Part shown: positions 1 to 63,798 of the stretch, piece by piece | How the letters are laid out: each line of letters starts with the position of its first letter | Numbering within the stretch: the stretch's first letter is position 1 | Origin: Nocardioidaceae bacterium | GTDB taxonomy: Bacteria > Actinomycetota > Actinomycetes > Propionibacteriales > Nocardioidaceae | Assembly (NCBI GenBank): GCA_017744365.1 | Contig: JAGIBL010000011.1 | Location: 1-63,798 of the forward strand | DNA: 63,798 bases | Direction: 5' to 3' | Position numbers and translations under genes: made by a program | The notes under the pieces: generated by a model | Told to the model about the DNA's origin: nothing | Databases searched by the model: none | The model's input: only the letters and a program-made list of their open reading frames with translations

Positions 1-119
1 AGCAGGCACCAGTCCAGGACTTCGTGGAAGTGCCGGACCTCGGCGGCGTCGCGCTCGGTGCGCGTGCGACGAACGGCCGCGAGGGCGGCGGCTTCGTCGA
101 GGGTCCGGGTCTGCTTCAT
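1..119 (-). CDS. N-terminal fragment of a probable DUF222/HNH-family protein (cut by left edge)
   Basis: Only the first 39 residues are inside the window (begins MKQTRTLDEAAALAAVRR, then an acidic/basic helix ending EVLDWCL). The helical, Arg/Glu-rich start resembles the N-termini of the DUF222 (13E12-type) proteins that carry HNH nuclease domains in Nocardioidaceae, but nothing diagnostic is visible, so the family is an inference. The ATG at 117-119 is preceded on the minus strand by a TAGATT -10 box (126-131) with a 6-nt gap, which predicts a leaderless transcript and supports this start. A DUF222/HNH C-terminus lies at the other end of the window in the same orientation. Confidence 0.45.
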   Translation of the reverse strand, partial: MKQTRTLDEAAALAAVRRTRTERDAAEVRHFHEVLDWCL

Positions 120-360
120 GCGAAGAATCTACGGGCGACCACCGACAGTTTCGATGTCCGGAACCCCCATGAAACAAGGGGAATCTAGAAGGTCGGCGTA
201 TGCGGCCACGGCTCCCAGCGGGCCGGTGATCGGGATGAGCGCGGCCAGCGCCGAGGCCGTCACCGCCGCACGTTCGCCATCGGCCGACGCGACCGTGAAC
301 CGATCCGGGGGCTCCCGACGACAAGCACGGTGACGCGTTCCCTCACCCAGGAGTCCTCCC
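120..360. other. intergenic region without a convincing gene
   Basis: This stretch holds the leaderless promoter of the leftmost gene (126-131) and the ribosome binding site of the gene at 361. Short open frames on both strands have no ribosome binding site and no recognisable protein features. I see no RNA gene or strong hairpin. Confidence 0.4.
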
Positions 361-792
361 ATGCTTGCTGTCCTCGCGCGCCGTGCCGGTCGCGGTCTCG
401 GCTACGGCCTTCTCGTCGGCCTCGGCGTCGGCGTCCTCGCCCGCACGATGATGCGGGCGGTCGCGCTCGCGGCAGGGGAGGAGACCGGGTTCTCGCTGGG
501 GATCAGCCTGGCCATCGTCGGGATGCTGACCGTGGTCACGCTGCCCGGTGCCCTGATGCTCGGGCTCTGGCAGGGGCGGGGCCGGTGGGTCGCGGTCGGG
601 GTGAGCGCGGTGCTCGTCGTCGGGGTGCACCTGCCCGAGGCGGCGGCGGTGCTGACCGGAGACGAGGCGGCGGTGCTGTCCACCGGGCGCTGGCTGCTGC
701 TGGGCGCGGTCCTCGCCGTGTGGGTGGCGGGACTGGCGCTGCTGTTGCGCTGCCTGGCCCGGTGGACCCGGGTCACAGCTCCAGCGTGTTGA
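361..792 (+). CDS. small four-helix integral membrane protein of unknown function
   Basis: 143 residues with four hydrophobic segments at about 13-36, 44-69, 75-98 and 108-131, so a small polytopic membrane protein. The ATG follows an AGGAG ribosome binding site with an 8-nt gap. I do not recognise a family. Its last 20 nt overlap the convergent cupin gene (773-1129), so the two transcripts collide. No conserved charged or metal-binding motif is apparent in the membrane segments. Confidence 0.65.
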   Translation: MLAVLARRAGRGLGYGLLVGLGVGVLARTMMRAVALAAGEETGFSLGISLAIVGMLTVVTLPGALMLGLWQGRGRWVAVGVSAVLVVGVHLPEAAAVLTGDEAAVLSTGRWLLLGAVLAVWVAGLALLLRCLARWTRVTAPAC

Positions 793-1129
793 TCCCCGGC
801 GCCGGGTCGGTGCGGGTGAACTCGACGAAGCGGGCGTCCGCATCGACGTGCACGTTGTGGCCGGGGCGCAGGTGGTACGCCTGGCCGGCGGTGAGCACCT
901 CCTGCTCTCCGTCGGTGTAGCGGACCGTGCAGCCGCCCTCGAGCACGTAGCCGAAGTGGTCCTCCTGGCAGGCGCCGCCGGGCAGCTCGGCGAACCACTC
1001 GCCGGTGTCCAGGCCGGCCTTCCACTCCTCCAGCGCGACGATCATCCCGCCGGAGACCGCGCGGTGCTGGCGGCCCAGGCCGTCGAGCTCGACGGCGATC
1101 TCGGTGTTCTCGGTGGTGAAGGTGCCCAT
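773..1129 (-). CDS. cupin-domain protein
   Basis: 118 residues. The middle and C-terminal half form a single cupin barrel: the run with DHFGYVLEGG, a GQAYHLRPGHN motif and a final strand FVEFTRTD are typical of the conserved cupin motifs, with His residues able to hold a metal. Substrate unknown. Two ATGs lie in tandem (1132 and 1129); an AAAGGAGA box fits 1129 best. The gene is divergent from a MerR regulator and its promoter carries the regulator's dyad between -35 and -10, so it is probably the MerR target, perhaps a small-molecule or metal-linked detoxification protein (inference). Confidence 0.75.
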   Translation of the reverse strand: MGTFTTENTEIAVELDGLGRQHRAVSGGMIVALEEWKAGLDTGEWFAELPGGACQEDHFGYVLEGGCTVRYTDGEQEVLTAGQAYHLRPGHNVHVDADARFVEFTRTDPAPGINTLEL

Positions 1130-1157
1130 CATGTTCTCCTTTCCCGAAGGGAAGGCG

Positions 1158-1224
1158 ACCGTAGACCTTGCACCCGCCTGCAAGGTCAAGCCTTGACCTT
1201 GCACCCGGGTGCCGGGTCTACCGT
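1158..1224. promoter_or_regulatory. pair of divergent MerR-type promoters with dyads in 20-bp spacers
   Basis: Minus strand: -35 TTGACC (1184-1189), 20-bp spacer, -10 TACGGT (1158-1163) for the cupin gene; the spacer region holds a perfect 9-bp inverted repeat GACCTTGCA-N6-TGCAAGGTC (1164-1187). Plus strand: -35 TTGACC (1193-1198), 20-bp spacer, -10 TACCGT (1219-1224) for merR, with palindrome GCACCCGGGTGC (1201-1212) in the spacer. Overlong 19-20 bp spacers with a central dyad are the hallmark of MerR-activated promoters. Confidence 0.8.
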
Positions 1225-1230
1225 GGACGG

Positions 1231-1755
1231 ATGCGGATCTCCGAGCTCGCCGAGCGGGTGGGAGTGCCCACCTCGACGGTGCGCTACTACGAGCGGGTCG
1301 GGTTGCTCGCCGCTCCGGCGCGGACGCCCTCCGGCTACCGCGCGTACGACGACGCCGCCGCTGCCCGGCTGCTGTTCGTCACCCGGGCCCGGCACATGGG
1401 GCTCACCTGCGAGCAGATCACCACGCTGCTCCCGGTCTGGGAGGGCAGCAACTGCGGTGCCGCCCGGCTCGGGGTGACCCGGCTCGTCGAGGAGAAGCAG
1501 GCCGAGATCGCGCTGCGGATCGCCGAGCTCGAGGCCTTCGCCCGCGAGCTCGACCGGGTCCGCAGCACCCTCGAGGACGAACCCGTCCCGGACCACTGCC
1601 GGGCCGACCTGAGCTGCTGCGTCCCCGAGGCGGCCGGGCCGGTGACGGTCGAGCTCAGCGCTGTCGGGCTCAGCGCTGTCGGGCTCAGCGTTGTCGGGCT
1701 CAGCGCTCCTCGCGGAACTCCACGTGCCGGCGCGCCAGCGGGTCGTACTTGCTGA
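1231..1755 (+). CDS. MerR-family transcriptional regulator
   Basis: 174 residues. The N-terminal winged helix-turn-helix (1-70) begins [20 protein letters not shown] and contains the usual YRAYD wing, followed by a long coiled coil (about 85-115). Cysteines at 75, 123, 129 and 130 sit where mercury/heavy-metal MerR proteins place their thiol ligands, so a metal or thiol-reactive inducer is plausible but not shown. The ATG is 6 nt after the -10 box TACCGT, predicting a leaderless mRNA. The tail is a 15-bp tandem repeat (LSAVG units) and its last 56 nt run antisense through the 3' end of rpmG. Confidence 0.85.
1654..1698 (+). repeat. three 15-bp tandem units in the merR tail
   Basis: Units of CTCAGCGCTGTCGGG at 1654-1668, 1669-1683 and (one change) 1684-1698, followed by a partial fourth that contains the stop codon of the opposite-strand rpmG gene. 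In the merR frame each unit adds five residues (LSAVG). Confidence 0.85.
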
Positions 1756-1870
1756 GCACGAGCCGGTCGGGGTCGTTGCGACGGTTCTTCCGGGTCACGT
1801 AGGTGTACCCGGTGCCGGCGGTCGAGCGGAGCTTGACCACCGGGCGCACGTCGCTGCTCCTGGTCGCCAT
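1700..1870 (-). CDS. rpmG: 50S ribosomal protein L33, zinc-independent form
   Basis: 56 residues, starting [17 protein letters not shown] and containing the L33 core [14 protein letters not shown] and KYDP. It has no cysteine at all, so it is the C-minus paralogue that does not need the zinc ribbon. It lies just downstream of the zinc-independent L31 gene (ATG at 1868-1870, 3 nt after that gene's stop) and shares its Zur-box promoter. Its stop overlaps the tandem repeat in the convergent merR gene. Confidence 0.93.
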
Positions 1871-1873
1871 GGC

Positions 1874-2092
1874 TCAGCCCTTCCCGTAGCGCCGCTGGAA
1901 CCGCTCGACGCGGCCCTCGCTGTCCAGGGTCCGGGTGGTGCCGGTCCAGAACGGGTGGCTGTCGCTGGTGATGTCGACGTCGATGGTCTGCACGCCGCGC
2001 CCGGCCAGGGTCGAGCGGGTCACGAAGACCTTCTTGGTGGCACGGTCGCGGAAGGCGACCGGTCCGTAGGTGGGGTGAATGTCGCTTCGCAT
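1874..2092 (-). CDS. rpmE2: 50S ribosomal protein L31 type B, zinc-independent form
   Basis: 72 residues beginning MRSDIHPTYGPVAFRD, with DSHPFWTG and RVERFQRRYGK at the end, the type B L31 pattern. The CxxC zinc knuckles of L31 type A are absent. The ATG at 2092 follows GAGGAAGAC. A Zur-like palindrome lies 12 nt upstream. In actinobacteria such paralogues replace the zinc-containing L31/L33 when zinc is scarce, releasing zinc; here the gene order is L31 then L33, co-transcribed leftward. Confidence 0.95.
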   Translation of the reverse strand: MRSDIHPTYGPVAFRDRATKKVFVTRSTLAGRGVQTIDVDITSDSHPFWTGTTRTLDSEGRVERFQRRYGKG

Positions 2093-2103
2093 GTCTTCCT
2101 CAA

Positions 2104-2118
2104 TGAGAATCGTTCTCA
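2104..2118. promoter_or_regulatory. Zur-type operator
   Basis: TGAGAATCGTTCTCA is a perfect 6-bp inverted repeat around TCG and matches the actinobacterial Zur pattern (TGAAAATnATTTTCA-like). It sits between the thiolase stop (2129) and the L31 start (2092), so it should repress L31/L33 when zinc is plentiful. Confidence 0.8.
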
Positions 2119-2128
2119 AAACATTCCC

Positions 2129-3307
2129 TCAGAGCCGCTCGATGATGGTGGCGTTGGCCAGCCCGCCGGCCTCGCACATCACCTGCAGCCCGTAGCGGCC
2201 GCCGTTCTGCTCGAGCGCCCCGAGCAGGGTGGTGGTGAGCCGGGCGCCGGAGGCGCCGAGCGGGTGCCCGATCGCGATCGCACCGCCGTTGACGTTGACC
2301 TTGCCGAGGTCGGCACCGGTCTCGGCCTGCCAGGCCAGCACCACCGACGCGAACGCCTCGTTGACCTCGAAGGCGTCGATGTCGCCGATGCCCAGGCCGG
2401 CCCGCTTCAGCACCTTCTCGGTCGCGGGGATGATGCCGGTCAGCATCAGGATCGGGTCGTCGCCGACCACTGCGAACGAGTGCAGCCGGGCCCGCGGGGT
2501 CAGTCCGAGCCGGGATGCGGCCTCCTCGCTGGTGACCAGCACCGCGGCCGAGCCGTCGTTGACCGGGGAGCTGTTGCCCGCGGTCACCTTCCAGTCGATC
2601 TCGGGATAGCGGGCCGCCCAGTCCTCGCTGAAGAACGCGGGCCTGAGCCCGGCCAGCACCTCGGTGGTGGTCGCGGGCCGGATGGTCTCGTCGATGCGCA
2701 GGTCGTTGACGTAGGTGACCTGGCCGTCGAAGCGACCGTCCTTCCACGCCTGCGCGGCGCGCTCGTGGGACATCGCCGAGAACTCGTCGAGCTGGGCGCG
2801 CGACAGGTTCCACTTCTGCGCGATCAGCTCGGCGCTGATGCCCTGGGGGACCAGGCCGGACCCGTTCCCGGCTCCGTACCGGGCGTGCACCTGCGGCCCG
2901 GCGAAGTCCTTGCCGGCGAACTGGCTGCCGATAGGGATCCGGCTCATCGACTCGATCCCCGAGGCCACCGCGACGTCGTACGCGCCGGCGATCACGCCCT
3001 GGGCGGCGAAGTGGAGCGCCTGCTGGCTGCTGCCGCACTGCCGGTCCACGGTCACGCCCGGGACGGACTCGGGGTAGCCGGCCGCGAGCAGCGCCCAGCG
3101 AGCGGTGTTGCCGGACTGCTCGCCGACCTGGCCGACGGCGCCGCTGATGACGTCGTCGATCTCGGCCGGGTCGATCCCGGTGCGCTCCACGAGGGCACGC
3201 AGCGCGTGCGCGTGCAGGTCGACCGGGTGCACCTCGCTGTAGGCGCCACCCGGCTTGCCCTTGGCGAGCGGGGTGCGGACCGCGTCGACGATGACTGCTG
3301 AGCTCAT
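2129..3307 (-). CDS. thiolase family protein (acetyl-CoA C-acyltransferase)
   Basis: 392 residues, full length for a thiolase. The nucleophilic Cys91 lies in DRQCGSSQQA, His348 in IAIGHPLGASGA and the second active Cys378 in MCEAGGLANA, so the Cys-His-Cys triad is intact. It would cleave 3-oxoacyl-CoA with CoA in a beta-oxidation type pathway, or run in reverse. The start overlaps the stop of the upstream SDR gene by 4 nt (ATGA), indicating translational coupling. The pair is divergent from an HxlR regulator. Confidence 0.93.
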   Translation of the reverse strand: MSSAVIVDAVRTPLAKGKPGGAYSEVHPVDLHAHALRALVERTGIDPAEIDDVISGAVGQVGEQSGNTARWALLAAGYPESVPGVTVDRQCGSSQQALHFAAQGVIAGAYDVAVASGIESMSRIPIGSQFAGKDFAGPQVHARYGAGNGSGLVPQGISAELIAQKWNLSRAQLDEFSAMSHERAAQAWKDGRFDGQVTYVNDLRIDETIRPATTTEVLAGLRPAFFSEDWAARYPEIDWKVTAGNSSPVNDGSAAVLVTSEEAASRLGLTPRARLHSFAVVGDDPILMLTGIIPATEKVLKRAGLGIGDIDAFEVNEAFASVVLAWQAETGADLGKVNVNGGAIAIGHPLGASGARLTTTLLGALEQNGGRYGLQVMCEAGGLANATIIERL

Positions 3308-3993
3308 GACGTGAACCTTCCTGTGGTGAGGGTGGAGAGGGCGGCGCGCACGGTGCGGGCCGTCTCGTCGGCCTGGGACTCGTCCTCGCCCGCGGCGAGG
3401 TCGTCGAGGATCCGGGCGACGACGTCGGCCGGATCTCCCTTGGCGACGTCGAGCGCGGCCGTCATCGGGGTGTCGGTGTAGCCGAGGTGGGCGCCGAGCA
3501 CCTGGGTGCCCTGGCCGGCGAGCTCGAGGCGCACGCTGTTGGTCAGGCCCCAGAAGGCCGCCTTGGACGGGCTGTACGCGCCGGGCGTGGCGAGCCAGCT
3601 CAGCACGGAGTGCACGTCCAGGACGGCACCGCCGCCCGCCTTGGCCAGCGCCGGCGCGAAGCCGCGCACCAGCGCGAGCGGTCCGAACACGTTGGTCTCG
3701 AAGGTCGCCCGGATCTCGTCCATCGGCGCCTCGAGCAGCGAGCGCGGACCGGTGGCACCGGCGTTGTTGACCAGCAGGGTCACGTCGGAGGCGACGTCGA
3801 CCGCGGCGCGCACCTGCTCCTCGTCGGTCACGTCGAGGAGGAGCGGCACGACGCGCGCGTCGTCCCAGTCGACCTCGCGTCGCGCGCCGGCGTACACCTT
3901 CGCGGCGCCCCGGTCGAGAAGCTGCCGGACGAACTCGCGTCCCAGCCCGCCGCTCGCTCCGGTGACCACCGCCACGCTTCCGTTGATGTCCAT
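3304..3993 (-). CDS. SDR-family NAD(P)-dependent oxidoreductase
   Basis: 229 residues from the ATG at 3993, chosen because GAGGAG lies 5 nt upstream. Rossmann motif TGASGGLG near residue 14, NNAG in the fourth strand, catalytic Ser (HSVLSW) and YSPSK (Tyr-x3-Lys). Likely oxidises or reduces a hydroxy/keto intermediate passed to or from the coupled thiolase. Its promoter region contains a direct repeat shared with the divergent HxlR gene. Confidence 0.9.
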   Translation of the reverse strand: MDINGSVAVVTGASGGLGREFVRQLLDRGAAKVYAGARREVDWDDARVVPLLLDVTDEEQVRAAVDVASDVTLLVNNAGATGPRSLLEAPMDEIRATFETNVFGPLALVRGFAPALAKAGGGAVLDVHSVLSWLATPGAYSPSKAAFWGLTNSVRLELAGQGTQVLGAHLGYTDTPMTAALDVAKGDPADVVARILDDLAAGEDESQADETARTVRAALSTLTTGRFTS

Positions 3994-4017
3994 GCCCGCT
4001 CCTCTGGATCGCATTTT

Positions 4018-4067
4018 TGAAGTCAGGTGGGGAACGCTACGCTCTGGGTTCAGATTCCTGAAGTCAG
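4018..4067. promoter_or_regulatory. candidate HxlR operator: direct repeat TGAAGTCAG
   Basis: TGAAGTCAG occurs at 4018-4026 and 4059-4067, 41 bp apart, in the 95-bp gap between the divergent SDR-thiolase and hxlR-type genes. The second copy is part of a small dyad TTCAG-ATTC-CTGAA. Same-face spacing and position suggest an operator; binding is inferred. Confidence 0.5.
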
Positions 4068-4088
4068 TTCCGATGTGAGGTGGCCGAC

Positions 4089-4562
4089 ATGCAGCTGCGC
4101 ACGCCCCTGGACGACCGGTCCCGGTGGTCCTCGATCGGCCGCTGTCCGATCGAGAAGGCGATGGGCCTGGTCGGCTCGCGCCCGGCGATGCTGCTGATGC
4201 GCGAGGCGCACTACGGCACCCGCCGGTTCGACGACTTCGTCACCCGGGTCGGGATCGCGCCGGCGACCGCGGCCACGCACCTGCGCGCGCTCACCGAGGC
4301 CGGGCTGCTGGAGCGGCGGCCCTACCAGGAGGAGGGGGTACGCGCCCGCGACGAGTACGTGCTCACCCCGGCCGGGGAGGACCTGATGCCCGTGGTGATC
4401 GGCCTGTTCGCCTGGGGAGTGCGGCACACCGACGGTGCCGACGACCTGCAGTTCGCCCATGCCGGGTGCGGTCGGGTGGTCGACGTACGGGTGGAGTGCA
4501 CCGCCGGGCACGAGGTCGCGCCCGACGACGTCGTCGTACGGCTCAGGAGGCGAGCTCGCTGA
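4089..4562 (+). CDS. HxlR-family (winged HTH) transcriptional regulator
   Basis: 157 residues from ATG 4089 (GAGG 8 nt upstream); an in-frame GTG at 4080 is an alternative. The family pattern is clear: CPIEKAMGLVGSRPAMLLMRE, then RFDDFVTRVGIAPATAATHL recognition region and the wing ending YVLTPAGEDL. It has a C-terminal extension with Cys and His (HAGCGR, CTAGHE) that may sense redox state or metal. It probably controls the divergent SDR-thiolase pair. The last 20 nt overlap the convergent FAD reductase. Confidence 0.88.
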   Translation: MQLRTPLDDRSRWSSIGRCPIEKAMGLVGSRPAMLLMREAHYGTRRFDDFVTRVGIAPATAATHLRALTEAGLLERRPYQEEGVRARDEYVLTPAGEDLMPVVIGLFAWGVRHTDGADDLQFAHAGCGRVVDVRVECTAGHEVAPDDVVVRLRRRAR

Positions 4563-5727
4563 GCGGGACCCCCGGGTCCCGCAGCCGCTCGTCGAACGGC
4601 TGCCCGACGATCTCGCGGATCGGGCCGATCGCGTCCCAGTCGTTGGCGTGCATGCCGGCGACCACCCGGCCACCGGCCACCCAGAACGCGGTGTAGACCC
4701 GGTCGCCGCCGGTCTCGCCGCGTACGACCAGCTCGTCGAAGCCCTCGGGGCCGACGTTGCCGACCAGCTCCATGCCGAAGTCGTACTGGTCGGTGAAGAA
4801 GTACGGCAGCCGGGTGTAGGGCTCGTCGCCGCCGAGCATCACCCCGGCCACGTGCTTGCCCTGCTCGATGGCGTTGTCCCAGTGCTCGACCCGGACCCGC
4901 CGGCCCAGCACCGGGTGGTCCTGGTTGGCCACGTCGCCGGCCGCGAACACGGCCGGGTCGGCCGAGCGCAGCCGGGCGTCGACCAGCAGGCCGTTGTCCA
5001 CCGCGAGGCCGGCGTCGCGCCCGACCTGGTCGTCGGGGGCCGCGCCGATCCCGACCACGACGAGGTCGGGGGTGACCCGGTGCCCGTCGGCCAGGGTCAC
5101 CTCGCCGTCGCTCACCGACGCGATCGAGGTGCCCAGGTGCAGGTCGACGCCGTGCTCGCGGTGCAGTGCGGCGAACGAGGCGCCCAGCTCGGGGCCCATC
5201 ACCGCGAGCAGCGGCTGGGCGGCGGTCTCGACCGCCGTCACCTCGGCGCCGGCGTGCCGCGCCGCCGAGGCCACCTCCAGGCCGATCCAGCCGGCGCCGA
5301 CGATGAGCACCGTGCCCTGGAGCCGGTCCTTGAGCCGCAGCGAGTCCTCCAGGGTGCGCAGGTAGAGCGGCTGCAGCGGCTCGAGGTCGGCCAGCCGGCG
5401 CGGCTGCGACCCGGTGGTCAGCAGCAGCCGGTCGTAGGAGATCTGTGTGCCTGCCACCTCGACGTGCTTGCGGTCCCGGTCGATGGCGGTGACCCGGGCG
5501 TCCGTGCGCAGGTCGACCTGCTGGTCGGCGTACCAGGCGCGGTCGTGCACGAAGACGACGTCGGGCTCCTTGTCGCCGAGCAGCACGCTCTTGGACAGCG
5601 GCGGTCGCTCGTACGGCGGGTGCGGCTCGGCCCCGAGCAGGGTGATGTCCTCGGTGTAGCCCTGCTTGCGCAGCTCCTCCACGGCGTTCGCGCCGGCGAG
5701 CCCGGCTCCGACGACGACGATGTTCAC
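4543..5727 (-). CDS. FAD-dependent NAD(P)H:ferredoxin reductase-like oxidoreductase
   Basis: 394 residues from GTG 5727, chosen for an AGGAGG box just upstream. FAD-binding GAGLAGANA (about residue 7), PPYERPPLSK, NAD-binding GAGWIGLEVA mid-protein and the second FAD motif VFAAGDVAN are typical of rubredoxin/ferredoxin reductases serving cytochrome P450 or dioxygenase systems. The start overlaps the folE stop by 4 nt, so the two proteins are made together. No ferredoxin or P450 gene is nearby, so its electron acceptor is unknown. Confidence 0.9.
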   Translation of the reverse strand: MNIVVVGAGLAGANAVEELRKQGYTEDITLLGAEPHPPYERPPLSKSVLLGDKEPDVVFVHDRAWYADQQVDLRTDARVTAIDRDRKHVEVAGTQISYDRLLLTTGSQPRRLADLEPLQPLYLRTLEDSLRLKDRLQGTVLIVGAGWIGLEVASAARHAGAEVTAVETAAQPLLAVMGPELGASFAALHREHGVDLHLGTSIASVSDGEVTLADGHRVTPDLVVVGIGAAPDDQVGRDAGLAVDNGLLVDARLRSADPAVFAAGDVANQDHPVLGRRVRVEHWDNAIEQGKHVAGVMLGGDEPYTRLPYFFTDQYDFGMELVGNVGPEGFDELVVRGETGGDRVYTAFWVAGGRVVAGMHANDWDAIGPIREIVGQPFDERLRDPGVPLSELAS

Positions 5728-6329
5728 GATGTCCTCCTGGTGAGTGCGAGGAACTCGGCCCGGCTGCACTGGTCGTCGCGCAGCCGTCCGAACAGGGCCG
5801 AGGTGGCCGTGCGCGCTCCCGGTACCCGGGCGCCGCGCAGGCTCATGCAGGTGTGCTCCGCCTCGATGACCACGCCGACGCCGCGCGGGTCCAGCTCGCG
5901 CTGCAGGTGGTCGGCGATGTTCATCGTCAGCCGCTCCTGGGTCTGCGGGCGGCGGGCATGCAGCTCGACCATCCGGGCGAGCTTGGAGAGACCGAGGATC
6001 CGGCTGCCCGGCAGGTAGCCGACGTGCGCGACGCCGACGAACGGCAGCACGTGGTGCTCGCAGAGCGACTGGACCGGGATGTCCTGCACGAGGACGAGTT
6101 CATCGTAGTTCTCGTCGTTGGGGAAGGTGGTGAGCTCGAACTCGGGGGCGCTGGTCATCTCGAGCAGCGCGTGCGCCATCCGCCGCGGCGTCTCGGCCAG
6201 GTTCTCGTCGGTGAGGTCGAGCCCGAGCGCGCTCAGCAGGTCGGCCGCCGCGCGCTCGGCCGCGTCGGGGTCGCGGTCGGGGACCGGACGTGTGATCCGG
6301 GGGCGCCAGGGGGAGGTCGCGAGGGACAT
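5724..6329 (-). CDS. folE: GTP cyclohydrolase I
   Basis: 201 residues. Converts GTP to 7,8-dihydroneopterin triphosphate, the first step to tetrahydrofolate or pterins. The zinc ligands Cys90 and His93 (SLCEHHVLPF) and Cys161 (EHTCMSLRGAR) and the EETPRRMA-like region (AETPRRMAHA) are all present. ATG 6329 lies 7 nt after the TAGGTT -10 box, so the mRNA is predicted leaderless. It is not next to other folate genes; instead it is coupled to a FAD reductase. It may be a second, non-housekeeping FolE (inference). Confidence 0.95.
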   Translation of the reverse strand: MSLATSPWRPRITRPVPDRDPDAAERAAADLLSALGLDLTDENLAETPRRMAHALLEMTSAPEFELTTFPNDENYDELVLVQDIPVQSLCEHHVLPFVGVAHVGYLPGSRILGLSKLARMVELHARRPQTQERLTMNIADHLQRELDPRGVGVVIEAEHTCMSLRGARVPGARTATSALFGRLRDDQCSRAEFLALTRRTS

Positions 6330-6336
6330 GTCCCCG

Positions 6337-6366
6337 AACCTAGAACGCACCTCGTTCTTGTGTCAA
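6337..6366 (-). promoter_or_regulatory. folE promoter (leaderless)
   Basis: Minus strand: TTGACA (6361-6366), 18-bp spacer, TAGGTT (6337-6342), then 7 nt to the ATG. The hexamers are close to the housekeeping consensus and put the transcription start at or beside the start codon. Confidence 0.7.
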
Positions 6367-6420
6367 TGATCTTTATTTTTAGAAACGGAAGTCGGTGCCT
6401 GCTGTGAAGATGGGGGCACC

Positions 6421-7701
6421 ATGAGCCGGTGGAGCCTGCAGGCGGTCGAGAAGATCGCCCCCGACGCTGCCTCGCTGGCGGCAGGCCGAAAGCTGGCGAC
6501 GCCCGGGCCGTGGTCCGAGACGGGGAGCACCGAGGCGCTCGTCTGGGGAAAGTGCCAGGGGTCGGGCAAGACGCCGTACCAGGTGAGCATCGACCTCAAC
6601 GGGCCCGCCTACCGGTGCTCCTGCCCGAGCCGGAAGTTCCCCTGCAAGCACGCGATCGCGCTGCTGCTGCTCTGGGTGCGGGGCGACGGCTCGGTCGCGG
6701 ACGTGGCCGAGGGCGCCGACTTCGCCCGGGAGTGGGCGCAGACCCGGGCTGAGCGGGCAGCCGCGAGCGCCGCGCGGCCGGCCAAGGAGGTCGACCCGGC
6801 CGCCCGGGCGAAGCGGGTCGAGGACCGGCTGGCCCGGATGGACGCGGGCCTCGAGGACTTCGGCCTGTGGCTGACCGACCTGGTCCGCGCCGGCACGGTC
6901 GCGGCCAAGCGGCACCCGTACGCCTGGTGGGACGGGGTCGCCGCCCGGCTGGTGGACGCGCAGCTGCCGGGGCTCGCCGAGCAGGTCCGTGACCTCGCCT
7001 CGGAGATCCATCGCCGCGACGACTGGGCCGACCACCTCCTCGGCCGGCTCGGGCTGTGGTGGACTGCGACCCGGGCCTGGCAACGGCGGGCCGAGCTCGA
7101 CGAGCGCACGCTGGCCGACCTGCGCGTCTGCCTGGGCTGGGCCACCGCCACCGAGGACGTGCGCACCGCCGACGCGGTCCCGGGCCGCTGGCAGGTGCTC
7201 GGCGCGCACCGCTCCGACGACGGCCGGCTGCAGCAGCAGCGCACCTGGCTGCGCGAGGTGGAGTCCGGCGAGATCGTGGTGGTGCTCGACTTCGCGGCCG
7301 GCGCCAACCCGCTCCCGGCCGCCCGGCTCGTCGGCTCGGTGCTGGACACCACCGTCGCCCGCTACCCGGGCTCGTGGCCGCGGCGGGCGCTGTTCGCGAC
7401 CGAGCCGGCCCTGGCCGGGACCGACGCGACCCTGCCCGCCGGCACCTCGCTACGGGCGGCGCTCGACGTCCGGGCCGCGACCTGGGCGGAGAACCCGTGG
7501 GCGGCGCGGGTGCCGGTGCTGCTCGCGGACGCGGTGCTGTCCAGCACGCACCTGCACGACGCCACCGGTGCCGCGGTCCCGCTGCTCCCGGCGGAGAGCC
7601 CCTGGACGCTGATCGCGCTCACCGGAAGCCGGCCGACGACGGTCTTCGGCGAGCTCGAGGAGACCGGCTTCCGGCCGCTGGCCGTGGGACCCGCCTCGTG
7701 A
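6421..7701 (+). CDS. SWIM zinc-finger protein
   Basis: 426 residues. The SWIM finger is near the N-terminus: Cys66-x-Cys68 ... Cys75-x-His77 within YRCSCPSRKFPCKHAIAL. The rest is helical with a beta-rich C-terminal part and no catalytic motif I recognise. SWIM fingers bind DNA or proteins. It is the first gene of a five-gene block with overlapping starts and stops (SWIM, DUF5691, MoxR, DUF5682, VWA), so it probably recognises the target or partner of the ATPase module. Only a weak purine run precedes the ATG. Confidence 0.9.
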   Translation: MSRWSLQAVEKIAPDAASLAAGRKLATPGPWSETGSTEALVWGKCQGSGKTPYQVSIDLNGPAYRCSCPSRKFPCKHAIALLLLWVRGDGSVADVAEGADFAREWAQTRAERAAASAARPAKEVDPAARAKRVEDRLARMDAGLEDFGLWLTDLVRAGTVAAKRHPYAWWDGVAARLVDAQLPGLAEQVRDLASEIHRRDDWADHLLGRLGLWWTATRAWQRRAELDERTLADLRVCLGWATATEDVRTADAVPGRWQVLGAHRSDDGRLQQQRTWLREVESGEIVVVLDFAAGANPLPAARLVGSVLDTTVARYPGSWPRRALFATEPALAGTDATLPAGTSLRAALDVRAATWAENPWAARVPVLLADAVLSSTHLHDATGAAVPLLPAESPWTLIALTGSRPTTVFGELEETGFRPLAVGPAS

Positions 7702-9167
7702 CCGAGACTCTCGACACCTGGTGGCGCGACCTCGGCGGGGCCGCGCTGGTCGGTACCGCACGTCGTACGGTGCCCGCCGTTCCGGAGCCCCTGGTCGCCC
7801 GCAGCGACGCCCCGGCCGAGACCGCGCTCCTGGATGGCGCCGCCCTCGGGCACGCGCTGCGCCGGGCGGGCGCCGAGCCGGCGCTCGACCTGCCGATCCC
7901 GGACGCGGCGCCGGACGACGAGCGCCCGCCGGCTCCGTCCCGTGCCCGGCAGCTGCTCGACCTGCTGCTCACCCAGACGCCGGTCGGCCCCGGGCTCACC
8001 GGGCGCGCCGTCACCGTCTGGCTGGAGGAGGCCGGCGCGGCCGGATTCCGGGTTCCGCACGAGTCCCTGGTTCCGCTGCTGACCGCGGCCACGGCCGACC
8101 GCGGACTCCGTACGGCGGCTCGCGCGGTGCTCGACCGGCGCGGGCACTGGCTGGCCGGCGCGAACCCGGCCTGGGCCTGGGTCGCGGAGCAAGGCACGGA
8201 GGCCGGCACCGACCTCGCCGACCCCGCTGACTGGGCGCTCCTGGCCACCGACGAACGTGCCCGGCAGATAAGGCTGCTGCGCACGACCGACCCGGACGCG
8301 GGCCGGGCCCTGGTCGAGTCCGCCTGGTCGAACGACCCAGCCCCGGCACGCACGGCGCTGCTCGCCGCGCTCGGCACCGGGATCTCGCCCGCCGACGAAC
8401 CGCTGCTGGAGCGCGCCCTCGACGACCGGGCCGGAGGCGTCCGGGAGACGGCGCAGAACCTGCTCGACGGCCTGCCCACCTCGGCGCGGGCGCGGCGGCT
8501 CGGCGCGCTGCTCGCCCCGCTGGTCTCGACCTCGGGTCTGCTGAAGAAGAAGGTGCACGTCGAGCTCCCGGCCGACCCGGACGCGGCTGCCGTGCGGGAC
8601 GGTCTCGGCAAGGCGCTGCGCGGGCGTTCGCAGCGCGGGCTCTGGCTGGAGCGCCTCGCCGCGGGGGCGCCGCTGGAGACCTGGACCACCGCCACCGGGC
8701 TGGACCCGGCCGCGGTGGTGGCCGGCCTCGACGACGCCGACGCGCTGCGCGGGCTGGTGACCGCCGCCGTCGAGCGCGCCGACCCGGTCTGGGCGGCGGC
8801 GCTGAGCGACCGGTTCTGGGACCCGCAGCTGCTCGGCTGCCTGCCGGTGGACCAGCGCGTGGCCCGGGTGCGGCGCCGGATCGAGCAGGCCAAGAGCCTG
8901 GCCGAGATCACCGGTGCCGCCGCGGTGGTGCCGGGTCCGTGGCCCGAGGAGCTGAGCCGGGCCGTGCTGCAGCGGCTCGGCAAGGTCGAGTGGACGGCGT
9001 ACCAGCTCGCCGACGTGACCTTCGTGCTCGCCACCGGGCTGCCCCCGTCGGCCGCTCCGGCGATCCGCAAGCTCGCCGAGAGCGCCGAGGCCAAGCCGTC
9101 CGACCCGCTCTACCGGCTCGCGCAGTACCTCACCCTCGTCCCGACGATCAGGGAGTCCTTCCGATGA
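7698..9167 (+). CDS. DUF5691-family protein
   Basis: 489 residues from GTG 7698, which overlaps the SWIM stop by 4 nt (GTGA). It starts VTETLDTWWRDLGGAALVGT, a signature of the proteins that accompany SWIM/MoxR/VWA modules. The body is alpha-helical with HEAT-like repeats (for example about 215-330), suggesting a scaffold or adaptor. No catalytic motif is visible. A longer open frame upstream is antisense-like shadow of the SWIM gene and was discarded. Function unknown beyond the module. Confidence 0.85.
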   Translation: MTETLDTWWRDLGGAALVGTARRTVPAVPEPLVARSDAPAETALLDGAALGHALRRAGAEPALDLPIPDAAPDDERPPAPSRARQLLDLLLTQTPVGPGLTGRAVTVWLEEAGAAGFRVPHESLVPLLTAATADRGLRTAARAVLDRRGHWLAGANPAWAWVAEQGTEAGTDLADPADWALLATDERARQIRLLRTTDPDAGRALVESAWSNDPAPARTALLAALGTGISPADEPLLERALDDRAGGVRETAQNLLDGLPTSARARRLGALLAPLVSTSGLLKKKVHVELPADPDAAAVRDGLGKALRGRSQRGLWLERLAAGAPLETWTTATGLDPAAVVAGLDDADALRGLVTAAVERADPVWAAALSDRFWDPQLLGCLPVDQRVARVRRRIEQAKSLAEITGAAAVVPGPWPEELSRAVLQRLGKVEWTAYQLADVTFVLATGLPPSAAPAIRKLAESAEAKPSDPLYRLAQYLTLVPTIRESFR

Positions 9168-10267
9168 CCGAGCTTTCGACGACCGCGACCACCGCCGTCC
9201 TCCGGGCCCACGCCGAGTCCGAGTACGCCGCCGAGCTCACCGCGCTCGCCGCCGCCGACGACCGGCCCAGGCCACCGCAGTGGCAGCTCTCGCCTTGGGC
9301 GGTGACCACCTACCTGCTCGGCGGCACGCTGCCCGACGGCACCGAGATCTCCGCGAAGTACCTGGGCCCGCGCCGGCTGATGGAGATCGCGGTCGCCTCC
9401 CTGGCCACCGACCGCGCACTGCTGCTGCTCGGCGTCCCGGGGACGGCGAAGACCTGGGTCGGCGAGCACCTGGCCGCCGCGGTCAGCGGCACCTCGACGA
9501 TGGTGGTGCAGGGCACCGCCGGCACCACCGAGGAGTCGCTGCGCTACGGCTGGAACTACGCCCGGCTGCTCTCCGAGGGGCCGACCCGGGAGGCGCTCGT
9601 GCCCAGTCCGGTGATGCGGGCGATGGAGAGCGGCAGCCTGGTCCGGCTCGAGGAGCTGACCCGGATGCCGGCCGACGTGCAGGACGCGCTCATCTCGATC
9701 CTGTCGGAGAAGACGCTGCCGGTGCCCGAGCTGGACACCGAGGTGCAGGCCCGCCAGGGCTTCAACGTGATCGCCACCGCGAACAACCGGGACAAGGGCG
9801 TCAACGACCTCTCCTCGGCGCTGAAGAGACGGTTCAACACGCTGGTGCTGCCGCTGCCGGACTCGCTGGAGCAGGAGGTCGAGATCGTCCGCACCCGGGT
9901 CGCCGCGATCGGACGATCGCTGCAGCTGCCGGCCGAGCTGGAGTCGCTCTCCGAGATCTCGCGGGTGGTGCAGATCTTCCGCGAGCTGCGCTCGGGCGCC
10001 ACCGCGGACCAGCGGACCACGGTGAAGTCGCCGTCCTCGACGCTGTCGACGGCCGAGGCGATCTCGGTGATGACCAACGGCGCCGCCCTGGCCGCGCACT
10101 TCGGGGACGGCGTGGTCCGTGCCGACGACGTCGCCGCCAGCCTCACCGGTGCCGTGGTCAAGGACCCGGTCCAGGACCGGATCGTCTGGCAGGAGTACCT
10201 CGAGACCGTCGTCAAGGACCGCCCCGAGTGGGCCGACCTCTACCGCGCCTGCCGTGAGCTCACCTGA
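9164..10267 (+). CDS. MoxR-type AAA+ ATPase
   Basis: 367 residues, ATG overlapping the previous stop by 4 nt. Walker A is GVPGTAKT (90-97). The Walker B position reads LVRLEEL (159-165), with Glu where most MoxR proteins have Asp. Sensor 1 is VIATANNRDKG and an arginine finger candidate lies in ALKRRFN. MoxR ATPases work with VWA proteins as metal-insertion or remodelling chaperones; a VWA partner is two genes downstream. The small lid domain occupies about 240-350. Confidence 0.93.
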   Translation: MTELSTTATTAVLRAHAESEYAAELTALAAADDRPRPPQWQLSPWAVTTYLLGGTLPDGTEISAKYLGPRRLMEIAVASLATDRALLLLGVPGTAKTWVGEHLAAAVSGTSTMVVQGTAGTTEESLRYGWNYARLLSEGPTREALVPSPVMRAMESGSLVRLEELTRMPADVQDALISILSEKTLPVPELDTEVQARQGFNVIATANNRDKGVNDLSSALKRRFNTLVLPLPDSLEQEVEIVRTRVAAIGRSLQLPAELESLSEISRVVQIFRELRSGATADQRTTVKSPSSTLSTAEAISVMTNGAALAAHFGDGVVRADDVAASLTGAVVKDPVQDRIVWQEYLETVVKDRPEWADLYRACRELT

Positions 10268-12464
10268 AGCGCGCGTCGAGGTGCTCGGCGTCCGGCACCA
10301 CGGACCCGGGTCCGCCCGGTCGGTCCTCGGCGCCCTCGACGAGCTCGAGCCTGACGTGGTGGTGATCGAGGGCGCGCCGGAGCTGGACGCCCTGGTGGCC
10401 ACCGCCGGGGACGAGGACCTGGTGCCGCCGGTGGCGGCGCTCGTGTACGTCGCCGAGCAGCCGCGCCGGGCGGCGTTCTACCCGCTGGCCCTGTTCTCGC
10501 CGGAGTGGGTCGCGCTGCGCTGGGCCGCCGGGCACGGCGCGACGGTGCGCTTCGCCGACCTGCCCGCGACCCACGCGCTGGCCGACCGGGAGGGCGAGGA
10601 GCACGCCGACCACACCGATCCGATCGGCACGTTGGCCCTCGCCGCCGGGTACGACGACGCCGAGCGCTGGTGGGAGGACGCGGTCGAGCACCGCACCTCC
10701 TCCTCGCTGGACGGCTTCGCGGCGATCCGGGCGGCGATGGCCGAGGTCCGCGCCGGCGGGGCCGGCGACGATCCCGAGAACGCCCGTCGCGAGGCCGCGA
10801 TGCGCCGGGTGCTGCGAACGGCCCTCAAGGAGGGCGCGCGCCGGGTCGCGGTCGTCTGCGGCGCCTTCCACGCCCCGGCTCTGCACCCGGACGCGTGGCC
10901 GGGCGCGACCCACGACACCAAGCTGCTGGCCGGGCTGCCGAAGGTGAAGGTCGCGGTGACCTGGGTCCCCTGGACCGCGCAGCGGCTGGCGGCGGCCAGC
11001 GGGTACGGCGCGGGGGTGCGCTCGCCCGGGTGGTACCAGCACCTGTTCGTCACCGCGGACCGCCCGGCCGAGGTGGTCCCGGGCTGGCTGACCCGGGTGG
11101 CCCGCGAGCTGCGCGCCGAGGGCCTGGACGCGGCCCCGGCCACCGTGGTCGAGGCGGTCCGGATGGCTGACGCGCTCGCCGCGGTGCGCAACCGCCCCTC
11201 GGTCGGGCTCAGCGAGCTGACCGACGCCACCCGGACCGTGCTCTGCGGCGGCTCCGACCTTCCGCTGCAGCTGATCGAGCAGCGCCTGGTCATCGGCGAG
11301 GTGCTCGGCCAGGTCCCGGAGACGGTCCCGCTGACCCCGCTGGCGCAGGACCTCGCCAAGGCCCAGCGCTCGCTGCGGCTCAAGCCGAGCGTGGTGCCGA
11401 GCACGGTCACGCTGGACCTGCGCAAGGAGGCGCAGCGCGACCGGTCGGTGCTGCTGCACCGGCTGCGGCTGCTCGGCGTGCACTGGGGCCGGCCGGGGGA
11501 GGCGGGCCGGTCGACCGGCACCTTCAAGGAGGCGTGGGACGTGCAGTGGCACCCCGAGTTCGCGGTCGACCTGATCGAGGCCGGGCTGTACGGCACGACG
11601 GTGCTGGACGCGGCCGAGGCGAAGGTGGCCGAGCTTGCCCGGGAGGCGCCCGACCTGGCCACCCTCGGCAGCCTGGTCGAGGAGTGCCTGACCGCGGACC
11701 TGCCCGGCGCACTCGACACGGTGGTGGACACGCTGGCCGAGCGCACCGCCCGGCAGCACGACAGCCTGGCCCTCCTCGAGGCGATCGAGCCGCTGGCCCG
11801 GACCCGGCGCTACGGCGACGTACGGGAGGCCGACACCAGCCGGGTCGCCGGGGTGCTGCACACCGTGGTGATCCGCGCCGCGGTCGGGCTGCGTGCCGCT
11901 TGCGCGTCGCTCGACGACGACGCCGCCGCGCGGATGCGGTCCGCCGTCGACGCCGCCCACCGCGGCGTCGCCCTGGTCGAGGACGACGCGCTGGCCGGCC
12001 CGTGGCGTGACGCCCTGGTCGCGGTCGCCGCGGACGACCGGATCCACGGCCTGGTCAGCGGCCGGGTGAACAGGCTGCTCCTCGACGGTGGCGTCCTGGA
12101 CGCCGCCGAGGCGGCCCGCCGGCTCAGCCGCCGGCTCTCGCGGGGTGCGGTTGCGGTCGCCGGGGCGGCCTGGCTGGACGGCTTCCTGGAGGGGGATGCG
12201 CTGCTGCTGCTGCACGACCGCGAGCTGCTGCCGATCGTGGACGCCTGGGTCGCCGAGGTCGACGAGACCACCTTCGAGGACCTGCTGCCGCTGCTGCGCC
12301 GCACGTTCTCCCGTTTCGAGCCCGGCGCCCGCCGCCAGCTCGGCAGCCGGCTGCGCCGGCCCGGCACCGCGGAGGCGGTCGCGCCCGCCGCGCTGGACCT
12401 GGACCGCGGGCTGGCGGCGATGAACCGGGTCGCCGAGCTGCTCGGCCTGGAGGTGGCCCGATGA
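10254..12464 (+). CDS. DUF5682-family protein, possible EreA/TraB/ChaN-like hydrolase fold
   Basis: 736 residues from GTG 10254 (14-nt overlap with moxR). The first 210 residues show GVRHHGPGSA (His15, His16), VVVIEGAPE (Glu39), REAAMRRVL (about 180-188) and VVCGAFHAPA (His206). An early His, a Glu at a strand end, an R..M helix and a late G-x2-H recall the erythromycin esterase/TIKI/TraB/ChaN superfamily; this link is my inference. The remaining 500 residues are helical. It probably provides a catalytic activity gated by the MoxR-VWA pair. Confidence 0.82.
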   Translation: MSSPEARVEVLGVRHHGPGSARSVLGALDELEPDVVVIEGAPELDALVATAGDEDLVPPVAALVYVAEQPRRAAFYPLALFSPEWVALRWAAGHGATVRFADLPATHALADREGEEHADHTDPIGTLALAAGYDDAERWWEDAVEHRTSSSLDGFAAIRAAMAEVRAGGAGDDPENARREAAMRRVLRTALKEGARRVAVVCGAFHAPALHPDAWPGATHDTKLLAGLPKVKVAVTWVPWTAQRLAAASGYGAGVRSPGWYQHLFVTADRPAEVVPGWLTRVARELRAEGLDAAPATVVEAVRMADALAAVRNRPSVGLSELTDATRTVLCGGSDLPLQLIEQRLVIGEVLGQVPETVPLTPLAQDLAKAQRSLRLKPSVVPSTVTLDLRKEAQRDRSVLLHRLRLLGVHWGRPGEAGRSTGTFKEAWDVQWHPEFAVDLIEAGLYGTTVLDAAEAKVAELAREAPDLATLGSLVEECLTADLPGALDTVVDTLAERTARQHDSLALLEAIEPLARTRRYGDVREADTSRVAGVLHTVVIRAAVGLRAACASLDDDAAARMRSAVDAAHRGVALVEDDALAGPWRDALVAVAADDRIHGLVSGRVNRLLLDGGVLDAAEAARRLSRRLSRGAVAVAGAAWLDGFLEGDALLLLHDRELLPIVDAWVAEVDETTFEDLLPLLRRTFSRFEPGARRQLGSRLRRPGTAEAVAPAALDLDRGLAAMNRVAELLGLEVAR

Positions 12465-13645
12465 GCACCGAGCACACCTCGGGGCGCCGCGACCGGCTGA
12501 CCCGCTGGCGGCTCGTCCTCGGCAGCGAGGCGGCCGAAGGACTCGGCGAGGGCATCGAGGGAGGCATCGCGCTCGGCGGCGACGACGCGCAGCGGGACCA
12601 GGCGCTGTCGGCTCTGTACGGCGACAGCCGCGACCGGCGCGGTGGCCTCGGCGGCTCGGCGCCCAAGGTGGCCCGCTGGCTCGGCGACATCCGCACCTAC
12701 TTCCCGTCCTCGGTGGTGCAGGTGATGCAGGCCGACGCGATGGACCGGCTCGGGTTGCACCAGCTGCTGCTCGAGCCCGAGCTGATGGAGTCGGTGCAGC
12801 CGGACATCGGGCTGGTCTCGACGCTGATGGGCCTGGGCCGGGTCATCCCGGAGCGCAGCCGGGAGACCGCGCGGGCCGTGGTCCGCACCGTGACCGATCA
12901 GCTCGAGGAACGGCTCCGGGCCCGCACCGTGCAGGCGGTGACCGGCGCGCTCAACCGAGCGGCCCGGACCCGGCGGCCCAAGCCGGCCGACATCGACTGG
13001 CGGCGCACCATCGCGGCCAACCTGAAGAACTACCTGCCTGAGCACCGGACGGTGGTGCCCGAGCGGCTGGTCGGCTACGCCCGCCGGACCACCCAGGTCG
13101 AGCGGCACGTCATCCTGTGCATCGACCAGTCCGGCTCGATGGCCGAGTCGGTGGTGTACTCCAGCGTCTTCGGCGCGGTGCTCGCCTCGCTGCGCTCGGT
13201 GGCCACCAGCCTGGTCGCGTTCGACACCGAGATCGTCGACCTGACCGACGAGATCGACGACCCGGTGGACGTGCTCTTCGGCGTCCAGCTCGGCGGGGGC
13301 ACCGACATCAACCGCGCGCTGGCCTACTGCCAGGGGCTGGTCCAGCAGCCCGCGGACACGGTGCTGGTGCTCATCAGCGACCTGTTCGAGGGCGGGATCG
13401 CCGAGGAGATGGTGCGCCGGGCGCGCGAGCTGGTCGACGCCGGCGTGACGGTGGTCGCGCTGCTCGCGCTCAGCGACTCCGGCGCTCCGGCGTACGACGC
13501 CGAGCACGCGGCCGCGCTCGCGGCGGTGGGCGTGCCCGCCTTCGCCTGCACCCCGGACCTGTTCCCGGACCTGATGGCGGCGGCCATCGAGCGCAGGGAC
13601 ATCAACGCCTGGGCAGCCAGCAACGACCTGGTGGTGAGTGGATAA
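12461..13645 (+). CDS. VWA-domain protein, MoxR partner
   Basis: 394 residues, ATG overlapping the DUF5682 stop by 4 nt. The von Willebrand A domain spans about 214-390 with a complete MIDAS: Asp222-x-Ser224-x-Ser226 (DQSGSM), Thr281 (GGGTDI) and Asp307 (LISDLFEGG). The N-terminal 200 residues are helical with the RTYFPSSVVQVMQ motif typical of these partners. No signal peptide or membrane segment, so the complex is cytoplasmic. It closes the five-gene module; the metal-bound domain would dock the client or the ATPase ring. Confidence 0.92.
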   Translation: MSTEHTSGRRDRLTRWRLVLGSEAAEGLGEGIEGGIALGGDDAQRDQALSALYGDSRDRRGGLGGSAPKVARWLGDIRTYFPSSVVQVMQADAMDRLGLHQLLLEPELMESVQPDIGLVSTLMGLGRVIPERSRETARAVVRTVTDQLEERLRARTVQAVTGALNRAARTRRPKPADIDWRRTIAANLKNYLPEHRTVVPERLVGYARRTTQVERHVILCIDQSGSMAESVVYSSVFGAVLASLRSVATSLVAFDTEIVDLTDEIDDPVDVLFGVQLGGGTDINRALAYCQGLVQQPADTVLVLISDLFEGGIAEEMVRRARELVDAGVTVVALLALSDSGAPAYDAEHAAALAAVGVPAFACTPDLFPDLMAAAIERRDINAWAASNDLVVSG

Positions 13646-13687
13646 GCACAGTCACCGCGCGGGCACGCCCGAGCGGAGCGAGGGCCA

Positions 13688-14404
13688 TCAAGCACAGACC
13701 GCCGCGAACCTCTCCGCCAGCATCCGGGTCGCCCGCTCGATCTCGGCGTCGCGCGCCGTGAACGCGGCCCGGCCCTCCTCGACGCGCACCCGGTCGGGGT
13801 CGGTGCCGGTGAAGTCGTCGGCCCATTCCCCGTACGTCGCCGGCGAGATCTCTGGGTGGAACTGCACACCCCAGGCCCGCGCGCTGACCCGGAACGCCTG
13901 GTGCGGGTAGAGCGCCGAGCTGCCCAGCCAGGTCGCCCCCGGAGGCAGCGTCGCGATCGCGTCGCCGTGCATCGAGCCGGCCGGGAACGGCTCCGGCAGG
14001 CCGCCGAGCAGCGCGTCGCCGGCGGCGGCCGGACGCCAGCGCACCTCGACCACGCCGGCCTCGATGCCGGCCTCGCCCACGACCACCTCGCCGCCGCAGG
14101 TCTGCGCCAGCAGCTGCGCGCCCAGGCAGATCCCGAGCACCGGCACCTCCCGGGCGACCGCGTCCCGGTAGAGCACGCGGATGCCCTCGAGCCAGCCGAA
14201 CGTGGCGTCGTCGTGCACGCTCATCTCGCCGCCGAGCACGACCAGCGCGTCCGCCTCCACCGAGCCCGGCAGCGGCTCGCCGTCGTACGGGCGGATGACG
14301 CGGACGGCCAGCCCGGCCTCGTCGAACCAGCCGGCGAAACGGTCCAGCGGGTCGGAGGCGTCGGGCTGCACGACGAGCACGGTCTTGGTCACGGGCTTGG
14401 TCAC
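13688..14404 (-). CDS. class I glutamine amidotransferase-like protein
   Basis: 238 residues. The catalytic Cys lies in the nucleophile elbow GICLGAQLLA and the His-x-Glu of the triad in WGVQFHPE, as in GMP synthase (glutamine-hydrolysing) type domains. It stands alone with no synthetase domain, so it is either a gamma-glutamyl hydrolase-like enzyme or a glutaminase subunit. GTG 14404 is 7 nt from a TACCGT -10 box (14412-14417), predicting a leaderless mRNA; a second in-frame GTG lies 12 nt downstream. Convergent with the VWA gene, 42 nt apart. Confidence 0.87.
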   Translation of the reverse strand: MTKPVTKTVLVVQPDASDPLDRFAGWFDEAGLAVRVIRPYDGEPLPGSVEADALVVLGGEMSVHDDATFGWLEGIRVLYRDAVAREVPVLGICLGAQLLAQTCGGEVVVGEAGIEAGVVEVRWRPAAAGDALLGGLPEPFPAGSMHGDAIATLPPGATWLGSSALYPHQAFRVSARAWGVQFHPEISPATYGEWADDFTGTDPDRVRVEEGRAAFTARDAEIERATRMLAERFAAVCA

Positions 14405-14517
14405 GCAGAGGACGGTACTGCCCGGGAAGTCGGGACTCCGGGCCCATGTGCCCGGGACTCCGGGCGGGCCAGGCTCCTCGGCATCGACCAGATCTCGGGA
14501 GCCTCGAAAGGACAGCG

Positions 14518-15627
14518 ATGTCTCGCATCACACTCACGACCGCGGCGGCGACGCTCGCGCTCGCCGGCAGCTGCCTGGCCACCGGCCCCGCCGGCGCGGC
14601 CGACGCGACCAGCCCCGGCGACGCGAACCGCACCGCGGTACGCACCCTGGCCAGCGGCCTGATGAGCCCGCTCAGCCTGGCGGTGGCCGACAACGGCACC
14701 CGCTACGTCGCCCAGAACTTCGCCGGCCTGCTGCAGAAGCAGATCCCCGGCAAGCCGGCGAAGACCATCTACGCCAAGCCCAACGGCTGGGAGGTCGGCG
14801 CGGTCTCGGTCCGCGACGGCAAGGTCCGGTTCGCGATCACCAAGGGCACCACCGCGCTGCTGCTCGGCATCGACCGCGGCCGCCGGCACGTGGTCGCCGA
14901 CCTCGCCCGGTACGAGGCCACCCGCAACCCCGACCGCGGGGTCGAGTACGGCTTCCGTAACCTCGGCGCCGAGTGCGCCGCCCAGCTGCCCGGCGGGATG
15001 CCGGCGTCGTACCAGGGCATCGTCGAGTCGCACCCCTACGCGACGGCGCAGGGCGCCAACGGCGTCACCTACGTCGCGGACGCGGCCGGCAACGACATCC
15101 TCTCGGTCGGCCCGAACGGCAAGGTGCGCACCGTCGCGGTGCTGCCCTCGGTGCCGCTGAAGGTGAGCGCGCAGTTCGCCGAGAGCGCCGAGCTGCCGGC
15201 GTGCACCGTCGGCCAGACCTACCACTTCGAGCCGGTGCCCACCGACGTCGAGGTCGGCCCGAACGGGATGCTCTACGTCAGCACCCTGCCCGGTGGCCCG
15301 GAGGACGGCAGCATGGGCGCCAACGCGACCGTGTACCGGATCAACCCGCGCACCGGCGCGGTCGGCCGGCTCGCCGGTGGCCTGGTCAGCGCGACCGGCC
15401 TGGCGGTCGGCCCGCGCGGCCACGTGCTGGTGGCCGAGCTGTTCGCCAACCGGATCTCGGTGATCGCGCCGGGCTCCCACACCGCTCGCCCGTGGGCGGG
15501 GGCGTCGATGCCGGGTGACATCGAGTGGGCCCGTGGGGGCGTCTTCGGCACCACCGACGTGATGACCGGGATGTCGGGCCAGCCGGGCGACGTGCCGAAC
15601 GGCAAGGTCGTGAAGTTCCGGCGATGA
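14518..15627 (+). CDS. secreted ScyD/ScyE-family beta-propeller protein
   Basis: 369 residues. Signal peptide about 1-27 (hydrophobic core AAATLALAGSCLA, cleavage after GPAGAA). The mature part has repeated blades such as LSLAVADNGTRYVAQNF, GVTYVADAAGNDILSVGPNG and GLAVGPRGHVLVAEL, matching the ScyD/ScyE family of NHL-like propellers common in actinobacteria. The ATG follows AAAGGACAGCG. Substrate or partner is unknown. It has its own strong terminator and no operon partner. Confidence 0.88.
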   Translation: MSRITLTTAAATLALAGSCLATGPAGAADATSPGDANRTAVRTLASGLMSPLSLAVADNGTRYVAQNFAGLLQKQIPGKPAKTIYAKPNGWEVGAVSVRDGKVRFAITKGTTALLLGIDRGRRHVVADLARYEATRNPDRGVEYGFRNLGAECAAQLPGGMPASYQGIVESHPYATAQGANGVTYVADAAGNDILSVGPNGKVRTVAVLPSVPLKVSAQFAESAELPACTVGQTYHFEPVPTDVEVGPNGMLYVSTLPGGPEDGSMGANATVYRINPRTGAVGRLAGGLVSATGLAVGPRGHVLVAELFANRISVIAPGSHTARPWAGASMPGDIEWARGGVFGTTDVMTGMSGQPGDVPNGKVVKFRR

Positions 15628-15642
15628 CTCGATGAGTCGGTG

Positions 15643-15691
15643 ACGACGGCAGGGGCGGGGCGATCTTGGGGGGTCCCGCCCCTGCCGTCGT
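15643..15691 (+). terminator. intrinsic terminator after the propeller gene
   Basis: A perfect 17-bp stem (15643-15659 with 15675-15691) and a 15-nt loop lie 15 nt after the stop codon. There is no U-run, which is usual in GC-rich actinobacteria. Confidence 0.75.
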
Positions 15692-15740
15692 TCGCGGCCG
15701 TGCACGGGCCGATCACCAGCCGGCCGATACGATGCCCGGC

Positions 15741-17057
15741 GTGACTGAGCGCGGGAAGGCCTTCTCCTACGTCGGGTTCTCACTGACGGCGGACGGCTCG
15801 CTGACCTGCGACTACGACCTCGACGGCGACCTCTTCACCGAGCGGTTCGAGCTGGGTGGGATCGAGACGGGCGAGGGGGCCTGGACCAGCCCCGCGGCAC
15901 AGGCCGTGGCGCGGCTGGTCTTCCTGCTCGCCGGGGTCTCCTACTACAAGACCGGGGCACCGCCGCGGATCGAGGTCCCCGGCGGCCTGACCGCCACCGA
16001 GCGGTCGTTCCTGCGCGACTACTACCTGCACGGCCTGGCCGAGTTCGCGCACACCGGCGGCCACGACCTGACCGACCTGGAGATCGACGCACCGCCGCGT
16101 CCCGCCGAGCCGGTCGCCGCGGACGTGACGCCGGGCCGGCCGCTGGTCCCGTTCGGCGGCGGCATCGACTCGGTCGTCGTGGTCGAGGACGTGAAGGCGG
16201 CGCTGCCCGACGCCGCCCTGTTCGTGGCGAACACCTCCGACGTGCCGTTCCAGCCGATCGAGGACACCGCCGTGGTCACCGGGCTGCCGGTGCTGCGGGC
16301 CCGGCGGCACCTGGACCCGAAGGTGCTGGAGTCGAAGGCCCGCGGCTACTTCAACGGGCACGTCCCGGTCACCGGGATCATCTCCGCGCTGGCGCTGCTC
16401 GTCGCCGCCGGCACCGGCCGCGACCGGGTGGTGATGTCCAACGAGCACTCGGCCAGCGAGCCGACCGGGATGGTCGCCAACGGGGTGCCGGTCAACCACC
16501 AGTGGAGCAAGAGCCTGGCCTTCGAGGAGGGCTTCCGCGCGGTGCTCGCCGAGTCGGTCGCCGGCCTCGGCTACTACTCCGCGCTGCGGCCCTACAGCGA
16601 GCTCTGGGTCGCCCGCCGGTTCGCCGACCTGCCCGGCTACCACCTGGCCTTCCGCAGCTGCAACAAAGCGTTCTTCGTCGACCCCGAGAGCCGGCTCCCC
16701 AGCTGGTGCGGCGAGTGCGACAAGTGCTGCTTCATCGACCTGATCCTCGCGCCGTACCTGGCCCCCGAGCGGCTCGGCGAGATCTTCCGCGGCCGCGAGC
16801 CGCTGGAGCGCGCGGACCTGGAGCCCGAGTTCCGCTCGCTGCTCGGCGAGCCGGGACGGTCCAAGCCGCTGGAGTGCGTCGGCGACGAGGGCGAGTGCCG
16901 CCGGGCCGCGCTGCTGGCCGCCGCGCGCCCGGACCGGTCCGGCAACGCGGTGCTCGCGGCCCTCTCCTCGTACGTCGGGAGCAGCGGCATGGACACCCCG
17001 AGCGAGGACACCCTGCTGCACCGGCAGGGTCCGCACTTCCTCCCCGCGGACGCGTAG
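15741..17057 (+). CDS. murL: UDP-N-acetyl-alpha-D-muramoyl-L-alanyl-L-glutamate epimerase
   Basis: 438 residues. MurL epimerises the terminal L-Glu of UDP-MurNAc-L-Ala-L-Glu to D-Glu, replacing glutamate racemase plus classical MurD. Visible: a PP-loop-like ATP motif PFGGGIDSV (137-145) and a Cys cluster SWCGECDKCC (321-330). It directly precedes murD2, as in the described Xanthomonas pair. GTG 15741 is 7 nt from TACGAT (15728-15733), so a leaderless start is likely; an ATG at 15732 is the alternative. Confidence 0.88.
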   Translation: MTERGKAFSYVGFSLTADGSLTCDYDLDGDLFTERFELGGIETGEGAWTSPAAQAVARLVFLLAGVSYYKTGAPPRIEVPGGLTATERSFLRDYYLHGLAEFAHTGGHDLTDLEIDAPPRPAEPVAADVTPGRPLVPFGGGIDSVVVVEDVKAALPDAALFVANTSDVPFQPIEDTAVVTGLPVLRARRHLDPKVLESKARGYFNGHVPVTGIISALALLVAAGTGRDRVVMSNEHSASEPTGMVANGVPVNHQWSKSLAFEEGFRAVLAESVAGLGYYSALRPYSELWVARRFADLPGYHLAFRSCNKAFFVDPESRLPSWCGECDKCCFIDLILAPYLAPERLGEIFRGREPLERADLEPEFRSLLGEPGRSKPLECVGDEGECRRAALLAAARPDRSGNAVLAALSSYVGSSGMDTPSEDTLLHRQGPHFLPADA

Positions 17058-18289
17058 TGGGCTGGGCCGGCCTGCGCGGGCGACGCGTCGGGGTCTGGGG
17101 CGTCGGCGTCGAGGGCCGGGCCACGCTGCGTCGCCTCGAGGCCGACGGCATCGAGCCGGTCGCGGTCGTCGACGGCGACGACGTCGAGCCGCTGCTCGGC
17201 TGCGAGGTGGTGCTGAAGAGCCCCGGCATCAGCCCGTACGACGACCCCGCACGCCGGCTCGCGGACGCCGGTGTCACCCTCACCTCCGGCCTGGCGCTCT
17301 GGCTCGAGGACGCGCCCGCCGGCAAGGTGCTCTGCGTGACCGGCACCAAGGGGAAGAGCACCACGTCCTCGATCGCCGGTGCCCTGGTCGCGGGCCTCGG
17401 CCACGACGTGCTCGTCGGCGGCAACCTCGGCACTCCGCCCTGGGACCCGGCGGAGCCCGCGGCCGACTGGTCGGTGATCGAGGTGTCCTCCTACCAGGCG
17501 CACGACCTCACCGTCGGGCCCGCGGTCGTGGTGGTGACCTCGCTGAGCCAGGACCACCTGACCTGGCACCACGGCTACGAGACCTACGTCGCCGACAAGC
17601 TGTCGCTGTGCACCCGGCCCGGGGTGGAGACGGTGGTCGTGCCTGCCGGGGACGCCGAGCTGCTGCGCTTTCGCGACCTCCTCGGTGCCGTCGTGGAGGT
17701 CGACGGGATCGACCCCTGGGTCGACGAGCTCGGCCTGCTCGGCGAGCACAACCGGCGCAACGCGATGCTCGCCCGCGAGGCGCTGGTCCGGCTCGGCGTG
17801 CCCGGCGCGGACGACGACGCCGCGATCGCACGCGCGGCCCGCGGCTACACCCCGCTGCGCAGCCGGCTGACCCTGGTCGGGACTTGCGACGGCGTGGACT
17901 TCGTCGACGACAGCCTGAGCACGAACACGCTGCCCACGCTGGCCGCGGTGGACGCCTTCGCGGGGCGGCGGGTGGCACTGCTCGTCGGCGGGTACGACCG
18001 CGGCATCGACTACACGCCGCTGGCCGCCGGGCTCGCCGGCAGGTCCGACCCCCTGCTGGTGCTGACCCTGCCGGACAACGGCCCCCGGATCGCCGCGGCG
18101 TTCGCGGAGGCAGCTCCCGGCGTCGACGTACGGGCTGCCGAGGACCTGCCCGCCGCGGTCCGGACCGCCCACGAGTGGGCCCGTCCGGACGGGGTGGTGC
18201 TGCTCTCCCCGGCGGCGCCGAGCTTCGGCCGGTTCAAGGACTACGCCGAGCGCGCGGACGTCTTCGAAGCCGCGATGCGAGCGCTCTGA
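17057..18289 (+). CDS. murD2: UDP-N-acetylmuramoyl-L-alanine--L-glutamate ligase
   Basis: 410 residues from GTG 17057, which shares one base with the murL stop (TAGTG). Mur ligase architecture: N-terminal Rossmann-like domain, ATP loop CVTGTKGKST (93-102), NLGTPPW and SSYQAHDL in the central domain, HNRRNAMLA and DDSLSTN in the C-terminal region. In this two-enzyme route MurD2 adds L-Glu to UDP-MurNAc-L-Ala in the cytoplasm and MurL then inverts it. Calling it MurD2 rather than MurD rests mainly on the coupling to murL. Confidence 0.88.
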   Translation: MGWAGLRGRRVGVWGVGVEGRATLRRLEADGIEPVAVVDGDDVEPLLGCEVVLKSPGISPYDDPARRLADAGVTLTSGLALWLEDAPAGKVLCVTGTKGKSTTSSIAGALVAGLGHDVLVGGNLGTPPWDPAEPAADWSVIEVSSYQAHDLTVGPAVVVVTSLSQDHLTWHHGYETYVADKLSLCTRPGVETVVVPAGDAELLRFRDLLGAVVEVDGIDPWVDELGLLGEHNRRNAMLAREALVRLGVPGADDDAAIARAARGYTPLRSRLTLVGTCDGVDFVDDSLSTNTLPTLAAVDAFAGRRVALLVGGYDRGIDYTPLAAGLAGRSDPLLVLTLPDNGPRIAAAFAEAAPGVDVRAAEDLPAAVRTAHEWARPDGVVLLSPAAPSFGRFKDYAERADVFEAAMRAL

Positions 18290-19011
18290 TGCTCGTCCCG
18301 TTCCCCTTCGACGGCGACGGTGTGCGGGCCGTGGTCACCACCCGGCACGGCGGCGTCAGTGCGGCGCCGTACGACAGCCTCAACCTCGGCGTCCACGTCG
18401 GCGACGACCCGGACGCGGTGGCCGAGAACCGACGACGGGTCGCCGACGCGCTCGGTGTCGAGCGGCTGACCATCGCCGACCAGCAGCACGGGTCCGGGGT
18501 CGCGGTGGTGACCGCGGAGAACGCGGCCACGGTCTTCCCGGCGACCGACGGCCTGGTCACGAACGTCCCCGGGGTCGCGCTGGCCACCCTGGTCGCCGAC
18601 TGCGGGCCGGTGCTGCTCTGGGACCCGGTGCACCACGCGATCGGCGCGGCGCACTGCGGCCGCCGCGGAGTGCTGGCGGGGGTGCTGGCAGCGACGGTCG
18701 CCGCTCTCGGCGAGCAGTACGGGTCGCTGCCCGAGGACCTGGTCGCCGGCGTGGGCCCGTGCATCGGCGTCGCGTCGTACGAGGTGGGGGAGGCGGAGGC
18801 CGAGCCGTTCGACACGAGCCTCACCCGGCGCAGCCGGCCCGGGCACGCGTACGTCGACCTGCCCGGCGCCGTACGACGACAGCTGGGCGACCTGGGCATC
18901 GGCACGGTGCACGCGATGGACGTGGACACCCGGATCTCCACGGACACCTTCTTCTCGGACCGGGCCGCCCGGCCCTGCGGCCGGTTCGCCGCGGTGGCGG
19001 TCCTGACCTAG
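18289..19011 (+). CDS. pgeF: peptidoglycan editing factor PgeF (YfiH/laccase-domain family)
   Basis: 240 residues, start overlapping the murD2 stop by one base (TGATG). Family metal ligands are His67 (QQHGSG), Cys105 (VADCGP) and His122. In E. coli this protein removes L-Ser wrongly placed at position 1 of UDP-MurNAc, so its place after murL-murD2 fits precursor proofreading. Oddity: the motif after His122 reads HCGRRG where relatives have HAGWRG, so the tryptophan is lost. Purine nucleoside activity is a known alternative for the family. Confidence 0.88.
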   Translation: MLVPFPFDGDGVRAVVTTRHGGVSAAPYDSLNLGVHVGDDPDAVAENRRRVADALGVERLTIADQQHGSGVAVVTAENAATVFPATDGLVTNVPGVALATLVADCGPVLLWDPVHHAIGAAHCGRRGVLAGVLAATVAALGEQYGSLPEDLVAGVGPCIGVASYEVGEAEAEPFDTSLTRRSRPGHAYVDLPGAVRRQLGDLGIGTVHAMDVDTRISTDTFFSDRAARPCGRFAAVAVLT

Positions 19012-19015
19012 CGAC

Positions 19016-19420
19016 TCACTCGGAGCGCTGCGCGAAGACCCGCTCGACCTTGGCCCGGATGTCCGGGGCGTGCTCGAGCAGCTGGGTGAACCGGTGCCCT
19101 TCGATGACGAGTGCGTGCACCGTCGACGTGGCCCGCACGGTGGCTGTCCGCGGCTTGCCGGTGAGCAGCGCGATCTCGCCGAACCAGTCACCGGGACCGA
19201 GGGTGTTGATGACCGAGCCGCCCTGGGTGACCTCGGCGCTGCCCTCGACCATGACCACGAACTCGCGGCCGTCGGTGCTCTCGGTGGTGAGGTCCTTGCC
19301 CGCCCGCAGGTCGATCTCGTCGGCGATCGCGGCCACCTCGGCGACCTCGTCGGGCGAGCAGTCGGCGAACAGGGGGACCGAGCGGATCAGCTCGGCCTTG
19401 GCGTCCCGGTGCAGCCTCAT
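19016..19420 (-). CDS. cyclic nucleotide-binding domain protein
   Basis: 134 residues, a single cNMP-binding beta-roll: IRSVPLFADCSPDEVAE at the start, then the phosphate-binding cassette DWFGEIALLTGKPRTATV with the conserved Gly-Glu and Arg. There is no HTH or kinase domain, so it is a stand-alone sensor or an anti-partner. ATG 19420 is 6 nt after TACGGT (19427-19432), predicting leaderless translation. It ends 4 nt from the convergent pgeF. The class III cyclase at 34 kb could supply its ligand (inference). Confidence 0.88.
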   Translation of the reverse strand: MRLHRDAKAELIRSVPLFADCSPDEVAEVAAIADEIDLRAGKDLTTESTDGREFVVMVEGSAEVTQGGSVINTLGPGDWFGEIALLTGKPRTATVRATSTVHALVIEGHRFTQLLEHAPDIRAKVERVFAQRSE

Positions 19421-19648
19421 GAACCGACCGTAGCCCTGGGCAGATCGCGCAGGTCTAGCCCAGTTTTTTCGCGGATCCGCGTGATGAAAGCGCCCTCGGC
19501 CACGTCTACACGGTCGTGGACCGCTGCGCGGGGCCCGGCCGGGACGGCGGCCGGCCTCGTGGTGGCGCCGGTGGAGGGAGCTGTCGGGGCGGCGAACCCC
19601 GACTGACACCGGCGCCCAGCGGTCCCGCCTGGGCGGATGGGAGGCTGG
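19421..19648. other. intergenic region, no firm gene
   Basis: Holds the leaderless promoter of the cNMP-binding gene. A minus-strand open frame ends ...TGLDLRDLPRATVGS with its stop overlapping that gene's start, but it has no good start codon or ribosome binding site. No tRNA-like or riboswitch-like structure is apparent. Confidence 0.4.
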
Positions 19649-19966
19649 TCAGTCGGTCGGCCGGGCGCGCACCAGGGCGCCGAGCGCGGTGAGCTCGCAG
19701 GCGACGGCGAGCTCGCGGCGGGTGTCGGAGGAGAGGTGCGGGCAGGCCAGCTCGAGCAGCAGCGCGGCCGCCCGGCGGGCCTTCGCGCCGGCACCGGGAC
19801 CGCCGTCCTCGCGGGCGAAGTCGACCGCGTCCAGGCAGCACCGCACGGCGGCGTCGTGGTCGCTCTCGTCCTCGGACCGCAGGTGCGCATCCACGATCTG
19901 CGTGAGCAGCACCCGCAGGTCCTCGGGCAGATGCCCGGGATCCTGTCCGCGGTTGTCCGCAGCCAT
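19649..19966 (-). CDS. small hypothetical protein
   Basis: 105 residues from ATG 19966 (GGGGGTGA upstream). Acidic and helical with a Cys pair (VRCCLDAVDF) and a helix TRRELAVACELTALGALVRA. No signal peptide or membrane segment. I do not recognise the family. It lies 58 nt downstream of the acyl-CoA dehydrogenase on the same strand and may be co-transcribed. Confidence 0.55.
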   Translation of the reverse strand: MAADNRGQDPGHLPEDLRVLLTQIVDAHLRSEDESDHDAAVRCCLDAVDFAREDGGPGAGAKARRAAALLLELACPHLSSDTRRELAVACELTALGALVRARPTD

Positions 19967-20024
19967 CGGTTCACCCCCGTCGTCCGGCTTGCTGACCCGG
20001 ACAACGAGCCGCCGCACGTCGGCG

Positions 20025-21191
20025 TTACGCGTGCTCGATGACGCCGTTGTTGTCCTTGTCCAGGTGCCGGCTGATGACCATCCGCTGGATCTGGTTGGTG
20101 CCCTCGAAGATCTGCATCACCTTGGCCTCGCGCATGTAGCGCTCGACCGGGAAGTCCTTGGTGTAGCCGTAGCCGCCGAGCACCTGGACGGCGTCGGTGG
20201 TCACCTTCATGGCGTTGTCGGTGGCGACCATCTTGGCGATCGAGGCCTCCTTGCCGAAGGGCAGTCCGCGGTCCTTGAGGCGGGCCGCGTGCAGGGTGAT
20301 CGCCCGCGACGCCTGGACTGCGGCCTCCATGTCGGCGAGGACGAAGGCCAGCCCCTGGTGGTCGATGATCCGCTTGCCGAAGGTCTCGCGCTCCTTGGCG
20401 TAGGCGACCGCCTGGTCGAGCGCGCCCTGGGAGAGCCCGGTCGCCACGGCGGCGATGCCGAGCCGGCCGGCGTCGAGCCCGGCGAGCGCGATCTTGAGGC
20501 CCTCGCCCTCGGCGCCGAGGCGGCGCTCGACGGGGATGCGCACATTCTCGAAGAGCATCGTCGCGGTGGGGGAGCCGGTCAGGCCCATCTTGTGCTCGGG
20601 GGAGTCGGCGGTCAGGCCGGGGGTGTCGGCCGGCACCAGGAAGCAGGAGATGCCGTTGCGGTCGTCACTCGTCCGCGCCATCACCTTGTAGAAGTCCGCC
20701 TTGCCGCCGTGCGTCGTCCAGGCCTTGGTGCCGTTGATGACGTACTCGTCGCCGTCGCGCACGGCCTTCGTGCGCATCGCCGCGGGGTCGGAGCCGGCAT
20801 GCGGCTCGGAGAGGCAGTAGGCGCCGAGCAGCTCGCCGCCGAGCATGTCCGGCAGCCAGGCCTGCTTCTGCTCGTCGGTGCCGAAGGTGGCCAGCCCGAA
20901 GCAGCTCAGCGCGTGCACGCTGACGCCGACCCCGACGCTGGCCCAGACCGCGCCGATCTCCTCGAGCACCTGCAGGTAGACCTCGTAGGGCTGACCGCCG
21001 CCGCCGTACTCCTCGGGGTAGGGGAGCCCGAGCAGCCCGGCGCGGCCCAGCAGCCGGAACGCGTCCCGGTCGAAGGCCTCGTTCTTCTCGGCGACGGCCG
21101 CGGCCGGGAGCAGCTCCCGGGTCGCCAGGTCGCGGACGAGCTTGAGCAGGTCGGTCGCCTCGTCGGTGGGCAGCACGCGTCGCGCGGTCAT
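20025..21191 (-). CDS. acyl-CoA dehydrogenase
   Basis: 388 residues from ATG 21191 (AAGGGGAAACCG upstream). FAD-dependent alpha,beta-dehydrogenation of an acyl-CoA. Signatures: CLSEPHAGSDPAAM, WTTHGGKAD, and near the end VQVLGGYGYTKDFPVERYMREAK with the family's usual FEGTNQIQ. The catalytic Glu position follows this block. Divergent from a TetR regulator across 65 bp rich in AGTAC repeats, so it is probably repressed by that protein and induced by an acyl-CoA or fatty acid. Confidence 0.93.
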   Translation of the reverse strand: MTARRVLPTDEATDLLKLVRDLATRELLPAAAVAEKNEAFDRDAFRLLGRAGLLGLPYPEEYGGGGQPYEVYLQVLEEIGAVWASVGVGVSVHALSCFGLATFGTDEQKQAWLPDMLGGELLGAYCLSEPHAGSDPAAMRTKAVRDGDEYVINGTKAWTTHGGKADFYKVMARTSDDRNGISCFLVPADTPGLTADSPEHKMGLTGSPTATMLFENVRIPVERRLGAEGEGLKIALAGLDAGRLGIAAVATGLSQGALDQAVAYAKERETFGKRIIDHQGLAFVLADMEAAVQASRAITLHAARLKDRGLPFGKEASIAKMVATDNAMKVTTDAVQVLGGYGYTKDFPVERYMREAKVMQIFEGTNQIQRMVISRHLDKDNNGVIEHA

Positions 21192-21216
21192 CGGTTTCCC
21201 CTTGAGTATCGAGTGG

Positions 21217-21250
21217 AGTACCACAGTACCCGATTCAGTACTGCTAGATT
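21217..21250. promoter_or_regulatory. AGTAC repeats and leaderless promoter of the TetR gene
   Basis: AGTAC occurs at 21217, 21225 and 21237 between the divergent dehydrogenase and tetR genes, a likely TetR operator. TAGATT (21245-21250) lies 6 nt before the tetR GTG. Confidence 0.5.
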
Positions 21251-21256
21251 TCCCCC

Positions 21257-21814
21257 GTGCCTGACCGCCGTGACGAGCTGCTCGACTCCCTCATCGACCT
21301 GTACCTGGCCGAGGGCTTCCTGCGCTTCGGCGTCGGCGACCTCGCCGCCGAGCTGCGCTGCTCCCGTACGACGCTCTACTCGGTCGCCTCCAGCAAGGAG
21401 CAGATCATCCTGGCCGCCGTACGCCGGTACTTCCGCCGCGCCGCCGAGCGGATCGAGACCGAGGTGCAGGCCGAGCCCGACCCGGGCCGCCGGCTGACCG
21501 TCTACCTGCGCGCGGTCGCGGCCGAGCTGGCTCCCGCCACCGAGCGCTTCCACGACGACCTCGCCGCCTACCCGCCGGCCCGCGAGGCCTACCAGGAGAA
21601 CACCGATGCCGCCGCCCGCCGGGTGCAGGCTCTGGTCGACGAGGGCGCGCGGGCCGGTGCGCTGCGCCCGGCGAACGCGCGGTTCGTGGGGGCCGCTGTC
21701 GCGCAGGTGATGACCGCGATCCAGGCGGGCCGGATCGCCCATGCCACCGGGCTCGACGACGCGGCGGCCTACAGCGAGCTGGCCGAGCTCATCGAGCGCG
21801 GCCTGGCGTCCTGA
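21257..21814 (+). CDS. TetR-family regulator
   Basis: 185 residues. N-terminal HTH about 5-50 (FLRFGVGDLAAELRCSRTTLYS), then the all-helical ligand domain. Leaderless GTG start 6 nt after TAGATT. It probably controls the divergent acyl-CoA dehydrogenase. A GC-rich hairpin at 21833-21852 follows the stop. Confidence 0.88.
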   Translation: MPDRRDELLDSLIDLYLAEGFLRFGVGDLAAELRCSRTTLYSVASSKEQIILAAVRRYFRRAAERIETEVQAEPDPGRRLTVYLRAVAAELAPATERFHDDLAAYPPAREAYQENTDAAARRVQALVDEGARAGALRPANARFVGAAVAQVMTAIQAGRIAHATGLDDAAAYSELAELIERGLAS

Positions 21815-21832
21815 CCGCTCGCACTCCGGACC

Positions 21833-21852
21833 CCTGCCGGGAGGCCGGCGGG
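21833..21852 (+). terminator. weak hairpin after the TetR gene
   Basis: CCTGCCGG, loop GAGG, CCGGCGGG: an 8-bp stem with one G-U pair, 19 nt after the tetR stop. No U-run. Confidence 0.4.
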
Positions 21853-21871
21853 CCCGGTGTTGGATGACCCC

Positions 21872-22540
21872 ATGACTTCGATCGCCGAGAAGACCATCGC
21901 CGTCCTGGGCGGCACCGGACCGCAGGGCCGCGGCCTCGCCCGCCGCTTCGCGCAGGCCGGGCTGAGCGTGGTGCTCGGCAGCCGCACCGCCGAGAAGGGT
22001 GCCGCGGCCGCCGCCGAGCTCTCCACCGCGCTCGGCGTGACCGTGACCGGGTCGGACAACCGGGGCGCCGCCGAGGCCGGTGACGTGGTGCTGGTCGTGG
22101 TGCCCTGGGAGGGCCACGGCGAGCTGCTCACCGAGCTCAAGGACGTGCTCGCCGGCAAGGTCGTGGTGGACTGCGTGAACCCGCTCGGCTTCGACAAGCA
22201 GGGTGCCTACGCCCTCGTCGTCGAGGAGGGCAGCGCCACCCAGCAGGCCGCCGGCATCCTCTCCGACTCCACCGTCGTCGGCGCCTTCCACAACGTCTCC
22301 GCGGTCCTGCTCGAGGACCCGGACGTGGCGAGCATCGAGACCGACGTGCTCGTCCTCGGCGACGACCGTGAGGCCACCGACCTGGTCCAGGAGCTCGCGG
22401 ACGCGATCCCCGGGGTCCGCGGCGTCTACGGCGGCCGGATCCGCAACGCCCACCAGGTCGAGGCCCTCACCGCGAACCTGATCAGCATCAACCGCCGCTA
22501 CAAGGCCCACGCCGGCGTGCGCGTCACCGACATCCCGTAG
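21872..22540 (+). CDS. npdG: NADPH-dependent F420 reductase
   Basis: 222 residues from ATG 21872 (an in-frame GTG at 21857 is possible). NADP-binding loop AVLGGTGPQGRGLARRFAQ with SRTAEK (phosphate recognition) and VVVPWEGH; C-terminal ALTANLISINRRYK closes the F420 site. Reduces coenzyme F420 with NADPH, supplying F420H2 for F420-dependent enzymes such as the LLM oxidoreductase (40.9 kb) and the Ddn-like protein (48.5 kb) in this window. Confidence 0.9.
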   Translation: MTSIAEKTIAVLGGTGPQGRGLARRFAQAGLSVVLGSRTAEKGAAAAAELSTALGVTVTGSDNRGAAEAGDVVLVVVPWEGHGELLTELKDVLAGKVVVDCVNPLGFDKQGAYALVVEEGSATQQAAGILSDSTVVGAFHNVSAVLLEDPDVASIETDVLVLGDDREATDLVQELADAIPGVRGVYGGRIRNAHQVEALTANLISINRRYKAHAGVRVTDIP

Positions 22541-22593
22541 GGATGTAGCCGACCCGGCGCGGGCACAAGCAGCGCTGTGAGTTGCGCGCCGGC

Positions 22594-23172
22594 CTACTCC
22601 GCCGCCGGCATCAGCTCCAGGGCGAGGCGACGGGCGGTGGCGAGGATCTCCTCTTCGGGGGCGTCGATGCCGGCGCCGACGATGCCGGCCATGTTCACGC
22701 TCATCAGGGCGATCCGAACCCGGAGCTGTTCCTCGACGCTGGCCTCGGGGCCGGCGAGCAGGCGGTAGAGCTCGTGCATGCAGGCGACCATGCCGCTGCG
22801 GTCCGGGCTGATCTCGTGGACCACCTGCCGGTTGGCCACCACGAACTTGAACGCGGTGATCCCGTGCGCCTGCATGATGTCGGTCCAGCGCTCCAGCACC
22901 TGGCGGCGCAGGTCGGGGCCGGGCGGCTGCGCCTTGGTCCAGGCGACCAGTGCGTCCACCTGCGTCTCGATGTCGGCCAGCAGGGCGCGGACGATGTCCT
23001 CCTTGCTGTCGAAGTGGTAGTAGAGCGCCGGCTTGGTGATGCCGAGCTGCTCGGCGATCTCGCGCATCGAGGTCGCCTCGTACCCCTTCTCCGCGAAGAG
23101 CGCGAGGGCGGCGTCGAGGATCCGGTCCCGGGTACCGGAGCGGGGCGACGCCGTGGCGCTGGACACAGTCAC
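22594..23172 (-). CDS. TetR/AcrR-family regulator of the adjacent MFS pump
   Basis: 192 residues from GTG 23172, which is 6 nt after TATGCT (23179-23184), so leaderless; GTG 23166 is an alternative. HTH region ALFAEKGYEATSMREIAEQL and ITKPALYYHFDSKEDI are classic TetR. Divergent from the MFS exporter across an inverted repeat of two 15-bp sites, so it most likely represses the pump until a drug or solvent binds. Confidence 0.92.
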   Translation of the reverse strand: MTVSSATASPRSGTRDRILDAALALFAEKGYEATSMREIAEQLGITKPALYYHFDSKEDIVRALLADIETQVDALVAWTKAQPPGPDLRRQVLERWTDIMQAHGITAFKFVVANRQVVHEISPDRSGMVACMHELYRLLAGPEASVEEQLRVRIALMSVNMAGIVGAGIDAPEEEILATARRLALELMPAAE

Positions 23173-23189
23173 GGGACGAGCATAAACGG

Positions 23190-23231
23190 TTGCTGACCGG
23201 TCGGTAAGTAGATAGATTACCGAGCGGTCAG
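23190..23231. promoter_or_regulatory. TetR operator pair and MFS promoter
   Basis: CTGACCGGTCGGTAA (23193-23207) and TTACCGAGCGGTCAG (23217-23231) form an inverted repeat with one mismatch and a 9-bp gap. The plus-strand promoter TTGCTG (23190-23195), 17 bp, TAGATT (23213-23218) is buried in it, so binding would block transcription. Confidence 0.7.
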
Positions 23232-23265
23232 CAGAGCGGGGGGCTCGGGGAGCAGGGAGTCGGAT

Positions 23266-24834
23266 GTGACGACGGTGGAGGACCAGGCACAGCTCACGCC
23301 GCGGCAGATCATCACCGCGATGAGCGGCCTGATCGTCGCGATGCTGCTGGCCCAGCTCGACAACATGATCGTCGCTCCCGCCCTGCCCACGATCGTCGGC
23401 GACCTCGGCGGGCTCAACCACCTGTCCTGGGTCGTGACCGGCTACATCCTCGCCTCGGCGGTGGCCACCCCGCTGTGGGGCAAGCTCGGCGACCTGTTCG
23501 GCCACAAGGGCACCTTCATGGCCTCGGTCGTGATGTTCCTGGTCGGCTCGGCGCTGTGCGGCCTGGCTCAGGACATGACCCAGCTGGTGCTCTTCCGCGC
23601 TTTCCAGGGCCTCGGCGCCGGCGGCCTGATCGTCGGCATCATGTCGGTGGTCGGGATGCTGGTGCCGCCCCGCGAGCGCGGCAAGTACATCGGCATCATG
23701 ATGGCCGTCATGCCGGTCTCGATGATCGGCGGCCCGCTGGTCGGCGGCTTCATCACCGACCACCTGTCCTGGCGCTGGAACTTCTACGTCAACCTGCCGC
23801 TGGGCGCGCTGGCTCTCTTCGTGATCTGGTCCACGCTGCATCTCTCCCACGAGACCCGGCCTCGGGACAAGGTCGTCATCGACTGGTGGGGTGCCGGCGT
23901 GCTCAGCACCTGGATCGTCGCGCTGGTGCTGGCGATCACCTGGGGCGGCACCGAGTACGCCTGGGGCTCCTGGCAGATCGTCACGCTCTTCGCCGTCGCC
24001 GGCGTCGGGCTGGTCGCGTTCCTGCTGATCGAGCGCCGCGCCGAGGAGCCGGTGATCGGGCTGCACCTGTTCTCCAGCTCGAACTTCAGCCTGGCCACCG
24101 CGATCGGCTTCGTGGCCGGCTTCGCGATGTTCGGCACCATCACCTTCCTGCCGCAGTTCCAGCAGTTCGTCCAGGGCCAGTCGGCGACCAACAGCGGCCT
24201 GCTGCTGATGCCGATGATGTTCTCGCTGATGGCGGTCTCGCTGGTCGGCGGCCAGGTCATCAGCCGGACCGGTCGCTACAAGGCCTTCCCGATCGTCGGC
24301 ACGGTGCTGCTGGGCGGTGGGCTGTTCCTGTTCTCCACGATGGACGTGGGCACCTCCACCTTCCGTACGGCGCTCTTCATGATCGTCCTCGGCGCTGGGC
24401 TGGGCTGTCTCATGCAGACGACCAACCTGGTCGCCCAGAACAGCGTGGACATCCGCGACCTCGGCGCCGGCACGGGCACCTTCACGTTCGTGCGCACTCT
24501 CGGCGGCTCGATCGGCGTGGCCGTGCTCGGCGCGCTGTACACCCACGAGATCAGCAGCTCGCTGGGCTCGACCGGGCTGCCGGCCGGTGCCTCCGACCGG
24601 GTCAGCGAGCTGACCCCGGCCAAGCTCGACGAGATCGCGAGGACGGCCCCGGACTTCGTCGTCGCGTTCAAGAACGCGGTCGCCTCGGGCACCGGAACGG
24701 TCTTCCTGGTGGCCGCCGTGGTGACCATCGCAGGGTTCGCCTTGTCCTGGTTCATCCGGGAAGTTCCGTTGCGTGGCAGCATGCCCGGGCAGGCAAATAA
24801 TGCTGTCAACGCCACCGATGAAGTGGGAGTCTGA
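23266..24834 (+). CDS. DHA2-type MFS multidrug exporter
   Basis: 522 residues from GTG 23266 (GGGAG upstream). About 14 transmembrane helices. Motif A GKLGDLFGHKG follows helix 2, motif B-like FRAFQGLGAGG in helix 4 and motif C-like MPVSMIGGPLVGGF in helix 5 identify a drug/proton antiporter of the EmrB/QacA group; LDNMIVAPALP in helix 1 is the motif D1 equivalent. It should export toxic compounds across the plasma membrane under control of the divergent TetR protein. Confidence 0.93.
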   Translation: MTTVEDQAQLTPRQIITAMSGLIVAMLLAQLDNMIVAPALPTIVGDLGGLNHLSWVVTGYILASAVATPLWGKLGDLFGHKGTFMASVVMFLVGSALCGLAQDMTQLVLFRAFQGLGAGGLIVGIMSVVGMLVPPRERGKYIGIMMAVMPVSMIGGPLVGGFITDHLSWRWNFYVNLPLGALALFVIWSTLHLSHETRPRDKVVIDWWGAGVLSTWIVALVLAITWGGTEYAWGSWQIVTLFAVAGVGLVAFLLIERRAEEPVIGLHLFSSSNFSLATAIGFVAGFAMFGTITFLPQFQQFVQGQSATNSGLLLMPMMFSLMAVSLVGGQVISRTGRYKAFPIVGTVLLGGGLFLFSTMDVGTSTFRTALFMIVLGAGLGCLMQTTNLVAQNSVDIRDLGAGTGTFTFVRTLGGSIGVAVLGALYTHEISSSLGSTGLPAGASDRVSELTPAKLDEIARTAPDFVVAFKNAVASGTGTVFLVAAVVTIAGFALSWFIREVPLRGSMPGQANNAVNATDEVGV

Positions 24835-24838
24835 CCCC

Positions 24839-25651
24839 ATGGCCGTCGTCGAGAGCTCCCGGGGTACCGCTGCCACCGCAGCGGTGGCCGAGGAGTCCGC
24901 GGGTCGCAAGCTGTTCTCGGTCAAGGCGGTCGTCGAGCTCGGCACCCTGGTTGTGCTGGCCGTCATCTACAACCTGGTCCGGGCCGGCGGCGGTCCGGCG
25001 AGCAAGGCGTCGGGGCTGCGGCACGCGGACTGGATCGTGGACGCCGAGGGCTGGTTCTTCGACAAGATCGAGCTCGCCCTCAACCACTGGATCGTCGGCG
25101 TCACCGCGCTCGCGGTGTTCGCCTGCTACTTCTACGCGCTGATGCACTACGTGGCCACGCCGGTCGTGCTCCTGGTTTCCCGCAAGCGCGGCGGCTGGCA
25201 GTACTGGCGCGGCTACTGGGCGCTGGTGCTGGCCTGCGCGATCGCCCTGGTCAGCTACGCGAACTTCCCGGTGGCCCCGCCGCGGCTGGTGCCCGGCATC
25301 GGCGCCATCGACGTGATGCGCGAGTTCTCCTCGTGGGGTTGGTGGGGTGACGCGGCCTCGGCACCGCGCGGTCTCGGCGACGCCACCAACCAGTACGCCG
25401 CGATGCCGTCGCTGCACTTCGGCTGGTCGCTGTGGTGCGGCATCCAGATGTGGGGCTTCAAGAACCTGCGCTGGCGGATCGCCGCGGTGGCCTACCCGAC
25501 CCTGCAGGCCATCGTGGTGATCGCGACCGCCAACCACTTCGGGCTCGACGTGCTCGGCGGCGCCTTCTGCGTGCTCACCGCCTTCGGCATCGTCACCGTG
25601 ATCGGCCGGCTGCTCGGCAAGACCGGCCCGAAGGCCCAGCGGGCCGCCTGA
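24839..25651 (+). CDS. PAP2-superfamily (Aur1/inositol-phosphotransferase-like) membrane protein
   Basis: 270 residues with about six membrane helices. The PAP2 catalytic parts are AMPSLHFGWSLW and ANHFGLDVLGG, giving His residues of the C2 and C3 motifs; FPVAPPRLVPG is shared with Aur1/Ipt1-like proteins. Probably transfers or removes phosphate on a lipid headgroup at the outer membrane face. It starts 5 nt after the MFS stop with GGGAG inside the MFS end, so it is co-transcribed with the exporter. Confidence 0.87.
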   Translation: MAVVESSRGTAATAAVAEESAGRKLFSVKAVVELGTLVVLAVIYNLVRAGGGPASKASGLRHADWIVDAEGWFFDKIELALNHWIVGVTALAVFACYFYALMHYVATPVVLLVSRKRGGWQYWRGYWALVLACAIALVSYANFPVAPPRLVPGIGAIDVMREFSSWGWWGDAASAPRGLGDATNQYAAMPSLHFGWSLWCGIQMWGFKNLRWRIAAVAYPTLQAIVVIATANHFGLDVLGGAFCVLTAFGIVTVIGRLLGKTGPKAQRAA

Positions 25652-25686
25652 GGCCACCCTCGTTCGATCCGGCGCTGTCGTACGCC

Positions 25687-25715
25687 TTGCGGCCAGTACC
25701 CTAGGGGGGTATGGT
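25687..25715 (+). promoter_or_regulatory. csoR promoter and CsoR operator
   Basis: TTGCGG (25687-25692), 17 bp, TATGGT (25710-25715), then 7 nt to the ATG. The spacer contains TACCCTAGGGGGGTA (25697-25711), a CsoR-type G-tract dyad, so the regulator controls its own operon. Confidence 0.75.
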
Positions 25716-25722
25716 TTGCGAC

Positions 25723-26025
25723 ATGAGCGAGCACCAGCAGCACTCCTACATCGCCAACAAGTCCAAGGACGACTACCTCAAGCGGCTGCGGCGGATCGAG
25801 GGCCAGGCCCGGGGTCTGCAGCGGATGGTGGAGGAAGAGCAGTACTGCATCGACATCCTCACCCAGGTCTCGGCGATGACCAAGGCCCTCCAGGCCGTCT
25901 CGCTGAGCCTCCTCGACGAGCACCTCGGGCACTGCGTCCTCGAGGCCGCCAAGGCCGGCGGGCCAGAGGCGGAGGAGAAGCTGAAGGAAGCCTCCGACGC
26001 CATTGCCCGCCTCGTGAAGTCCTGA
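25723..26025 (+). CDS. csoR: copper-sensing repressor CsoR
   Basis: 100 residues, all helical. The Cu(I) ligands are in the expected C-x24-H-x3-C spacing: Cys42, His67, Cys71. RRIEGQARGLQRM at the start is the family signature. ATG 25723 is chosen because it is 7 nt after the -10 box (leaderless); an upstream ATG at 25711 lies inside the operator. Represses copZ and copA until Cu(I) binds. Confidence 0.94.
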   Translation: MSEHQQHSYIANKSKDDYLKRLRRIEGQARGLQRMVEEEQYCIDILTQVSAMTKALQAVSLSLLDEHLGHCVLEAAKAGGPEAEEKLKEASDAIARLVKS

Positions 26026-26051
26026 TACCACTCGGAAGCAAGGAGCACCCC

Positions 26052-26255
26052 ATGAGCACCTTCGAAGGCACCGTCACCGGCATGACCTGCGGCCACTGCG
26101 TCGCCTCGGTCACCGAGGAGGTCCGCGAGATCCCCGGCGTCACCGACGTCGACGTGGACCTGGCCTCGGGCAGCCTCGTCGTCACCAGTGCCGATCCTCT
26201 CGATGCCGCGGCCGTCCGTGCCGCCGTCGAGGAGGCCGGCTACCAGCTCGCATGA
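26052..26255 (+). CDS. copZ: copper chaperone (HMA domain)
   Basis: 67 residues, one heavy-metal-associated domain with the Cu(I) site GMTCGHC near residue 11 and VEEAGYQL at the end. AAGGAG precedes the ATG. Carries Cu(I) to the P-type ATPase encoded two genes downstream and may also load CsoR. Confidence 0.94.
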   Translation: MSTFEGTVTGMTCGHCVASVTEEVREIPGVTDVDVDLASGSLVVTSADPLDAAAVRAAVEEAGYQLA

Positions 26256-27037
26256 GCACCCTGCTGCGCGTCGGGGCGTTCGGGGCCGTCCTGGTGGCGA
26301 TCTTCGCGACGGCGTACGGCGTGGGCCGGGCGGTCGACGAGGACCCGCCGACGTACGCGATGAAGGTGGTCGGGGAGTCCCCGGTCGGCTTCCGGATCGA
26401 GAAGGACGGCGAGCCGGTCACGAGGTTCGCGCTGCGGCACGAGAAGAGGCTGCACCTGATCGCGGTGCGCGACGACTTCACCGGTTTCCGGCACGTGCAC
26501 CCGACGATGGCCGCGGACGGCACCTGGACCAGCGACCTCGACCTCGGGCCCGGCACCTGGCGCCTGTACGGCGACTACCAGCCGACCGGGGAGGCCAACC
26601 GGGTCTCGTCGGCCACGGTGACCGTCGACGGCTGGGACCGGAAGGCGGCGCCGCCGGAGGTTGCCCGGAGCGCCAGCGTCGACGGCTACGACGTCACCCT
26701 GACCGGCGACCTGGCGGCGGGTGGCGAGGGCACCATGCTCGAGCTCGCGGTGACCCGGGCCGGGAAGCCGGTCACGCTGCAGCCGTACCTCGGCGCCTTC
26801 GGGCACCTGGTGGTGCTGCGCGGCACCGACATGAAGTACCTGCACGTGCACCCCGAGGAGAGCGCGGCCACCGAGCCGATCCCGTTCCACGTCGAGGTGC
26901 CCACGGCCGGGCGCTACTACCTCTACCTGGACTTCCAGGTCGAGGGCGTGGTCCGGACCGCGACGTTCGTGCTGGAAGCTGAGAAGGCAGCGAGCGACCA
27001 TGGCGAGACGGGAGGGATGGAGCATGGAGACCACTGA
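26252..27037 (+). CDS. membrane-anchored His-rich protein of the copper operon
   Basis: 261 residues, ATG overlapping the copZ stop by 4 nt. One N-terminal membrane anchor (about 6-26), then two similar beta-sandwich-like halves each carrying an HVHP motif (His81/His83 and His197/His199) and further His (63, 68, 184). The tail is His/Met/Asp-rich ([13 protein letters not shown]). These features and its place between copZ and copA suggest an outward-facing copper-binding or copper-handling protein. Widespread in actinobacterial cop operons as far as I recall, but not functionally named. Confidence 0.8.
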
Positions 27038-29213
27038 GCACAGCACTGGGCACAGCACTGGGCACACCACCGAGCTCGAGCTTACCGGGATGACCTGTGC
27101 CTCCTGCGCCAACCGGATCGAGCGCAAGCTCAACAAGCTCGACGGCGTGGTCGCGACGGTCAACTTCGCCACCGAGAAGGCCCGGGTCACCCACCCCGCA
27201 CACGTCTCCGACGCCGAGCTGATCTCCACCGTCGAGCAGGCCGGGTACGGCGCTCGGGTACCGGCTCCGATCACGGAGGCGGCCGTCACCGAAGGCCCGT
27301 CCGAGGCCGACCTGCTCCGGCAGCGGGTGCTCGTCACCGCGGGGCTGTCGATCCCGGTGGTGCTGCTGGCGATGGTGCCGGCCTGGCAGTTCTCCCTGCC
27401 TGATCGGACGGGCTGGCAGTGGCTCTCGTTCGCGCTGGCCACGCCGGTCGCGGTCTGGGGCGCCTGGCCGTTCCACAAGGCCGCCTGGACCAACCTGCGG
27501 CACGGCACCACCACGATGGACACCCTCGTCTCGCTGGGCGTGCTGGCCGCCTACGGCTGGTCGGTCTACGCGCTGTTCTGGGGCACCGCGGGGACCATCG
27601 GCATGACGCACCCGTTCTCGCTCACGATCGAGAAGACCGACGGCAGCGGGGCGCTCTACCTCGAGGCCGCCGCGGGCGTGACCACGTTCCTGCTGGTCGG
27701 GCGCTGGCTGGAGGCCCGGTCCAAGCGGGCCGCCGGGGCTGCGCTGCGCGCGCTGCTCGACCTGGGCGCCAAGGACGTCGCGGTCCTCGGCGAGGGCGGC
27801 ACCGAGGTCAGGATGCCGGTCGACCAGCTCGCCGTGGGCATGCGCTTCGTCGTTCGCCCGGGGGAGAAGATCGCCACCGACGGCACGGTCGTCGAGGGCA
27901 CCTCGGCGGTCGACGCCGCACTGCTCACCGGGGAGTCGGTGCCGGTCGAGGTCGGACCCGGCGATGCCGTGGTCGGCGCGACCGTCAACGCCGGTGGCCG
28001 GCTGGTGGTCGAGGCGACCCGGGTCGGCAGCGACACCCAGCTCGCGCAGATGGCCAAGCTGGTCGAGGACGCGCAGAGCGGCAAGGCCGCCGTGCAGCGG
28101 CTCGCGGACCGGATCTCCGGCATCTTCGTGCCGATCGTGATCGCGCTCGCCGTCGGGACCCTCGGGTTCTGGCTCGGGACCGGCGACGGGACCGCGGCCG
28201 CGGTGACCGCTGCCGTGGCGGTGCTCATCATCGCCTGCCCGTGCGCACTCGGCCTGGCCACGCCGACGGCGCTGCTGGTCGGCACCGGCCGGGGCGCCCA
28301 GCTGGGCATCCTCATCAAGGGCCCGGAGGTGCTGGAGTCGACGCGCACCGTGGACACGGTCGTCCTCGACAAGACCGGCACCGTCACCACCGGCCGGATG
28401 GACGTGCGCGAGGTGACTGGACGAGACGAGACGTTGCGTCTCGCGGCTGCGGTCGAGCACGCGTCCGAGCACCCCATCGCCCGCGCGATCGCCGCTGCCT
28501 GGACCGAGCCGCTCCCGGACGTCACCGAGTTCGTGAGCACGCCCGGCGTCGGGGTCTCCGGCGTCGTGGAGGGTGTGCGGGTCGAGGTGCGCCGGGCCCA
28601 GCAGTCAGCCGGCGGCACCACGGTCGACGTGCTCCGTGACGGCGAGCGGATCGGCAGCATCGTGGTCGCCGACGAGCCGAAGCCCACCTCGCAGCAGGCG
28701 GTCGCCGAGCTCCGCGCGCTCGGGCTGCGGCCGATCCTGCTCACCGGCGACGCCGAGCCGGTCGCCCGGGCCGTCGCCGCCGAGGTCGGCATCGACGAGG
28801 TCATCGCCGAGGTCCTGCCCGCCGACAAGGTCGACGTGGTCAAGCGGCTGCAGGCCGAGGGCCGCACGGTGGCCATGGTCGGCGACGGGGTCAACGACGC
28901 TGCCGCGCTGGCCCAGGCCGACCTCGGCCTGGCGATGGGCACCGGCACCGACGTGGCCATCGAGGCCTCCGACCTCACCCTGGTCCGCGGCGACCTGCGG
29001 GTGGCCGGCGACGCGATCCGGCTCTCCCGCCGGACCCTGGCGATCATCAAGGGCAACCTGTTCTGGGCGTTCGCCTACAACGTGGCCGCCCTGCCGATCG
29101 CCGCGGCCGGCCTGCTCAACCCGATGCTGGCCGGGGCCGCGATGGCGTTCAGCTCGGTGTTCGTGGTGACGAACTCGCTGCGGCTGCGCACGTTCAAGGC
29201 GCTTGCGGCTTGA
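27024..29213 (+). CDS. copA: copper-exporting P1B-type ATPase
   Basis: 729 residues from ATG 27024 (GGAGG upstream; 14-nt overlap with the previous gene). His-repeat leader ([11 protein letters not shown]), one HMA domain with MTCASC (Cys25, Cys28), membrane Cu(I) site CPC (405-407), phosphorylation Asp449 in DKTGT, HP motif SEHPIARAI and hinge [12 protein letters not shown]. All catalytic elements are intact. Exports Cu(I) across the plasma membrane; regulated by CsoR. Confidence 0.95.
27039..27062 (+). repeat. two 12-bp units coding HSTG in the copA leader
   Basis: CACAGCACTGGG occurs twice in tandem, giving a short His repeat ahead of the HMA domain. Confidence 0.8.
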
Positions 29214-29310
29214 GCCGTCCGGCGCAGCCGCGCGGTTTCCCAAGGGCACATGTGAAACAGGCACCGCCGATCCGATGCACCAGGTCGATCCGAAGGTAAC
29301 GGGTCGGAAG

Positions 29311-30045
29311 TCATCGCGGGGACGGGGCCACGCGGATCTCGATGCCGGTGGCGATGAGCTCGCGCTGGTAGCCGGCGTACGTCTCGCGCAGGGCGCCGGC
29401 GACCCACTCGGGGGGGAGCAGCTCGGCGGGCAGGGCAGGGTCGGTGCGCAGGTGGCGGACGACGGCGGCGGCGAGGGCCAGGCGATCGGCGCCGGAGTGC
29501 GCCACGGTGATCGCCTCGAGCAGCGCGGCACCGGTGGCGTTCCAGGCCTCCAGGTCCCACAGCCGGCGCGCGAGCCCGGCCGGGTCGTCGGCCGGCGTCG
29601 AGGAGAGGACCGTGAGCAGATCGGCCGGCCACGCCGGGAGCGGACGCGCCAGGTTCGCCGGCCGCATCCAGACGCCCTCGCGCAGTTCGGCCAGCCGCAG
29701 CTCGCCGAGGGCGGCGCGCAGCTCGGCGCGGTCGGCCGCGCTGCGCCCCGCGGAGGTGACCACGACGGTCTCCCAGGTGTCGTCCCAGGCGACCAGCTCG
29801 GGTTCCAGCGCGGCGTCCTGGCGGCGCTGACGCTCGAGCATCCGCGCGCTCAGCCGGTACGTCGTGCCGGAGCGGTCGAGGTCGCCGGCCGCGACCATCC
29901 GGGTCAGCGCCACCCGCAGCGTCGCCTCGGCGATGCCGAACTCCTCGGCGACGGCGACCAGGTCGCGCGCGGCGAGCTCGGGCGGGTGTGCCCCGAGGAG
30001 CAGGCTGAGCACCACCGAGCGGGCACTGAGCGGGCGGATCTCCAC
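29311..30045 (-). CDS. PaaX-family transcriptional regulator
   Basis: 244 residues. The N-terminal winged helix (LSARSVVLSLLLGAHPP, then GIAEATLRVALTRM) and the PaaX domain (WDDTWETVVV) match the phenylacetyl-CoA-responsive repressor family. GTG 30045 is 7 nt after TAAGGT (30053-30058), so leaderless. Divergent from the acyl-CoA dehydrogenase operon with only 54 bp between starts; likely represses it and responds to an acyl- or aryl-CoA. Confidence 0.9.
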   Translation of the reverse strand: MEIRPLSARSVVLSLLLGAHPPELAARDLVAVAEEFGIAEATLRVALTRMVAAGDLDRSGTTYRLSARMLERQRRQDAALEPELVAWDDTWETVVVTSAGRSAADRAELRAALGELRLAELREGVWMRPANLARPLPAWPADLLTVLSSTPADDPAGLARRLWDLEAWNATGAALLEAITVAHSGADRLALAAAVVRHLRTDPALPAELLPPEWVAGALRETYAGYQRELIATGIEIRVAPSPR

Positions 30046-30052
30046 GGAGCAA

Positions 30053-30092
30053 ACCTTACACTCTTGTCACGACTGTGGAGCAGATGTAATGT
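30053..30092. promoter_or_regulatory. divergent leaderless promoters
   Basis: Plus strand: TTGTCA (30064-30069), 17 bp, TAATGT (30087-30092), 7 nt to ATG 30100. Minus strand: TAAGGT (30053-30058), 7 nt to GTG 30045. Both start codons coincide with predicted transcription starts. Confidence 0.7.
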
Positions 30093-30099
30093 CGCAGGC

Positions 30100-31770
30100 A
30101 TGACCACCCTCCACGAGCCGACTGCGGGCACGCCGTACGAGACGCACGAGGTGACCAACCAGCCGCCTCCGCACGCGCCGTACGACGCCGCCGCCGATGC
30201 CGCGCTCCTCGAGGGGCTGCACCGCGAGGGCGCCGGCTGGGCCGAGGCCGACGTACGACGTCTCGGACTGCTCGCGGGCAGCGAGGAGGTGCAGCGCTGG
30301 GCCGAGGAGGCCAACCGCTTCGAGCCGGAGCTGCGCACCGTCGACCGCTACGGCAACCGGATCGACGAGGTCGAGTTCCACTCCTCCTGGCACCACCTGA
30401 TGCGCACCTCGGTCGCCGAGGGCGGCGCCGGTGCCGCGTGGGCCGACCCGCGTCCGGGTGCGCACGTCGCGCGCACCGCCGGCGGGCTGGCCTGGCAGCA
30501 CACCGAGGCCGGGCACGGCTGCCCGATCACGATGACCTACGCGGTGGTGCCGGCCCTGCGGCACGCGCCCGAGCTGGCGGCGACGTACGAGCCGCTGCTG
30601 ACCAGCCGCGTCTACGACCCGGGCCTGCGGATCCCGACCACGAAGCGGGGCCTGCTCGCGGGCATGGGCATGACCGAGAAGCAGGGAGGCTCCGACGTAC
30701 GGACCAACTCCACGATCGCCTCGCCGACCGCGGAGCCGGGCGTCTACACCCTGCGCGGGCACAAGTGGTTCACCTCGGCGCCGATGTGCGACCTGTTCCT
30801 GGTGCTCGCCCAGGCGCCCGGCGGGCTCTCCTGCTTCCTGGTGCCGCGGATCCTGCCGGACGGCACCCGGAACACCTTCCGGATCGTGCGGCTCAAGGAC
30901 AAGCTCGGCAACCGCTCCAACGCCTCCTCGGAGCCGGAGTTCGACGGCACCGTCGCCTGGCTGGTAGGCGAGGAGGGCCGCGGCGTGAAGACCATCATCG
31001 AGATGGTCAGCTGCACCCGTCTCGACTGCGTCACCGGCTCGGCCGGGATGATGCGCAAGGCGCTCGTCGAGGCCGGTCACCACGTCCAGCACCGCTCGGC
31101 CTTCGGCGCCAACCTGATCGACAAGCCGCTGATGCGCAACGTGATCGCGGACCTGGCCGTCGAGTCGGAGGCGGCCACCACGCTGGCGCTGCGGCTGGCC
31201 GGCGCTGCCGACCGCGGCCTGCGCGGCGACGAGGGTGAACAGGCGTTCCGCCGGATCGCGACCGCCGTTGGGAAGTACTGGGTGACCAAGCGCGGCGCGC
31301 CGTTCACCGCGGAGGCGCTGGAGTGCTTCGGCGGGAACGGGTACGTCGAGGAGTCCGGGATGCCGCGGCTCTACAAGGAGGCGCCGCTGAACTCGGTCTG
31401 GGAGGGCTCCGGCAACGTCAACGCGCTCGACGTCCTGCGCGCGCTGGGCCGGGAGGCGGGGGTGCTCGAGGCGTTCCAGGCCGAGCTGGCCCTGGCGGCC
31501 GGGGGAGACGCCCGGCTGGACGCCGCGGTCGCCCGCCTGGGCCAGGAGCTGACGAACACCGACGACCTGGAGCTACGGGCGCGTCGGCTGGTCGAGCAGA
31601 TGGCGCTGGTGCTGCAGGGCTCGCTGCTGGTCCGGCACGCCCCGGCCGCGGTCGCCGACGCATTCTGCGCGACCCGGCTCGGCCGGGACGGCGGCTACTC
31701 CTTCGGCACGCTGCCGGCCGGCGCCGACGTGACCGCGATCATCGACCGGGCGCTGCCCGCCGGCAGCTGA
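30100..31770 (+). CDS. AidB-like acyl-CoA dehydrogenase
   Basis: 556 residues, longer than the usual 390 and matching the AidB/isovaleryl-CoA-dehydrogenase-like branch: helical N-terminus, middle EKQGGSDVRTN and KWFTSAPMCDLFL, then ECFGGNGYVEESGMPRLYKEAPLNSVWEGSGN. The extra C-terminal helical domain follows. AidB in E. coli responds to alkylation damage, but here the PaaX neighbour and the downstream crotonase favour a catabolic acyl-CoA role. Confidence 0.9.
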   Translation: MTTLHEPTAGTPYETHEVTNQPPPHAPYDAAADAALLEGLHREGAGWAEADVRRLGLLAGSEEVQRWAEEANRFEPELRTVDRYGNRIDEVEFHSSWHHLMRTSVAEGGAGAAWADPRPGAHVARTAGGLAWQHTEAGHGCPITMTYAVVPALRHAPELAATYEPLLTSRVYDPGLRIPTTKRGLLAGMGMTEKQGGSDVRTNSTIASPTAEPGVYTLRGHKWFTSAPMCDLFLVLAQAPGGLSCFLVPRILPDGTRNTFRIVRLKDKLGNRSNASSEPEFDGTVAWLVGEEGRGVKTIIEMVSCTRLDCVTGSAGMMRKALVEAGHHVQHRSAFGANLIDKPLMRNVIADLAVESEAATTLALRLAGAADRGLRGDEGEQAFRRIATAVGKYWVTKRGAPFTAEALECFGGNGYVEESGMPRLYKEAPLNSVWEGSGNVNALDVLRALGREAGVLEAFQAELALAAGGDARLDAAVARLGQELTNTDDLELRARRLVEQMALVLQGSLLVRHAPAAVADAFCATRLGRDGGYSFGTLPAGADVTAIIDRALPAGS

Positions 31771-31783
31771 CGGCCGGTCGCTG

Positions 31784-32674
31784 ATGGACTACTCGACGCT
31801 GACCTACGAGGTCGACGGCAGGGTCGCCCGGATCACCTTCGACCGGCCCGAGCACGGCAACGCGATCACCGCCGCGACCCCGGTCGAGCTGGCCGATGCC
31901 GTCGAGCGCGCCGACATCGACCCGGCCGTGCACGTGATCCTGCTCAGCGGGCGCGGGAAGGGCTTCTGCGGCGGCTACGACCTGTCACTCTTCGCGGAGG
32001 GCGACATGGGGGCCGGGACCTCCGAGCGGAACGGGACCGTGCTCGACGCGGAGGTCCAGCTCGCCAACCACGACCCGGGGCGCACCTGGGACCCGATGGT
32101 CGACTACCAGATGATGTCGCGATTCAACCGCGGCTACGCCTCGCTCCTGCACGCGAACAAGCCGACCGTCGCCAAGCTGCACGGCTTCTGCGTCGCCGGC
32201 GGCACCGACATCGCGCTGCACTGCGACCAGATCGTCGCCGCCGAGGACACCCGGATCGGCTACCCGCCGACCCGCGCCTGGGGCGTGCCCGCGACCGGGC
32301 TGTGGGCGCACCGGCTCGGCGACCAGCGGGCCAAGCGGCTGCTGCTCACCGGCGACCTCATCACCGGCAAGCAGGCCGAGGAGTGGGGCCTGGTCGTCGA
32401 GTCCTGCCCGGTCGAGGAGCTCGACGAGCGGACCGAGGCGCTGGTGCAGCGGATCGCCGCGATGCCGGTCAACCAGCTCATCATGGTCAAGCTCGCCCTC
32501 AACAGCGCGCTGCTGACCCAGGGAGTGGCCACCTCGGGAATGGTGAGCACCGTCTTCGACGGCATCGCCCGGCACACCGCCGAGGGCTACGGGTTCGCGC
32601 AGCGGGCGGTGGAGAAGGGCTTCCGCGAAGCGGTCCGGGAGCGCGACGAGCCGTTCGGGGACGCCAAGCAGTGA
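31784..32674 (+). CDS. crotonase/enoyl-CoA hydratase-family protein
   Basis: 296 residues. The oxyanion-hole segments are GRGKGFCGGYDLSLF and HGFCVAGGTDIAL. Hydrates or isomerises an enoyl-CoA, or carries out another crotonase reaction. Located 13 nt after the acyl-CoA dehydrogenase, as expected for consecutive beta-oxidation steps. Start ATG 31784 has no clear ribosome binding site, so it may rely on coupling. Confidence 0.9.
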   Translation: MDYSTLTYEVDGRVARITFDRPEHGNAITAATPVELADAVERADIDPAVHVILLSGRGKGFCGGYDLSLFAEGDMGAGTSERNGTVLDAEVQLANHDPGRTWDPMVDYQMMSRFNRGYASLLHANKPTVAKLHGFCVAGGTDIALHCDQIVAAEDTRIGYPPTRAWGVPATGLWAHRLGDQRAKRLLLTGDLITGKQAEEWGLVVESCPVEELDERTEALVQRIAAMPVNQLIMVKLALNSALLTQGVATSGMVSTVFDGIARHTAEGYGFAQRAVEKGFREAVRERDEPFGDAKQ

Positions 32675-33165
32675 GCGCGCGGATCGAAGCGGCGGTGCTG
32701 GTGCCGCTCTTCGAGGGACCGCGCGGCCTGACCGCGGTCTTCACCGAGCGGCACGCCGACCTGCGCAAGCACCCCGGTGAGATCTCCTTCCCGGGCGGGC
32801 GGCAGGACCCCGGCGAGACGCTGGAGGAGACGGCGCTGCGCGAGGCCGAGGAGGAGATCGGGCTGGCTCGGACGGACGTGACCGTCACCGGCACCCTGCC
32901 GCCGATCGACACCTTCGTCAGCGGCTACCGGATCCACCCGTTCGTGGCGACGATCCCGGCCGGTGTGGCCTGGCGGCTGCAGGAGCGCGAGGTAGCCCAG
33001 GTGCTCGAGCTCGCGGTGGCCGACCTGGTCGCCGGACACCGGCTCGAACGGCTCTGGCGCAAGGGGGTCCCGGTGCGCACGCCGACGTACACCGTGGACG
33101 GTCACCTGGTCTGGGGCGCAACCGCGCGAATCGTGCAGTCGCTCCTCGCCTCGATGCCGACCTGA
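32671..33165 (+). CDS. NUDIX hydrolase, CoA-pyrophosphatase type
   Basis: 164 residues, GTG overlapping the crotonase stop by 4 nt. The NUDIX box GGRQDPGETLEETALREAEEEIGL-like block begins about residue 36 with the metal-binding REAEEE. The preceding LRKHPGEISFPGG is the motif of CoA pyrophosphatases (NudL/Pcd1), which split CoA or acyl-CoA. Coupling to CoA-ester enzymes fits a role in clearing or balancing CoA thioesters. Confidence 0.9.
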   Translation: MSARIEAAVLVPLFEGPRGLTAVFTERHADLRKHPGEISFPGGRQDPGETLEETALREAEEEIGLARTDVTVTGTLPPIDTFVSGYRIHPFVATIPAGVAWRLQEREVAQVLELAVADLVAGHRLERLWRKGVPVRTPTYTVDGHLVWGATARIVQSLLASMPT

Positions 33166-33275
33166 CCCGTCGTCGGGGCGGCGACGCGATCGGGAAGTTG
33201 TGGTCAAGTGCGAGCGACGGAGGCTTCTCGTCGCTAGCGTTTCGGCTGCGTGACCTGACCTCGAAGGGGATGGCG

Positions 33276-34109
33276 ATGGCGGACCAACAGCCGGATTTCT
33301 CCAGCATGGCTCAGCTGGTGGGGAACCAGATCGAAGCGATCAAGGCGCAGAACAACCTGCGCAGGTTGGCTGCCGCGGTGTTCGTGGTCACCGGCGCCGT
33401 GCTCGCCATCGTGGTGAGCCCGACCGTGGGCCTGGTGTTCGCCTTCCTGTCGGTCTGCGCCGTCGCCCTGCTCCCGGAGTCCGCGCGCCGGCGCATCCTG
33501 GGCGAGTCGAACTTCGCCCTGTACGACGAGCAGGGGCAGCCCCGGATCGTCATGGTGGTGACGGAGGACGGTCCTTCCATCTCGCTGCTGGACGAGTCGG
33601 GCACACCGCGCGTCCAGCTCGGCGCCCGAGACGGGATGGCCCTGATGTACGCGACGAGCGAGGAGGGAGCGAGCGCCGGCCTCTTCTCCTCGGGTCGCGG
33701 GACAGGCGTGGCCGTCGAGCAGGCCGGCGGACGGGTCTCGGCCATCGCAGGATCTGCCGAGGGTCCAGGGCTGAGTGTCACGAAGTCGGGTGAGGCCGGC
33801 GAGACGCACGTGACGCTCGGCCGGGTCGCGGTCAGGAACGAAGACCGGCTGGCCTACGTCAAGGTCTCCTCCGACAGTGCCGAGGTCGGCGTCGGTGACA
33901 ACGAGGCCGGTGCTCATGCCCAGCTCGACATCGATGCCTCGGATGCCAGTGTCTCGCTGACCCTCGGGTCCGGCCCGTCCTCGATCATGACCCAGGCCAA
34001 CCGGGAGCAGTCGGTGATCGTCGCGCACAAGGACGGCATCTACCGCACCGCTCGGCTGGAAGCCGTCGACATCGATCCGCGTGGCGACCGCCGGTCACCG
34101 ACGCTCTAG
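33276..34109 (+). CDS. membrane protein with beta-rich repeat domain, unknown
   Basis: 277 residues from ATG 33276 (AAGGGGA upstream; ATG 33270 is possible). A helix (about 10-32), then a hydrophobic hairpin of two membrane segments (about 33-72), then roughly 190 residues of short beta-strand repeats (patterns such as GTPRVQLGARDGMALMY, GVAVEQAGGRVSAI, SVSLTLG). No family recognised. The repeat domain could be a cytoplasmic or external beta-helix. Unlinked to its neighbours by spacing. Confidence 0.65.
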   Translation: MADQQPDFSSMAQLVGNQIEAIKAQNNLRRLAAAVFVVTGAVLAIVVSPTVGLVFAFLSVCAVALLPESARRRILGESNFALYDEQGQPRIVMVVTEDGPSISLLDESGTPRVQLGARDGMALMYATSEEGASAGLFSSGRGTGVAVEQAGGRVSAIAGSAEGPGLSVTKSGEAGETHVTLGRVAVRNEDRLAYVKVSSDSAEVGVGDNEAGAHAQLDIDASDASVSLTLGSGPSSIMTQANREQSVIVAHKDGIYRTARLEAVDIDPRGDRRSPTL

Positions 34110-34148
34110 CGATTGCCAACCTCGGCCCGTGGGTCCACGATTCGGAGC

Positions 34149-35651
34149 ATGTTCGTGGGGCACGGAATGCACGGTCCTGACCTGCGCGGGGTGCGCCCGC
34201 ACCAGGTGATCGGCCTGGTCTGGCTGGCCAACCTGATCGGCGCGGTGATCCTGCTCGTCGACTACCTGGTGGTGCTGCCGTTCCCGGAGCGGTTCTCCAC
34301 CCCGGACGTGGTGCGCGGCAACGTGTGGCTCGGGCTGGGCTGCATCGTCGCCAGCTGGGTCGTGCTCGGGGCGATCGGGGCGCCGCGCACGCACCGGGCC
34401 CTGGACTGGACGGTGCGCGGGACGCCACCGGACGAGGAGGAGCGGGCGCTGACCCTGGCGCTGCCGTGGTGGCTGTTCTGGATGCAGGCCATCCTCTGGA
34501 TCGCCTCGTGCGTGATCTTCTTCGCCGCCAACGTCGACGTCGACACCACCTACGCGCTGCAGATGGCGGGTGCGGTCCTCATCAGCGGGCTGGCTACCGC
34601 GGCGACGTCGTACCTGCTGTGCATGCGGCTGTTCCGCAGCGCCACCGCGCGGGTGCTGGAGCTCTCGCCGCCCGAGCGCGGCAGCACCGCCGGGGTCGGC
34701 GAGAAGGCGGTCTTCATCTGGGCCCTGACCACCGGGGTGCCGATGCTCGGGCTGATCCTCATGGTCGCCTTCGCCGGCGAGACGGGCGTCTCACTGCGCC
34801 AGCTCGCCTTCAGCGGGCTCGTCGTCGGGCTCGGTGCGCTGGTGACCGGGCTGTTCGCGACGGTGCTGTTCGCGAAGTCGGTCGGCGAGCCGCTGTGCGA
34901 CCTCACCACCGCGCTCGCCCGGGTCGAGGCCGGCGACCTCGACGTGCGCGTCACCGTGGACGACGCCGGCGAGATCGGCCAGCTGCAGAACGGCCTCAAC
35001 AACATGGTCTACGCGCTGCAGGAGCGCGAGCAGCTGCGCGACCTGTTCGGCAAGCACGTCGGGGTCGACGTCGCCCGGCTGGCGCTGCAGCAGGGCGTCG
35101 CCCTCGGCGGTGAGGAGCGCGAGGCGGCGGCGCTGTTCGTCGACGTCATCGGCAGCACCACCTTCGCCGCGCAGCGCACGCCGGCCGAGGTGGTCACCGC
35201 GCTGAACCGCTTCTTCGAGGTGGTCGTCGACGTGGTCTCCTCGTACGGCGGGCTGGTGAACAAGTTCGAGGGCGACGCGGCGCTCTGCATCTTCGGCGCG
35301 CCCCTGGAGCTGCCCGACCCGGCCGCGTCCGCCCTGGTCGCCGCGCGCACGATGTCGGATCGGCTCAAGGCCGAGGTGCCCGACCTGGATGCCGGCATCG
35401 GGGTCTCGCACGGCCTGGTGATCGCCGGGAACATCGGCTCGGTCGACCGGCTGGAGTACACCGTGATCGGCGACCCGGTCAACGAGGCGGCGCGGCTGAC
35501 CGAGCAGGCCAAGGACCGCCCCGAGCGGGTGGTCGCCTCGGAGCGGATCGTGCACTGCGCCGAGGCGGCGGAGCGGTCGAGGTGGCGGCTGCTGGAGCCG
35601 ATGCTGCTGCGCGGGAGGCTGGAGGCGACGACGCTCGCGGTGCCGGTCTGA
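34149..35651 (+). CDS. class III adenylate/guanylate cyclase with HAMP domain
   Basis: 500 residues. Six membrane helices (about 20-45, 58-78, 105-127, 138-160, 187-209, 220-243), a HAMP linker (about 244-298) and a cyclase domain (320-490). Catalytic residues are complete: metal Asp332 and Asp376, Lys372, Asp442, Asn445 and Arg449, the ATP-type set. Architecture matches mycobacterial Rv1318c-Rv1320c/Rv3645. Produces cAMP in response to a membrane signal. Its stop is 3 nt from the convergent RibD-like gene. Confidence 0.93.
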   Translation: MFVGHGMHGPDLRGVRPHQVIGLVWLANLIGAVILLVDYLVVLPFPERFSTPDVVRGNVWLGLGCIVASWVVLGAIGAPRTHRALDWTVRGTPPDEEERALTLALPWWLFWMQAILWIASCVIFFAANVDVDTTYALQMAGAVLISGLATAATSYLLCMRLFRSATARVLELSPPERGSTAGVGEKAVFIWALTTGVPMLGLILMVAFAGETGVSLRQLAFSGLVVGLGALVTGLFATVLFAKSVGEPLCDLTTALARVEAGDLDVRVTVDDAGEIGQLQNGLNNMVYALQEREQLRDLFGKHVGVDVARLALQQGVALGGEEREAAALFVDVIGSTTFAAQRTPAEVVTALNRFFEVVVDVVSSYGGLVNKFEGDAALCIFGAPLELPDPAASALVAARTMSDRLKAEVPDLDAGIGVSHGLVIAGNIGSVDRLEYTVIGDPVNEAARLTEQAKDRPERVVASERIVHCAEAAERSRWRLLEPMLLRGRLEATTLAVPV

Positions 35652-35654
35652 TCC

Positions 35655-36269
35655 TTACCGACGTCGTACTGCGTAGGACAGGTGCGTCACCCGCGCGGAG
35701 TGCTCGACCCGGGTCTGCTCCAGGGCGATCCGGCTCGCGTCCACGCCCTCGAACAGCCGGACCCCGGCGCCGAAGAGCACCGGTGAGAGCGCGATCGCGA
35801 GCTCGTCGACCAGGCCGGCGTTGAGGTGCTCGACGATCGTCGCGCCGCCGCCCGCGATCCGCACGTCCCGGTCGCCGGCGGCCTCGCGGGCCCGGTTGAG
35901 AGCGGCCTCGACGCCGTCGTTGACGAAGTGGAAGGTGGTCCCGCCGGGCCGCTCCCAGGGTTCGCGCCGCTCGTGCGTGACGACGAAGACCGGCGTGTGG
36001 AACGGCGCCTCCTCGGGCCACATCCGCTCGCCGGCGTCGAACATCCGCTTGCCCATCACGCTCGCGCCGGTGCGCTCGTAGGTCTCCCGCAGGATCTCGT
36101 CGTCGCGGCCCTCCTCGCCGCCCTCGCCGAGGTGGAGGTTCTCCCGGAAGAACCGCTGCGGGAAGACCCACTGCTGCAGCTCCTGCCACTGCCGGCCCAT
36201 CAGCTCGCCCAGCGACCCGGGCGCGACGAAGCCGTCCAGCGACATGGTCACGCTGACGAAGACGGTCAT
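35655..36269 (-). CDS. dihydrofolate reductase/RibD C-terminal-like protein
   Basis: 204 residues. MTVFVSVTMSLDGFVA at the start, ASVMGKRMFDAGERMW, and the cofactor region VRIAGGGATIVEHLNAGLVDEL match the DHFR-like RibD_C family. Such stand-alone proteins bind NADPH; physiological substrate unknown. ATG 36269 overlaps the upstream SRPBCC stop by 4 nt, the last gene of a three-gene leaderless ArsR operon. Confidence 0.9.
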   Translation of the reverse strand: MTVFVSVTMSLDGFVAPGSLGELMGRQWQELQQWVFPQRFFRENLHLGEGGEEGRDDEILRETYERTGASVMGKRMFDAGERMWPEEAPFHTPVFVVTHERREPWERPGGTTFHFVNDGVEAALNRAREAAGDRDVRIAGGGATIVEHLNAGLVDELAIALSPVLFGAGVRLFEGVDASRIALEQTRVEHSARVTHLSYAVRRR

Positions 36270-36724
36270 CGTTCCTCGCTCTCGACGTAGGCCGCCAGGT
36301 TGCTCAGCGTCTGCTCGCCGCCCTCGACCGCGTGGTACTTCTCGACCGCCTCGTCGCGCAGTGCCTTCGTGGGGAACACGGTGCGCAGCTCGAGCCGGGT
36401 CGCGCCGCCCTCGGCCGAGAAGGTCAGCACCGAGGTGAAGGCGTGGGGGTCGTCGCGGGACTCGCCGTGCACCAGCGCGATCCGCTCCGGCGGGGTGATC
36501 TCGGTCCAGGTGATCCACTCCTGGAAGTCCTGGTCGGGCCCGTGCATGACGAAGTCCCAGACGCCGCCGACGCGGAACTCGAAGGACCGCGTCGTGGTGG
36601 TGAAGCCCGCCGGCCCCCACCACCGGGACAGGTGCCGCACCGCGGTGAAGGCCTCGAAGACCAGCTCGCGCGGGGCGTCGATGACCCGGGAGACGACGAT
36701 CTCGCGATCGGTGGTCGCGGTCAT
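36266..36724 (-). CDS. SRPBCC/AHSA1-family protein
   Basis: 152 residues starting MTATTDREIVVSRVIDAPRE, then RWWGPAGFTTTT and a C-terminal helix KYHAVEGGEQTL. START-like fold with a hydrophobic cavity for a small ligand or client. ATG 36724 overlaps the arsR-type stop by 4 nt. ArsR-SRPBCC pairs are common in actinobacteria; here a RibD-like reductase is added. Confidence 0.92.
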   Translation of the reverse strand: MTATTDREIVVSRVIDAPRELVFEAFTAVRHLSRWWGPAGFTTTTRSFEFRVGGVWDFVMHGPDQDFQEWITWTEITPPERIALVHGESRDDPHAFTSVLTFSAEGGATRLELRTVFPTKALRDEAVEKYHAVEGGEQTLSNLAAYVESEER

Positions 36725-37065
36725 CGGCCCTCCTCCTTCTCCTGCTTGAGGTCCTGGACGTAGGCGTCCAGGCGGTCGAAGCTCTCGTTCCAGAAGCGCT
36801 CGAAGCCGCCGGCCCACTCGTGGACGGGTCGCAGCCCGCGGGCGTCGAGGTCGTAGAGGCGCTGCCGCCCGGCCTGCCGGTCGCGCACCAGCCCGACCTC
36901 GCGCAGCACCCGCAGGTGCTTGGAGGCCCCCGGCTGCGTCATCCCCAGCTCGCGGGCCAGCTCGGTCACCGGTCGCTCGCCGGAGCGCAGCAGCACCAGG
37001 ATCTCCCGGCGCTGCGGCTCGGCGATCGCGTTGAAGACGTCGGACGTCGTTGCTGCTCGTGCCAT
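36721..37065 (-). CDS. ArsR/SmtB-family regulator
   Basis: 114 residues from ATG 37065. Winged HTH FNAIAEPQRREILVLLRS, then GMTQPGASKHLRVLREVGLV recognition helix and wing. No Cys metal motif, so it probably senses an organic ligand through the partner genes rather than a metal. ATG is 7 nt after TATGCT (leaderless). An upstream palindrome in its promoter spacer indicates autoregulation. Confidence 0.93.
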   Translation of the reverse strand: MARAATTSDVFNAIAEPQRREILVLLRSGERPVTELARELGMTQPGASKHLRVLREVGLVRDRQAGRQRLYDLDARGLRPVHEWAGGFERFWNESFDRLDAYVQDLKQEKEEGR

Positions 37066-37072
37066 GCGCTCG

Positions 37073-37100
37073 AGCATATTCCGATATCGGCATACGTCAA
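37073..37100 (-). promoter_or_regulatory. arsR-type promoter with operator in the spacer
   Basis: Minus strand TTGACG (37095-37100), 16 bp, TATGCT (37073-37078). An 18-bp near-palindrome centred on CCGATATCGG (37077-37094) fills the spacer, so the ArsR protein would exclude RNA polymerase. Confidence 0.7.
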
Positions 37101-37104
37101 GGCT

Positions 37105-37132
37105 CAAGTGCGGCACAAGTGCCCCTCAAGTG
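37105..37132 (+). promoter_or_regulatory. three CAAGTG boxes at exact 11-bp steps
   Basis: CAAGTG at 37105, 37116 and 37127, upstream of the large secreted-protein gene. One helical turn apart, they would place identical contacts on one DNA face, as in activator arrays. Confidence 0.5.
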
Positions 37133-37153
37133 GCCGCCGCCAGGCTGCGGCCC

Positions 37154-40100
37154 ATGAAGAAGACATCCACCTGCGTGGCGACCATCGTCACCACAGCGCT
37201 GCTCGGGATGCTGGCACTGATCGTGCCCGCGCCGGCCGAGGCAGCCACGCCCGTCCCCGGGTCGGACTGCGGTTGCCCGACCGCGACCGGGGCCTACAAG
37301 ACGCCGGCGGCGCCGGTCGAGCCCGAGATCGAGCCGGACGGCTCCTCGGCCGCCAGCGCGCCGAAGTACCGCGTCGAGACTCTCGGCAGCTGGCCGGACG
37401 TGACTCTCAAGGTCCGCCGCCTCGCCGACAGCACCGTCGTGCTCACCGTGCCGAGCGCCCCCACCAACTGGGGCTTCAGCCCGGACCAGAACCGGTTCGT
37501 GACGTACGGGATCAGCAACACGGTCTTCTCGGTCGCGCTCTACGACCTGACCGCGGCGAGCACCTCGCAGCCGATGTGGACCGGGAGCACGCTCTCCTCG
37601 GAGTCGCGGGTGGCGTTCAGCCCGCACGGCCGGTACTTCGCGTTCACCGCGCTCAACGGCATCGCCGGCCAGGTCACGCACCAGTTCGTGGACACCACGA
37701 CCGGGTCGGAGTACGACGTGCAGTACGGCTTCTACGTCCCACCGGGCGGCACCACCAAGCCGTTCGGCGAGGCCGGCTTCGGGTTCAGCCCGGAGGCCGG
37801 CGACCACGCGCTGTTCGTCTCCGTCGTCACCGGCCAGCAGTCGGTGCAGAACTCGCTGTTCGACCTGCGCGCCAAGAAGCAGACCTGGTCCTCGACCTTC
37901 GACGGCTCCAGCGGCTTCTGGAAGTTCAGCCCGTGCGGCGACATGCTCGGACTGGTCGCCCAGCAGGCGCAGACCGGTGAGCACGTCACCCTGGTGCACG
38001 TCACCGACGGTCAGCTGGTCGCCGACCAGACCTACCCGTTCCCGATCTCGACGATCGGCTTCACCGCGACCTCGACCCAGCACCAGGTGGTCGTGGACGG
38101 CGTCGCGCACTACCTGGCGAACAACACGGCCGGGGCTGTCTGCACGGACACCACCGCGCCGACCTGGCCGGCGAACGCGGCCCTGACCGCGAGCAACGTG
38201 GCCAAGTCCTCGCTGACGCTGACCTGGCCGGCCGCGAGCGACGACAAGGCGGTCACGACGTACAAGATCTACAAGGGCTCGACGCTGCTCGGCACCACCG
38301 GCGTCAGCAACCGCACCTACAACGTCACCGGGCTCACCCAGGGAACGTCGTACACGTTCACGGTGCAGGCGGCCGATGCGGCCGGCAACACCACCACCGA
38401 CGGCCCGTCGGCGACGGTCCGCACCGCCGCGGACGCGCCCACCTGGCCGGCCGGGAGCAGCGTGGTCGCCTCGGACGTCACCGAGACCGGCGGCCTGCTG
38501 CGCTGGAGCGCGGCGTCGGGCACCGTGTCGTCGTACCAGGTGCTCCGCGACGGCGCCCTGGTCGGCACCGTGCCGGGAACCGCGCGCACCTACGCGGCCA
38601 CCGGGCTCAGCTCCGGCACGTCGTACCTGTTCAAGGTCGAGGCCGTCGGCCCGACCGGCGCCGTCTCGACGACCGGGCCGGCCGTGCGGGTGCGCACCCC
38701 GGGCTACACCCGGCTGGACACCGACGCGATCACCGGCACGGTCTGGTGGGACGACGACGGTGACGGCGAGCGCGACGCCGGCGAGGACGGCGTGGACGGC
38801 ACCCCGAGCGCCTACGTGTACGTCGGCCTGGACGCCTACCGGATGATCGACGGCACCACCGCGAAGAACGCCGGCGGCGCGCACATGGCCGCGGACGGCA
38901 CCTACAGCTTCGACGACCTGCCGGACGGCGACTACCTGGTCGCGCTCGACTTCGGCAGCCTCGGCCAGACGTTCCCGGGCGACAACCAGCCGCAGCGGAT
39001 CAGCGTCGTGGACGGCCACGGGGTCGGCAACGTCGACTTCGGGATGAAGCTCGCCAGCACCATCCCGACCCAGGGCTCTGGCGACGGCGCGATCACCGCG
39101 ACCGTGAGCGGCGCCGAGGGCGCGGAGGTGTCCTGCTACTACGTCTCGCTCGGCTCCGGCTGCGGGAACGGCGGCCTGAGCGGGCTGACGTCCGGCACCT
39201 ACGAGATCTCCGCCGTACCGGGGCCGCACCAGTGGCAGAGCGCCCCGGTGCTCGACGGCGAGCCGCTCAAGCACGTGCTCGTCGTCGGCGGCAACGGCGG
39301 CGGTGGCGCGGCGAGCTTCACCGTCGAGCAGGGACGCTCGGCGATCTCCGGCCAGGTGTACGACGACGCCGACGGCGACGGGGTCCAGGACGCGGGCGAG
39401 GGTCCGCTGACCGACCCCGACAGCATCGCCGTGTGCATCGAGCGGATCCCCGCGGGCGACCCGGAGTGCACCAGCACCCAGGGCGGGTACTCCTTCGCGG
39501 ACCTGCGTCCCGGCGACTACCGCCTCACCGTGGGCGAGGACGACGGGTGGCACCAGACCGCGCCCGCCGGCGACCCGGTGCAGGTGCACCTGGAGACCAA
39601 CGGCGACACCGTCACCGCGCCCGACCTGGGGGTGCACAACCCGCGTGGCACCGTGCACGGCCTGGTCTGGGACGACCGCGACGCCGACGGCCACTACGAC
39701 GACGGTGAGGCCGGGCTGCCCGGGATCACCGTCTGCGTCCAGAAGGTCGGCTACGACGGCTGGGACTGCCTGGAGACCGATGCCGAGGGCCGGTACGCCA
39801 CCGGGCTGCTCCGGGCCGCCGACTACAGCGTCTGGATCCCGGTGTACAGCACCGACCGGACCCAGACGTTCCCCGGCGACGGCAAGGGGCACGACGTCAC
39901 CGTGGGCGACGGCGGCACCGAGGCGGCCGACTTCGGGCTCAACGACGGCACCGTGGTGCCCGAGGAGACCGCGCCGGACGCACCGACCGCGCTGGAGGCG
40001 GTCGCCGGGGTCGAGCAGGTCACGCTGTCCTGGACAGCGCCGGTGGACGACGGCGGCAGCCCGGTGACCGGGTACGTCGTGCAGCGCTCGCTGGACGGGG

Positions 40101-40855
40101 TGGCCTGGTCCGGCGACCAGCAGGTCGACGGCACCTCGGTCGAGGTCACCGGCCTGGCCGCCGGCATCCCGGTGCACTTCCGGGTCGCCGCGGTCAACGC
40201 GGTCGGCCAGGGCGACTGGTCCGACGGGGCCGCCGCGACGCCGGCGCCGCGGGTGGTGGCACCCGGTGCGCCGCGCGACCTGAGCGCGACCGCGGGCATC
40301 GAGAAGGTGACGCTGTCCTGGGCCGAGCCGGCCGACGACGGCGGTGCCGCGGTGACCGGGTACGTCGTGCAGAAGTCGCTCGACGGGCGGCTCTGGACCC
40401 CGGCCGGCACCACGGCGGGCACGCCGGCCGGCACCACCCTGGAGGTCACCGGCCTCAAGGCCGGCACTCCGGTGCGGTTCCGGGTGGCCGCGGTGAACGA
40501 GGCCGGGACCGGTGCCTTCGCCGCCGAGGCGGTGGCCACCCCGCAGGCCACGCCGAAGCCGCCGGTCACCGTGCCGGGCGCTCCGACCGGGCTGGCCGCC
40601 GCGGTGAGCAAGAACCACCGGACGGTGACGCTGACCTGGAAGGCGCCGGCCGACAGTGGCGCGCCGATCACCGACTACGTGGTGCAGCGGACGCTGTTCC
40701 CGTCGCTCGGCTGGGTCACCGTGACCGACGGGGTCTCGGCCGGCACCGCGGCGACGATCACCTCGCCGCTGCCCGGGCTCCGGTTCGGCTACCGGGTCGC
40801 CGCGCGCAACAGCGCGGGCCTGGGGGCGTGGTCGGCGGTGGTGTACGCCGGCTGA
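37154..40855 (+). CDS. large secreted protein: propeller-like head, SdrD-B-like and Fn3 domains
   Basis: 1233 residues. Signal peptide about 1-30 (cleavage after AEAA). Region 60-325 looks like a WD/NHL propeller. Fn3 domains at about 332-425, 427-515, 940-1035, 1037-1130 and 1139-1230. SdrD-B/Cna-like modules at about 523-632, 729-815 and 831-930, each opening with a Ca-binding type loop (WDDDGDGERDAGEDG-like). No LPxTG, membrane tail or dockerin, so it is released or held non-covalently. Likely adhesion or surface-layer role. The start has no good ribosome binding site. Confidence 0.85.
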   Translation: MKKTSTCVATIVTTALLGMLALIVPAPAEAATPVPGSDCGCPTATGAYKTPAAPVEPEIEPDGSSAASAPKYRVETLGSWPDVTLKVRRLADSTVVLTVPSAPTNWGFSPDQNRFVTYGISNTVFSVALYDLTAASTSQPMWTGSTLSSESRVAFSPHGRYFAFTALNGIAGQVTHQFVDTTTGSEYDVQYGFYVPPGGTTKPFGEAGFGFSPEAGDHALFVSVVTGQQSVQNSLFDLRAKKQTWSSTFDGSSGFWKFSPCGDMLGLVAQQAQTGEHVTLVHVTDGQLVADQTYPFPISTIGFTATSTQHQVVVDGVAHYLANNTAGAVCTDTTAPTWPANAALTASNVAKSSLTLTWPAASDDKAVTTYKIYKGSTLLGTTGVSNRTYNVTGLTQGTSYTFTVQAADAAGNTTTDGPSATVRTAADAPTWPAGSSVVASDVTETGGLLRWSAASGTVSSYQVLRDGALVGTVPGTARTYAATGLSSGTSYLFKVEAVGPTGAVSTTGPAVRVRTPGYTRLDTDAITGTVWWDDDGDGERDAGEDGVDGTPSAYVYVGLDAYRMIDGTTAKNAGGAHMAADGTYSFDDLPDGDYLVALDFGSLGQTFPGDNQPQRISVVDGHGVGNVDFGMKLASTIPTQGSGDGAITATVSGAEGAEVSCYYVSLGSGCGNGGLSGLTSGTYEISAVPGPHQWQSAPVLDGEPLKHVLVVGGNGGGGAASFTVEQGRSAISGQVYDDADGDGVQDAGEGPLTDPDSIAVCIERIPAGDPECTSTQGGYSFADLRPGDYRLTVGEDDGWHQTAPAGDPVQVHLETNGDTVTAPDLGVHNPRGTVHGLVWDDRDADGHYDDGEAGLPGITVCVQKVGYDGWDCLETDAEGRYATGLLRAADYSVWIPVYSTDRTQTFPGDGKGHDVTVGDGGTEAADFGLNDGTVVPEETAPDAPTALEAVAGVEQVTLSWTAPVDDGGSPVTGYVVQRSLDGVAWSGDQQVDGTSVEVTGLAAGIPVHFRVAAVNAVGQGDWSDGAAATPAPRVVAPGAPRDLSATAGIEKVTLSWAEPADDGGAAVTGYVVQKSLDGRLWTPAGTTAGTPAGTTLEVTGLKAGTPVRFRVAAVNEAGTGAFAAEAVATPQATPKPPVTVPGAPTGLAAAVSKNHRTVTLTWKAPADSGAPITDYVVQRTLFPSLGWVTVTDGVSAGTAATITSPLPGLRFGYRVAARNSAGLGAWSAVVYAG

Positions 40856-40861
40856 CGGTCG

Positions 40862-41899
40862 CTACTCGTGCCCGGCATCGCTTGGGGTGCCGGGCACGAG
40901 GGCGTGCAGCGCGTCGGCGAGCGCGCCGATCTGGGCGTCGGTGACCGGGTAGCCGGGGAAGTAGCAGCAGACCCGGTCGGCCAGGTCGCCGAAGCGGCGG
41001 CCGATCTCGGTGGCGCACTCGGCCGGGGTGCCGACCACGGCCAGGGTGCGCACCAGCGTGTCGTCGACGAGTGCGCTCATCGCGGCCACGTCGCCGGCCT
41101 TGGACAGCGCGTTCAGCTCCGGCTGCAGGTCGCCGCGTCCCTCGACGTCGAGGACCGGCCGGTACGCCGGCGTGGAGCCGTAGAAGGCGAGCAGCATCCG
41201 GACGCCCCCCATCGCGGCGGCCAGCTCCTCCTCGGTCTCGCCCATCGCCACGATCGCCTGCGGGTACAGGGGAATCTCGGTGCGTCCGGCCCGGGCCAGG
41301 CCCTCGGCGACCGCGGGCAGGGTGCGCTCACGGACGTGCCGGTGGGAGTGGAACGGCATCACCAGCAGGCCGTCGGCGACCTCGGCCGCGGTGCGGGTCA
41401 TCACCGGCCCCAGGGCGCCCAGGAGGACCGGCGGCACGCCGTACGGGTTCGGACCGGGAACGAAGGTCGGCGGCATCAGCGTGTGCCGGGTGAACTCGCC
41501 GCGGAAGTCCAGCCGGGAGCCGTCCTGCCAGGAGGCCAGGATCGCCTGGACCGCGAGCACGGTCTCGCGCATCCGGGCGGCGGGCCGGTCCCAGGTGCCG
41601 CCGTACCGGTGCTCGATGTGCGGGCGGATCTGCGAGCCGAGGCCGAGCCGGAACCGGCCCCTGCCCAGCACCTGCAGGTCGTACGCCGCGTGCGCCAGGT
41701 GCAGCGGGCTGCGCGGCAGCGCGATCGCCACGTTGGTCATCAGGTCGGTCTCGACGGCGCCGGCCGCGGTCACCAGCGGCAGGAAGACGTCGTGCGGGCC
41801 CTCGAAGGTGAACAGCCCGTCCACCCCGGCGGCCACCAGGGCACGGGCACGAGACGCGGCGTCTTCGGGGCGGCCGTCGAGCTGGACGTCGAGAAGCAT
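40862..41899 (-). CDS. F420-dependent LLM-class oxidoreductase
   Basis: 345 residues. Luciferase-like TIM barrel: RALVAAGVDGLFTFEGPHDVFLPL, RFRLGLGSQIRPHIEHRYG and PPVLLGALGPVMTRTAAEVADG match the F420-dependent TIGR03617-like branch. Uses F420 or F420H2 for hydride transfer on an unknown substrate. Its ATG shares one base with the epimerase-remnant stop, so it is the last gene of a six-gene operon. Its final codons form part of a bidirectional terminator hairpin. Confidence 0.9.
   Translation of the reverse strand: MLLDVQLDGRPEDAASRARALVAAGVDGLFTFEGPHDVFLPLVTAAGAVETDLMTNVAIALPRSPLHLAHAAYDLQVLGRGRFRLGLGSQIRPHIEHRYGGTWDRPAARMRETVLAVQAILASWQDGSRLDFRGEFTRHTLMPPTFVPGPNPYGVPPVLLGALGPVMTRTAAEVADGLLVMPFHSHRHVRERTLPAVAEGLARAGRTEIPLYPQAIVAMGETEEELAAAMGGVRMLLAFYGSTPAYRPVLDVEGRGDLQPELNALSKAGDVAAMSALVDDTLVRTLAVVGTPAECATEIGRRFGDLADRVCCYFPGYPVTDAQIGALADALHALVPGTPSDAGHE
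40865..40900. terminator. bidirectional terminator hairpin
   Basis: A perfect 13-bp stem (40865-40877 with 40888-40900) and a 10-nt loop lie between the convergent large secreted-protein gene and the LLM gene, overlapping the last codons of the latter. Confidence 0.65.
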
Positions 41900-42522
41900 C
41901 AGAGCAGCCCGCGCTCGCCGAAGAACGCGACCAGGTCGGCGACGGTCTCCGCGGTGGGCCGCGGCTCGTAGCCCAGCTCGGCGCCGGCCTTGGTGCGGTC
42001 CACCACCGGGCTCATCGCCACGTTCTCCAGCGCCGCCGGCGCGAACGACTCCGAGCCGAACCGGCGCGCGACGGGGTCGACGAACGGCGCCACCGTCTCC
42101 AGCAGCCGCACCGGCAGCTTCCCGCGGGCCGCGTCCAGCAGGGCCTGGTTCATCCGGGAGAGCCGGTCGGGGTGGTCGGCCGGGCCGTAGATGCCAGTGG
42201 GGTTGCAGACCAGCGCGTCCAGGCCGGCGTCGACGACCTTCCGCAGCTCGACCTCGCCGTGGTACTTGGACCGGTGGTAGACGGGCAGCCGCGGGTCGGC
42301 CGCACGCGCCGAGCCCTCGTGCACGGTGCCACCGCGCGCGTAGTGGTAGGAGGCCAGCGAGCCACAGCTCACCATCCGTCGTACGCCGGAGCGCAGGGCC
42401 GCCCGCGCGACGGTGCCGACACCCTCGGTGTTCACCCGCCAGGCGACCGGGTCCTCCTGGCGCAGGCTGATGACCGCGACCAGGTGATGGACGACCTCGA
42501 CGCCGGTGACCGCGACCTTCAC
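41899..42522 (-). CDS. shrunken NAD-dependent epimerase/dehydratase (two apparent internal deletions)
   Basis: 207 residues against about 330 for intact relatives. It starts VKVAVTG then jumps straight to VEVVHHLVAVISL, missing the glycine-rich NAD loop and about 60 residues. A second jump follows ARGKLP, going to VRLLETVAPFVDPVARRFG and skipping about 60 more. The catalytic YHRSK and KAGAELGYEPRP tail remain. Both apparent losses keep the frame, and the overlaps with both neighbours (4 nt and 1 nt) are intact. Either a degenerate gene or a repurposed fragment; NAD binding seems impossible. Confidence 0.75.
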   Translation of the reverse strand: MKVAVTGVEVVHHLVAVISLRQEDPVAWRVNTEGVGTVARAALRSGVRRMVSCGSLASYHYARGGTVHEGSARAADPRLPVYHRSKYHGEVELRKVVDAGLDALVCNPTGIYGPADHPDRLSRMNQALLDAARGKLPVRLLETVAPFVDPVARRFGSESFAPAALENVAMSPVVDRTKAGAELGYEPRPTAETVADLVAFFGERGLL

Positions 42523-44093
42523 GAGCGGTAGCTCCGGCCGCGCTCGTCGCGAGTCCACAGCGGGTCGTCCACGTCGGTTCCCTGGGCGCGCAGCTCGCGC
42601 TTGAGCACCTTGTTGGTCGCCGTGGTCGGCATGGTCTCGGCGATGCGGACGAACCGCGGCCAGGCCTGCGGGGAGAGGTCGGGCTGCTCGGCGAGGAACG
42701 TCTCGAGCTCGGTGGGCTTCAGCGACGCCTCCTCGCGCAGGACCAGCGTGGTCATCAGCTGGTCGCCGGTGTTCGGGTCCGGGACCGCGTAGACGGCTGC
42801 CTGGCTGATCGCCGGGTGTCGCAGCAGCAGCGCCTCGATCGGCGCGGCGGCCAGGTTCTCGCCGTCGACGCGCAGCCAGTCGTCGGTGCGGCCGGCCAGG
42901 AACACGAAGCCGTTCGCGTCCCGGTAGGCGAGGTCGCCGGACCAGTACATGCCGCCGTCGAGGCGGTCGGCGGTGGCCTGCTCGTCGTTGTAGTACCCGG
43001 CGAAGAAGCCGGCGCCCTGGGTGTTCACCAGCTCGCCGACGCACTCCTCGAGGTTGGTCACCCGGCCGGTCTCGTCGACGACCGCGCGCGGGCACTCGGT
43101 CCTGGTCTCCCGGTCGTAGACCGCCACGCCGTCGAACGGCTGGCCGATCGAGCCGAGCGGGGTGTCCTCGGTGCGGGTGATGATCACCGCGGTCTCGGTC
43201 GAGCCGAAGCCGTCGTCGACGCGGCAGCCGAAGCGGCGGCCGAACTCGGCGATGTCCCGGTCCGAGGCCTCGTTGCCGAAGGCGATCCTCAGCGGGTTGT
43301 CCGCGTCGCCGGGCTTCTCCGGCGTGGCGAGGACGTAGGCCAGCGGCTTGCCGACGTAGTTGAGGTACGTCGCGCCGAACCGCCGTACGTCGTCGAGGAA
43401 CGCGGTGGCGCTGAACCTCCGGGCCAGCGCCAGGGTGGCGCCGCTCGCCAGCGCGGGCGCCAGCCCGGCCATCACCGCGTTGGAGTGGAACAGCGGCATC
43501 GCGCAGTAGCAGACGTCCTCCGCCCCGAGCGCGTACTTGTCGGCCAGGACGCTGCCGGACATGGCCACCATGAAGTTCGCGACCTGCACCGCCTTGGGCT
43601 CACCGCTCGTGCCCGAGGTGAAGATCAGCATGAACGTATCCATGGTGCTGACCTCGGGGAAGCCCTCCACGGACCGGTCGGCGGCGCCGACCAGCTGCTT
43701 CCAGGCGGCGCTGTCGGTGTCCACGAGGCGGGCACCGCCGAGGTCGAGGCCGTCGAGCAGGGGCAGGTGCTCGGTGTCGGTGAGCAGCACCTGGCAGTCC
43801 GCACGCCGTACGTCGGCGGCGAGCGCCTCGCCACGGCGGGTGGCGTTGATGCCGACGCTGACGTGAGCCCCGACCGCGCCGGCCAGCAGCGCCCGGACCA
43901 GCTCGGGGGTGTTCTCCATCAGCACGCCGACGTGCAGCGGACGGTCGGGCGCGGCCCAGCCGGCCAGCACCCGGGCCCGGGCTGCCGCGTCCCCGGCCGT
44001 CTCGCGCCAGGACCACTGCCGGTCCTCGAAGGCGAGGCCGGTGTCGTCGTTCTGGGCCAGCGCGTGCACCCACTGCTGCACGGTGTCAGCCAC
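42519..44093 (-). CDS. acyl-CoA synthetase (AMP-forming), FadD-like
   Basis: 524 residues, GTG 44093 overlapping the hydrolase stop by 8 nt. AMP-binding motif LIFTSGTSGEPKAV, then GFGSTETAV and YWSGDLAYRDANGF, and the C-terminal lysine region TNKVLKREL. Activates a carboxylic acid to its CoA ester via an acyl-adenylate. It feeds the acyl-CoA steps of this F420/FMO locus; the branch resembles mycobacterial FadD17-type enzymes (inference). Confidence 0.92.
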   Translation of the reverse strand: MADTVQQWVHALAQNDDTGLAFEDRQWSWRETAGDAAARARVLAGWAAPDRPLHVGVLMENTPELVRALLAGAVGAHVSVGINATRRGEALAADVRRADCQVLLTDTEHLPLLDGLDLGGARLVDTDSAAWKQLVGAADRSVEGFPEVSTMDTFMLIFTSGTSGEPKAVQVANFMVAMSGSVLADKYALGAEDVCYCAMPLFHSNAVMAGLAPALASGATLALARRFSATAFLDDVRRFGATYLNYVGKPLAYVLATPEKPGDADNPLRIAFGNEASDRDIAEFGRRFGCRVDDGFGSTETAVIITRTEDTPLGSIGQPFDGVAVYDRETRTECPRAVVDETGRVTNLEECVGELVNTQGAGFFAGYYNDEQATADRLDGGMYWSGDLAYRDANGFVFLAGRTDDWLRVDGENLAAAPIEALLLRHPAISQAAVYAVPDPNTGDQLMTTLVLREEASLKPTELETFLAEQPDLSPQAWPRFVRIAETMPTTATNKVLKRELRAQGTDVDDPLWTRDERGRSYRS

Positions 44094-44973
44094 GAGGCGC
44101 CACCTTCCGCGTCAGGAACGAGACCGCATGCGCGACCGCTGCCTCGTGGAACGGCTTGCCGGGGAACAGGTCGAAGTGGTCGCCCGGGTAGTGGCGCACC
44201 TCGGCGCGGCCCTTGAACGCGGCCTTCATCGCGGCATGCGGGGGAGCGCTGCGGTCGAAGTCGGCGACCTGCACCAGCAGCGGCGCGGTGACCCTGGCCG
44301 CGGCGGCCGCGGGCTTGCGGCTGCCGAGCTCGAGCCCGACGTCGGCGTGCACCTCGTTGCGCCAGGTCGGACCGGCGATGGACAGGTAGTCCTCGTAGGC
44401 GCCGGGCAGGGTGAGTGCGCCGACCTCGCCGGGCCGGGCCGCCAGCGGCATCAGCACCGGCTTGCGGGAGACGCGGCTGCGCACGCCGAGACCGGTCGCC
44501 TTGAGCAGTTCGGAAGGCCGGTGGCTCCTGGTCGCGTGCGCCGCCGCGGCGAGGCCGTCGACCATCGGCACCACCGCGACGACCGCGGCGACGTCGTTGC
44601 GGTCGGCGGCCACCCGGAGCACGTGCCCGCCGGCCAGCGAGACGCCCCAGAGCACGATCCGCCGCGGGTCCACCCCGGGCAGCCGCGCAGCCGCATCGCA
44701 GGCGGCGTGGAAGTCGGCGACCTGGTCGTCGAGCCGCACCCGCTGCCGCGGGGTGCCGTCGCTCTCGCCGAAGCCGCGGTAGTCGAAGGTGAGCACGTCC
44801 AGGCCGGCGTCGGCGAAGGCCTTCGCGAACGGCTCCAGGCCCGAGTCCCGGGTGCCGCCGAGACCGTGGCCCATCACGACGACCGGGCGACCCTCCGGTC
44901 CGGTCAGGGCGTCGCTCGAGGAGGGAACGTGCGTGGCGGCGCAGCGGGTGCCCGACGAGAGAAAGGTGGTCAT
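44086..44973 (-). CDS. alpha/beta hydrolase
   Basis: 295 residues. HGLGG oxyanion loop, DYRGFGES, nucleophile elbow GVSLAGGH, Asp in VADFDRS and the catalytic His in YPGDHFDLF. Likely an esterase, lactonase or similar; after monooxygenation of a ketone, hydrolysis of an ester or lactone would be the next step. ATG 44973 overlaps the TetR stop by 4 nt. Confidence 0.9.
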   Translation of the reverse strand: MTTFLSSGTRCAATHVPSSSDALTGPEGRPVVVMGHGLGGTRDSGLEPFAKAFADAGLDVLTFDYRGFGESDGTPRQRVRLDDQVADFHAACDAAARLPGVDPRRIVLWGVSLAGGHVLRVAADRNDVAAVVAVVPMVDGLAAAAHATRSHRPSELLKATGLGVRSRVSRKPVLMPLAARPGEVGALTLPGAYEDYLSIAGPTWRNEVHADVGLELGSRKPAAAAARVTAPLLVQVADFDRSAPPHAAMKAAFKGRAEVRHYPGDHFDLFPGKPFHEAAVAHAVSFLTRKVAPRG

Positions 44974-45593
44974 GCGTCTGCTCCGGTTCCGTAGATGCTG
45001 CGCAGCCAGATCGAGACCAGCGCCTCGACGTGCTGGTCGGTCTCGGGCCCGTCGCCGCGGGCGCGGCGCTCCATGGCCCGGTCGTTGAGGTCGAGGAGGA
45101 CCCAGGCCAGGGCGTCCGGGTCGGCTCCGGGCGCCGCCGTACCGGAGGCTCGCTCGGCGCGGATCATGTCGGCGACCAGCGGTACGAACGAGCGGCGGTC
45201 GCGCTCCCAGAGCTCGCGCACCCCCGCGTGCCGGCCGCGGGCGTCGAGCATCGCCTTGTAGAGGTGCAGGTGCCGGTCCAGCGTGTCGAACAGCCCGCGG
45301 ATGGTGGCCTCGATCCGCTCGCGCGGAGTGCCGGCCTGGCCCACCAGGGCGGTGGTGATCTCGGCGGCGTCGGCGTACACCTCGTCCATCAGCGCGGCCG
45401 CGGCGAACTCCTTGTTCTCGAAGTAGAAGTAGAACGCCGAGCGGGTCACGCCGGCGCGCTTGGACAGGTCGGCGACGTTGATCTCGTCCAGGTCCACGCC
45501 GTCGCGGAGCAGGTCGTCGAGCGCACCGAGCAGCGCGGCCCGGCGCTCGTCGCCACGACCGGGAGGACGGCGGTCCAGGGGACTGATGCTCAT
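44970..45593 (-). CDS. TetR-family regulator (EthR-like context)
   Basis: 207 residues. HTH LDEINVADLSKRAGVTRSAFYFYFENKEF is typical and similar to EthR-type proteins that control flavin monooxygenases. ATG 45593 overlaps the FMO stop by 4 nt, so it is embedded in the operon it probably controls. Likely binds the palindrome between the FMO and the divergent SDR. Confidence 0.9.
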   Translation of the reverse strand: MSISPLDRRPPGRGDERRAALLGALDDLLRDGVDLDEINVADLSKRAGVTRSAFYFYFENKEFAAAALMDEVYADAAEITTALVGQAGTPRERIEATIRGLFDTLDRHLHLYKAMLDARGRHAGVRELWERDRRSFVPLVADMIRAERASGTAAPGADPDALAWVLLDLNDRAMERRARGDGPETDQHVEALVSIWLRSIYGTGADA

Positions 45594-46921
45594 CGGACTG
45601 CCGCCCTGGCGAGGCCGGCCGGCAGCTCGCGCGCCCGCAGGTCGTGCTCGTAGAGGAAGTAGTCGGTCTGCTGCTTGTGCCGGGGGCTCTCCACCATGTG
45701 GTCGAGGTACTTGTGCTCCTCCGCGGTGATCGTCGCCTCCATCTCCGCCTCGCTCGGCAGCGCGTAGTGCCCGGTCAGGTAGGCCGCGACGAGCCGGGTC
45801 TGGGCCTCGACGAACGGGAACAGCGTCGGCGTCGCCTGGGCGAACCCGACGAAGGCGAGGTCGTCGAGCCCCGGCTTGAAGATCCGCTTGTAGAGCCGGA
45901 TGTGGTTGCCGGGTGCGCTGATGAAGTCGGGGTCGAAGAACGGGAAGGTGATCTTGTAGCCGGTGGCGTAGATGACGACGTCGAACTCCTGGCTGGTGCC
46001 GTCCGCGAAGTGGACCCGGGAGCCGTCGAGCAGGGTGACGTTCGGCTTCGCGGTCAGGTCGCCGGAGCCCAGCCGCAGCGGCAGCTCGACGGACTGGGTC
46101 GGGTGCGCCTCGAAGAAGCCGTGGTTGGGCGTGGGCAGCCCGTAGTTCTCGGGCCGGCCGGAGATGAACGGCTGCCCCCACTGGGCGAGCTTGCGCTGCC
46201 ACGCCATCGGGACGTACGGCGAGGTCTTGAAGTACTTGTCGGCGGGCTGGCCGGCCAGGTACTTCGGCACGATCCAGGCGCCGGAGCGGGTGGAGATCAC
46301 CACCTCGTTCTGCGTCGCCTTCGACGACAGCTCGACCGCGATGTCGGCCGCGCTGTTGCCGATCCCGACGATGAGGATCCGCTTGCCGAACAGGTCCAGC
46401 GGCGTGCGCGGGTCGATGTAGGCGTGCGAGTGGATCGACTCGCCGCTGAACTCGCCGGGGAAGTCGGCGACGAGGGGATCCCAGTGGTGCCCGTTGGCGA
46501 CGGCGAGGAACTCGTAGGCCCGGGTCGAGCCGTCCTGCAGGTCGAGCTCCCAGCCACCGCCGTCGAGGTGCCGTGCCTGCACCACGCCGTTCTCGAACTC
46601 GATGTTCGCCTTGAGGTCGAACGCCTCGGCGTAGGACTCGAGGTAGTCCTTGATCTGGGTGTGGTGCGGGAAGTCCGGGTAGTGCTCCGGCATCGGGAAG
46701 TCCTTGAAGGACAGCTGGTGCTTGGAGGTGTCGATGTGCAGCGAGCGGTAGGCGCTGCTGTGCCCGTTCGGGTTGCCGAAGGCCCAGTTGCCGCCGATCC
46801 GGTCCGAGGACTCGAAGCAGGTGGCGTCGATGCCGTAGTCGGTGAGCATCTTCAGCATCGTCAGGCCGCTGATCCCGGCGCCGATGACGGCCGTCCTCGG
46901 GCTGGAGGAAAGGGGTGACAT
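45590..46921 (-). CDS. flavin-containing monooxygenase
   Basis: 443 residues from ATG 46921. FAD motif VIGAGISGLTML (about 12-23), GGNWAFG, the FMO fingerprint FSGESIHSHAY (F-x-G-x3-H-x3-Y, not the Baeyer-Villiger variant ending in W), NADP motif IVGIGNSAADIAVEL and YATGYKITFPF. Class B enzyme that uses NADPH and O2. First gene of the operon; leaderless start 6 nt after TACGTT. Confidence 0.93.
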   Translation of the reverse strand: MSPLSSSPRTAVIGAGISGLTMLKMLTDYGIDATCFESSDRIGGNWAFGNPNGHSSAYRSLHIDTSKHQLSFKDFPMPEHYPDFPHHTQIKDYLESYAEAFDLKANIEFENGVVQARHLDGGGWELDLQDGSTRAYEFLAVANGHHWDPLVADFPGEFSGESIHSHAYIDPRTPLDLFGKRILIVGIGNSAADIAVELSSKATQNEVVISTRSGAWIVPKYLAGQPADKYFKTSPYVPMAWQRKLAQWGQPFISGRPENYGLPTPNHGFFEAHPTQSVELPLRLGSGDLTAKPNVTLLDGSRVHFADGTSQEFDVVIYATGYKITFPFFDPDFISAPGNHIRLYKRIFKPGLDDLAFVGFAQATPTLFPFVEAQTRLVAAYLTGHYALPSEAEMEATITAEEHKYLDHMVESPRHKQQTDYFLYEHDLRARELPAGLARAAVR

Positions 46922-46927
46922 GGCGCC

Positions 46928-46971
46928 AACGTAGAGGCTAAGTTGACACGCGTCAATCAAAACCGACGAGT
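46928..46971. promoter_or_regulatory. divergent FMO/SDR promoters sharing one palindrome
   Basis: TTGACACGCGTCAA (46943-46956) is a 14-bp palindrome. Its minus strand gives -35 TTGACG for the FMO (17 bp to TACGTT, 46928-46933); its plus strand gives -35 TTGACA for the SDR (17 bp to ACGAGT, 46966-46971). One bound repressor would close both promoters. Confidence 0.75.
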
Positions 46972-46984
46972 GTCAGGAGATCGG

Positions 46985-47701
46985 ATGAGCACGACCGTGG
47001 TGATCGGCGGAGGGTCCGGGATCGGGGCCGCCACCGTGCGCGACCTGGAGGCGCACGGGCACACCGTCGTCGTCGCCGACGTGAACCCGCCGGACGGAGG
47101 AGTGCGGGTCGACGTGACCGACGAGGCCCAGGTGGCCGCGCTCTTCGAGCAGGTCGGGACCTTCGACGGCGTGGTCAACTGCGCCGGGGTGAGCACGCTG
47201 AGCGCGGTGGTCGAGCACGACGCGGCCGAGTTCCGCCGGGTGCTCGACGTCTGCCTGACCGGCGCCTTCCTGGTGCTCAAGCACGGCGGCGCCCGCATCG
47301 CCGACGGCGGCGCGCTGCTCACGCTCTCCTCGCTCAACGCCCGCCAGCCCGGCACCGGGATGGCCGCCTACTGCTCGGCCAAGGCGGGGCTGGTGATGCT
47401 CTCCCAGGTGGCCGCGCTCGAGCTCGCGCCGCGCGGGGTCCGGGTCAACACGGTCTCGCCCGGCCTGGTGGTCACGCCGCTGACCGCGCCCGCGATGGAC
47501 ATCCCCGGCATCCGCGAGTCCTACCTGGAGAACACCCCGCTCGGCCGCAGCGGCGAGCCCGAGGAGGTCGCCGCGCTGCTGCGGTTCCTGCTCTCCGACG
47601 ACGCCCGCTGGATCACCGGCGAGAACGTCGACGTCAACGGCGGCGCGCACCTGCTGCGCTACCCGGACCTGCACGGCCTCGTCATGAAGGCGTTCGCGTG
47701 A
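46985..47701 (+). CDS. SDR-family oxidoreductase
   Basis: 238 residues from ATG 46985 (AGGAG upstream). VIGGGSGIGAATV cofactor loop, NCAG, Ser in TLSSLNARQ, and YCSAK catalytic Tyr-x3-Lys, ending NGGAHLL as in classical SDRs. Alcohol/ketone interconversion in the divergent catabolic locus. Its stop overlaps the next SDR start by 4 nt (GTGA). Confidence 0.92.
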   Translation: MSTTVVIGGGSGIGAATVRDLEAHGHTVVVADVNPPDGGVRVDVTDEAQVAALFEQVGTFDGVVNCAGVSTLSAVVEHDAAEFRRVLDVCLTGAFLVLKHGGARIADGGALLTLSSLNARQPGTGMAAYCSAKAGLVMLSQVAALELAPRGVRVNTVSPGLVVTPLTAPAMDIPGIRESYLENTPLGRSGEPEEVAALLRFLLSDDARWITGENVDVNGGAHLLRYPDLHGLVMKAFA

Positions 47702-48504
47702 GAGCCCGGACGGCGCCGGCCGGCTGGTACGACGGCCAGGTCGCGATCGTCACCGGTGGCGGGTCCGGGATCGGCGCCGCGCTGGTCCGCTCCCTGCGTA
47801 CGGCGGGGGCGACCGTGGTCGTCGCGGACCTCGAGCCCGGCGCGGACGGGGTGAAGCTGGACGTGACGGACGCGGCCGCGGTGCAGGAGCTCGTGGACGA
47901 CGTGGTGCGCGAGCACGGGCGCCTGGACCTGCTGTTCAACAACGCCGGGATCAGCCTCATCGGCGAGACCCAGGACCTGAGCCTGGCGCAGTGGAACCAG
48001 ATCATCGACGTGAACATCCGCGGCGTCGTCCACGGTGTCGCGGCGGCCTATCCGGTGATGCTCCGCCAGGGCGGTGGGCACCTCGTGAACACCGCGTCGA
48101 TGGGTGGCCTGATGGCAGCCGGTCTGCTCACGTCGTACGTGATGACGAAGCACGCCGTGGTCGGGCTCTCGCTCGCGCTGCGCTCGGAGGCGGCCGCGCA
48201 CGGTGTCGGGGTGACCGCGATCTGCCCGGCGGCGGTGGAGACGCCGATCCTGGACAAGGGCGAGTTCGGCCGGGTCCGCGGGCGTGACTACTTCCTGAAG
48301 GGGCAGGGGATCCGCAGGCCGCTCGACCCGGACGTGCTGGCCGCGCGCACGCTCGCCGCCGTTGCCGCGGGGGAGGCGCTGGTGGTCGAGCCGGTGCAGT
48401 CCCGGGTGGCGTGGCGGCTGCAGCGGATCGCGCCGGGATTCACGCAGCGGGCCTCGGTGAAGTTCGTGGCGAAGCAGCGGCAGCTGGCCGCAAGGAGGAG
48501 CTGA
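47698..48504 (+). CDS. SDR-family oxidoreductase
   Basis: 268 residues from GTG 47698. TGGGSGIGAALV loop, NNAGIS, ASMGGL and YVMTK (Tyr-x3-Lys). Has a C-terminal extension of about 40 basic residues typical of the large-substrate SDRs. Translationally coupled to the preceding SDR, suggesting two sequential oxidations or reductions. Confidence 0.92.
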   Translation: MRARTAPAGWYDGQVAIVTGGGSGIGAALVRSLRTAGATVVVADLEPGADGVKLDVTDAAAVQELVDDVVREHGRLDLLFNNAGISLIGETQDLSLAQWNQIIDVNIRGVVHGVAAAYPVMLRQGGGHLVNTASMGGLMAAGLLTSYVMTKHAVVGLSLALRSEAAAHGVGVTAICPAAVETPILDKGEFGRVRGRDYFLKGQGIRRPLDPDVLAARTLAAVAAGEALVVEPVQSRVAWRLQRIAPGFTQRASVKFVAKQRQLAARRS

Positions 48505-48507
48505 GCG

Positions 48508-48987
48508 ATGGAGAGCAAGAAGCGCCCCGACGGCCTGGACTCGCCGATCGTCCCGACGATGATGAAGCACGCCGGTCGGCTGCACGTGCGGGTCTACCGG
48601 GCCACCAACGGCCGGATCGGCGGGAAGTGGCGGATCGGCGCCGGCTGGAAGAAGCCGGTGCCGACGCTGCTGCTCGACCACGTCGGCCGCAAGTCCGGCA
48701 CCCGGTTCACCACGCCGCTGCTCTTCCTCGACGACGCCCCGGACGTGGTGGTCGTGGCCAGCCAGGGCGGCTTGCCGAAGAATCCGCAGTGGTACGCGAA
48801 CCTGCTCGCCCACCCGGAGACCCAGGTTCAGATCCGCGGGGAGAAGCGCGCCGTCCGGGCCCGCACGGCGACGGCCGACGAGCGCGCGGCACTGTGGCCA
48901 CGGCTCGTCGACCTCTACGCCGACTTCGCGAGCTACCAGGCCTGGACCGACCGGGAGATCCCCGTGGTCATCCTCGAGCGGCGCTGA
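48508..48987 (+). CDS. Ddn-family F420-dependent nitroreductase-like protein
   Basis: 159 residues, ATG 3 nt after the SDR stop with AAGGAGG upstream. Split-barrel signature VPTLLLDHVGRKSGTRFTTPL, GGLPKNPQWYANLLAHP and WPRLVDLYADFASYQ are those of deazaflavin-dependent nitroreductases (Ddn). Likely an F420H2-dependent quinone or enone reductase. Overlaps the convergent PepSY gene by 20 nt. Confidence 0.92.
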   Translation: MESKKRPDGLDSPIVPTMMKHAGRLHVRVYRATNGRIGGKWRIGAGWKKPVPTLLLDHVGRKSGTRFTTPLLFLDDAPDVVVVASQGGLPKNPQWYANLLAHPETQVQIRGEKRAVRARTATADERAALWPRLVDLYADFASYQAWTDREIPVVILERR

Positions 48988-50308
48988 CGCGCCGTACGAC
49001 CTGGTCCAGGAGCAGCACCGCCAGCAGGGTGATCCCGAAAAGCGGCAGCAGCACGCCGAGCACGACCAGGCCGCCCGCGAGCCACCACGTCGTCCGGATC
49101 GGCAACCGGCCTCGCGGTGCGCCGAGGGAGCCCGCGGGCCGGCGCCGCCACCACATCACCGGACCCGTGACGCACAGCGTCAGCACCAGCACGCAGAACA
49201 GTGCGGAGGCCCAGAACGAGACCAGCCCGAGGCTGCGGCCCTCGTGCAGCCCTATGCCCTGGGCGACCACCTTCGCGGGCAGCGGGTAGTCGCCGAACCC
49301 GTACGACGCGCGCACCTGCCCGGAGTACCGATCCACGTGCACCGTCCTCTCCCGCGACGGATCAGCGAAGGCGTCGCCGATCACCGAGTAGACGCCGCGG
49401 TCGCCGGTGGGCAGCACGATGTTCAGCGGGTGGCGCAGTCCTTCGCGCTCGGCGGCCGCGACGGCGGTGTCCACGCTGGCGACCGAGGTGCGGTCCCCAC
49501 CGGAGGACGGCACCGGCGCAGCCCCCTGCGCCCAGGGCACCTGCACGGCATGGCTGTGCGGGAGCGACTCGTCGAGCCGCGAGCCCGGCTTCGACAGCGC
49601 CCCCGGGTCGGCCGACCAGAGCGAGCTGCTCCGCGACGTCGCGAGCTGCTGGGCCTTGTCGCCCCAGAAGCCGGTCCACGGCAGGCCGGTGACCACCATG
49701 GCGAGCAGGCCGGCGCCGGCGACCGCGCCCACCAGCCCGTGCCGGTGCCGCAGCGCCGCGCCCGCCGCCCGTTTCGCGAGGCGTCGCAGCCGGGCGCGAC
49801 GCCCGGAGACGAAGAGGACGTAGCCGGTCAGCGCCATCACGATGCCCCAGCAGGCGGCCACCTCGATCAGCCGGTCGCCGAACCTGCCCGCCATCAGGTC
49901 GGCGTGCAGCCGGACCGCGTACCCGGACAGGGTGGTGTCCGGGTTCAGCGAGCCGAGCACCTTCGCCCGCCACGGGTCGACGAACACGTCGGTGGTGCTG
50001 CCGTCCTCGCGGGTGATCGAGAACGCGGTGCTGTCGTCGCGGTCGCGGCCCTCGCGGACCAGGGTGACCTCGGCCTCCGGGTACGCCTTCTCGACGGCGG
50101 CGAGCTGGGCCGAGACCGGTTGCTGGTAGCGCTCGCCGGCGGGCTGGTCGGCCCGCATCACGTCCGCGTGCAGCATCGGCTCGAGCTGGAAGCGGAACAG
50201 GTAGATCAGCCCGGTCGCGGCGAGCAGCGCGAAGACCGGGATCACCAGGAAGCTGGCGTAGAAGTGCCAGCGCCAGAAGGCTCGGAAGAGCCCTGAGGTC
50301 TTGGACAT
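48968..50308 (-). CDS. PepSY-domain membrane protein
   Basis: 446 residues from ATG 50308 (GAGGAG upstream). Four membrane helices typical of the PepSY_TM iron-uptake family, with an external domain containing two PepSY motifs (AVEKAYPEAEVTLV and SVDTAVAAAEREGL). Conserved His in the helices could carry heme or metal. Probably takes part in iron reduction, heme or copper handling. Divides the catabolic locus from the membrane/MOSC pair. Confidence 0.9.
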   Translation of the reverse strand: MSKTSGLFRAFWRWHFYASFLVIPVFALLAATGLIYLFRFQLEPMLHADVMRADQPAGERYQQPVSAQLAAVEKAYPEAEVTLVREGRDRDDSTAFSITREDGSTTDVFVDPWRAKVLGSLNPDTTLSGYAVRLHADLMAGRFGDRLIEVAACWGIVMALTGYVLFVSGRRARLRRLAKRAAGAALRHRHGLVGAVAGAGLLAMVVTGLPWTGFWGDKAQQLATSRSSSLWSADPGALSKPGSRLDESLPHSHAVQVPWAQGAAPVPSSGGDRTSVASVDTAVAAAEREGLRHPLNIVLPTGDRGVYSVIGDAFADPSRERTVHVDRYSGQVRASYGFGDYPLPAKVVAQGIGLHEGRSLGLVSFWASALFCVLVLTLCVTGPVMWWRRRPAGSLGAPRGRLPIRTTWWLAGGLVVLGVLLPLFGITLLAVLLLDQVVRRVSAARG

Positions 50309-50420
50309 GGGTGTGCTCCTCGGGAACAGCAGCCGTTGTGCGACTGCGGATGCCGCGCCGGCAGTCGCGGGCGCGGTGGGGTGCGAGCAGCGCGAAGGGG
50401 CCGGCCGAGGGGCCGGCGGC

Positions 50421-51137
50421 TCAGGCTGCGGTGAGGAGGAACGGGGGCCCGCGGCGGACCGGGCCGAGCGACCAGACGTCGCGGCGCGGCACCCGGAGCA
50501 GCCCGTACGACGCGCGCCGTACCGGCCGGGGAACCAAGGGAACCGGCCCGAGGACCGAGGCCAGCCGGCGCACGAGCGCGACCACGAGCGTCAGCGTCAG
50601 TGCCAGCAGGGCGAAGAGTGCGCGCTCGCCGACCGCCAGCCAGAGGCCGACGGCGACCGCGGCGAGCACGTGCGCGAGCGCCATCGCCGGGTGCTCGGCC
50701 ACGTCGGCGACGGCGTGCACCAGCCAGGCCGGCACCGCGGGCGCGGCGCCTCCCTGCGGCCGCGACTGGGCCCACTGGTCGAAGTAGGAGCCGGTCCGCG
50801 GCACCGGGTGAGGGGTGGGCATCGGGAGCGGCGAGGGCGCCGCGTGCGGGGTGACCGGGTCGCCCCGGTGGCCGGCCATCGCCGCCAGGCCGGTGTGCAC
50901 GAACGCCTGCCCACCGACGACCAGCGCGACCAGGCGCAGCGTGCTCGCCTGGCGGCCCAGGAGCATCGCGGCGAGCGTCGTCCAGGCCAGGGCCAGGACC
51001 AGCAGGCCACCGGGACCCGGCAGCAGACCGTCGGCGGAGAGGTGCGCGACCGCGCCGGTGCCGAGCGCGACCGACGCGAGCACGGCGGCGCGTGCCCAGC
51101 GCAGGGTCAGCGAGGCACGCACCGGCATGGCCGTCAT
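50421..51137 (-). CDS. polytopic membrane protein, unknown
   Basis: 238 residues from ATG 51137, overlapping the MOSC stop by 4 nt (ATGA). About five membrane segments, a His-rich middle (VHTGLAAMAGHRGD, HAAPSPLPMPTPHPVP) and further His in the last helices (VHAVADVAEHPAMALAH). The His content and the PepSY neighbour suggest metal involvement, but the family is not known to me. A GC hairpin (around 50398-50416) lies just after its stop. Confidence 0.7.
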   Translation of the reverse strand: MTAMPVRASLTLRWARAAVLASVALGTGAVAHLSADGLLPGPGGLLVLALAWTTLAAMLLGRQASTLRLVALVVGGQAFVHTGLAAMAGHRGDPVTPHAAPSPLPMPTPHPVPRTGSYFDQWAQSRPQGGAAPAVPAWLVHAVADVAEHPAMALAHVLAAVAVGLWLAVGERALFALLALTLTLVVALVRRLASVLGPVPLVPRPVRRASYGLLRVPRRDVWSLGPVRRGPPFLLTAA

Positions 51138-51571
51138 TCTTCCAAGAGGGTGTCGCCGATCGCGATCCGGCCGGACTCGAGCACCCGGAACACGGTCCCG
51201 GCCCGCCGGCGCAGCGCCTCCTGGGCACCCGGGCCGAGGTCGTCGTCGAGCAGCCGGCACGGCGCGGCCACCCGGACGACCTCGAGCAGCGCCTCGCCGA
51301 GGCGCAGCCGGGTGCCGGGCGCGGTCGGGATCTCGCCGTGGGAGACGGTGATGTTGCGCCGGGTGCCGCAGTCGTCGACCGGGCGGCCGAGCGCGGCGGC
51401 GGCCTCGTCGAGCAGGGTTCGCGACTGCACGGTCACGTGCCGGTGCTTGCTGCCGTGGTAGCGGTCCCCGACCAGGCCCTTGCCCGCCTCGGCGTGCACC
51501 TCGTCGATCGCCTTCATCGGCAGCCGGCGGCCGGGGGCGACGTGGATCGAGACAACCGTCGGATCAGGCAT
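51134..51571 (-). CDS. MOSC-domain protein
   Basis: 145 residues. KGLVGDRYHGSKHRHV and a conserved Cys in VAAPCRLL match the MOSC (molybdenum cofactor sulfurase C-terminal) family, which bind or transfer sulfur to the molybdenum cofactor. ATG 51571 is chosen: TACCGT (51579-51584) lies 7 nt upstream, so leaderless; an in-frame GTG at 51580 overlaps that box. Confidence 0.88.
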   Translation of the reverse strand: MPDPTVVSIHVAPGRRLPMKAIDEVHAEAGKGLVGDRYHGSKHRHVTVQSRTLLDEAAAALGRPVDDCGTRRNITVSHGEIPTAPGTRLRLGEALLEVVRVAAPCRLLDDDLGPGAQEALRRRAGTVFRVLESGRIAIGDTLLEE

Positions 51572-51647
51572 CGCCGTCACGGTAGCCGGGGACCGGTGAG
51601 GGACGGTTGAAAAATAGAACTTGTTTCAGAAAGTAACCTCCAACCCC

Positions 51648-51677
51648 TTGCTCAGTTATGTGATGCACATCTACTTT
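51648..51677 (+). promoter_or_regulatory. promoter of the Liv-type transporter operon
   Basis: TTGCTC (51648-51653), 18 bp, TACTTT (51672-51677) in the most AT-rich stretch of the window. Predicted 5' leader about 37 nt with AGGGG before GTG 51720. The spacer contains the small dyad ATGTG-ATG-CACAT. Confidence 0.55.
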
Positions 51678-51719
51678 CTGTTCGTCCTCACCGGAAGAAC
51701 TGACGTCAGGGGTACGGCT

Positions 51720-53246
51720 GTGCGAAGCGTGTTGGGTCCGCTCCGGAGGTCCGTACGAGCGCGCCGGGCGGCCGGCGTCTCGCTGGTCGCCCTCGCTCTC
51801 GCGGTCACCGCGGCCTGCGGAGGCTCGGCGATGAGCCCGGGCGAGGTGCGCGCGGCGAACGAGGCCGTGGCCGGCACGAACAACAACGCCAGCGGTGGCG
51901 GTGACGGCGGCACCGGCGGCACGGGTGGCACGGGCACCGTCGATCCCGGCACCGGCACCGGCGGCACGGGCGGGAGCGGCACCACCCCCGGCAGCGGCAA
52001 CACCCCCGGCGCGACCGGTGGCGGGGGCGGCGGCACGGGCACGGGTGGCGGTGGCACCGGCGGGACCGGTGGCGGCGGCGGTGGTGGCGGGGGTGGCAGC
52101 GTCCCCGGCGTGAAGGCGGGCTCTTGCGCCGGCTTCCAGAACCAGAAGGGCATCACGAACAGCACCATCACGATCGGCAACTCCTCCGACATCAGCGGCC
52201 CGGTGCCCGGTCTGTTCACGGGCGCGCAGCAGGCCACCAAGGCGTACGTCGAGTACTTCAACCGCACCTCGAGCATCTGCGGCCGCAAGCTGCAGCTGGT
52301 CACCTACGACTCGAAGACCGACGCGGGCGCCGACCAGCAGGCCTACACCAAGCTCTGCGACGGCGTCTTCGCCGCGGTCGGCTCGATGTCCGCCTTCGAC
52401 TCCGGCGGCGCGCCGACCGCCCAGGCCTGCGGCCTGCCCGACATCCGCACCGCCGCGGTGACGCTGGCCCGCAACGAGTGCACCACCTGCTTCGGCGTCC
52501 AGGCCACCGGCAAGGGCGAGTACCAGAACGAGGTCTACGACTACTGGCGCCGGACCAACAAGGCGGCCACCGAGAAGGCCGCGTTCCTCTACCTCAACGC
52601 CGGCGCCGCCGCGGAGAACGCGCGGACGCAGATGGCCGTGGGCCGCAAGCGCGGGATGAACTGGGTCTACACCGCCGCGATCGACGTGGCCGCGTTCAAC
52701 TACGGCCCCTACGTGCAGCAGATGAAGAGCAAGGGCGTGCAGTTCGTCCAGTTCCTCGGCGCCTACCAGCAGTCGGCCCGGCTCGCCCAGGCGATGCAGG
52801 CCGGCGGCTTCAAGCCCGCGGTGCTGATGTACGACCCGTCGATCTACGAGCCCGGGTTCATCAAGCAGGGTGGCAGCGCCACCGACGGCGCGAAGTTCTT
52901 CGTGAACTTCACCCCGCTCTACGAGCACCAGCCCGAGCTCGACCTCTACAAGAAGTGGCTGCAGCAGGTGGCCCCGGGCGCGCAGCCGACCTTCTTCGGG
53001 CTGTTCGCCTGGTCGGCGACCAAGCTCTTCGTGGAGAAGTCGATCCAGCTCGGCGGCCGGCTCAACCGGGCCTCGCTGGTCAGCGCGGTCCACGGCACCA
53101 ACGGCTGGACCGGCGGCGGCAGCCACGCGCCGATGTCGGTCGGCTCCAAGCACCCGCCGACGTGCGTGCGCTGGATGCAGGTCAAGGGCGGCACCTTCAC
53201 CTCGCTGACGCCGAAGTACATCTGCGGCGCGTACACGAAGGCCTGA
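51720..53246 (+). CDS. branched-chain-amino-acid-type ABC substrate-binding lipoprotein with long Gly/Thr linker
   Basis: 508 residues. Signal peptide with probable lipobox ending at Cys33 (VTAAC, slightly unusual). About 58-127 is almost only Gly and Thr with a few Ser/Pro/Asp, a flexible tether. The rest (about 130-508) is a Peripla_BP_6 domain (SDISGPVPGLFTGAQQATKAY, then VAFNYGPYVQQMKSKG). It holds ligand outside the membrane for the fused permease downstream. Ligand unknown; six or more Cys in the domain suggest disulfides. Confidence 0.9.
   Translation: MRSVLGPLRRSVRARRAAGVSLVALALAVTAACGGSAMSPGEVRAANEAVAGTNNNASGGGDGGTGGTGGTGTVDPGTGTGGTGGSGTTPGSGNTPGATGGGGGGTGTGGGGTGGTGGGGGGGGGGSVPGVKAGSCAGFQNQKGITNSTITIGNSSDISGPVPGLFTGAQQATKAYVEYFNRTSSICGRKLQLVTYDSKTDAGADQQAYTKLCDGVFAAVGSMSAFDSGGAPTAQACGLPDIRTAAVTLARNECTTCFGVQATGKGEYQNEVYDYWRRTNKAATEKAAFLYLNAGAAAENARTQMAVGRKRGMNWVYTAAIDVAAFNYGPYVQQMKSKGVQFVQFLGAYQQSARLAQAMQAGGFKPAVLMYDPSIYEPGFIKQGGSATDGAKFFVNFTPLYEHQPELDLYKKWLQQVAPGAQPTFFGLFAWSATKLFVEKSIQLGGRLNRASLVSAVHGTNGWTGGGSHAPMSVGSKHPPTCVRWMQVKGGTFTSLTPKYICGAYTKA
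51895..52100 (+). repeat. Gly/Thr-coding low-complexity tract
   Basis: Runs of GGCACG/GGTGGC-type codons code the 70-residue linker of the binding protein. Slippage-prone repeats of this kind probably vary between strains. Confidence 0.85.
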
Positions 53247-53247
53247 C

Positions 53248-55242
53248 ATGGGTGAGTTCCTGACGTACACCGTCATCGGCATCTTCACCGGTGCGGCGTA
53301 CGCGATCGCGGCCAGCGGCCTGGTGCTGACCTACAGCACCACCCGCGTGTTCAACATCGGGCACGGCGCGATCGGGATGATCTTCGGCTTCGTCTACTGG
53401 GACTTCAGCGAGAAGCAGGGCATCCCGGTCTGGCTCTCGCTGGCCCTGGTGCTGCTCGTCCTCGCGCCCCTGGGCGGCGTCTTCATCGAGCGCGTCGTCG
53501 CGCGCGGCCTCGGCAACGCCCCGATCAGCGTCTCGCTGGTGGTCACGGTCGCGCTGCTGGTCGGCCTCATCGGCACCGCGCAGATCATCTGGCCCAGCGA
53601 GCCGCGCAGCCTGCCGTTCTTCCTGCAGTCGCACGAGCCGATCAAGCTGGGCAGCGTCATCATCACCTGGCACCAGCTCATCACCATCGTCGTCTCCGCG
53701 GTCGTGGCCGTCCTGCTCTGGCTGCTGCTGGCCCGCACCCGGATCGGCGTCGCGATGCGCGCCAGCGTCGACAACCCCGAGCTGCTGCGTCTGTACGGCG
53801 GCCGCCCGCAGCTGGTCGCGGCCCTGGCCTGGGCGATCGGCACCTCGCTGGGCGCGCTGGCCGGCATCCTGCTGACCCCGGTGGTCGGCCTGCAGTACTA
53901 CGACCTCACCCTGCTGGTCATCTCCGCGTACGCCGCCGCGATGCTGGGCAAGCTCACCAACCTGCCGATGACCTACGTCGGCGCGATGTCGCTGGGCCTG
54001 GCCAACTCCTACGTCATCGGGTACGTCGACCGGGTGCCGTTCCTCAAGGACCTGGTCGGCCTGCCCGCGGTGATCCCGACCGTGTTCCTGTTCGCGATCC
54101 TGGTGCTGCTGCCGCAGGCGCCGCTGCGGATCGGCCAGGTCAAGGGCATGGTCTCCCCGGCGGTGCCGACGCTCGGCCGCTCGGCCCTGTCCGGCGGCGT
54201 GCTCATGATCGGCGTGATCCTGGCCGTGCTCGGCCTGTCCACGGCCAACCAGCTGCTGCTCGGCACCGCGGCCACGTTCGCGATCGTGATGCTCTCGCTG
54301 GTGCTCTTCACCGGGTACGGCGGCTTCGTCTCGCTCGCGCAGTTCACCTTCGCCGGCGTCGGCGCGGTGGTCTACGCCCAGATGGACCAGCCCAACCTGT
54401 TCGGCCTGCTCGCCGCGATGGTCGTCTCGGCCGCGGTCGGTGCCGTGGTCGCGATCCCGGTGCTGCGGCTGACCGGCCTCTACCTCGCGCTGGGCACGCT
54501 CGCTTTCGCGCAGCTGATGGACAAGCTCGTCTTCCAGTCCAAGTGGGCCTTCGAGTTCAACAACCCGCTCAAGGCCGAGCGGCTCTCGATCTTCGGGAAC
54601 CGGATCGAGGACACCGGCGGCTACGTGGTGATGATGTTCGTCTTCTTCGTGCTGATCGCGCTGGTCGTGATCGCGGTCCGCCGCGGCCGGCTGGGCCGGA
54701 TGCTGGTCGCGATGCGGGACAGCCAGGCGGCCTGCGGCACCCTCGGCCTCGACCTGCGCTGGATGCGGGTGGGCCTGTTCGCCTTCTCGGCGAGCATCGC
54801 CGGCCTGGCGGGGGCGCTCTTCGCCGGCCTGCGCGGGCTGGTCGGGCCTGACGACTTCCTCTACTTCAAGAGCCTGCTGGTGCTGCTGATGGCGGTCGTC
54901 TGGGGCATCTCCACGGTCAGCGGCGCCCTGACCGGCGGCGTGTTCATGATGCTGATGCTCAACGGCGACGCGGACCTGCAGGGCGTGCTGTTCCTGCTGC
55001 TCGCCGCGGGCGCGATCATCGTGGCCCGCTGGGAGCCCAACGGCCTGGTCAGCGTGCTCTTCCGGGTGCCGCGGCTGATCCAGGAACGGCTCTACCCGGC
55101 GCTCGCGGACCGATATCCGGGGATGGCGCTGCGACTGCAGCCCGAGGACCAGGCCGACGAGCCGATCGGTGACGACACCGGGGAGCTCCCGGCCGTCCGC
55201 GAGGGGGAGGAGGTGGACTCCGATGCCGTTGCTGCACGTTGA
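53248..55242 (+). CDS. fused LivH-LivM permease
   Basis: 664 residues, the two branched-chain amino-acid permease types in one chain: LivH-like half about 1-290 (NIGHGAIGMIFGF; ARTRIGVAMRASVDNPELLRLYG is the EAA-like loop), LivM-like half about 315-620 (GYGGFVSLAQFTFAGVGA; VAMRDSQAACGTLGLDL). About 18 membrane helices in all. The final 45 residues are an acidic cytoplasmic tail. Starts one nt after the binding-protein stop. Confidence 0.93.
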   Translation: MGEFLTYTVIGIFTGAAYAIAASGLVLTYSTTRVFNIGHGAIGMIFGFVYWDFSEKQGIPVWLSLALVLLVLAPLGGVFIERVVARGLGNAPISVSLVVTVALLVGLIGTAQIIWPSEPRSLPFFLQSHEPIKLGSVIITWHQLITIVVSAVVAVLLWLLLARTRIGVAMRASVDNPELLRLYGGRPQLVAALAWAIGTSLGALAGILLTPVVGLQYYDLTLLVISAYAAAMLGKLTNLPMTYVGAMSLGLANSYVIGYVDRVPFLKDLVGLPAVIPTVFLFAILVLLPQAPLRIGQVKGMVSPAVPTLGRSALSGGVLMIGVILAVLGLSTANQLLLGTAATFAIVMLSLVLFTGYGGFVSLAQFTFAGVGAVVYAQMDQPNLFGLLAAMVVSAAVGAVVAIPVLRLTGLYLALGTLAFAQLMDKLVFQSKWAFEFNNPLKAERLSIFGNRIEDTGGYVVMMFVFFVLIALVVIAVRRGRLGRMLVAMRDSQAACGTLGLDLRWMRVGLFAFSASIAGLAGALFAGLRGLVGPDDFLYFKSLLVLLMAVVWGISTVSGALTGGVFMMLMLNGDADLQGVLFLLLAAGAIIVARWEPNGLVSVLFRVPRLIQERLYPALADRYPGMALRLQPEDQADEPIGDDTGELPAVREGEEVDSDAVAAR

Positions 55243-55986
55243 CGACGTCGTCGTCCGGTTCGGTGGCGTGACCGCCGTCAACCACGCGAACTTCGAGGTG
55301 GAGCCGGGCACCGTGACCGGGCTGATCGGGCCCAACGGCGCCGGCAAGACCACCTGCTTCAACGTCATCACCGGGCTGCAGGCCCCCACCGAGGGGCGGG
55401 TCTGGCTCGACGACCGCGACATCACGAGGATGCCGGTGCACCGTCGCGCCCGGCACGGCATCGGCCGCACCTTCCAGCGGCTGGAGGCGTTCGGGTCGCT
55501 GACCGTCGAGGACAACGTGCGCACCGCGCTGGACATCCACGACGGCATCAAGGGGCTGCTGCGGGCGGTCGACGGGTCCGCGGACCTCGAGATCGCCGCG
55601 CTGCTGGAGCGGGTCGGCATCGCCGAGTACGCCCGCGACCGGGCGGACTCGATCCCGACCGGGGTGGCCCGGCTGCTCGAGCTGGCCCGGGCGCTGGCCT
55701 GCGACCCGCGGCTGCTCCTGCTCGACGAGCCCTCCTCGGGCCTGGACGAGGCCGAGACCGAGGCATTCGGCTCCCTGCTGCTGGAGCTCGCGCAGGAAGG
55801 GCGCACCATCCTCATGGTCGAGCACGACATGGACCTGGTGATGAACGTGTGCGACACCATCCACGTGCTCGACTTCGGCTCGATCATCGCCCAGGGCACC
55901 CCCGCCGAGGTGCGCGCGGACGCCGCGGTGCAGAAGGCGTACCTCGGCTACGCCCCGGCCCCTTCGAGCACGGAAGCGAGCGTGTG

Positions 55987-55987
<1 letters not shown>
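55223..55987 (+). CDS. livG: LivG-type ABC ATPase
   Basis: 254 residues, 20-nt overlap with the permease gene and GGAGGAGG upstream. Walker A GPNGAGKT, Walker B LLLLDEPSSGLDE, switch His in VEHDMDLV. The usual signature (L/Y-G-Q-Q/R type) is replaced by IPTGVARLLELARAL, so the Q of the C-loop is missing. Still expected to bind ATP; may pair asymmetrically with LivF. Confidence 0.9.
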
Positions 55988-56690
<703 letters not shown>

Positions 56691-56694
<4 letters not shown>

Positions 56695-58274
56695 AACGGA
56701 TCGTGTGTGGGCTGGCCGCGCTGGGCCTGGTTGGCGGGTTCAGCGCAGCGGGGCTCAGTCCGGCGCAGGGAGTGGCACCCGCGGCGTCGCCGTACGGCGG
56801 CTTCAACACCCTCGCCACCGCGGCACCGCTCAAGCTGGAGATCTACGAGCCGGCGATCCCGATCCCGCAGGAGCCCCAGTTCGAGCTGAACTTCTCCTAC
56901 ACCCGGGTGATCGGCGACTCCGGCCCGGCGACCAGCGCGCGGGCCTCGGCGATGTGGCCGGGCGCCTCCATCGGCGAGGGCCTCAAGACCTTCGGCGAGC
57001 AGCTCGGGCTGCCGCACCAGCTGACCGACGGCGGCTACCCGGTGCAAGTGAACTCGGCCTTCCCCGGGGACACCACCCAGCAGGCCTCCGAGCCACTGCC
57101 CGGGATGATCCAGCGGGTCAACGCCGGGGAGAAGCGGACCATCGCGAAGGCCGGTTACACCGCCTCGGGTGACCTGGCCGACGGTGACGCCGGCGACGCC
57201 GCCCCCAGCAGCAACCCGCTGGACGCACTGAAGAACGGCGACCTGACCGCGCTGGGCGACCTGCTCACCGGGACGAAGTCCGGGAACAACGACAACCCGG
57301 TCGCCGGGAACCCGATGGGCGCGCTGAGCCTGCTCATCGACTTCGACGGGATGACCAGCGTCTCCAGCTCGACCTACGACGGCGAGACGGCTGTCGCGAC
57401 GGCCACCAGCCGGATCGGGGAGCTGCGGCTGCTGCTCGGCCTCGTCAAGCTGACCGGGATCAACGTGGTCACCAAGGTGACCAGCACCCTGGACGGCGGC
57501 GCGAAGACCACCCAGACCGTCGACGTGGGCGGCATGACCATCGCCGGGCAGAAGTTCTCCTACGGCCCGAACGGGTTCACCGCGGCCGGCAGCTCGACCC
57601 CGGTGCCGGGCCTGCCCGACACCGTCGCCGGCCTGCTGAAGACGCTGGGCGTGGCCATCGAGGTCCCCAAGCCGGTGGTCACCAAGGACGGCTCCGCGGG
57701 CAAGGTCGACGCCGAGGCGATCCGGATCACCCTGGACACCAAGCCGCTGCGCTCCAAGCTGCCGAGCCTGCCGCTGGACGACCTGATCGGCAACCTGCCC
57801 GACCTGCCGGGCCAGGCCAACCTGCTCAAGGGCCTGCTGCTCTCGCTCAACACCTTCGCCCCCAAGCTGGTGCTGCACCTGGGCTCCTCGACCGCGTCGG
57901 CGACCACGGTGCCCTCGATCGATCTGGGCGGCTCCGGGGTGACCCCGCCGGCCACGGGCGGCACCGGGACGACCGGCGGCACCGGCACCACCGGCGGCGG
58001 CACCGGCGTCCCGGCCGGGCCGGCCCCGGGCGAGATCCCGCCGGCCGCGACCGGTGGCGGTGGGCCGGGCACCGCGCCCGGCGTGCTCGCCCCGCGCAGC
58101 TCCAAGCTGCCGCCGCTGGGCAGCGTGCCCGCGCTGCTGACGCTGGCCGGGCTCGCGCTCGCCGGCGGCGTCGGCTGGTACCTGCGCCAGGCAGGAAACG
58201 TTCTCTTCGGCGGTGCCGCGGCCTGTGCGCACGGCCTCAAGACCGGCATCCCCGACCTCAGGAAGGTGACGTGA
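56691..58274 (+). CDS. secreted, C-terminally membrane-anchored protein of the Liv operon, unknown
   Basis: 527 residues, ATG overlapping the livF stop by 4 nt. Signal peptide about 1-25, a long beta-rich domain (about 60-410), a Gly/Thr linker (about 418-465) like that of the binding protein and one C-terminal membrane helix (about 478-502). Domain family not recognised. The shared linker style and coupling suggest it stands in the envelope beside the transporter. Confidence 0.82.
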
Positions 58275-58900
58275 TGACCACGCAGTCCCTTGGGCAAGTC
58301 CAGCCCGCCGCGCCCGCCCCGCACGTGATGCCACGGGCGGCCTCCCGCGACGGCGTCGCGCCGCTGCGCGGCAACAACGCCCAGCTGCTGCACCTGGTGC
58401 TGTTCGTGGCCGGGGCGGTGCTGCTGCCGGCGGGCCTGATCGTCATCGGCCTCGGCTGGTACGGCGTGGCGCACACGCCGTACGAGTACGACCAGAACGC
58501 CTACATCGTCTCCGGCGGCATCCTCGGCCTCGGCATCACCTTCGTGGGGGGCTTCCTCTACTTCGGGTCCTGGCTGGCCCGGGTCGCCGCGGACCAGAAG
58601 GACGCCCAGCGCCAGCTCTCCGAGACGCTGCTGCTGCTCGCCGACGCGGTCTCGCACAACACCGCGATCGCGGCCGCGAACGCCGCGGGAGCGGCCCCGG
58701 CCAACGGCGGCGGTGCCCGGGTGGCGGCGGCTCCGGCCCGGCCCCGGGACCCCGGTGCCGTGCTGGTGGTGGCCGGCAGCGGCGCCATCGTGCACCGCGC
58801 CGACTGCGACCTGGTCGCCGGTCGCGACGACCTGGTGCCCGCCGGACCGGACGCGGCCAACCTCACGCCCTGCCGGCTCTGCCACCCGTTCAGGTCCTAG
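58274..58900 (+). CDS. membrane protein with Ada-like metal-binding tail
   Basis: 208 residues from ATG 58274 (GTG 58271 also possible). Two membrane helices (about 39-64 and 79-102), a helix about 105-130, a Pro/Ala linker, then VHRADCDLVAG ... LTPCRLCHPF. His174, Cys178, Cys200, Cys203 match the spacing of the Ada-type zinc module (HxxxC ... CxxC). Last gene of the transporter operon, so it may be a regulatory or sensor subunit. Confidence 0.8.
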   Translation: MTTQSLGQVQPAAPAPHVMPRAASRDGVAPLRGNNAQLLHLVLFVAGAVLLPAGLIVIGLGWYGVAHTPYEYDQNAYIVSGGILGLGITFVGGFLYFGSWLARVAADQKDAQRQLSETLLLLADAVSHNTAIAAANAAGAAPANGGGARVAAAPARPRDPGAVLVVAGSGAIVHRADCDLVAGRDDLVPAGPDAANLTPCRLCHPFRS

Positions 58901-58914
58901 ACACCGGGCCTCAC

Positions 58915-58920
58915 TAGGGT
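58915..58920 (+). promoter_or_regulatory. -10 box of leaderless TetR gene
   Basis: TAGGGT, 6 nt before the GTG at 58927. Confidence 0.55.
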
Positions 58921-58926
58921 GCACCC

Positions 58927-59550
58927 GTGACCACGGCCACCTCGACCCGCTCGCGGCGCACCCAGGCCGAACGCCGGGCGGAGAGCGACGCCCGGTTGCT
59001 GCGGGCCGCCGCCGAGCTGATCGTCGAGCGCGGCATCGAGGGCACCTCGCTGGCCGAGATCGGCCGCCGGGCCGGCTACAGCCACGGCCTGGTGCACCAC
59101 CGGTTCGGCTCCAAGGAGGCGCTCGTCGAGCGGCTCAACGCCGAGGCGGTGCGGATGTTCACCGACATCACCGTGGCGGCGATCGGCAGCACCCGCGGGC
59201 TGCCCGCGCTGCGGATCGTGGCGGACGCCTACCTCGACCTGGTGCAGGCGCCCGACCCGCTCGGCCGGGTGCACCTGGTGGTGTGGACCGAGGCGGTCGC
59301 CCGGGCCTCGGAGCGGCGGTCCTACCGGGTCGCCTGGGACCGGTACTTCCGCTCGGCGTTCGCCCAGCTCATCGACGACGCCCGCCGAGACGGCACCGTG
59401 CGCGCCGACGTGGACCCCGACGCGATGGCGATGGTGCTGGTCGGGATGCTGCGCGGGGTGGCGCTGCAGCTGATGCTGGAGCCCGAGCAGGCGACGTCGT
59501 CGACGCGCGACGCCGTCCTCGATCACCTCACGCGGATGCTGGCCGCTTGA
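58927..59550 (+). CDS. TetR-family regulator (paralogue A)
   Basis: 207 residues, leaderless GTG. Starts with a basic arm (RSRRTQAERRAESDARLL). HTH VERGIEGTSLAEIGRRAGYSHGLVHHRF. Close paralogue of the convergent gene at 59528-60148; the recognition helices differ (YSHGLVHH against ASHAAVNH), so they may bind related but distinct sites. The target may be the Liv operon or a distant locus. Confidence 0.9.
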   Translation: MTTATSTRSRRTQAERRAESDARLLRAAAELIVERGIEGTSLAEIGRRAGYSHGLVHHRFGSKEALVERLNAEAVRMFTDITVAAIGSTRGLPALRIVADAYLDLVQAPDPLGRVHLVVWTEAVARASERRSYRVAWDRYFRSAFAQLIDDARRDGTVRADVDPDAMAMVLVGMLRGVALQLMLEPEQATSSTRDAVLDHLTRMLAA

Positions 59551-60148
59551 CCGCGTCGCGGACGAGGACCGCCACCGTCCTGCGCGCCGTCTCGAGCTCG
59601 GTGGCGTCCGGGTCCAGGAGCAGCTGCATCGCGATCCCGCGCACGGTGCCGACGATGCTCAGGGCCGCGTCCGCCACGCCCAGGCCCGGGTCGACGTCGC
59701 CCTCGGCGATCGCGTCCTCGAGGTAGGCAGCCACCACCGCGCGGAACTGCCGGTCCCACTCGGAGTGCGCCGCCCGGCGCTCGGCGGTGTGCGCGATCGC
59801 CTCGCTCCACAGCACCACGTGCACCCGGCCGAGCGGGTTGGGCCCGTCCACCAGGGCGAGGTAGCTGTCGCAGAGCTGGAGCAGCGCGTCCAGGCCGGTG
59901 CGCTCGCCGATCCGCGCGAGCGCGATGTTGCCGTGGAAGAGTCCCGCCTTCTCGATCAGCCGGTCGACCAGCTCGTCCTTGGAGCCGAACCGGTGGTTGA
60001 CCGCGGCATGGCTGGCGCCGGCGCGGCGGCCGATGTCGGCGAGCGAGGTGTTCTCCATGCCGCGCTCGACGATCAGCTCGGCGGCGGCACGCAGCAGTCG
60101 CTGCTCGCTGTCCGCGCGGCGCTCGGCCTGGGTGCGACGGGTGGTCAC
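59528..60148 (-). CDS. TetR-family regulator (paralogue B)
   Basis: 206 residues, tail-to-tail with paralogue A and overlapping it by 23 nt. Same arm MTTRRTQAERRADSEQRLL and HTH layout. GTG 60148 is 6 nt after TAGTTT (60155-60160), so leaderless. Tandem duplication followed by inversion is the simplest origin. Ligand unknown. Confidence 0.9.
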   Translation of the reverse strand: MTTRRTQAERRADSEQRLLRAAAELIVERGMENTSLADIGRRAGASHAAVNHRFGSKDELVDRLIEKAGLFHGNIALARIGERTGLDALLQLCDSYLALVDGPNPLGRVHVVLWSEAIAHTAERRAAHSEWDRQFRAVVAAYLEDAIAEGDVDPGLGVADAALSIVGTVRGIAMQLLLDPDATELETARRTVAVLVRDAVKRPASA

Positions 60149-60170
60149 CCGGGGAAACTACGCCAGGACC

Positions 60171-60536
60171 TCACTCGTCCGCGAACCTGACCTTCTGCTC
60201 CAGCGGGACACCGTCGTCCAGGGCACTGACGCTGGCGCCCTGGACGACGGCACGCACGTGGTCGCGTTCCGTCTCGACGCCGCTGGGGCACAGCACCAGC
60301 ACGTGCGGGTGCCGTCCGGAGGGCTCCACGGTCGCCTCGTAGCCCTCCTGGCGCAGGGCGACCATGAGGACGGCCGGGTCCTGGCCGTCGGGGACCTCGT
60401 AGTCGAGGGTGGGGACGCCGCCGTCGGCGTCCTCGTGGACGTGCCGCTGCTGCCGGATCCGGTCCTGGACACCGGCGGTCACGAGGACCAGCAGCGCGGC
60501 GAGCGCGAGCAGCATCACGATGAGCAGAACGACCAT
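60171..60536 (-). CDS. small membrane-anchored protein, unknown
   Basis: 121 residues. One N-terminal membrane helix (about 2-21), then a soluble domain with LDYEVPDGQDPAVLMVALRQEGYEATV and a Cys-containing strand VLVLCPSG, a ferredoxin-like alternation of helices and strands. No ribosome binding site is obvious. Lies 22 nt upstream of paralogue B on the same strand and may be read together with it. Confidence 0.65.
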   Translation of the reverse strand: MVVLLIVMLLALAALLVLVTAGVQDRIRQQRHVHEDADGGVPTLDYEVPDGQDPAVLMVALRQEGYEATVEPSGRHPHVLVLCPSGVETERDHVRAVVQGASVSALDDGVPLEQKVRFADE

Positions 60537-60555
60537 GGATGCGTCGTACCCGATC

Positions 60556-61434
60556 TCAGGACAGAAACGCGCGGATCAGCCGGGTGACCTCGCCGGGACG
60601 CTCCAGGTGCAGGAAGTGGCCGGCGCCCTCGACCAGGCGCAGCGCGCTGCCCGGCGGCAGCGCGGGCTCGGCCAGGGTGGCCAGCCGGGCGTCCAGGCAG
60701 GTGTCCTCGGCGCCGTGCAGGAACAGCGTCGGCGCCAGCGGCAGCCGCAGCTCGGCGCCGGCCCAGCGACGGTAGGGCACCGGCACCCGCGGGAACGGCC
60801 GGGCCAGCGCGCGGTAGTAGCCGATCACCGCGCGCCGGTGCTCCGGCTCGGCGATCGCGTCCAGGAACGCGGGCAGGTCCGCGTCCGGGTCCTGGCTCGC
60901 GTCGTACGACGGGGACCAGTCCGCCCAGAGCCGCCGTACGAGCCTCTCCGCGTTGCGCTCGGGCAGCACCGGGAGCTGGTTGAAGGCGATGTACCAGCTG
61001 TTCCGCAGCTGCCGGGGGAGCACCTTGAGGGCACCCGGGCGGCGGATCGCGGTGAACGGCGGCACCGCCATCACCACCGAGCGGGCGTAGGGGTTGTCCG
61101 GGTGCGCGGCCAGCGCGTTCGCGGTGATCGCACCCCAGTCGTGGCCGACGATCACGGCGTCGTCACCACCGCCGAGCACCTCGTGCAGCCGGGCCGCGTC
61201 GTCGACGAGCGCGGCCACGTGCACCGAGTCGTCGCGCGGCAGCGAGGAGGGTGCGTAGCCGCGGGTGAACGGGGCCACCACCCGCCAGCCGTCGGCGGCC
61301 AGCGCGGGTCCGAGGTGGCGCCAGGTGTGCGCGGTGTCCGGGAAGCCGTGCAGCAGCACCGCCAGCGGGCCGTCCTCGGGTCCCCAGGTGAGCGCGCGCA
61401 ACGTCACCGCAGGCAGGTCGATCACGATGGTCAC
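60556..61434 (-). CDS. alpha/beta hydrolase, epoxide-hydrolase/haloalkane-dehalogenase-like
   Basis: 292 residues. HGFPDTAHTW oxyanion loop, nucleophile Asp in GHDWGA, cap domain about 135-215, catalytic His in EGAGHFLHLE. An Asp nucleophile favours epoxide hydrolase or dehalogenase chemistry over an esterase. GTG 61434 is divergent from the response regulator gene by 17 nt. Confidence 0.9.
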   Translation of the reverse strand: MTIVIDLPAVTLRALTWGPEDGPLAVLLHGFPDTAHTWRHLGPALAADGWRVVAPFTRGYAPSSLPRDDSVHVAALVDDAARLHEVLGGGDDAVIVGHDWGAITANALAAHPDNPYARSVVMAVPPFTAIRRPGALKVLPRQLRNSWYIAFNQLPVLPERNAERLVRRLWADWSPSYDASQDPDADLPAFLDAIAEPEHRRAVIGYYRALARPFPRVPVPYRRWAGAELRLPLAPTLFLHGAEDTCLDARLATLAEPALPPGSALRLVEGAGHFLHLERPGEVTRLIRAFLS

Positions 61435-61439
61435 GGGGG

Positions 61440-61445
61440 CATACT
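61440..61445 (+). promoter_or_regulatory. -10 box of the response regulator gene
   Basis: CATACT, 6 nt before ATG 61452, again a leaderless arrangement. Confidence 0.45.
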
Positions 61446-61451
61446 CGCACC

Positions 61452-62111
61452 ATGAGGATCCTGGTCGTCGAGGACGAGCGACGGCTCGCGTCCTCGCTGC
61501 GCACCGGCCTGGAGGCCGAAGGCTTCGCCGTCGACGTCGCGTACGACGGGGGCGAGGGGCTCTGGTACGCGCGGGAGAACTCCTACGACGCGATCCTGCT
61601 CGACATCATGCTGCCGGTGCTCAACGGCTACAAGGTCTGCGAGACGCTGCGTTCCGAGCAGAACTGGACTCCGATCCTCATGCTCACCGCGAAGGACGGC
61701 GACTGGGACCAGGTGGAGGCGCTGGACACCGGCGCCGACGACTACGTCACCAAGCCGTTCTCCTTCCAGGTGCTGCTGGCGCGGCTGCGCTCGCTGCTGC
61801 GTCGCGGTGTGGTGGAGAGGCCGACCCGGCTGCGGGTCGGGGAGGTGGAGCTCGACCCGGCTGCCAAGCAGGTGTTCCTCGACGGGGACGAGGTGGGGTT
61901 GACCGCGCGCGAGTTCGCGATGCTGCACTTCCTCATGCGCCGGGCCGGGGCCGTGGTGACCAAGGCGGAGATCCTCGAGAACGTGTGGGACTACGGTTTC
62001 GAGGGCGACCCCAACATCGTCGAGGTGTACGTCGCACGGCTGCGCCGCAAGGTGGGCCGGGACCTGGTGGAGACGATGCGCGGTCTCGGCTACCGGGTCG
62101 GTGCCGAGTGA
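61452..62111 (+). CDS. OmpR-family response regulator
   Basis: 219 residues. Receiver domain with phosphoacceptor Asp51, acidic Asp8, Thr79 and Lys101 (VTKPFSF); winged HTH about 125-217 (LTAREFAMLHFLMRRAG, VYVARLRRKV). Complete. Stop overlaps the kinase start by 4 nt. Confidence 0.95.
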   Translation: MRILVVEDERRLASSLRTGLEAEGFAVDVAYDGGEGLWYARENSYDAILLDIMLPVLNGYKVCETLRSEQNWTPILMLTAKDGDWDQVEALDTGADDYVTKPFSFQVLLARLRSLLRRGVVERPTRLRVGEVELDPAAKQVFLDGDEVGLTAREFAMLHFLMRRAGAVVTKAEILENVWDYGFEGDPNIVEVYVARLRRKVGRDLVETMRGLGYRVGAE

Positions 62112-63529
62112 GCGAGCGCCCGCCCGGCCTGCGCTCTCTCGGCCTGCGCTCTCTGGGCCTGCGTTCTCTGGGCCTGCGCGAGCGGGCCGAGGCCTCGGTC
62201 CGGCTCCGGGTGACCGCGGTGGCGACGCTGTTCGTGCTGCTGGTGACCTCGGTCGGCGCCGTGGTCGTGGTGGTGATGATCGGGCACACCGTCACGCACA
62301 GCCTCATCGACTCGGCGCGGCAGGACGCCGCGGCGATCAACGCCCAGCTCGCCCGCGGGGTGGCTCCGGCGTCCGCCTCGACGACCGGGCGCAGCGACGT
62401 GGTGGTCCAGCTGGTCGACGAGGGCGGCCGCGTGCTCGCCGCGAACCGGCCGAGCCTGCTCGACGAGCCTGCCCGGAGACGCGTCGGCATCGACCAGACC
62501 GAGCGGGTCGACGGGCTCACCGACCGGTTCACGATCGTCGCGATCCGGGCCAAGGCGCCGGTGCGCGCGCGGACCGGCGTCGAGCTCATCGTCGTGGGCC
62601 GCTCGACCGAGCAGCGCGACGAGACCCGTGCCGAGACGGCCGGGCTGCTGGCCCTCGCGGTGCCCCTGGTCAGCGCCGCGCTCGCGGTGATCGTCTGGAT
62701 CAGCATCGGGCGCGCGCTGCGTCCGGTCGAGGTGATGCGCGGGGAGGCCGACGCGATCACCGCGACCCACCTGCGCCGCCGGCTCGCGGTGCCGCCGGGC
62801 GACGACGAGATCCCGCGGCTGGCCCGGACCCTCAACGAGATGCTCGACCGGATCGACGAGGGGCAGCGCCGGCAGCGTCAGTTCGTCTCCGACGCCTCGC
62901 ACGAGCTGCGCTCACCGCTCGCGGTGATCCGGCAGGCCGCCGAGGTCGCGGTCGCGCACCCGGATCGGGTCGGCGTCCGGGACCTGGCCGACGACGTGCT
63001 CGTGGAGAGCCTGCGGCTGGAGGGCCTGGTGAGCGCGCTGCTGCTGCTGGCCCGGATGGAGAACGACGCCGACCAGCCCGCCGAAGAGGTCGACGTCGAC
63101 GACGTGGTGCTGAGCGAGGTGCAGCGGGCCCGTGCGGCGAACCCGGAGGGCGCGCGGATCGACGTCTCCGGCGTCGGTGCCGGCCGGACCCGGGGGAACG
63201 CGGTCCTGCTCGCGCAGGCGTTCGGGAACCTGCTCTCCAACGCGCGCCGGCACGCCGCGGCGCAGGTCGCGGTGACGTTGCGCGAGGACGGGGACGGTGT
63301 CGTGCTGCAGGTCGACGACGACGGCAACGGGGTCCCGGTCGCCGAGCGCGGCGCGGTCTTCGAGCGGTTCGTCCGGCTCGACGAGGCCCGGGCGCGCGAC
63401 GAGGGCGGCGCCGGGCTCGGGCTCGCCATCGTGCGGTCCATCGTGGACGGGCACGGCGGGAGTGTGCGGGTGCTGGAGGCGCCCCTGGGGGGCGCGCGGT
63501 TCGAGGTGCGATTGCCCCGGGCGGACTAG
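62108..63529 (+). CDS. sensor histidine kinase
   Basis: 473 residues from GTG 62108. A repeat-coded arm (LRSLG x3), membrane helices about 36-59 and 178-200 around an external domain, HAMP (about 201-253), DHp with His265 (FVSDASHELRSPL), then the ATP domain with N box NLLSNARRHA, DDDGNGVP and GLGLAIVRSIV. Complete. Pairs with the coupled OmpR-type regulator; signal unknown. Confidence 0.94.
   Translation: MSERPPGLRSLGLRSLGLRSLGLRERAEASVRLRVTAVATLFVLLVTSVGAVVVVVMIGHTVTHSLIDSARQDAAAINAQLARGVAPASASTTGRSDVVVQLVDEGGRVLAANRPSLLDEPARRRVGIDQTERVDGLTDRFTIVAIRAKAPVRARTGVELIVVGRSTEQRDETRAETAGLLALAVPLVSAALAVIVWISIGRALRPVEVMRGEADAITATHLRRRLAVPPGDDEIPRLARTLNEMLDRIDEGQRRQRQFVSDASHELRSPLAVIRQAAEVAVAHPDRVGVRDLADDVLVESLRLEGLVSALLLLARMENDADQPAEEVDVDDVVLSEVQRARAANPEGARIDVSGVGAGRTRGNAVLLAQAFGNLLSNARRHAAAQVAVTLREDGDGVVLQVDDDGNGVPVAERGAVFERFVRLDEARARDEGGAGLGLAIVRSIVDGHGGSVRVLEAPLGGARFEVRLPRAD
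62126..62170 (+). repeat. three 15-bp tandem units in the kinase gene start
   Basis: GGCCTGCGCTCTCTC, GGCCTGCGCTCTCTG and GGCCTGCGTTCTCTG at 62126, 62141 and 62156, coding GLRSL units just after the start codon. Confidence 0.85.
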
Positions 63530-63798
63530 CCGTCGGGAGGTGGGGCCGGTCGTGGGGTGAGGTCGCGGGTGCTGGTGCCGTCGCGCAGGTAGGTCTGGCC
63601 GAGCGGGGACCGCCAGAGGTAGCAGCCGGGTTCGATCATCGAATAGGTCCAGGCGCTGAAGGTCTTGTTGCGGTGGTGGGATCGGCACAGGGGTGCGAGG
63701 TTCCAGGTGTCGGTGCGGCCGCCGAGGGTCCATTCGATGATGTGGTCGAGGTCGGCCCAGCGGGCGTTCTTGGTGCAGTAGGGGTGCACGCAGGTGCG
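63526..63798 (-). CDS. C-terminal part of a DUF222-type HNH endonuclease (cut by right edge)
   Basis: The last 90 residues, beginning RTCVHPYCTKNARWADLDH. HNH core: the Cys-rich CVHPYC, DLDHIIEW with the catalytic His, then NLAPLCRSHHRNKT. This arrangement closes the DUF222 (13E12-type) nucleases that are numerous in Nocardioidaceae. The stop lies in a CTAG (63526-63529) that also supplies the stop of the convergent histidine kinase. Confidence 0.85.
   Translation of the reverse strand, partial: RTCVHPYCTKNARWADLDHIIEWTLGGRTDTWNLAPLCRSHHRNKTFSAWTYSMIEPGCYLWRSPLGQTYLRDGTSTRDLTPRPAPPPDG

Follow-up and report, generated by a model that had tools for sequence, protein, structure and literature searches.

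A conserved five-gene MoxR-VWA module with a predicted hydrolase, sister to E. coli yehLMPQ and preceded by a predicted DNA-damage-type control signal

Five closely packed genes of a Nocardioidaceae bacterium (GCA_017744365.1, contig JAGIBL010000011.1, positions 1 to 63,798; this whole stretch of 63,798 nucleotides is called the window below) encode a zinc-finger protein, an AAA+ ATPase, a MIDAS protein and two proteins of DUF families, which raises the question of whether they work as one machine and what this machine might do. The initial annotation had called the role of the set undefined and, among the matches listed in open-licence PMC full text, no published role was indeed found. The features are the following; the Pfam matches of all five proteins exceed the cut-offs of their families.

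6390-6411, + strand: degenerate RecA-NDp/PafBC-like promoter motif (candidate), AGTCGGTG-N8-GANNNT, 2 mismatches to the consensus
6421-7701, + strand: SWIM zinc-finger protein gene, 426 aa, ATG start; Pfam PF04434, 1.7e-7
7698-9167, + strand: DUF5691 protein gene, 489 aa, GTG start; Pfam PF18944, 9.7e-105
9164-10267, + strand: MoxR-type AAA+ ATPase (YehL-like) gene, 367 aa, ATG start; Pfam AAA_5, 4e-38
10254-12464, + strand: DUF5682 protein gene, 736 aa, GTG start (alternative 10281); Pfam PF18934, 2.2e-243
10254-11048, + strand: predicted TIKI/ChaN/EreC-like hydrolase domain of DUF5682, residues about 1-265
12461-13645, + strand: VWA protein gene, 394 aa, ATG start; Pfam VWA_CoxE, 7.4e-53

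Of 198 genomes of the phylum, 16, among them the window's own, have DUF5691 above its Pfam cut-off, and the SWIM, MoxR, DUF5682 and VWA genes adjoined it in all 16; the full module was also present in 7/7 further genomes with DUF5691 over the cut-off. In Deinococcus the five genes stand in the order of the window. The five genes are a real conserved module, which recurs in distant phyla and is patchy inside the genus (1/23). The mapping of gene neighbourhoods that the initial annotation had proposed showed that the set is kept together. As to gene order, nine of the 16 genomes are colinear, and in the other seven, which form one family (f3), SWIM-DUF5691 is divergent from MoxR-DUF5682-VWA. We take this family to be Streptomyces, since in its member L023 the type A protein (sister form, see below) shares 73-76% identity with named loci of Streptomyces. 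A DUF5691-MoxR fusion (P0238), which may be a frameshift, was excluded.

According to the open reading frame positions, the junctions in the window overlap by 4, 4, 14 and 4 nt in gene order. It had been claimed that all of them overlap by 4 to 14 nt and that the proteins must hence be made in step. The three 4-nt overlaps are plain, but the 14-nt overlap between MoxR and DUF5682 requires the DUF5682 GTG at 10254, since the GTG at 10281 would leave a 13-nt gap instead. A 727-aa version in the public protein set (P0001) is compatible with start 10281; we nevertheless favour 10254, as residues 7-13 are required for the first beta strand of the structural model. With a script that takes the start closest to the upstream stop, the 4-nt DUF5682/VWA overlap is possible by start codon in 9/9 colinear loci, while the remaining junctions vary. 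Production in step is thus overstated, as one overlap depends on the choice of start and two divergent transcripts exist in 7/16 genomes.

The module is a sister form of E. coli yehLMPQ, where MoxR, DUF5682 and VWA genes are likewise contiguous and accompanied by a SWIM gene. YehL is about 39% and YehP 35-36% identical to the window counterparts, and an R-h-E-E-h-T-R motif is common to both forms. The E. coli form (type A, as opposed to the DUF5691 form, type B) differs in that the SWIM gene stands last, many YehQ proteins carry a second SWIM-like motif, and DUF4132 takes the place of DUF5691. DUF4132 was present in 66 of 71 evaluable type A loci (12 of 83 were non-evaluable) and missing from L044, L063, L066, L081 and L098. 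Among the 80 named loci (the best 80 of 576, with some genera repeated), MoxR-DUF5682-VWA-SWIM stood in this order in 69; eight were cut by contig ends, and L076, L086 and L091 were without MoxR and SWIM by the models used. In E. coli itself yehLMPQ is near-core, being covered to at least 80% in 5,162 of 5,426 complete genomes, with 5,320 of 5,322 places chromosomal. The initial annotation mentions neither this kinship nor DUF4132 as the alternative to DUF5691, nor the promoter motif treated below.

The SWIM motif of the window protein, C-x-C-x(6)-C-x-H, lies at residues 66-77, and C66, C68, C75 and H77 are invariant (18/18). In hhalign comparisons with YehQ the SWIM finger was the sole common region, and DUF5691 was found in neither YehQ nor DUF4132. 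The ideas that YehQ is a SWIM-DUF5691 fusion (hhalign probability 0.2) or that DUF5691 is a cut-down DUF4132 (0.6) were unsupported. The helical scaffold that the initial annotation saw in DUF5691 is putative and based on database names ('HEAT repeat').

The MoxR protein has all the elements of a MoxR AAA+ ATPase: Walker A (GVPGTAKT), a Walker B-like motif (RLEELTR), sensor 1 (TAN) and an arginine finger (RRF). Residues G90, P92, G93, K96, E163 and E164 are kept in 112 of 113 segments, the remaining one being gapped, and T205, N207, R222 and R223 in 113/113; these counts contain seven genes that were read twice in overlapping loci. Walker B of MoxR proteins is usually Asp-Glu, and Glu-Glu stands in its place here. 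In the VWA protein, the MIDAS motif DxSxS...T...D is intact, with DQSGS at residue 222, T281 and D307; D222, S224 and S226 are kept in 101 of 102 segments and T281 and D307 in 100, all exceptions being gaps apart from one N at T281. These motifs bear out the earlier reading as a MoxR-VWA remodeller. In a passage of PMC3893208, the YehL subfamily of MoxR is defined by how similar its sequences are to YehL and by the local arrangement of genes. With 38.7-39.2% identity to YehL over 341-352 residues and with DUF5682-VWA and SWIM genes beside it, as is the case in E. coli, the window MoxR belongs, as judged by sequence and neighbours, to this subfamily.

NorQ-NorD, CbbQ-CbbO and RavA-ViaA likewise pair a MoxR AAA+ ring with a VWA protein that has a MIDAS, as described in a part of PMC9976466. 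However, the window proteins stay far below the cut-offs of the RavA-stimulator and GvpN models, and the ViaA family model PRK10997 gave 17 bits against a cut-off of 500, which does not place the module with RavA-ViaA. We know of no set of DUF5682, SWIM and DUF5691 with any of the three pairs.

The enzyme of the module would be a predicted hydrolase in DUF5682. The AlphaFold2 (AF2) model of DUF5682 has a mean pLDDT of 92.2. Its N-terminal domain, which was folded alone because the fold search with the full-length protein was swamped by helical repeats, has a parallel beta-sheet as in the TIKI fold and resembles, over residues 2-220 and with moderate Z, hydrolases of the TIKI/ChaN/EreC type. 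H15, E39, E84 and H206 are invariant (67/67). H15, E39 and H206 match places of the TIKI/TraB/ChaN/erythromycin-esterase superfamily, namely a His after strand 1, a Glu after strand 2 and a GxxH after a later strand. Of the 2His/2Glu catalytic set of the superfamily, however, the Glu that stands two positions ahead of the first His is replaced by V, I or M in DUF5682, E84 is without a mapped TIKI counterpart, a long helical half follows at the C-terminus, and a sequence search against solved structures gave no convincing match to a superfamily member. The N-terminal domain is thus predicted from the model to be a TIKI-superfamily-like hydrolase, in keeping with the putative hydrolase of the initial annotation. 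The top fold matches of this domain were Tetrahymena mitochondrial complex IV entries.

A clue to the conditions of use may lie upstream. The motif copy in the window is a weak candidate element (2 mismatches), whose first letter lies 31 nt ahead of the start codon of SWIM. With up to 2 mismatches to the RecA-NDp/PafBC consensus TGTCRGTG-N8-TANNNT allowed, 35 of 44 actinobacterial loci carry the motif a short way upstream of SWIM, compared with 12 of 2,200 random 110-nt segments; it was exact in 18/44, among them one family with 17/17, and no exact copy occurred in the eight type B loci outside f3 (L134-L141). These 44 loci were taken from 45 among the matches listed, L202 with its partial match of 94 residues being left out. 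The enrichment is strong and points to a predicted DNA-damage-type control signal. The site most like an RDRM in Deinococcus agrees with the consensus in 12 of 17 letters and starts 36 nt before SWIM; it is no more than suggestive of such a signal. In E. coli, the yehF-yehI (DUF4132) stretch formerly went by the name molR; the yehF letters were found within the DUF4132 gene of another strain. A CTG-N10-CAG site 9 nt before yehF corresponds to the molR LexA box; a second site of equal score lies in the same 20 kb, where 12 such sites were observed and 5.07 expected, and by sequence alone the site proves little. Beside type A modules, none of 15 proteobacterial loci other than E. coli had a convincing LexA box. 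DNA-damage regulation of molR is reported, as a part of PMC11039860 lists it among the E. coli LexA genes. Damage control of the DUF4132 partner has been reported in two other phyla, and the PafBC-type motif ahead of the module is a new regulatory clue.

We consider, with a probability of about one half, that the five genes encode a DNA-damage-inducible AAA+/VWA machine with a predicted hydrolase, which would open and cut client proteins. The MoxR hexamer would dock on the VWA protein in the manner of NorQ and NorD, and the VWA MIDAS would grip an acidic patch of the client. SWIM and the large partner (DUF5691, or DUF4132 in the sister form) may recruit the client or damaged nucleic acid, and ATP-driven twisting would expose a bond that DUF5682 then hydrolyses. 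If so, bacteria would possess a widespread but unrecognised AAA+ machine that processes proteins under genotoxic stress and that nearly all E. coli carry. In the literature covered, the YehL subfamily is named but without an assigned job, and the two-form gene set, the predicted TIKI-type hydrolase and the actinobacterial damage-type signals make YehL and molR testable together.

Eukaryotic AAA+ segregase/protease pairs clear proteins stuck on DNA. By analogy one might speculate, as a rather unlikely extension, that the YehL branch is a damage-induced extraction-and-cleavage machine in which SWIM/DUF5691 (or WGR-DUF4132) find protein-blocked DNA, MoxR-VWA pulls out the blocking protein and DUF5682 cuts it, and that this machine came separately under the control of LexA in E. 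coli, of PafBC in actinobacteria and possibly of DdrO in Deinococcus. To our knowledge no DNA-repair role has been known for molR despite its LexA listing, and this orphan E. coli SOS gene would then gain a job.

A chaperone dedicated to the insertion of a metal or cofactor, comparable to NorQ-NorD or CoxD-CoxE, in which DUF5682 and SWIM would handle a single metalloenzyme's metal or client, seems a doubtful alternative. This is what MoxR-VWA pairs of known job do according to passages of PMC9976466 and PMC13036017, NorQ is among the solved relatives, and MolR was named for molybdate use (a reference cited in a portion of PMC8533742). The flank clusters examined and the Pfam families listed, however, held no metalloenzyme gene, with one flank protein having molybdopterin-binding domains; the low GvpN and RavA-stimulator scores also speak against it, and it would explain neither the DNA-damage motif nor the LexA listing.

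The neighbourhood likewise bears on the suggestion that the module is a conflict or suicide system, in which MoxR-VWA would restrain a TIKI-like, toxin-like effector and release it upon infection or DNA damage. MoxR-vWA ternary conflict systems, which also combine MoxR and VWA with a third, enzyme-like component, exist according to a section of PMC7159879, and toxins and effectors include TIKI folds in an excerpt of PMC6254334; the patchiness within the genus, the plasmid copies (36 of 72,556 plasmid records match DUF5682) and the DNA-damage motif would fit such a switch. Yet Pfam showed no VMAP, iSTAND, FtsH or beta-propeller component in the five proteins, and the bpMoxR model reached 21.7 bits on the window proteins with a cut-off of 27. 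PADLOC matched seven families at E<=1e-10 (mad3 in three proteins, the others in one each) in 61 flanking proteins, which comprise 53 of 112 listed, from 14 of 15 type B loci, and eight from the window; this PADLOC/Pfam scan covers the type B side, the 98 listed type A flank proteins lying outside it. The flank Pfam families were mostly metabolic (25 of 49 among those listed), and a pattern scan of viral contigs gave no relative. Together with the near-core, almost entirely chromosomal yehLMPQ, these results leave the defence-island proximity proposed earlier unsupported and make a conflict system improbable.

Least probable, and indeed very unlikely, is a general chaperone for envelope or cytosolic protein stress, independent of DNA damage and with the promoter motif as side regulation: although a MoxR protein raised the tolerance of several stresses (in a part of PMC11432383) and RavA-ViaA works on respiratory complexes (in a passage of PMC3893208), the strong motif enrichment before the module and the place of molR on the LexA list, as given in a part of PMC11039860, argue for control by DNA damage.

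The five genes lie where the initial annotation had placed them, and each scores over the cut-off of its Pfam family. The features are:

5727-6350, minus strand: GTP cyclohydrolase I gene, neighbour on the SWIM side
6390-6411, plus strand: degenerate copy of the RecA-NDp promoter motif, AGTCGGTG-N8-GAAGAT, with two mismatches, 31 nt before the SWIM start
6421-7701, plus strand: SWIM gene
7698-9167, plus strand: DUF5691 gene
9164-10267, plus strand: MoxR gene
10254-12464, plus strand: DUF5682 gene
12461-13645, plus strand: VWA gene
13691-14404, minus strand: gene, neighbour on the VWA side

The proposal that all junctions overlap holds for SWIM/DUF5691, DUF5691/MoxR and DUF5682/VWA, with 4 nt each, while the MoxR/DUF5682 junction depends on the start chosen, being a 14-nt overlap with GTG 10254 and a 13-nt gap with GTG 10281. 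As the flanking genes on both sides run the opposite way, the five genes form a self-contained unit.

This set, here called type B, recurs. DUF5691 passed its cut-off in 16 of the 198 genomes from the phylum, the own genome counted (19 of 198 at E<=0.001), and all five genes were found together in each of the 16 (the window and L127-L141). For DUF5691 in the genomes sampled, this goes against the refuting case named in the initial annotation, genes that are frequently separate. The set is colinear in nine of these genomes, and in the other seven, all from family f3, which we take to be Streptomyces, it is split into two divergent transcripts, SWIM-DUF5691 versus MoxR-DUF5682-VWA. DUF5682 occurred in 17 of the 198 genomes, namely the same 16 and G124, which carries the sister form described below. 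Further afield, genomes of Massilia, Tahibacter and Verrucomicrobium have SWIM, DUF5691, MoxR and DUF5682 side by side (the stretch read covered four genes), and Deinococcus taeanensis has the complete set plus one small extra ORF. Only one of the other 23 genomes in the genus of the window has the type B SWIM protein. DUF5682 was matched in 36 of 72,556 plasmid records, and a pattern scan of viral contigs found no relative. Few defence-family matches were seen around the type B loci examined, and proximity to defence islands is not supported.

A sister form, type A, is exemplified by yehL-yehM-yehP-yehQ of E. coli K-12, which encode MoxR-DUF5682-VWA-SWIM. In a scan of named genomes this order was found in 69 of 80 loci (the best 80 of 576, some genera being repeated); eight end at contig ends, and in three (L076, L086 and L091) MoxR and SWIM were not found by the models used. 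By record titles the type A loci include Actinomycetota, Proteobacteria, Myxococcota, Planctomycetes, Verrucomicrobia, Firmicutes, Bacteroidales and Acidobacteria. The four genes are near-core in E. coli (at least 80% of the stretch in 5,162 of 5,426 complete genomes) and chromosomal in 5,320 of 5,322 places. Clustering of the flanks revealed DUF4132 as a further partner in 66 of 71 evaluable loci, directly upstream in 55 and downstream only in nine; in E. coli this is the yehF-yehI stretch, of which molR is an older name. More than one DUF4132 ORF is present in 23 of the 66 (among them L034, L041, L042, L046, L049 and L079), and E. coli has a second copy in the yehH pseudogene region. Of 20 DUF4132 proteins, seven contain a WGR domain and seven HEAT_2 repeats. 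DUF4132 was not found in the stretch read of any of the 16 type B loci, and hhalign gave no homology between DUF5691 and DUF4132; the two seem to be alternative slots of one module.

MoxR retains Walker A, an invariant R-h-E-E-h-T-R at the place of Walker B, sensor 1 and RRF, the key residues being kept in 112-113 of 113 segments (seven genes were read twice). At Walker B (window 9644-9664) Glu-Glu replaces the usual Asp-Glu in 112 of 113 segments, the remaining one being gapped, and this is possibly a hallmark of the YehL branch. The window MoxR resembles YehL, a named MoxR subfamily (PMC3893208). The MIDAS residues of the VWA protein are kept in at least 100 of 102 segments. The SWIM protein has an intact finger, and a second SWIM-like motif occurs in many YehQ proteins. 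Because DUF5682 and VWA are joined in one open ORF in five loci, and a start allowing their 4-nt overlap is available in all nine colinear loci, the two proteins very likely act together.

On present evidence the module is neither RavA-ViaA nor GvpN by family models, and by Pfam it does not belong to the MoxR-vWA ternary systems described so far; the paper on these (PMC7159879), searched by term, contains none of SWIM, YehL, TraB or TIKI. We found no mention of DUF5682 or DUF5691 in the open-licence PMC literature and, among the matches listed there and as far as their text was available, no published function for the five-gene set.

The upstream regions of the actinobacterial loci may point to regulation by DNA damage. 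Motif scans used the RecA-NDp consensus TGTCRGTG-N8-TANNNT. Exact copies number 25 in the own genome (one directly before recA) versus none for the reversed pattern, and 29-70 versus 0-3 in the seven f3 genomes. All 17 f3 loci of type B have an exact copy within 120 nt upstream of SWIM, and the 27 others have it exactly in one, with up to one mismatch in seven and with up to two in 18, often at the same spot (family f72 in 8/8 at -35 or -36). With up to two mismatches, 35 of 44 loci, which share ancestry and are not independent, have a copy upstream of SWIM versus one of 44 with the reversed motif; random 110-nt segments drawn on the gene side of these loci gave 12 in 2,200. Loci lacking such a copy belong to f1 (2/3), f57 (4/8), f58 (1/3) and f73 (2/2). 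One relative from the genus of the window has a three-mismatch copy at the same distance before SWIM as in the window. According to two studies, the motif is the target of PafBC in the LexA-independent DNA-damage response, also outside mycobacteria (PMC8223512, PMC6789036). As a side observation, M. smegmatis without pafBC has reduced MoxR1 and MoxR2, two other MoxR proteins (PMC5656591).

Where the f3 set is divergent, the motif faces SWIM-DUF5691 only. The f3 type A locus L148 has an exact copy directly before DUF4132 on the same strand, and in the five fused f3 loci one lies about 6 kb before MoxR, heading a run of same-strand genes. Over f3 loci of all forms, type B included, an exact upstream same-strand copy was present in 15 of 15, with two more exact matches elsewhere within the 24 loci scanned. 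Type A yielded seven exact same-strand matches in 62 module heads of 700 nt each, against eight in the whole 1.28 Mb of those loci. The fused loci L018-L022 are the same places as L143-L147; their joint ORF has 1,341-1,645 aa and a large protein is encoded upstream, and in L143-L145 the motif precedes a gene of roughly 290 aa that has MGWV-AGDYEV close to its start. A third arrangement in f3, VWA-MoxR-DUF5682 with a distant DUF5682, is seen in L149 (6181-10721) and L150 (8014-12870), with an exact same-strand copy 2.3-2.6 kb upstream of the set, where the place of the operon head is uncertain.

Other phyla offer possible parallels. E. coli molR is listed among LexA-regulated genes (PMC11039860, PMC4576408), and yehF has a candidate CTG-N10-CAG site 9 nt before it. 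A DUF4132 operon of D. radiodurans is strongly up on DdrO depletion (PMC8533742), and the best RDRM-like site within the 20 kb of D. taeanensis, a weak match, lies 36 nt before SWIM. If the signals from E. coli, Deinococcus and actinobacteria hold, one module is under three unrelated damage regulators, which would be hard to account for unless it helps cells to survive DNA damage.

What the analysis shows are the parts with their motifs, their co-occurrence, a predicted fold of DUF5682 and the promoter motif. In known families the MoxR hexamer docks on a VWA protein, where it twists a linker, and the MIDAS binds the target (PMC9976466, PMC13036017). In the most likely mechanism, DUF5682 would be the enzyme, held by the VWA protein; SWIM and DUF5691 would deliver a client, which MoxR would make accessible so that it is cut. 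Our boldest step, to which we give a probability of about 0.2, is to take this client to be a protein located on damaged DNA.

Apart from the module, the relatives G280 and G285 contain many exact RecA-NDp motifs with an identical 8-base spacer, and the own genome has identical copies close to or at contig ends (G000 C2:126, C5:126, C12:520, C12:353463 and C14:98), as if a repeated or mobile multi-copy gene carried this DNA-damage promoter.
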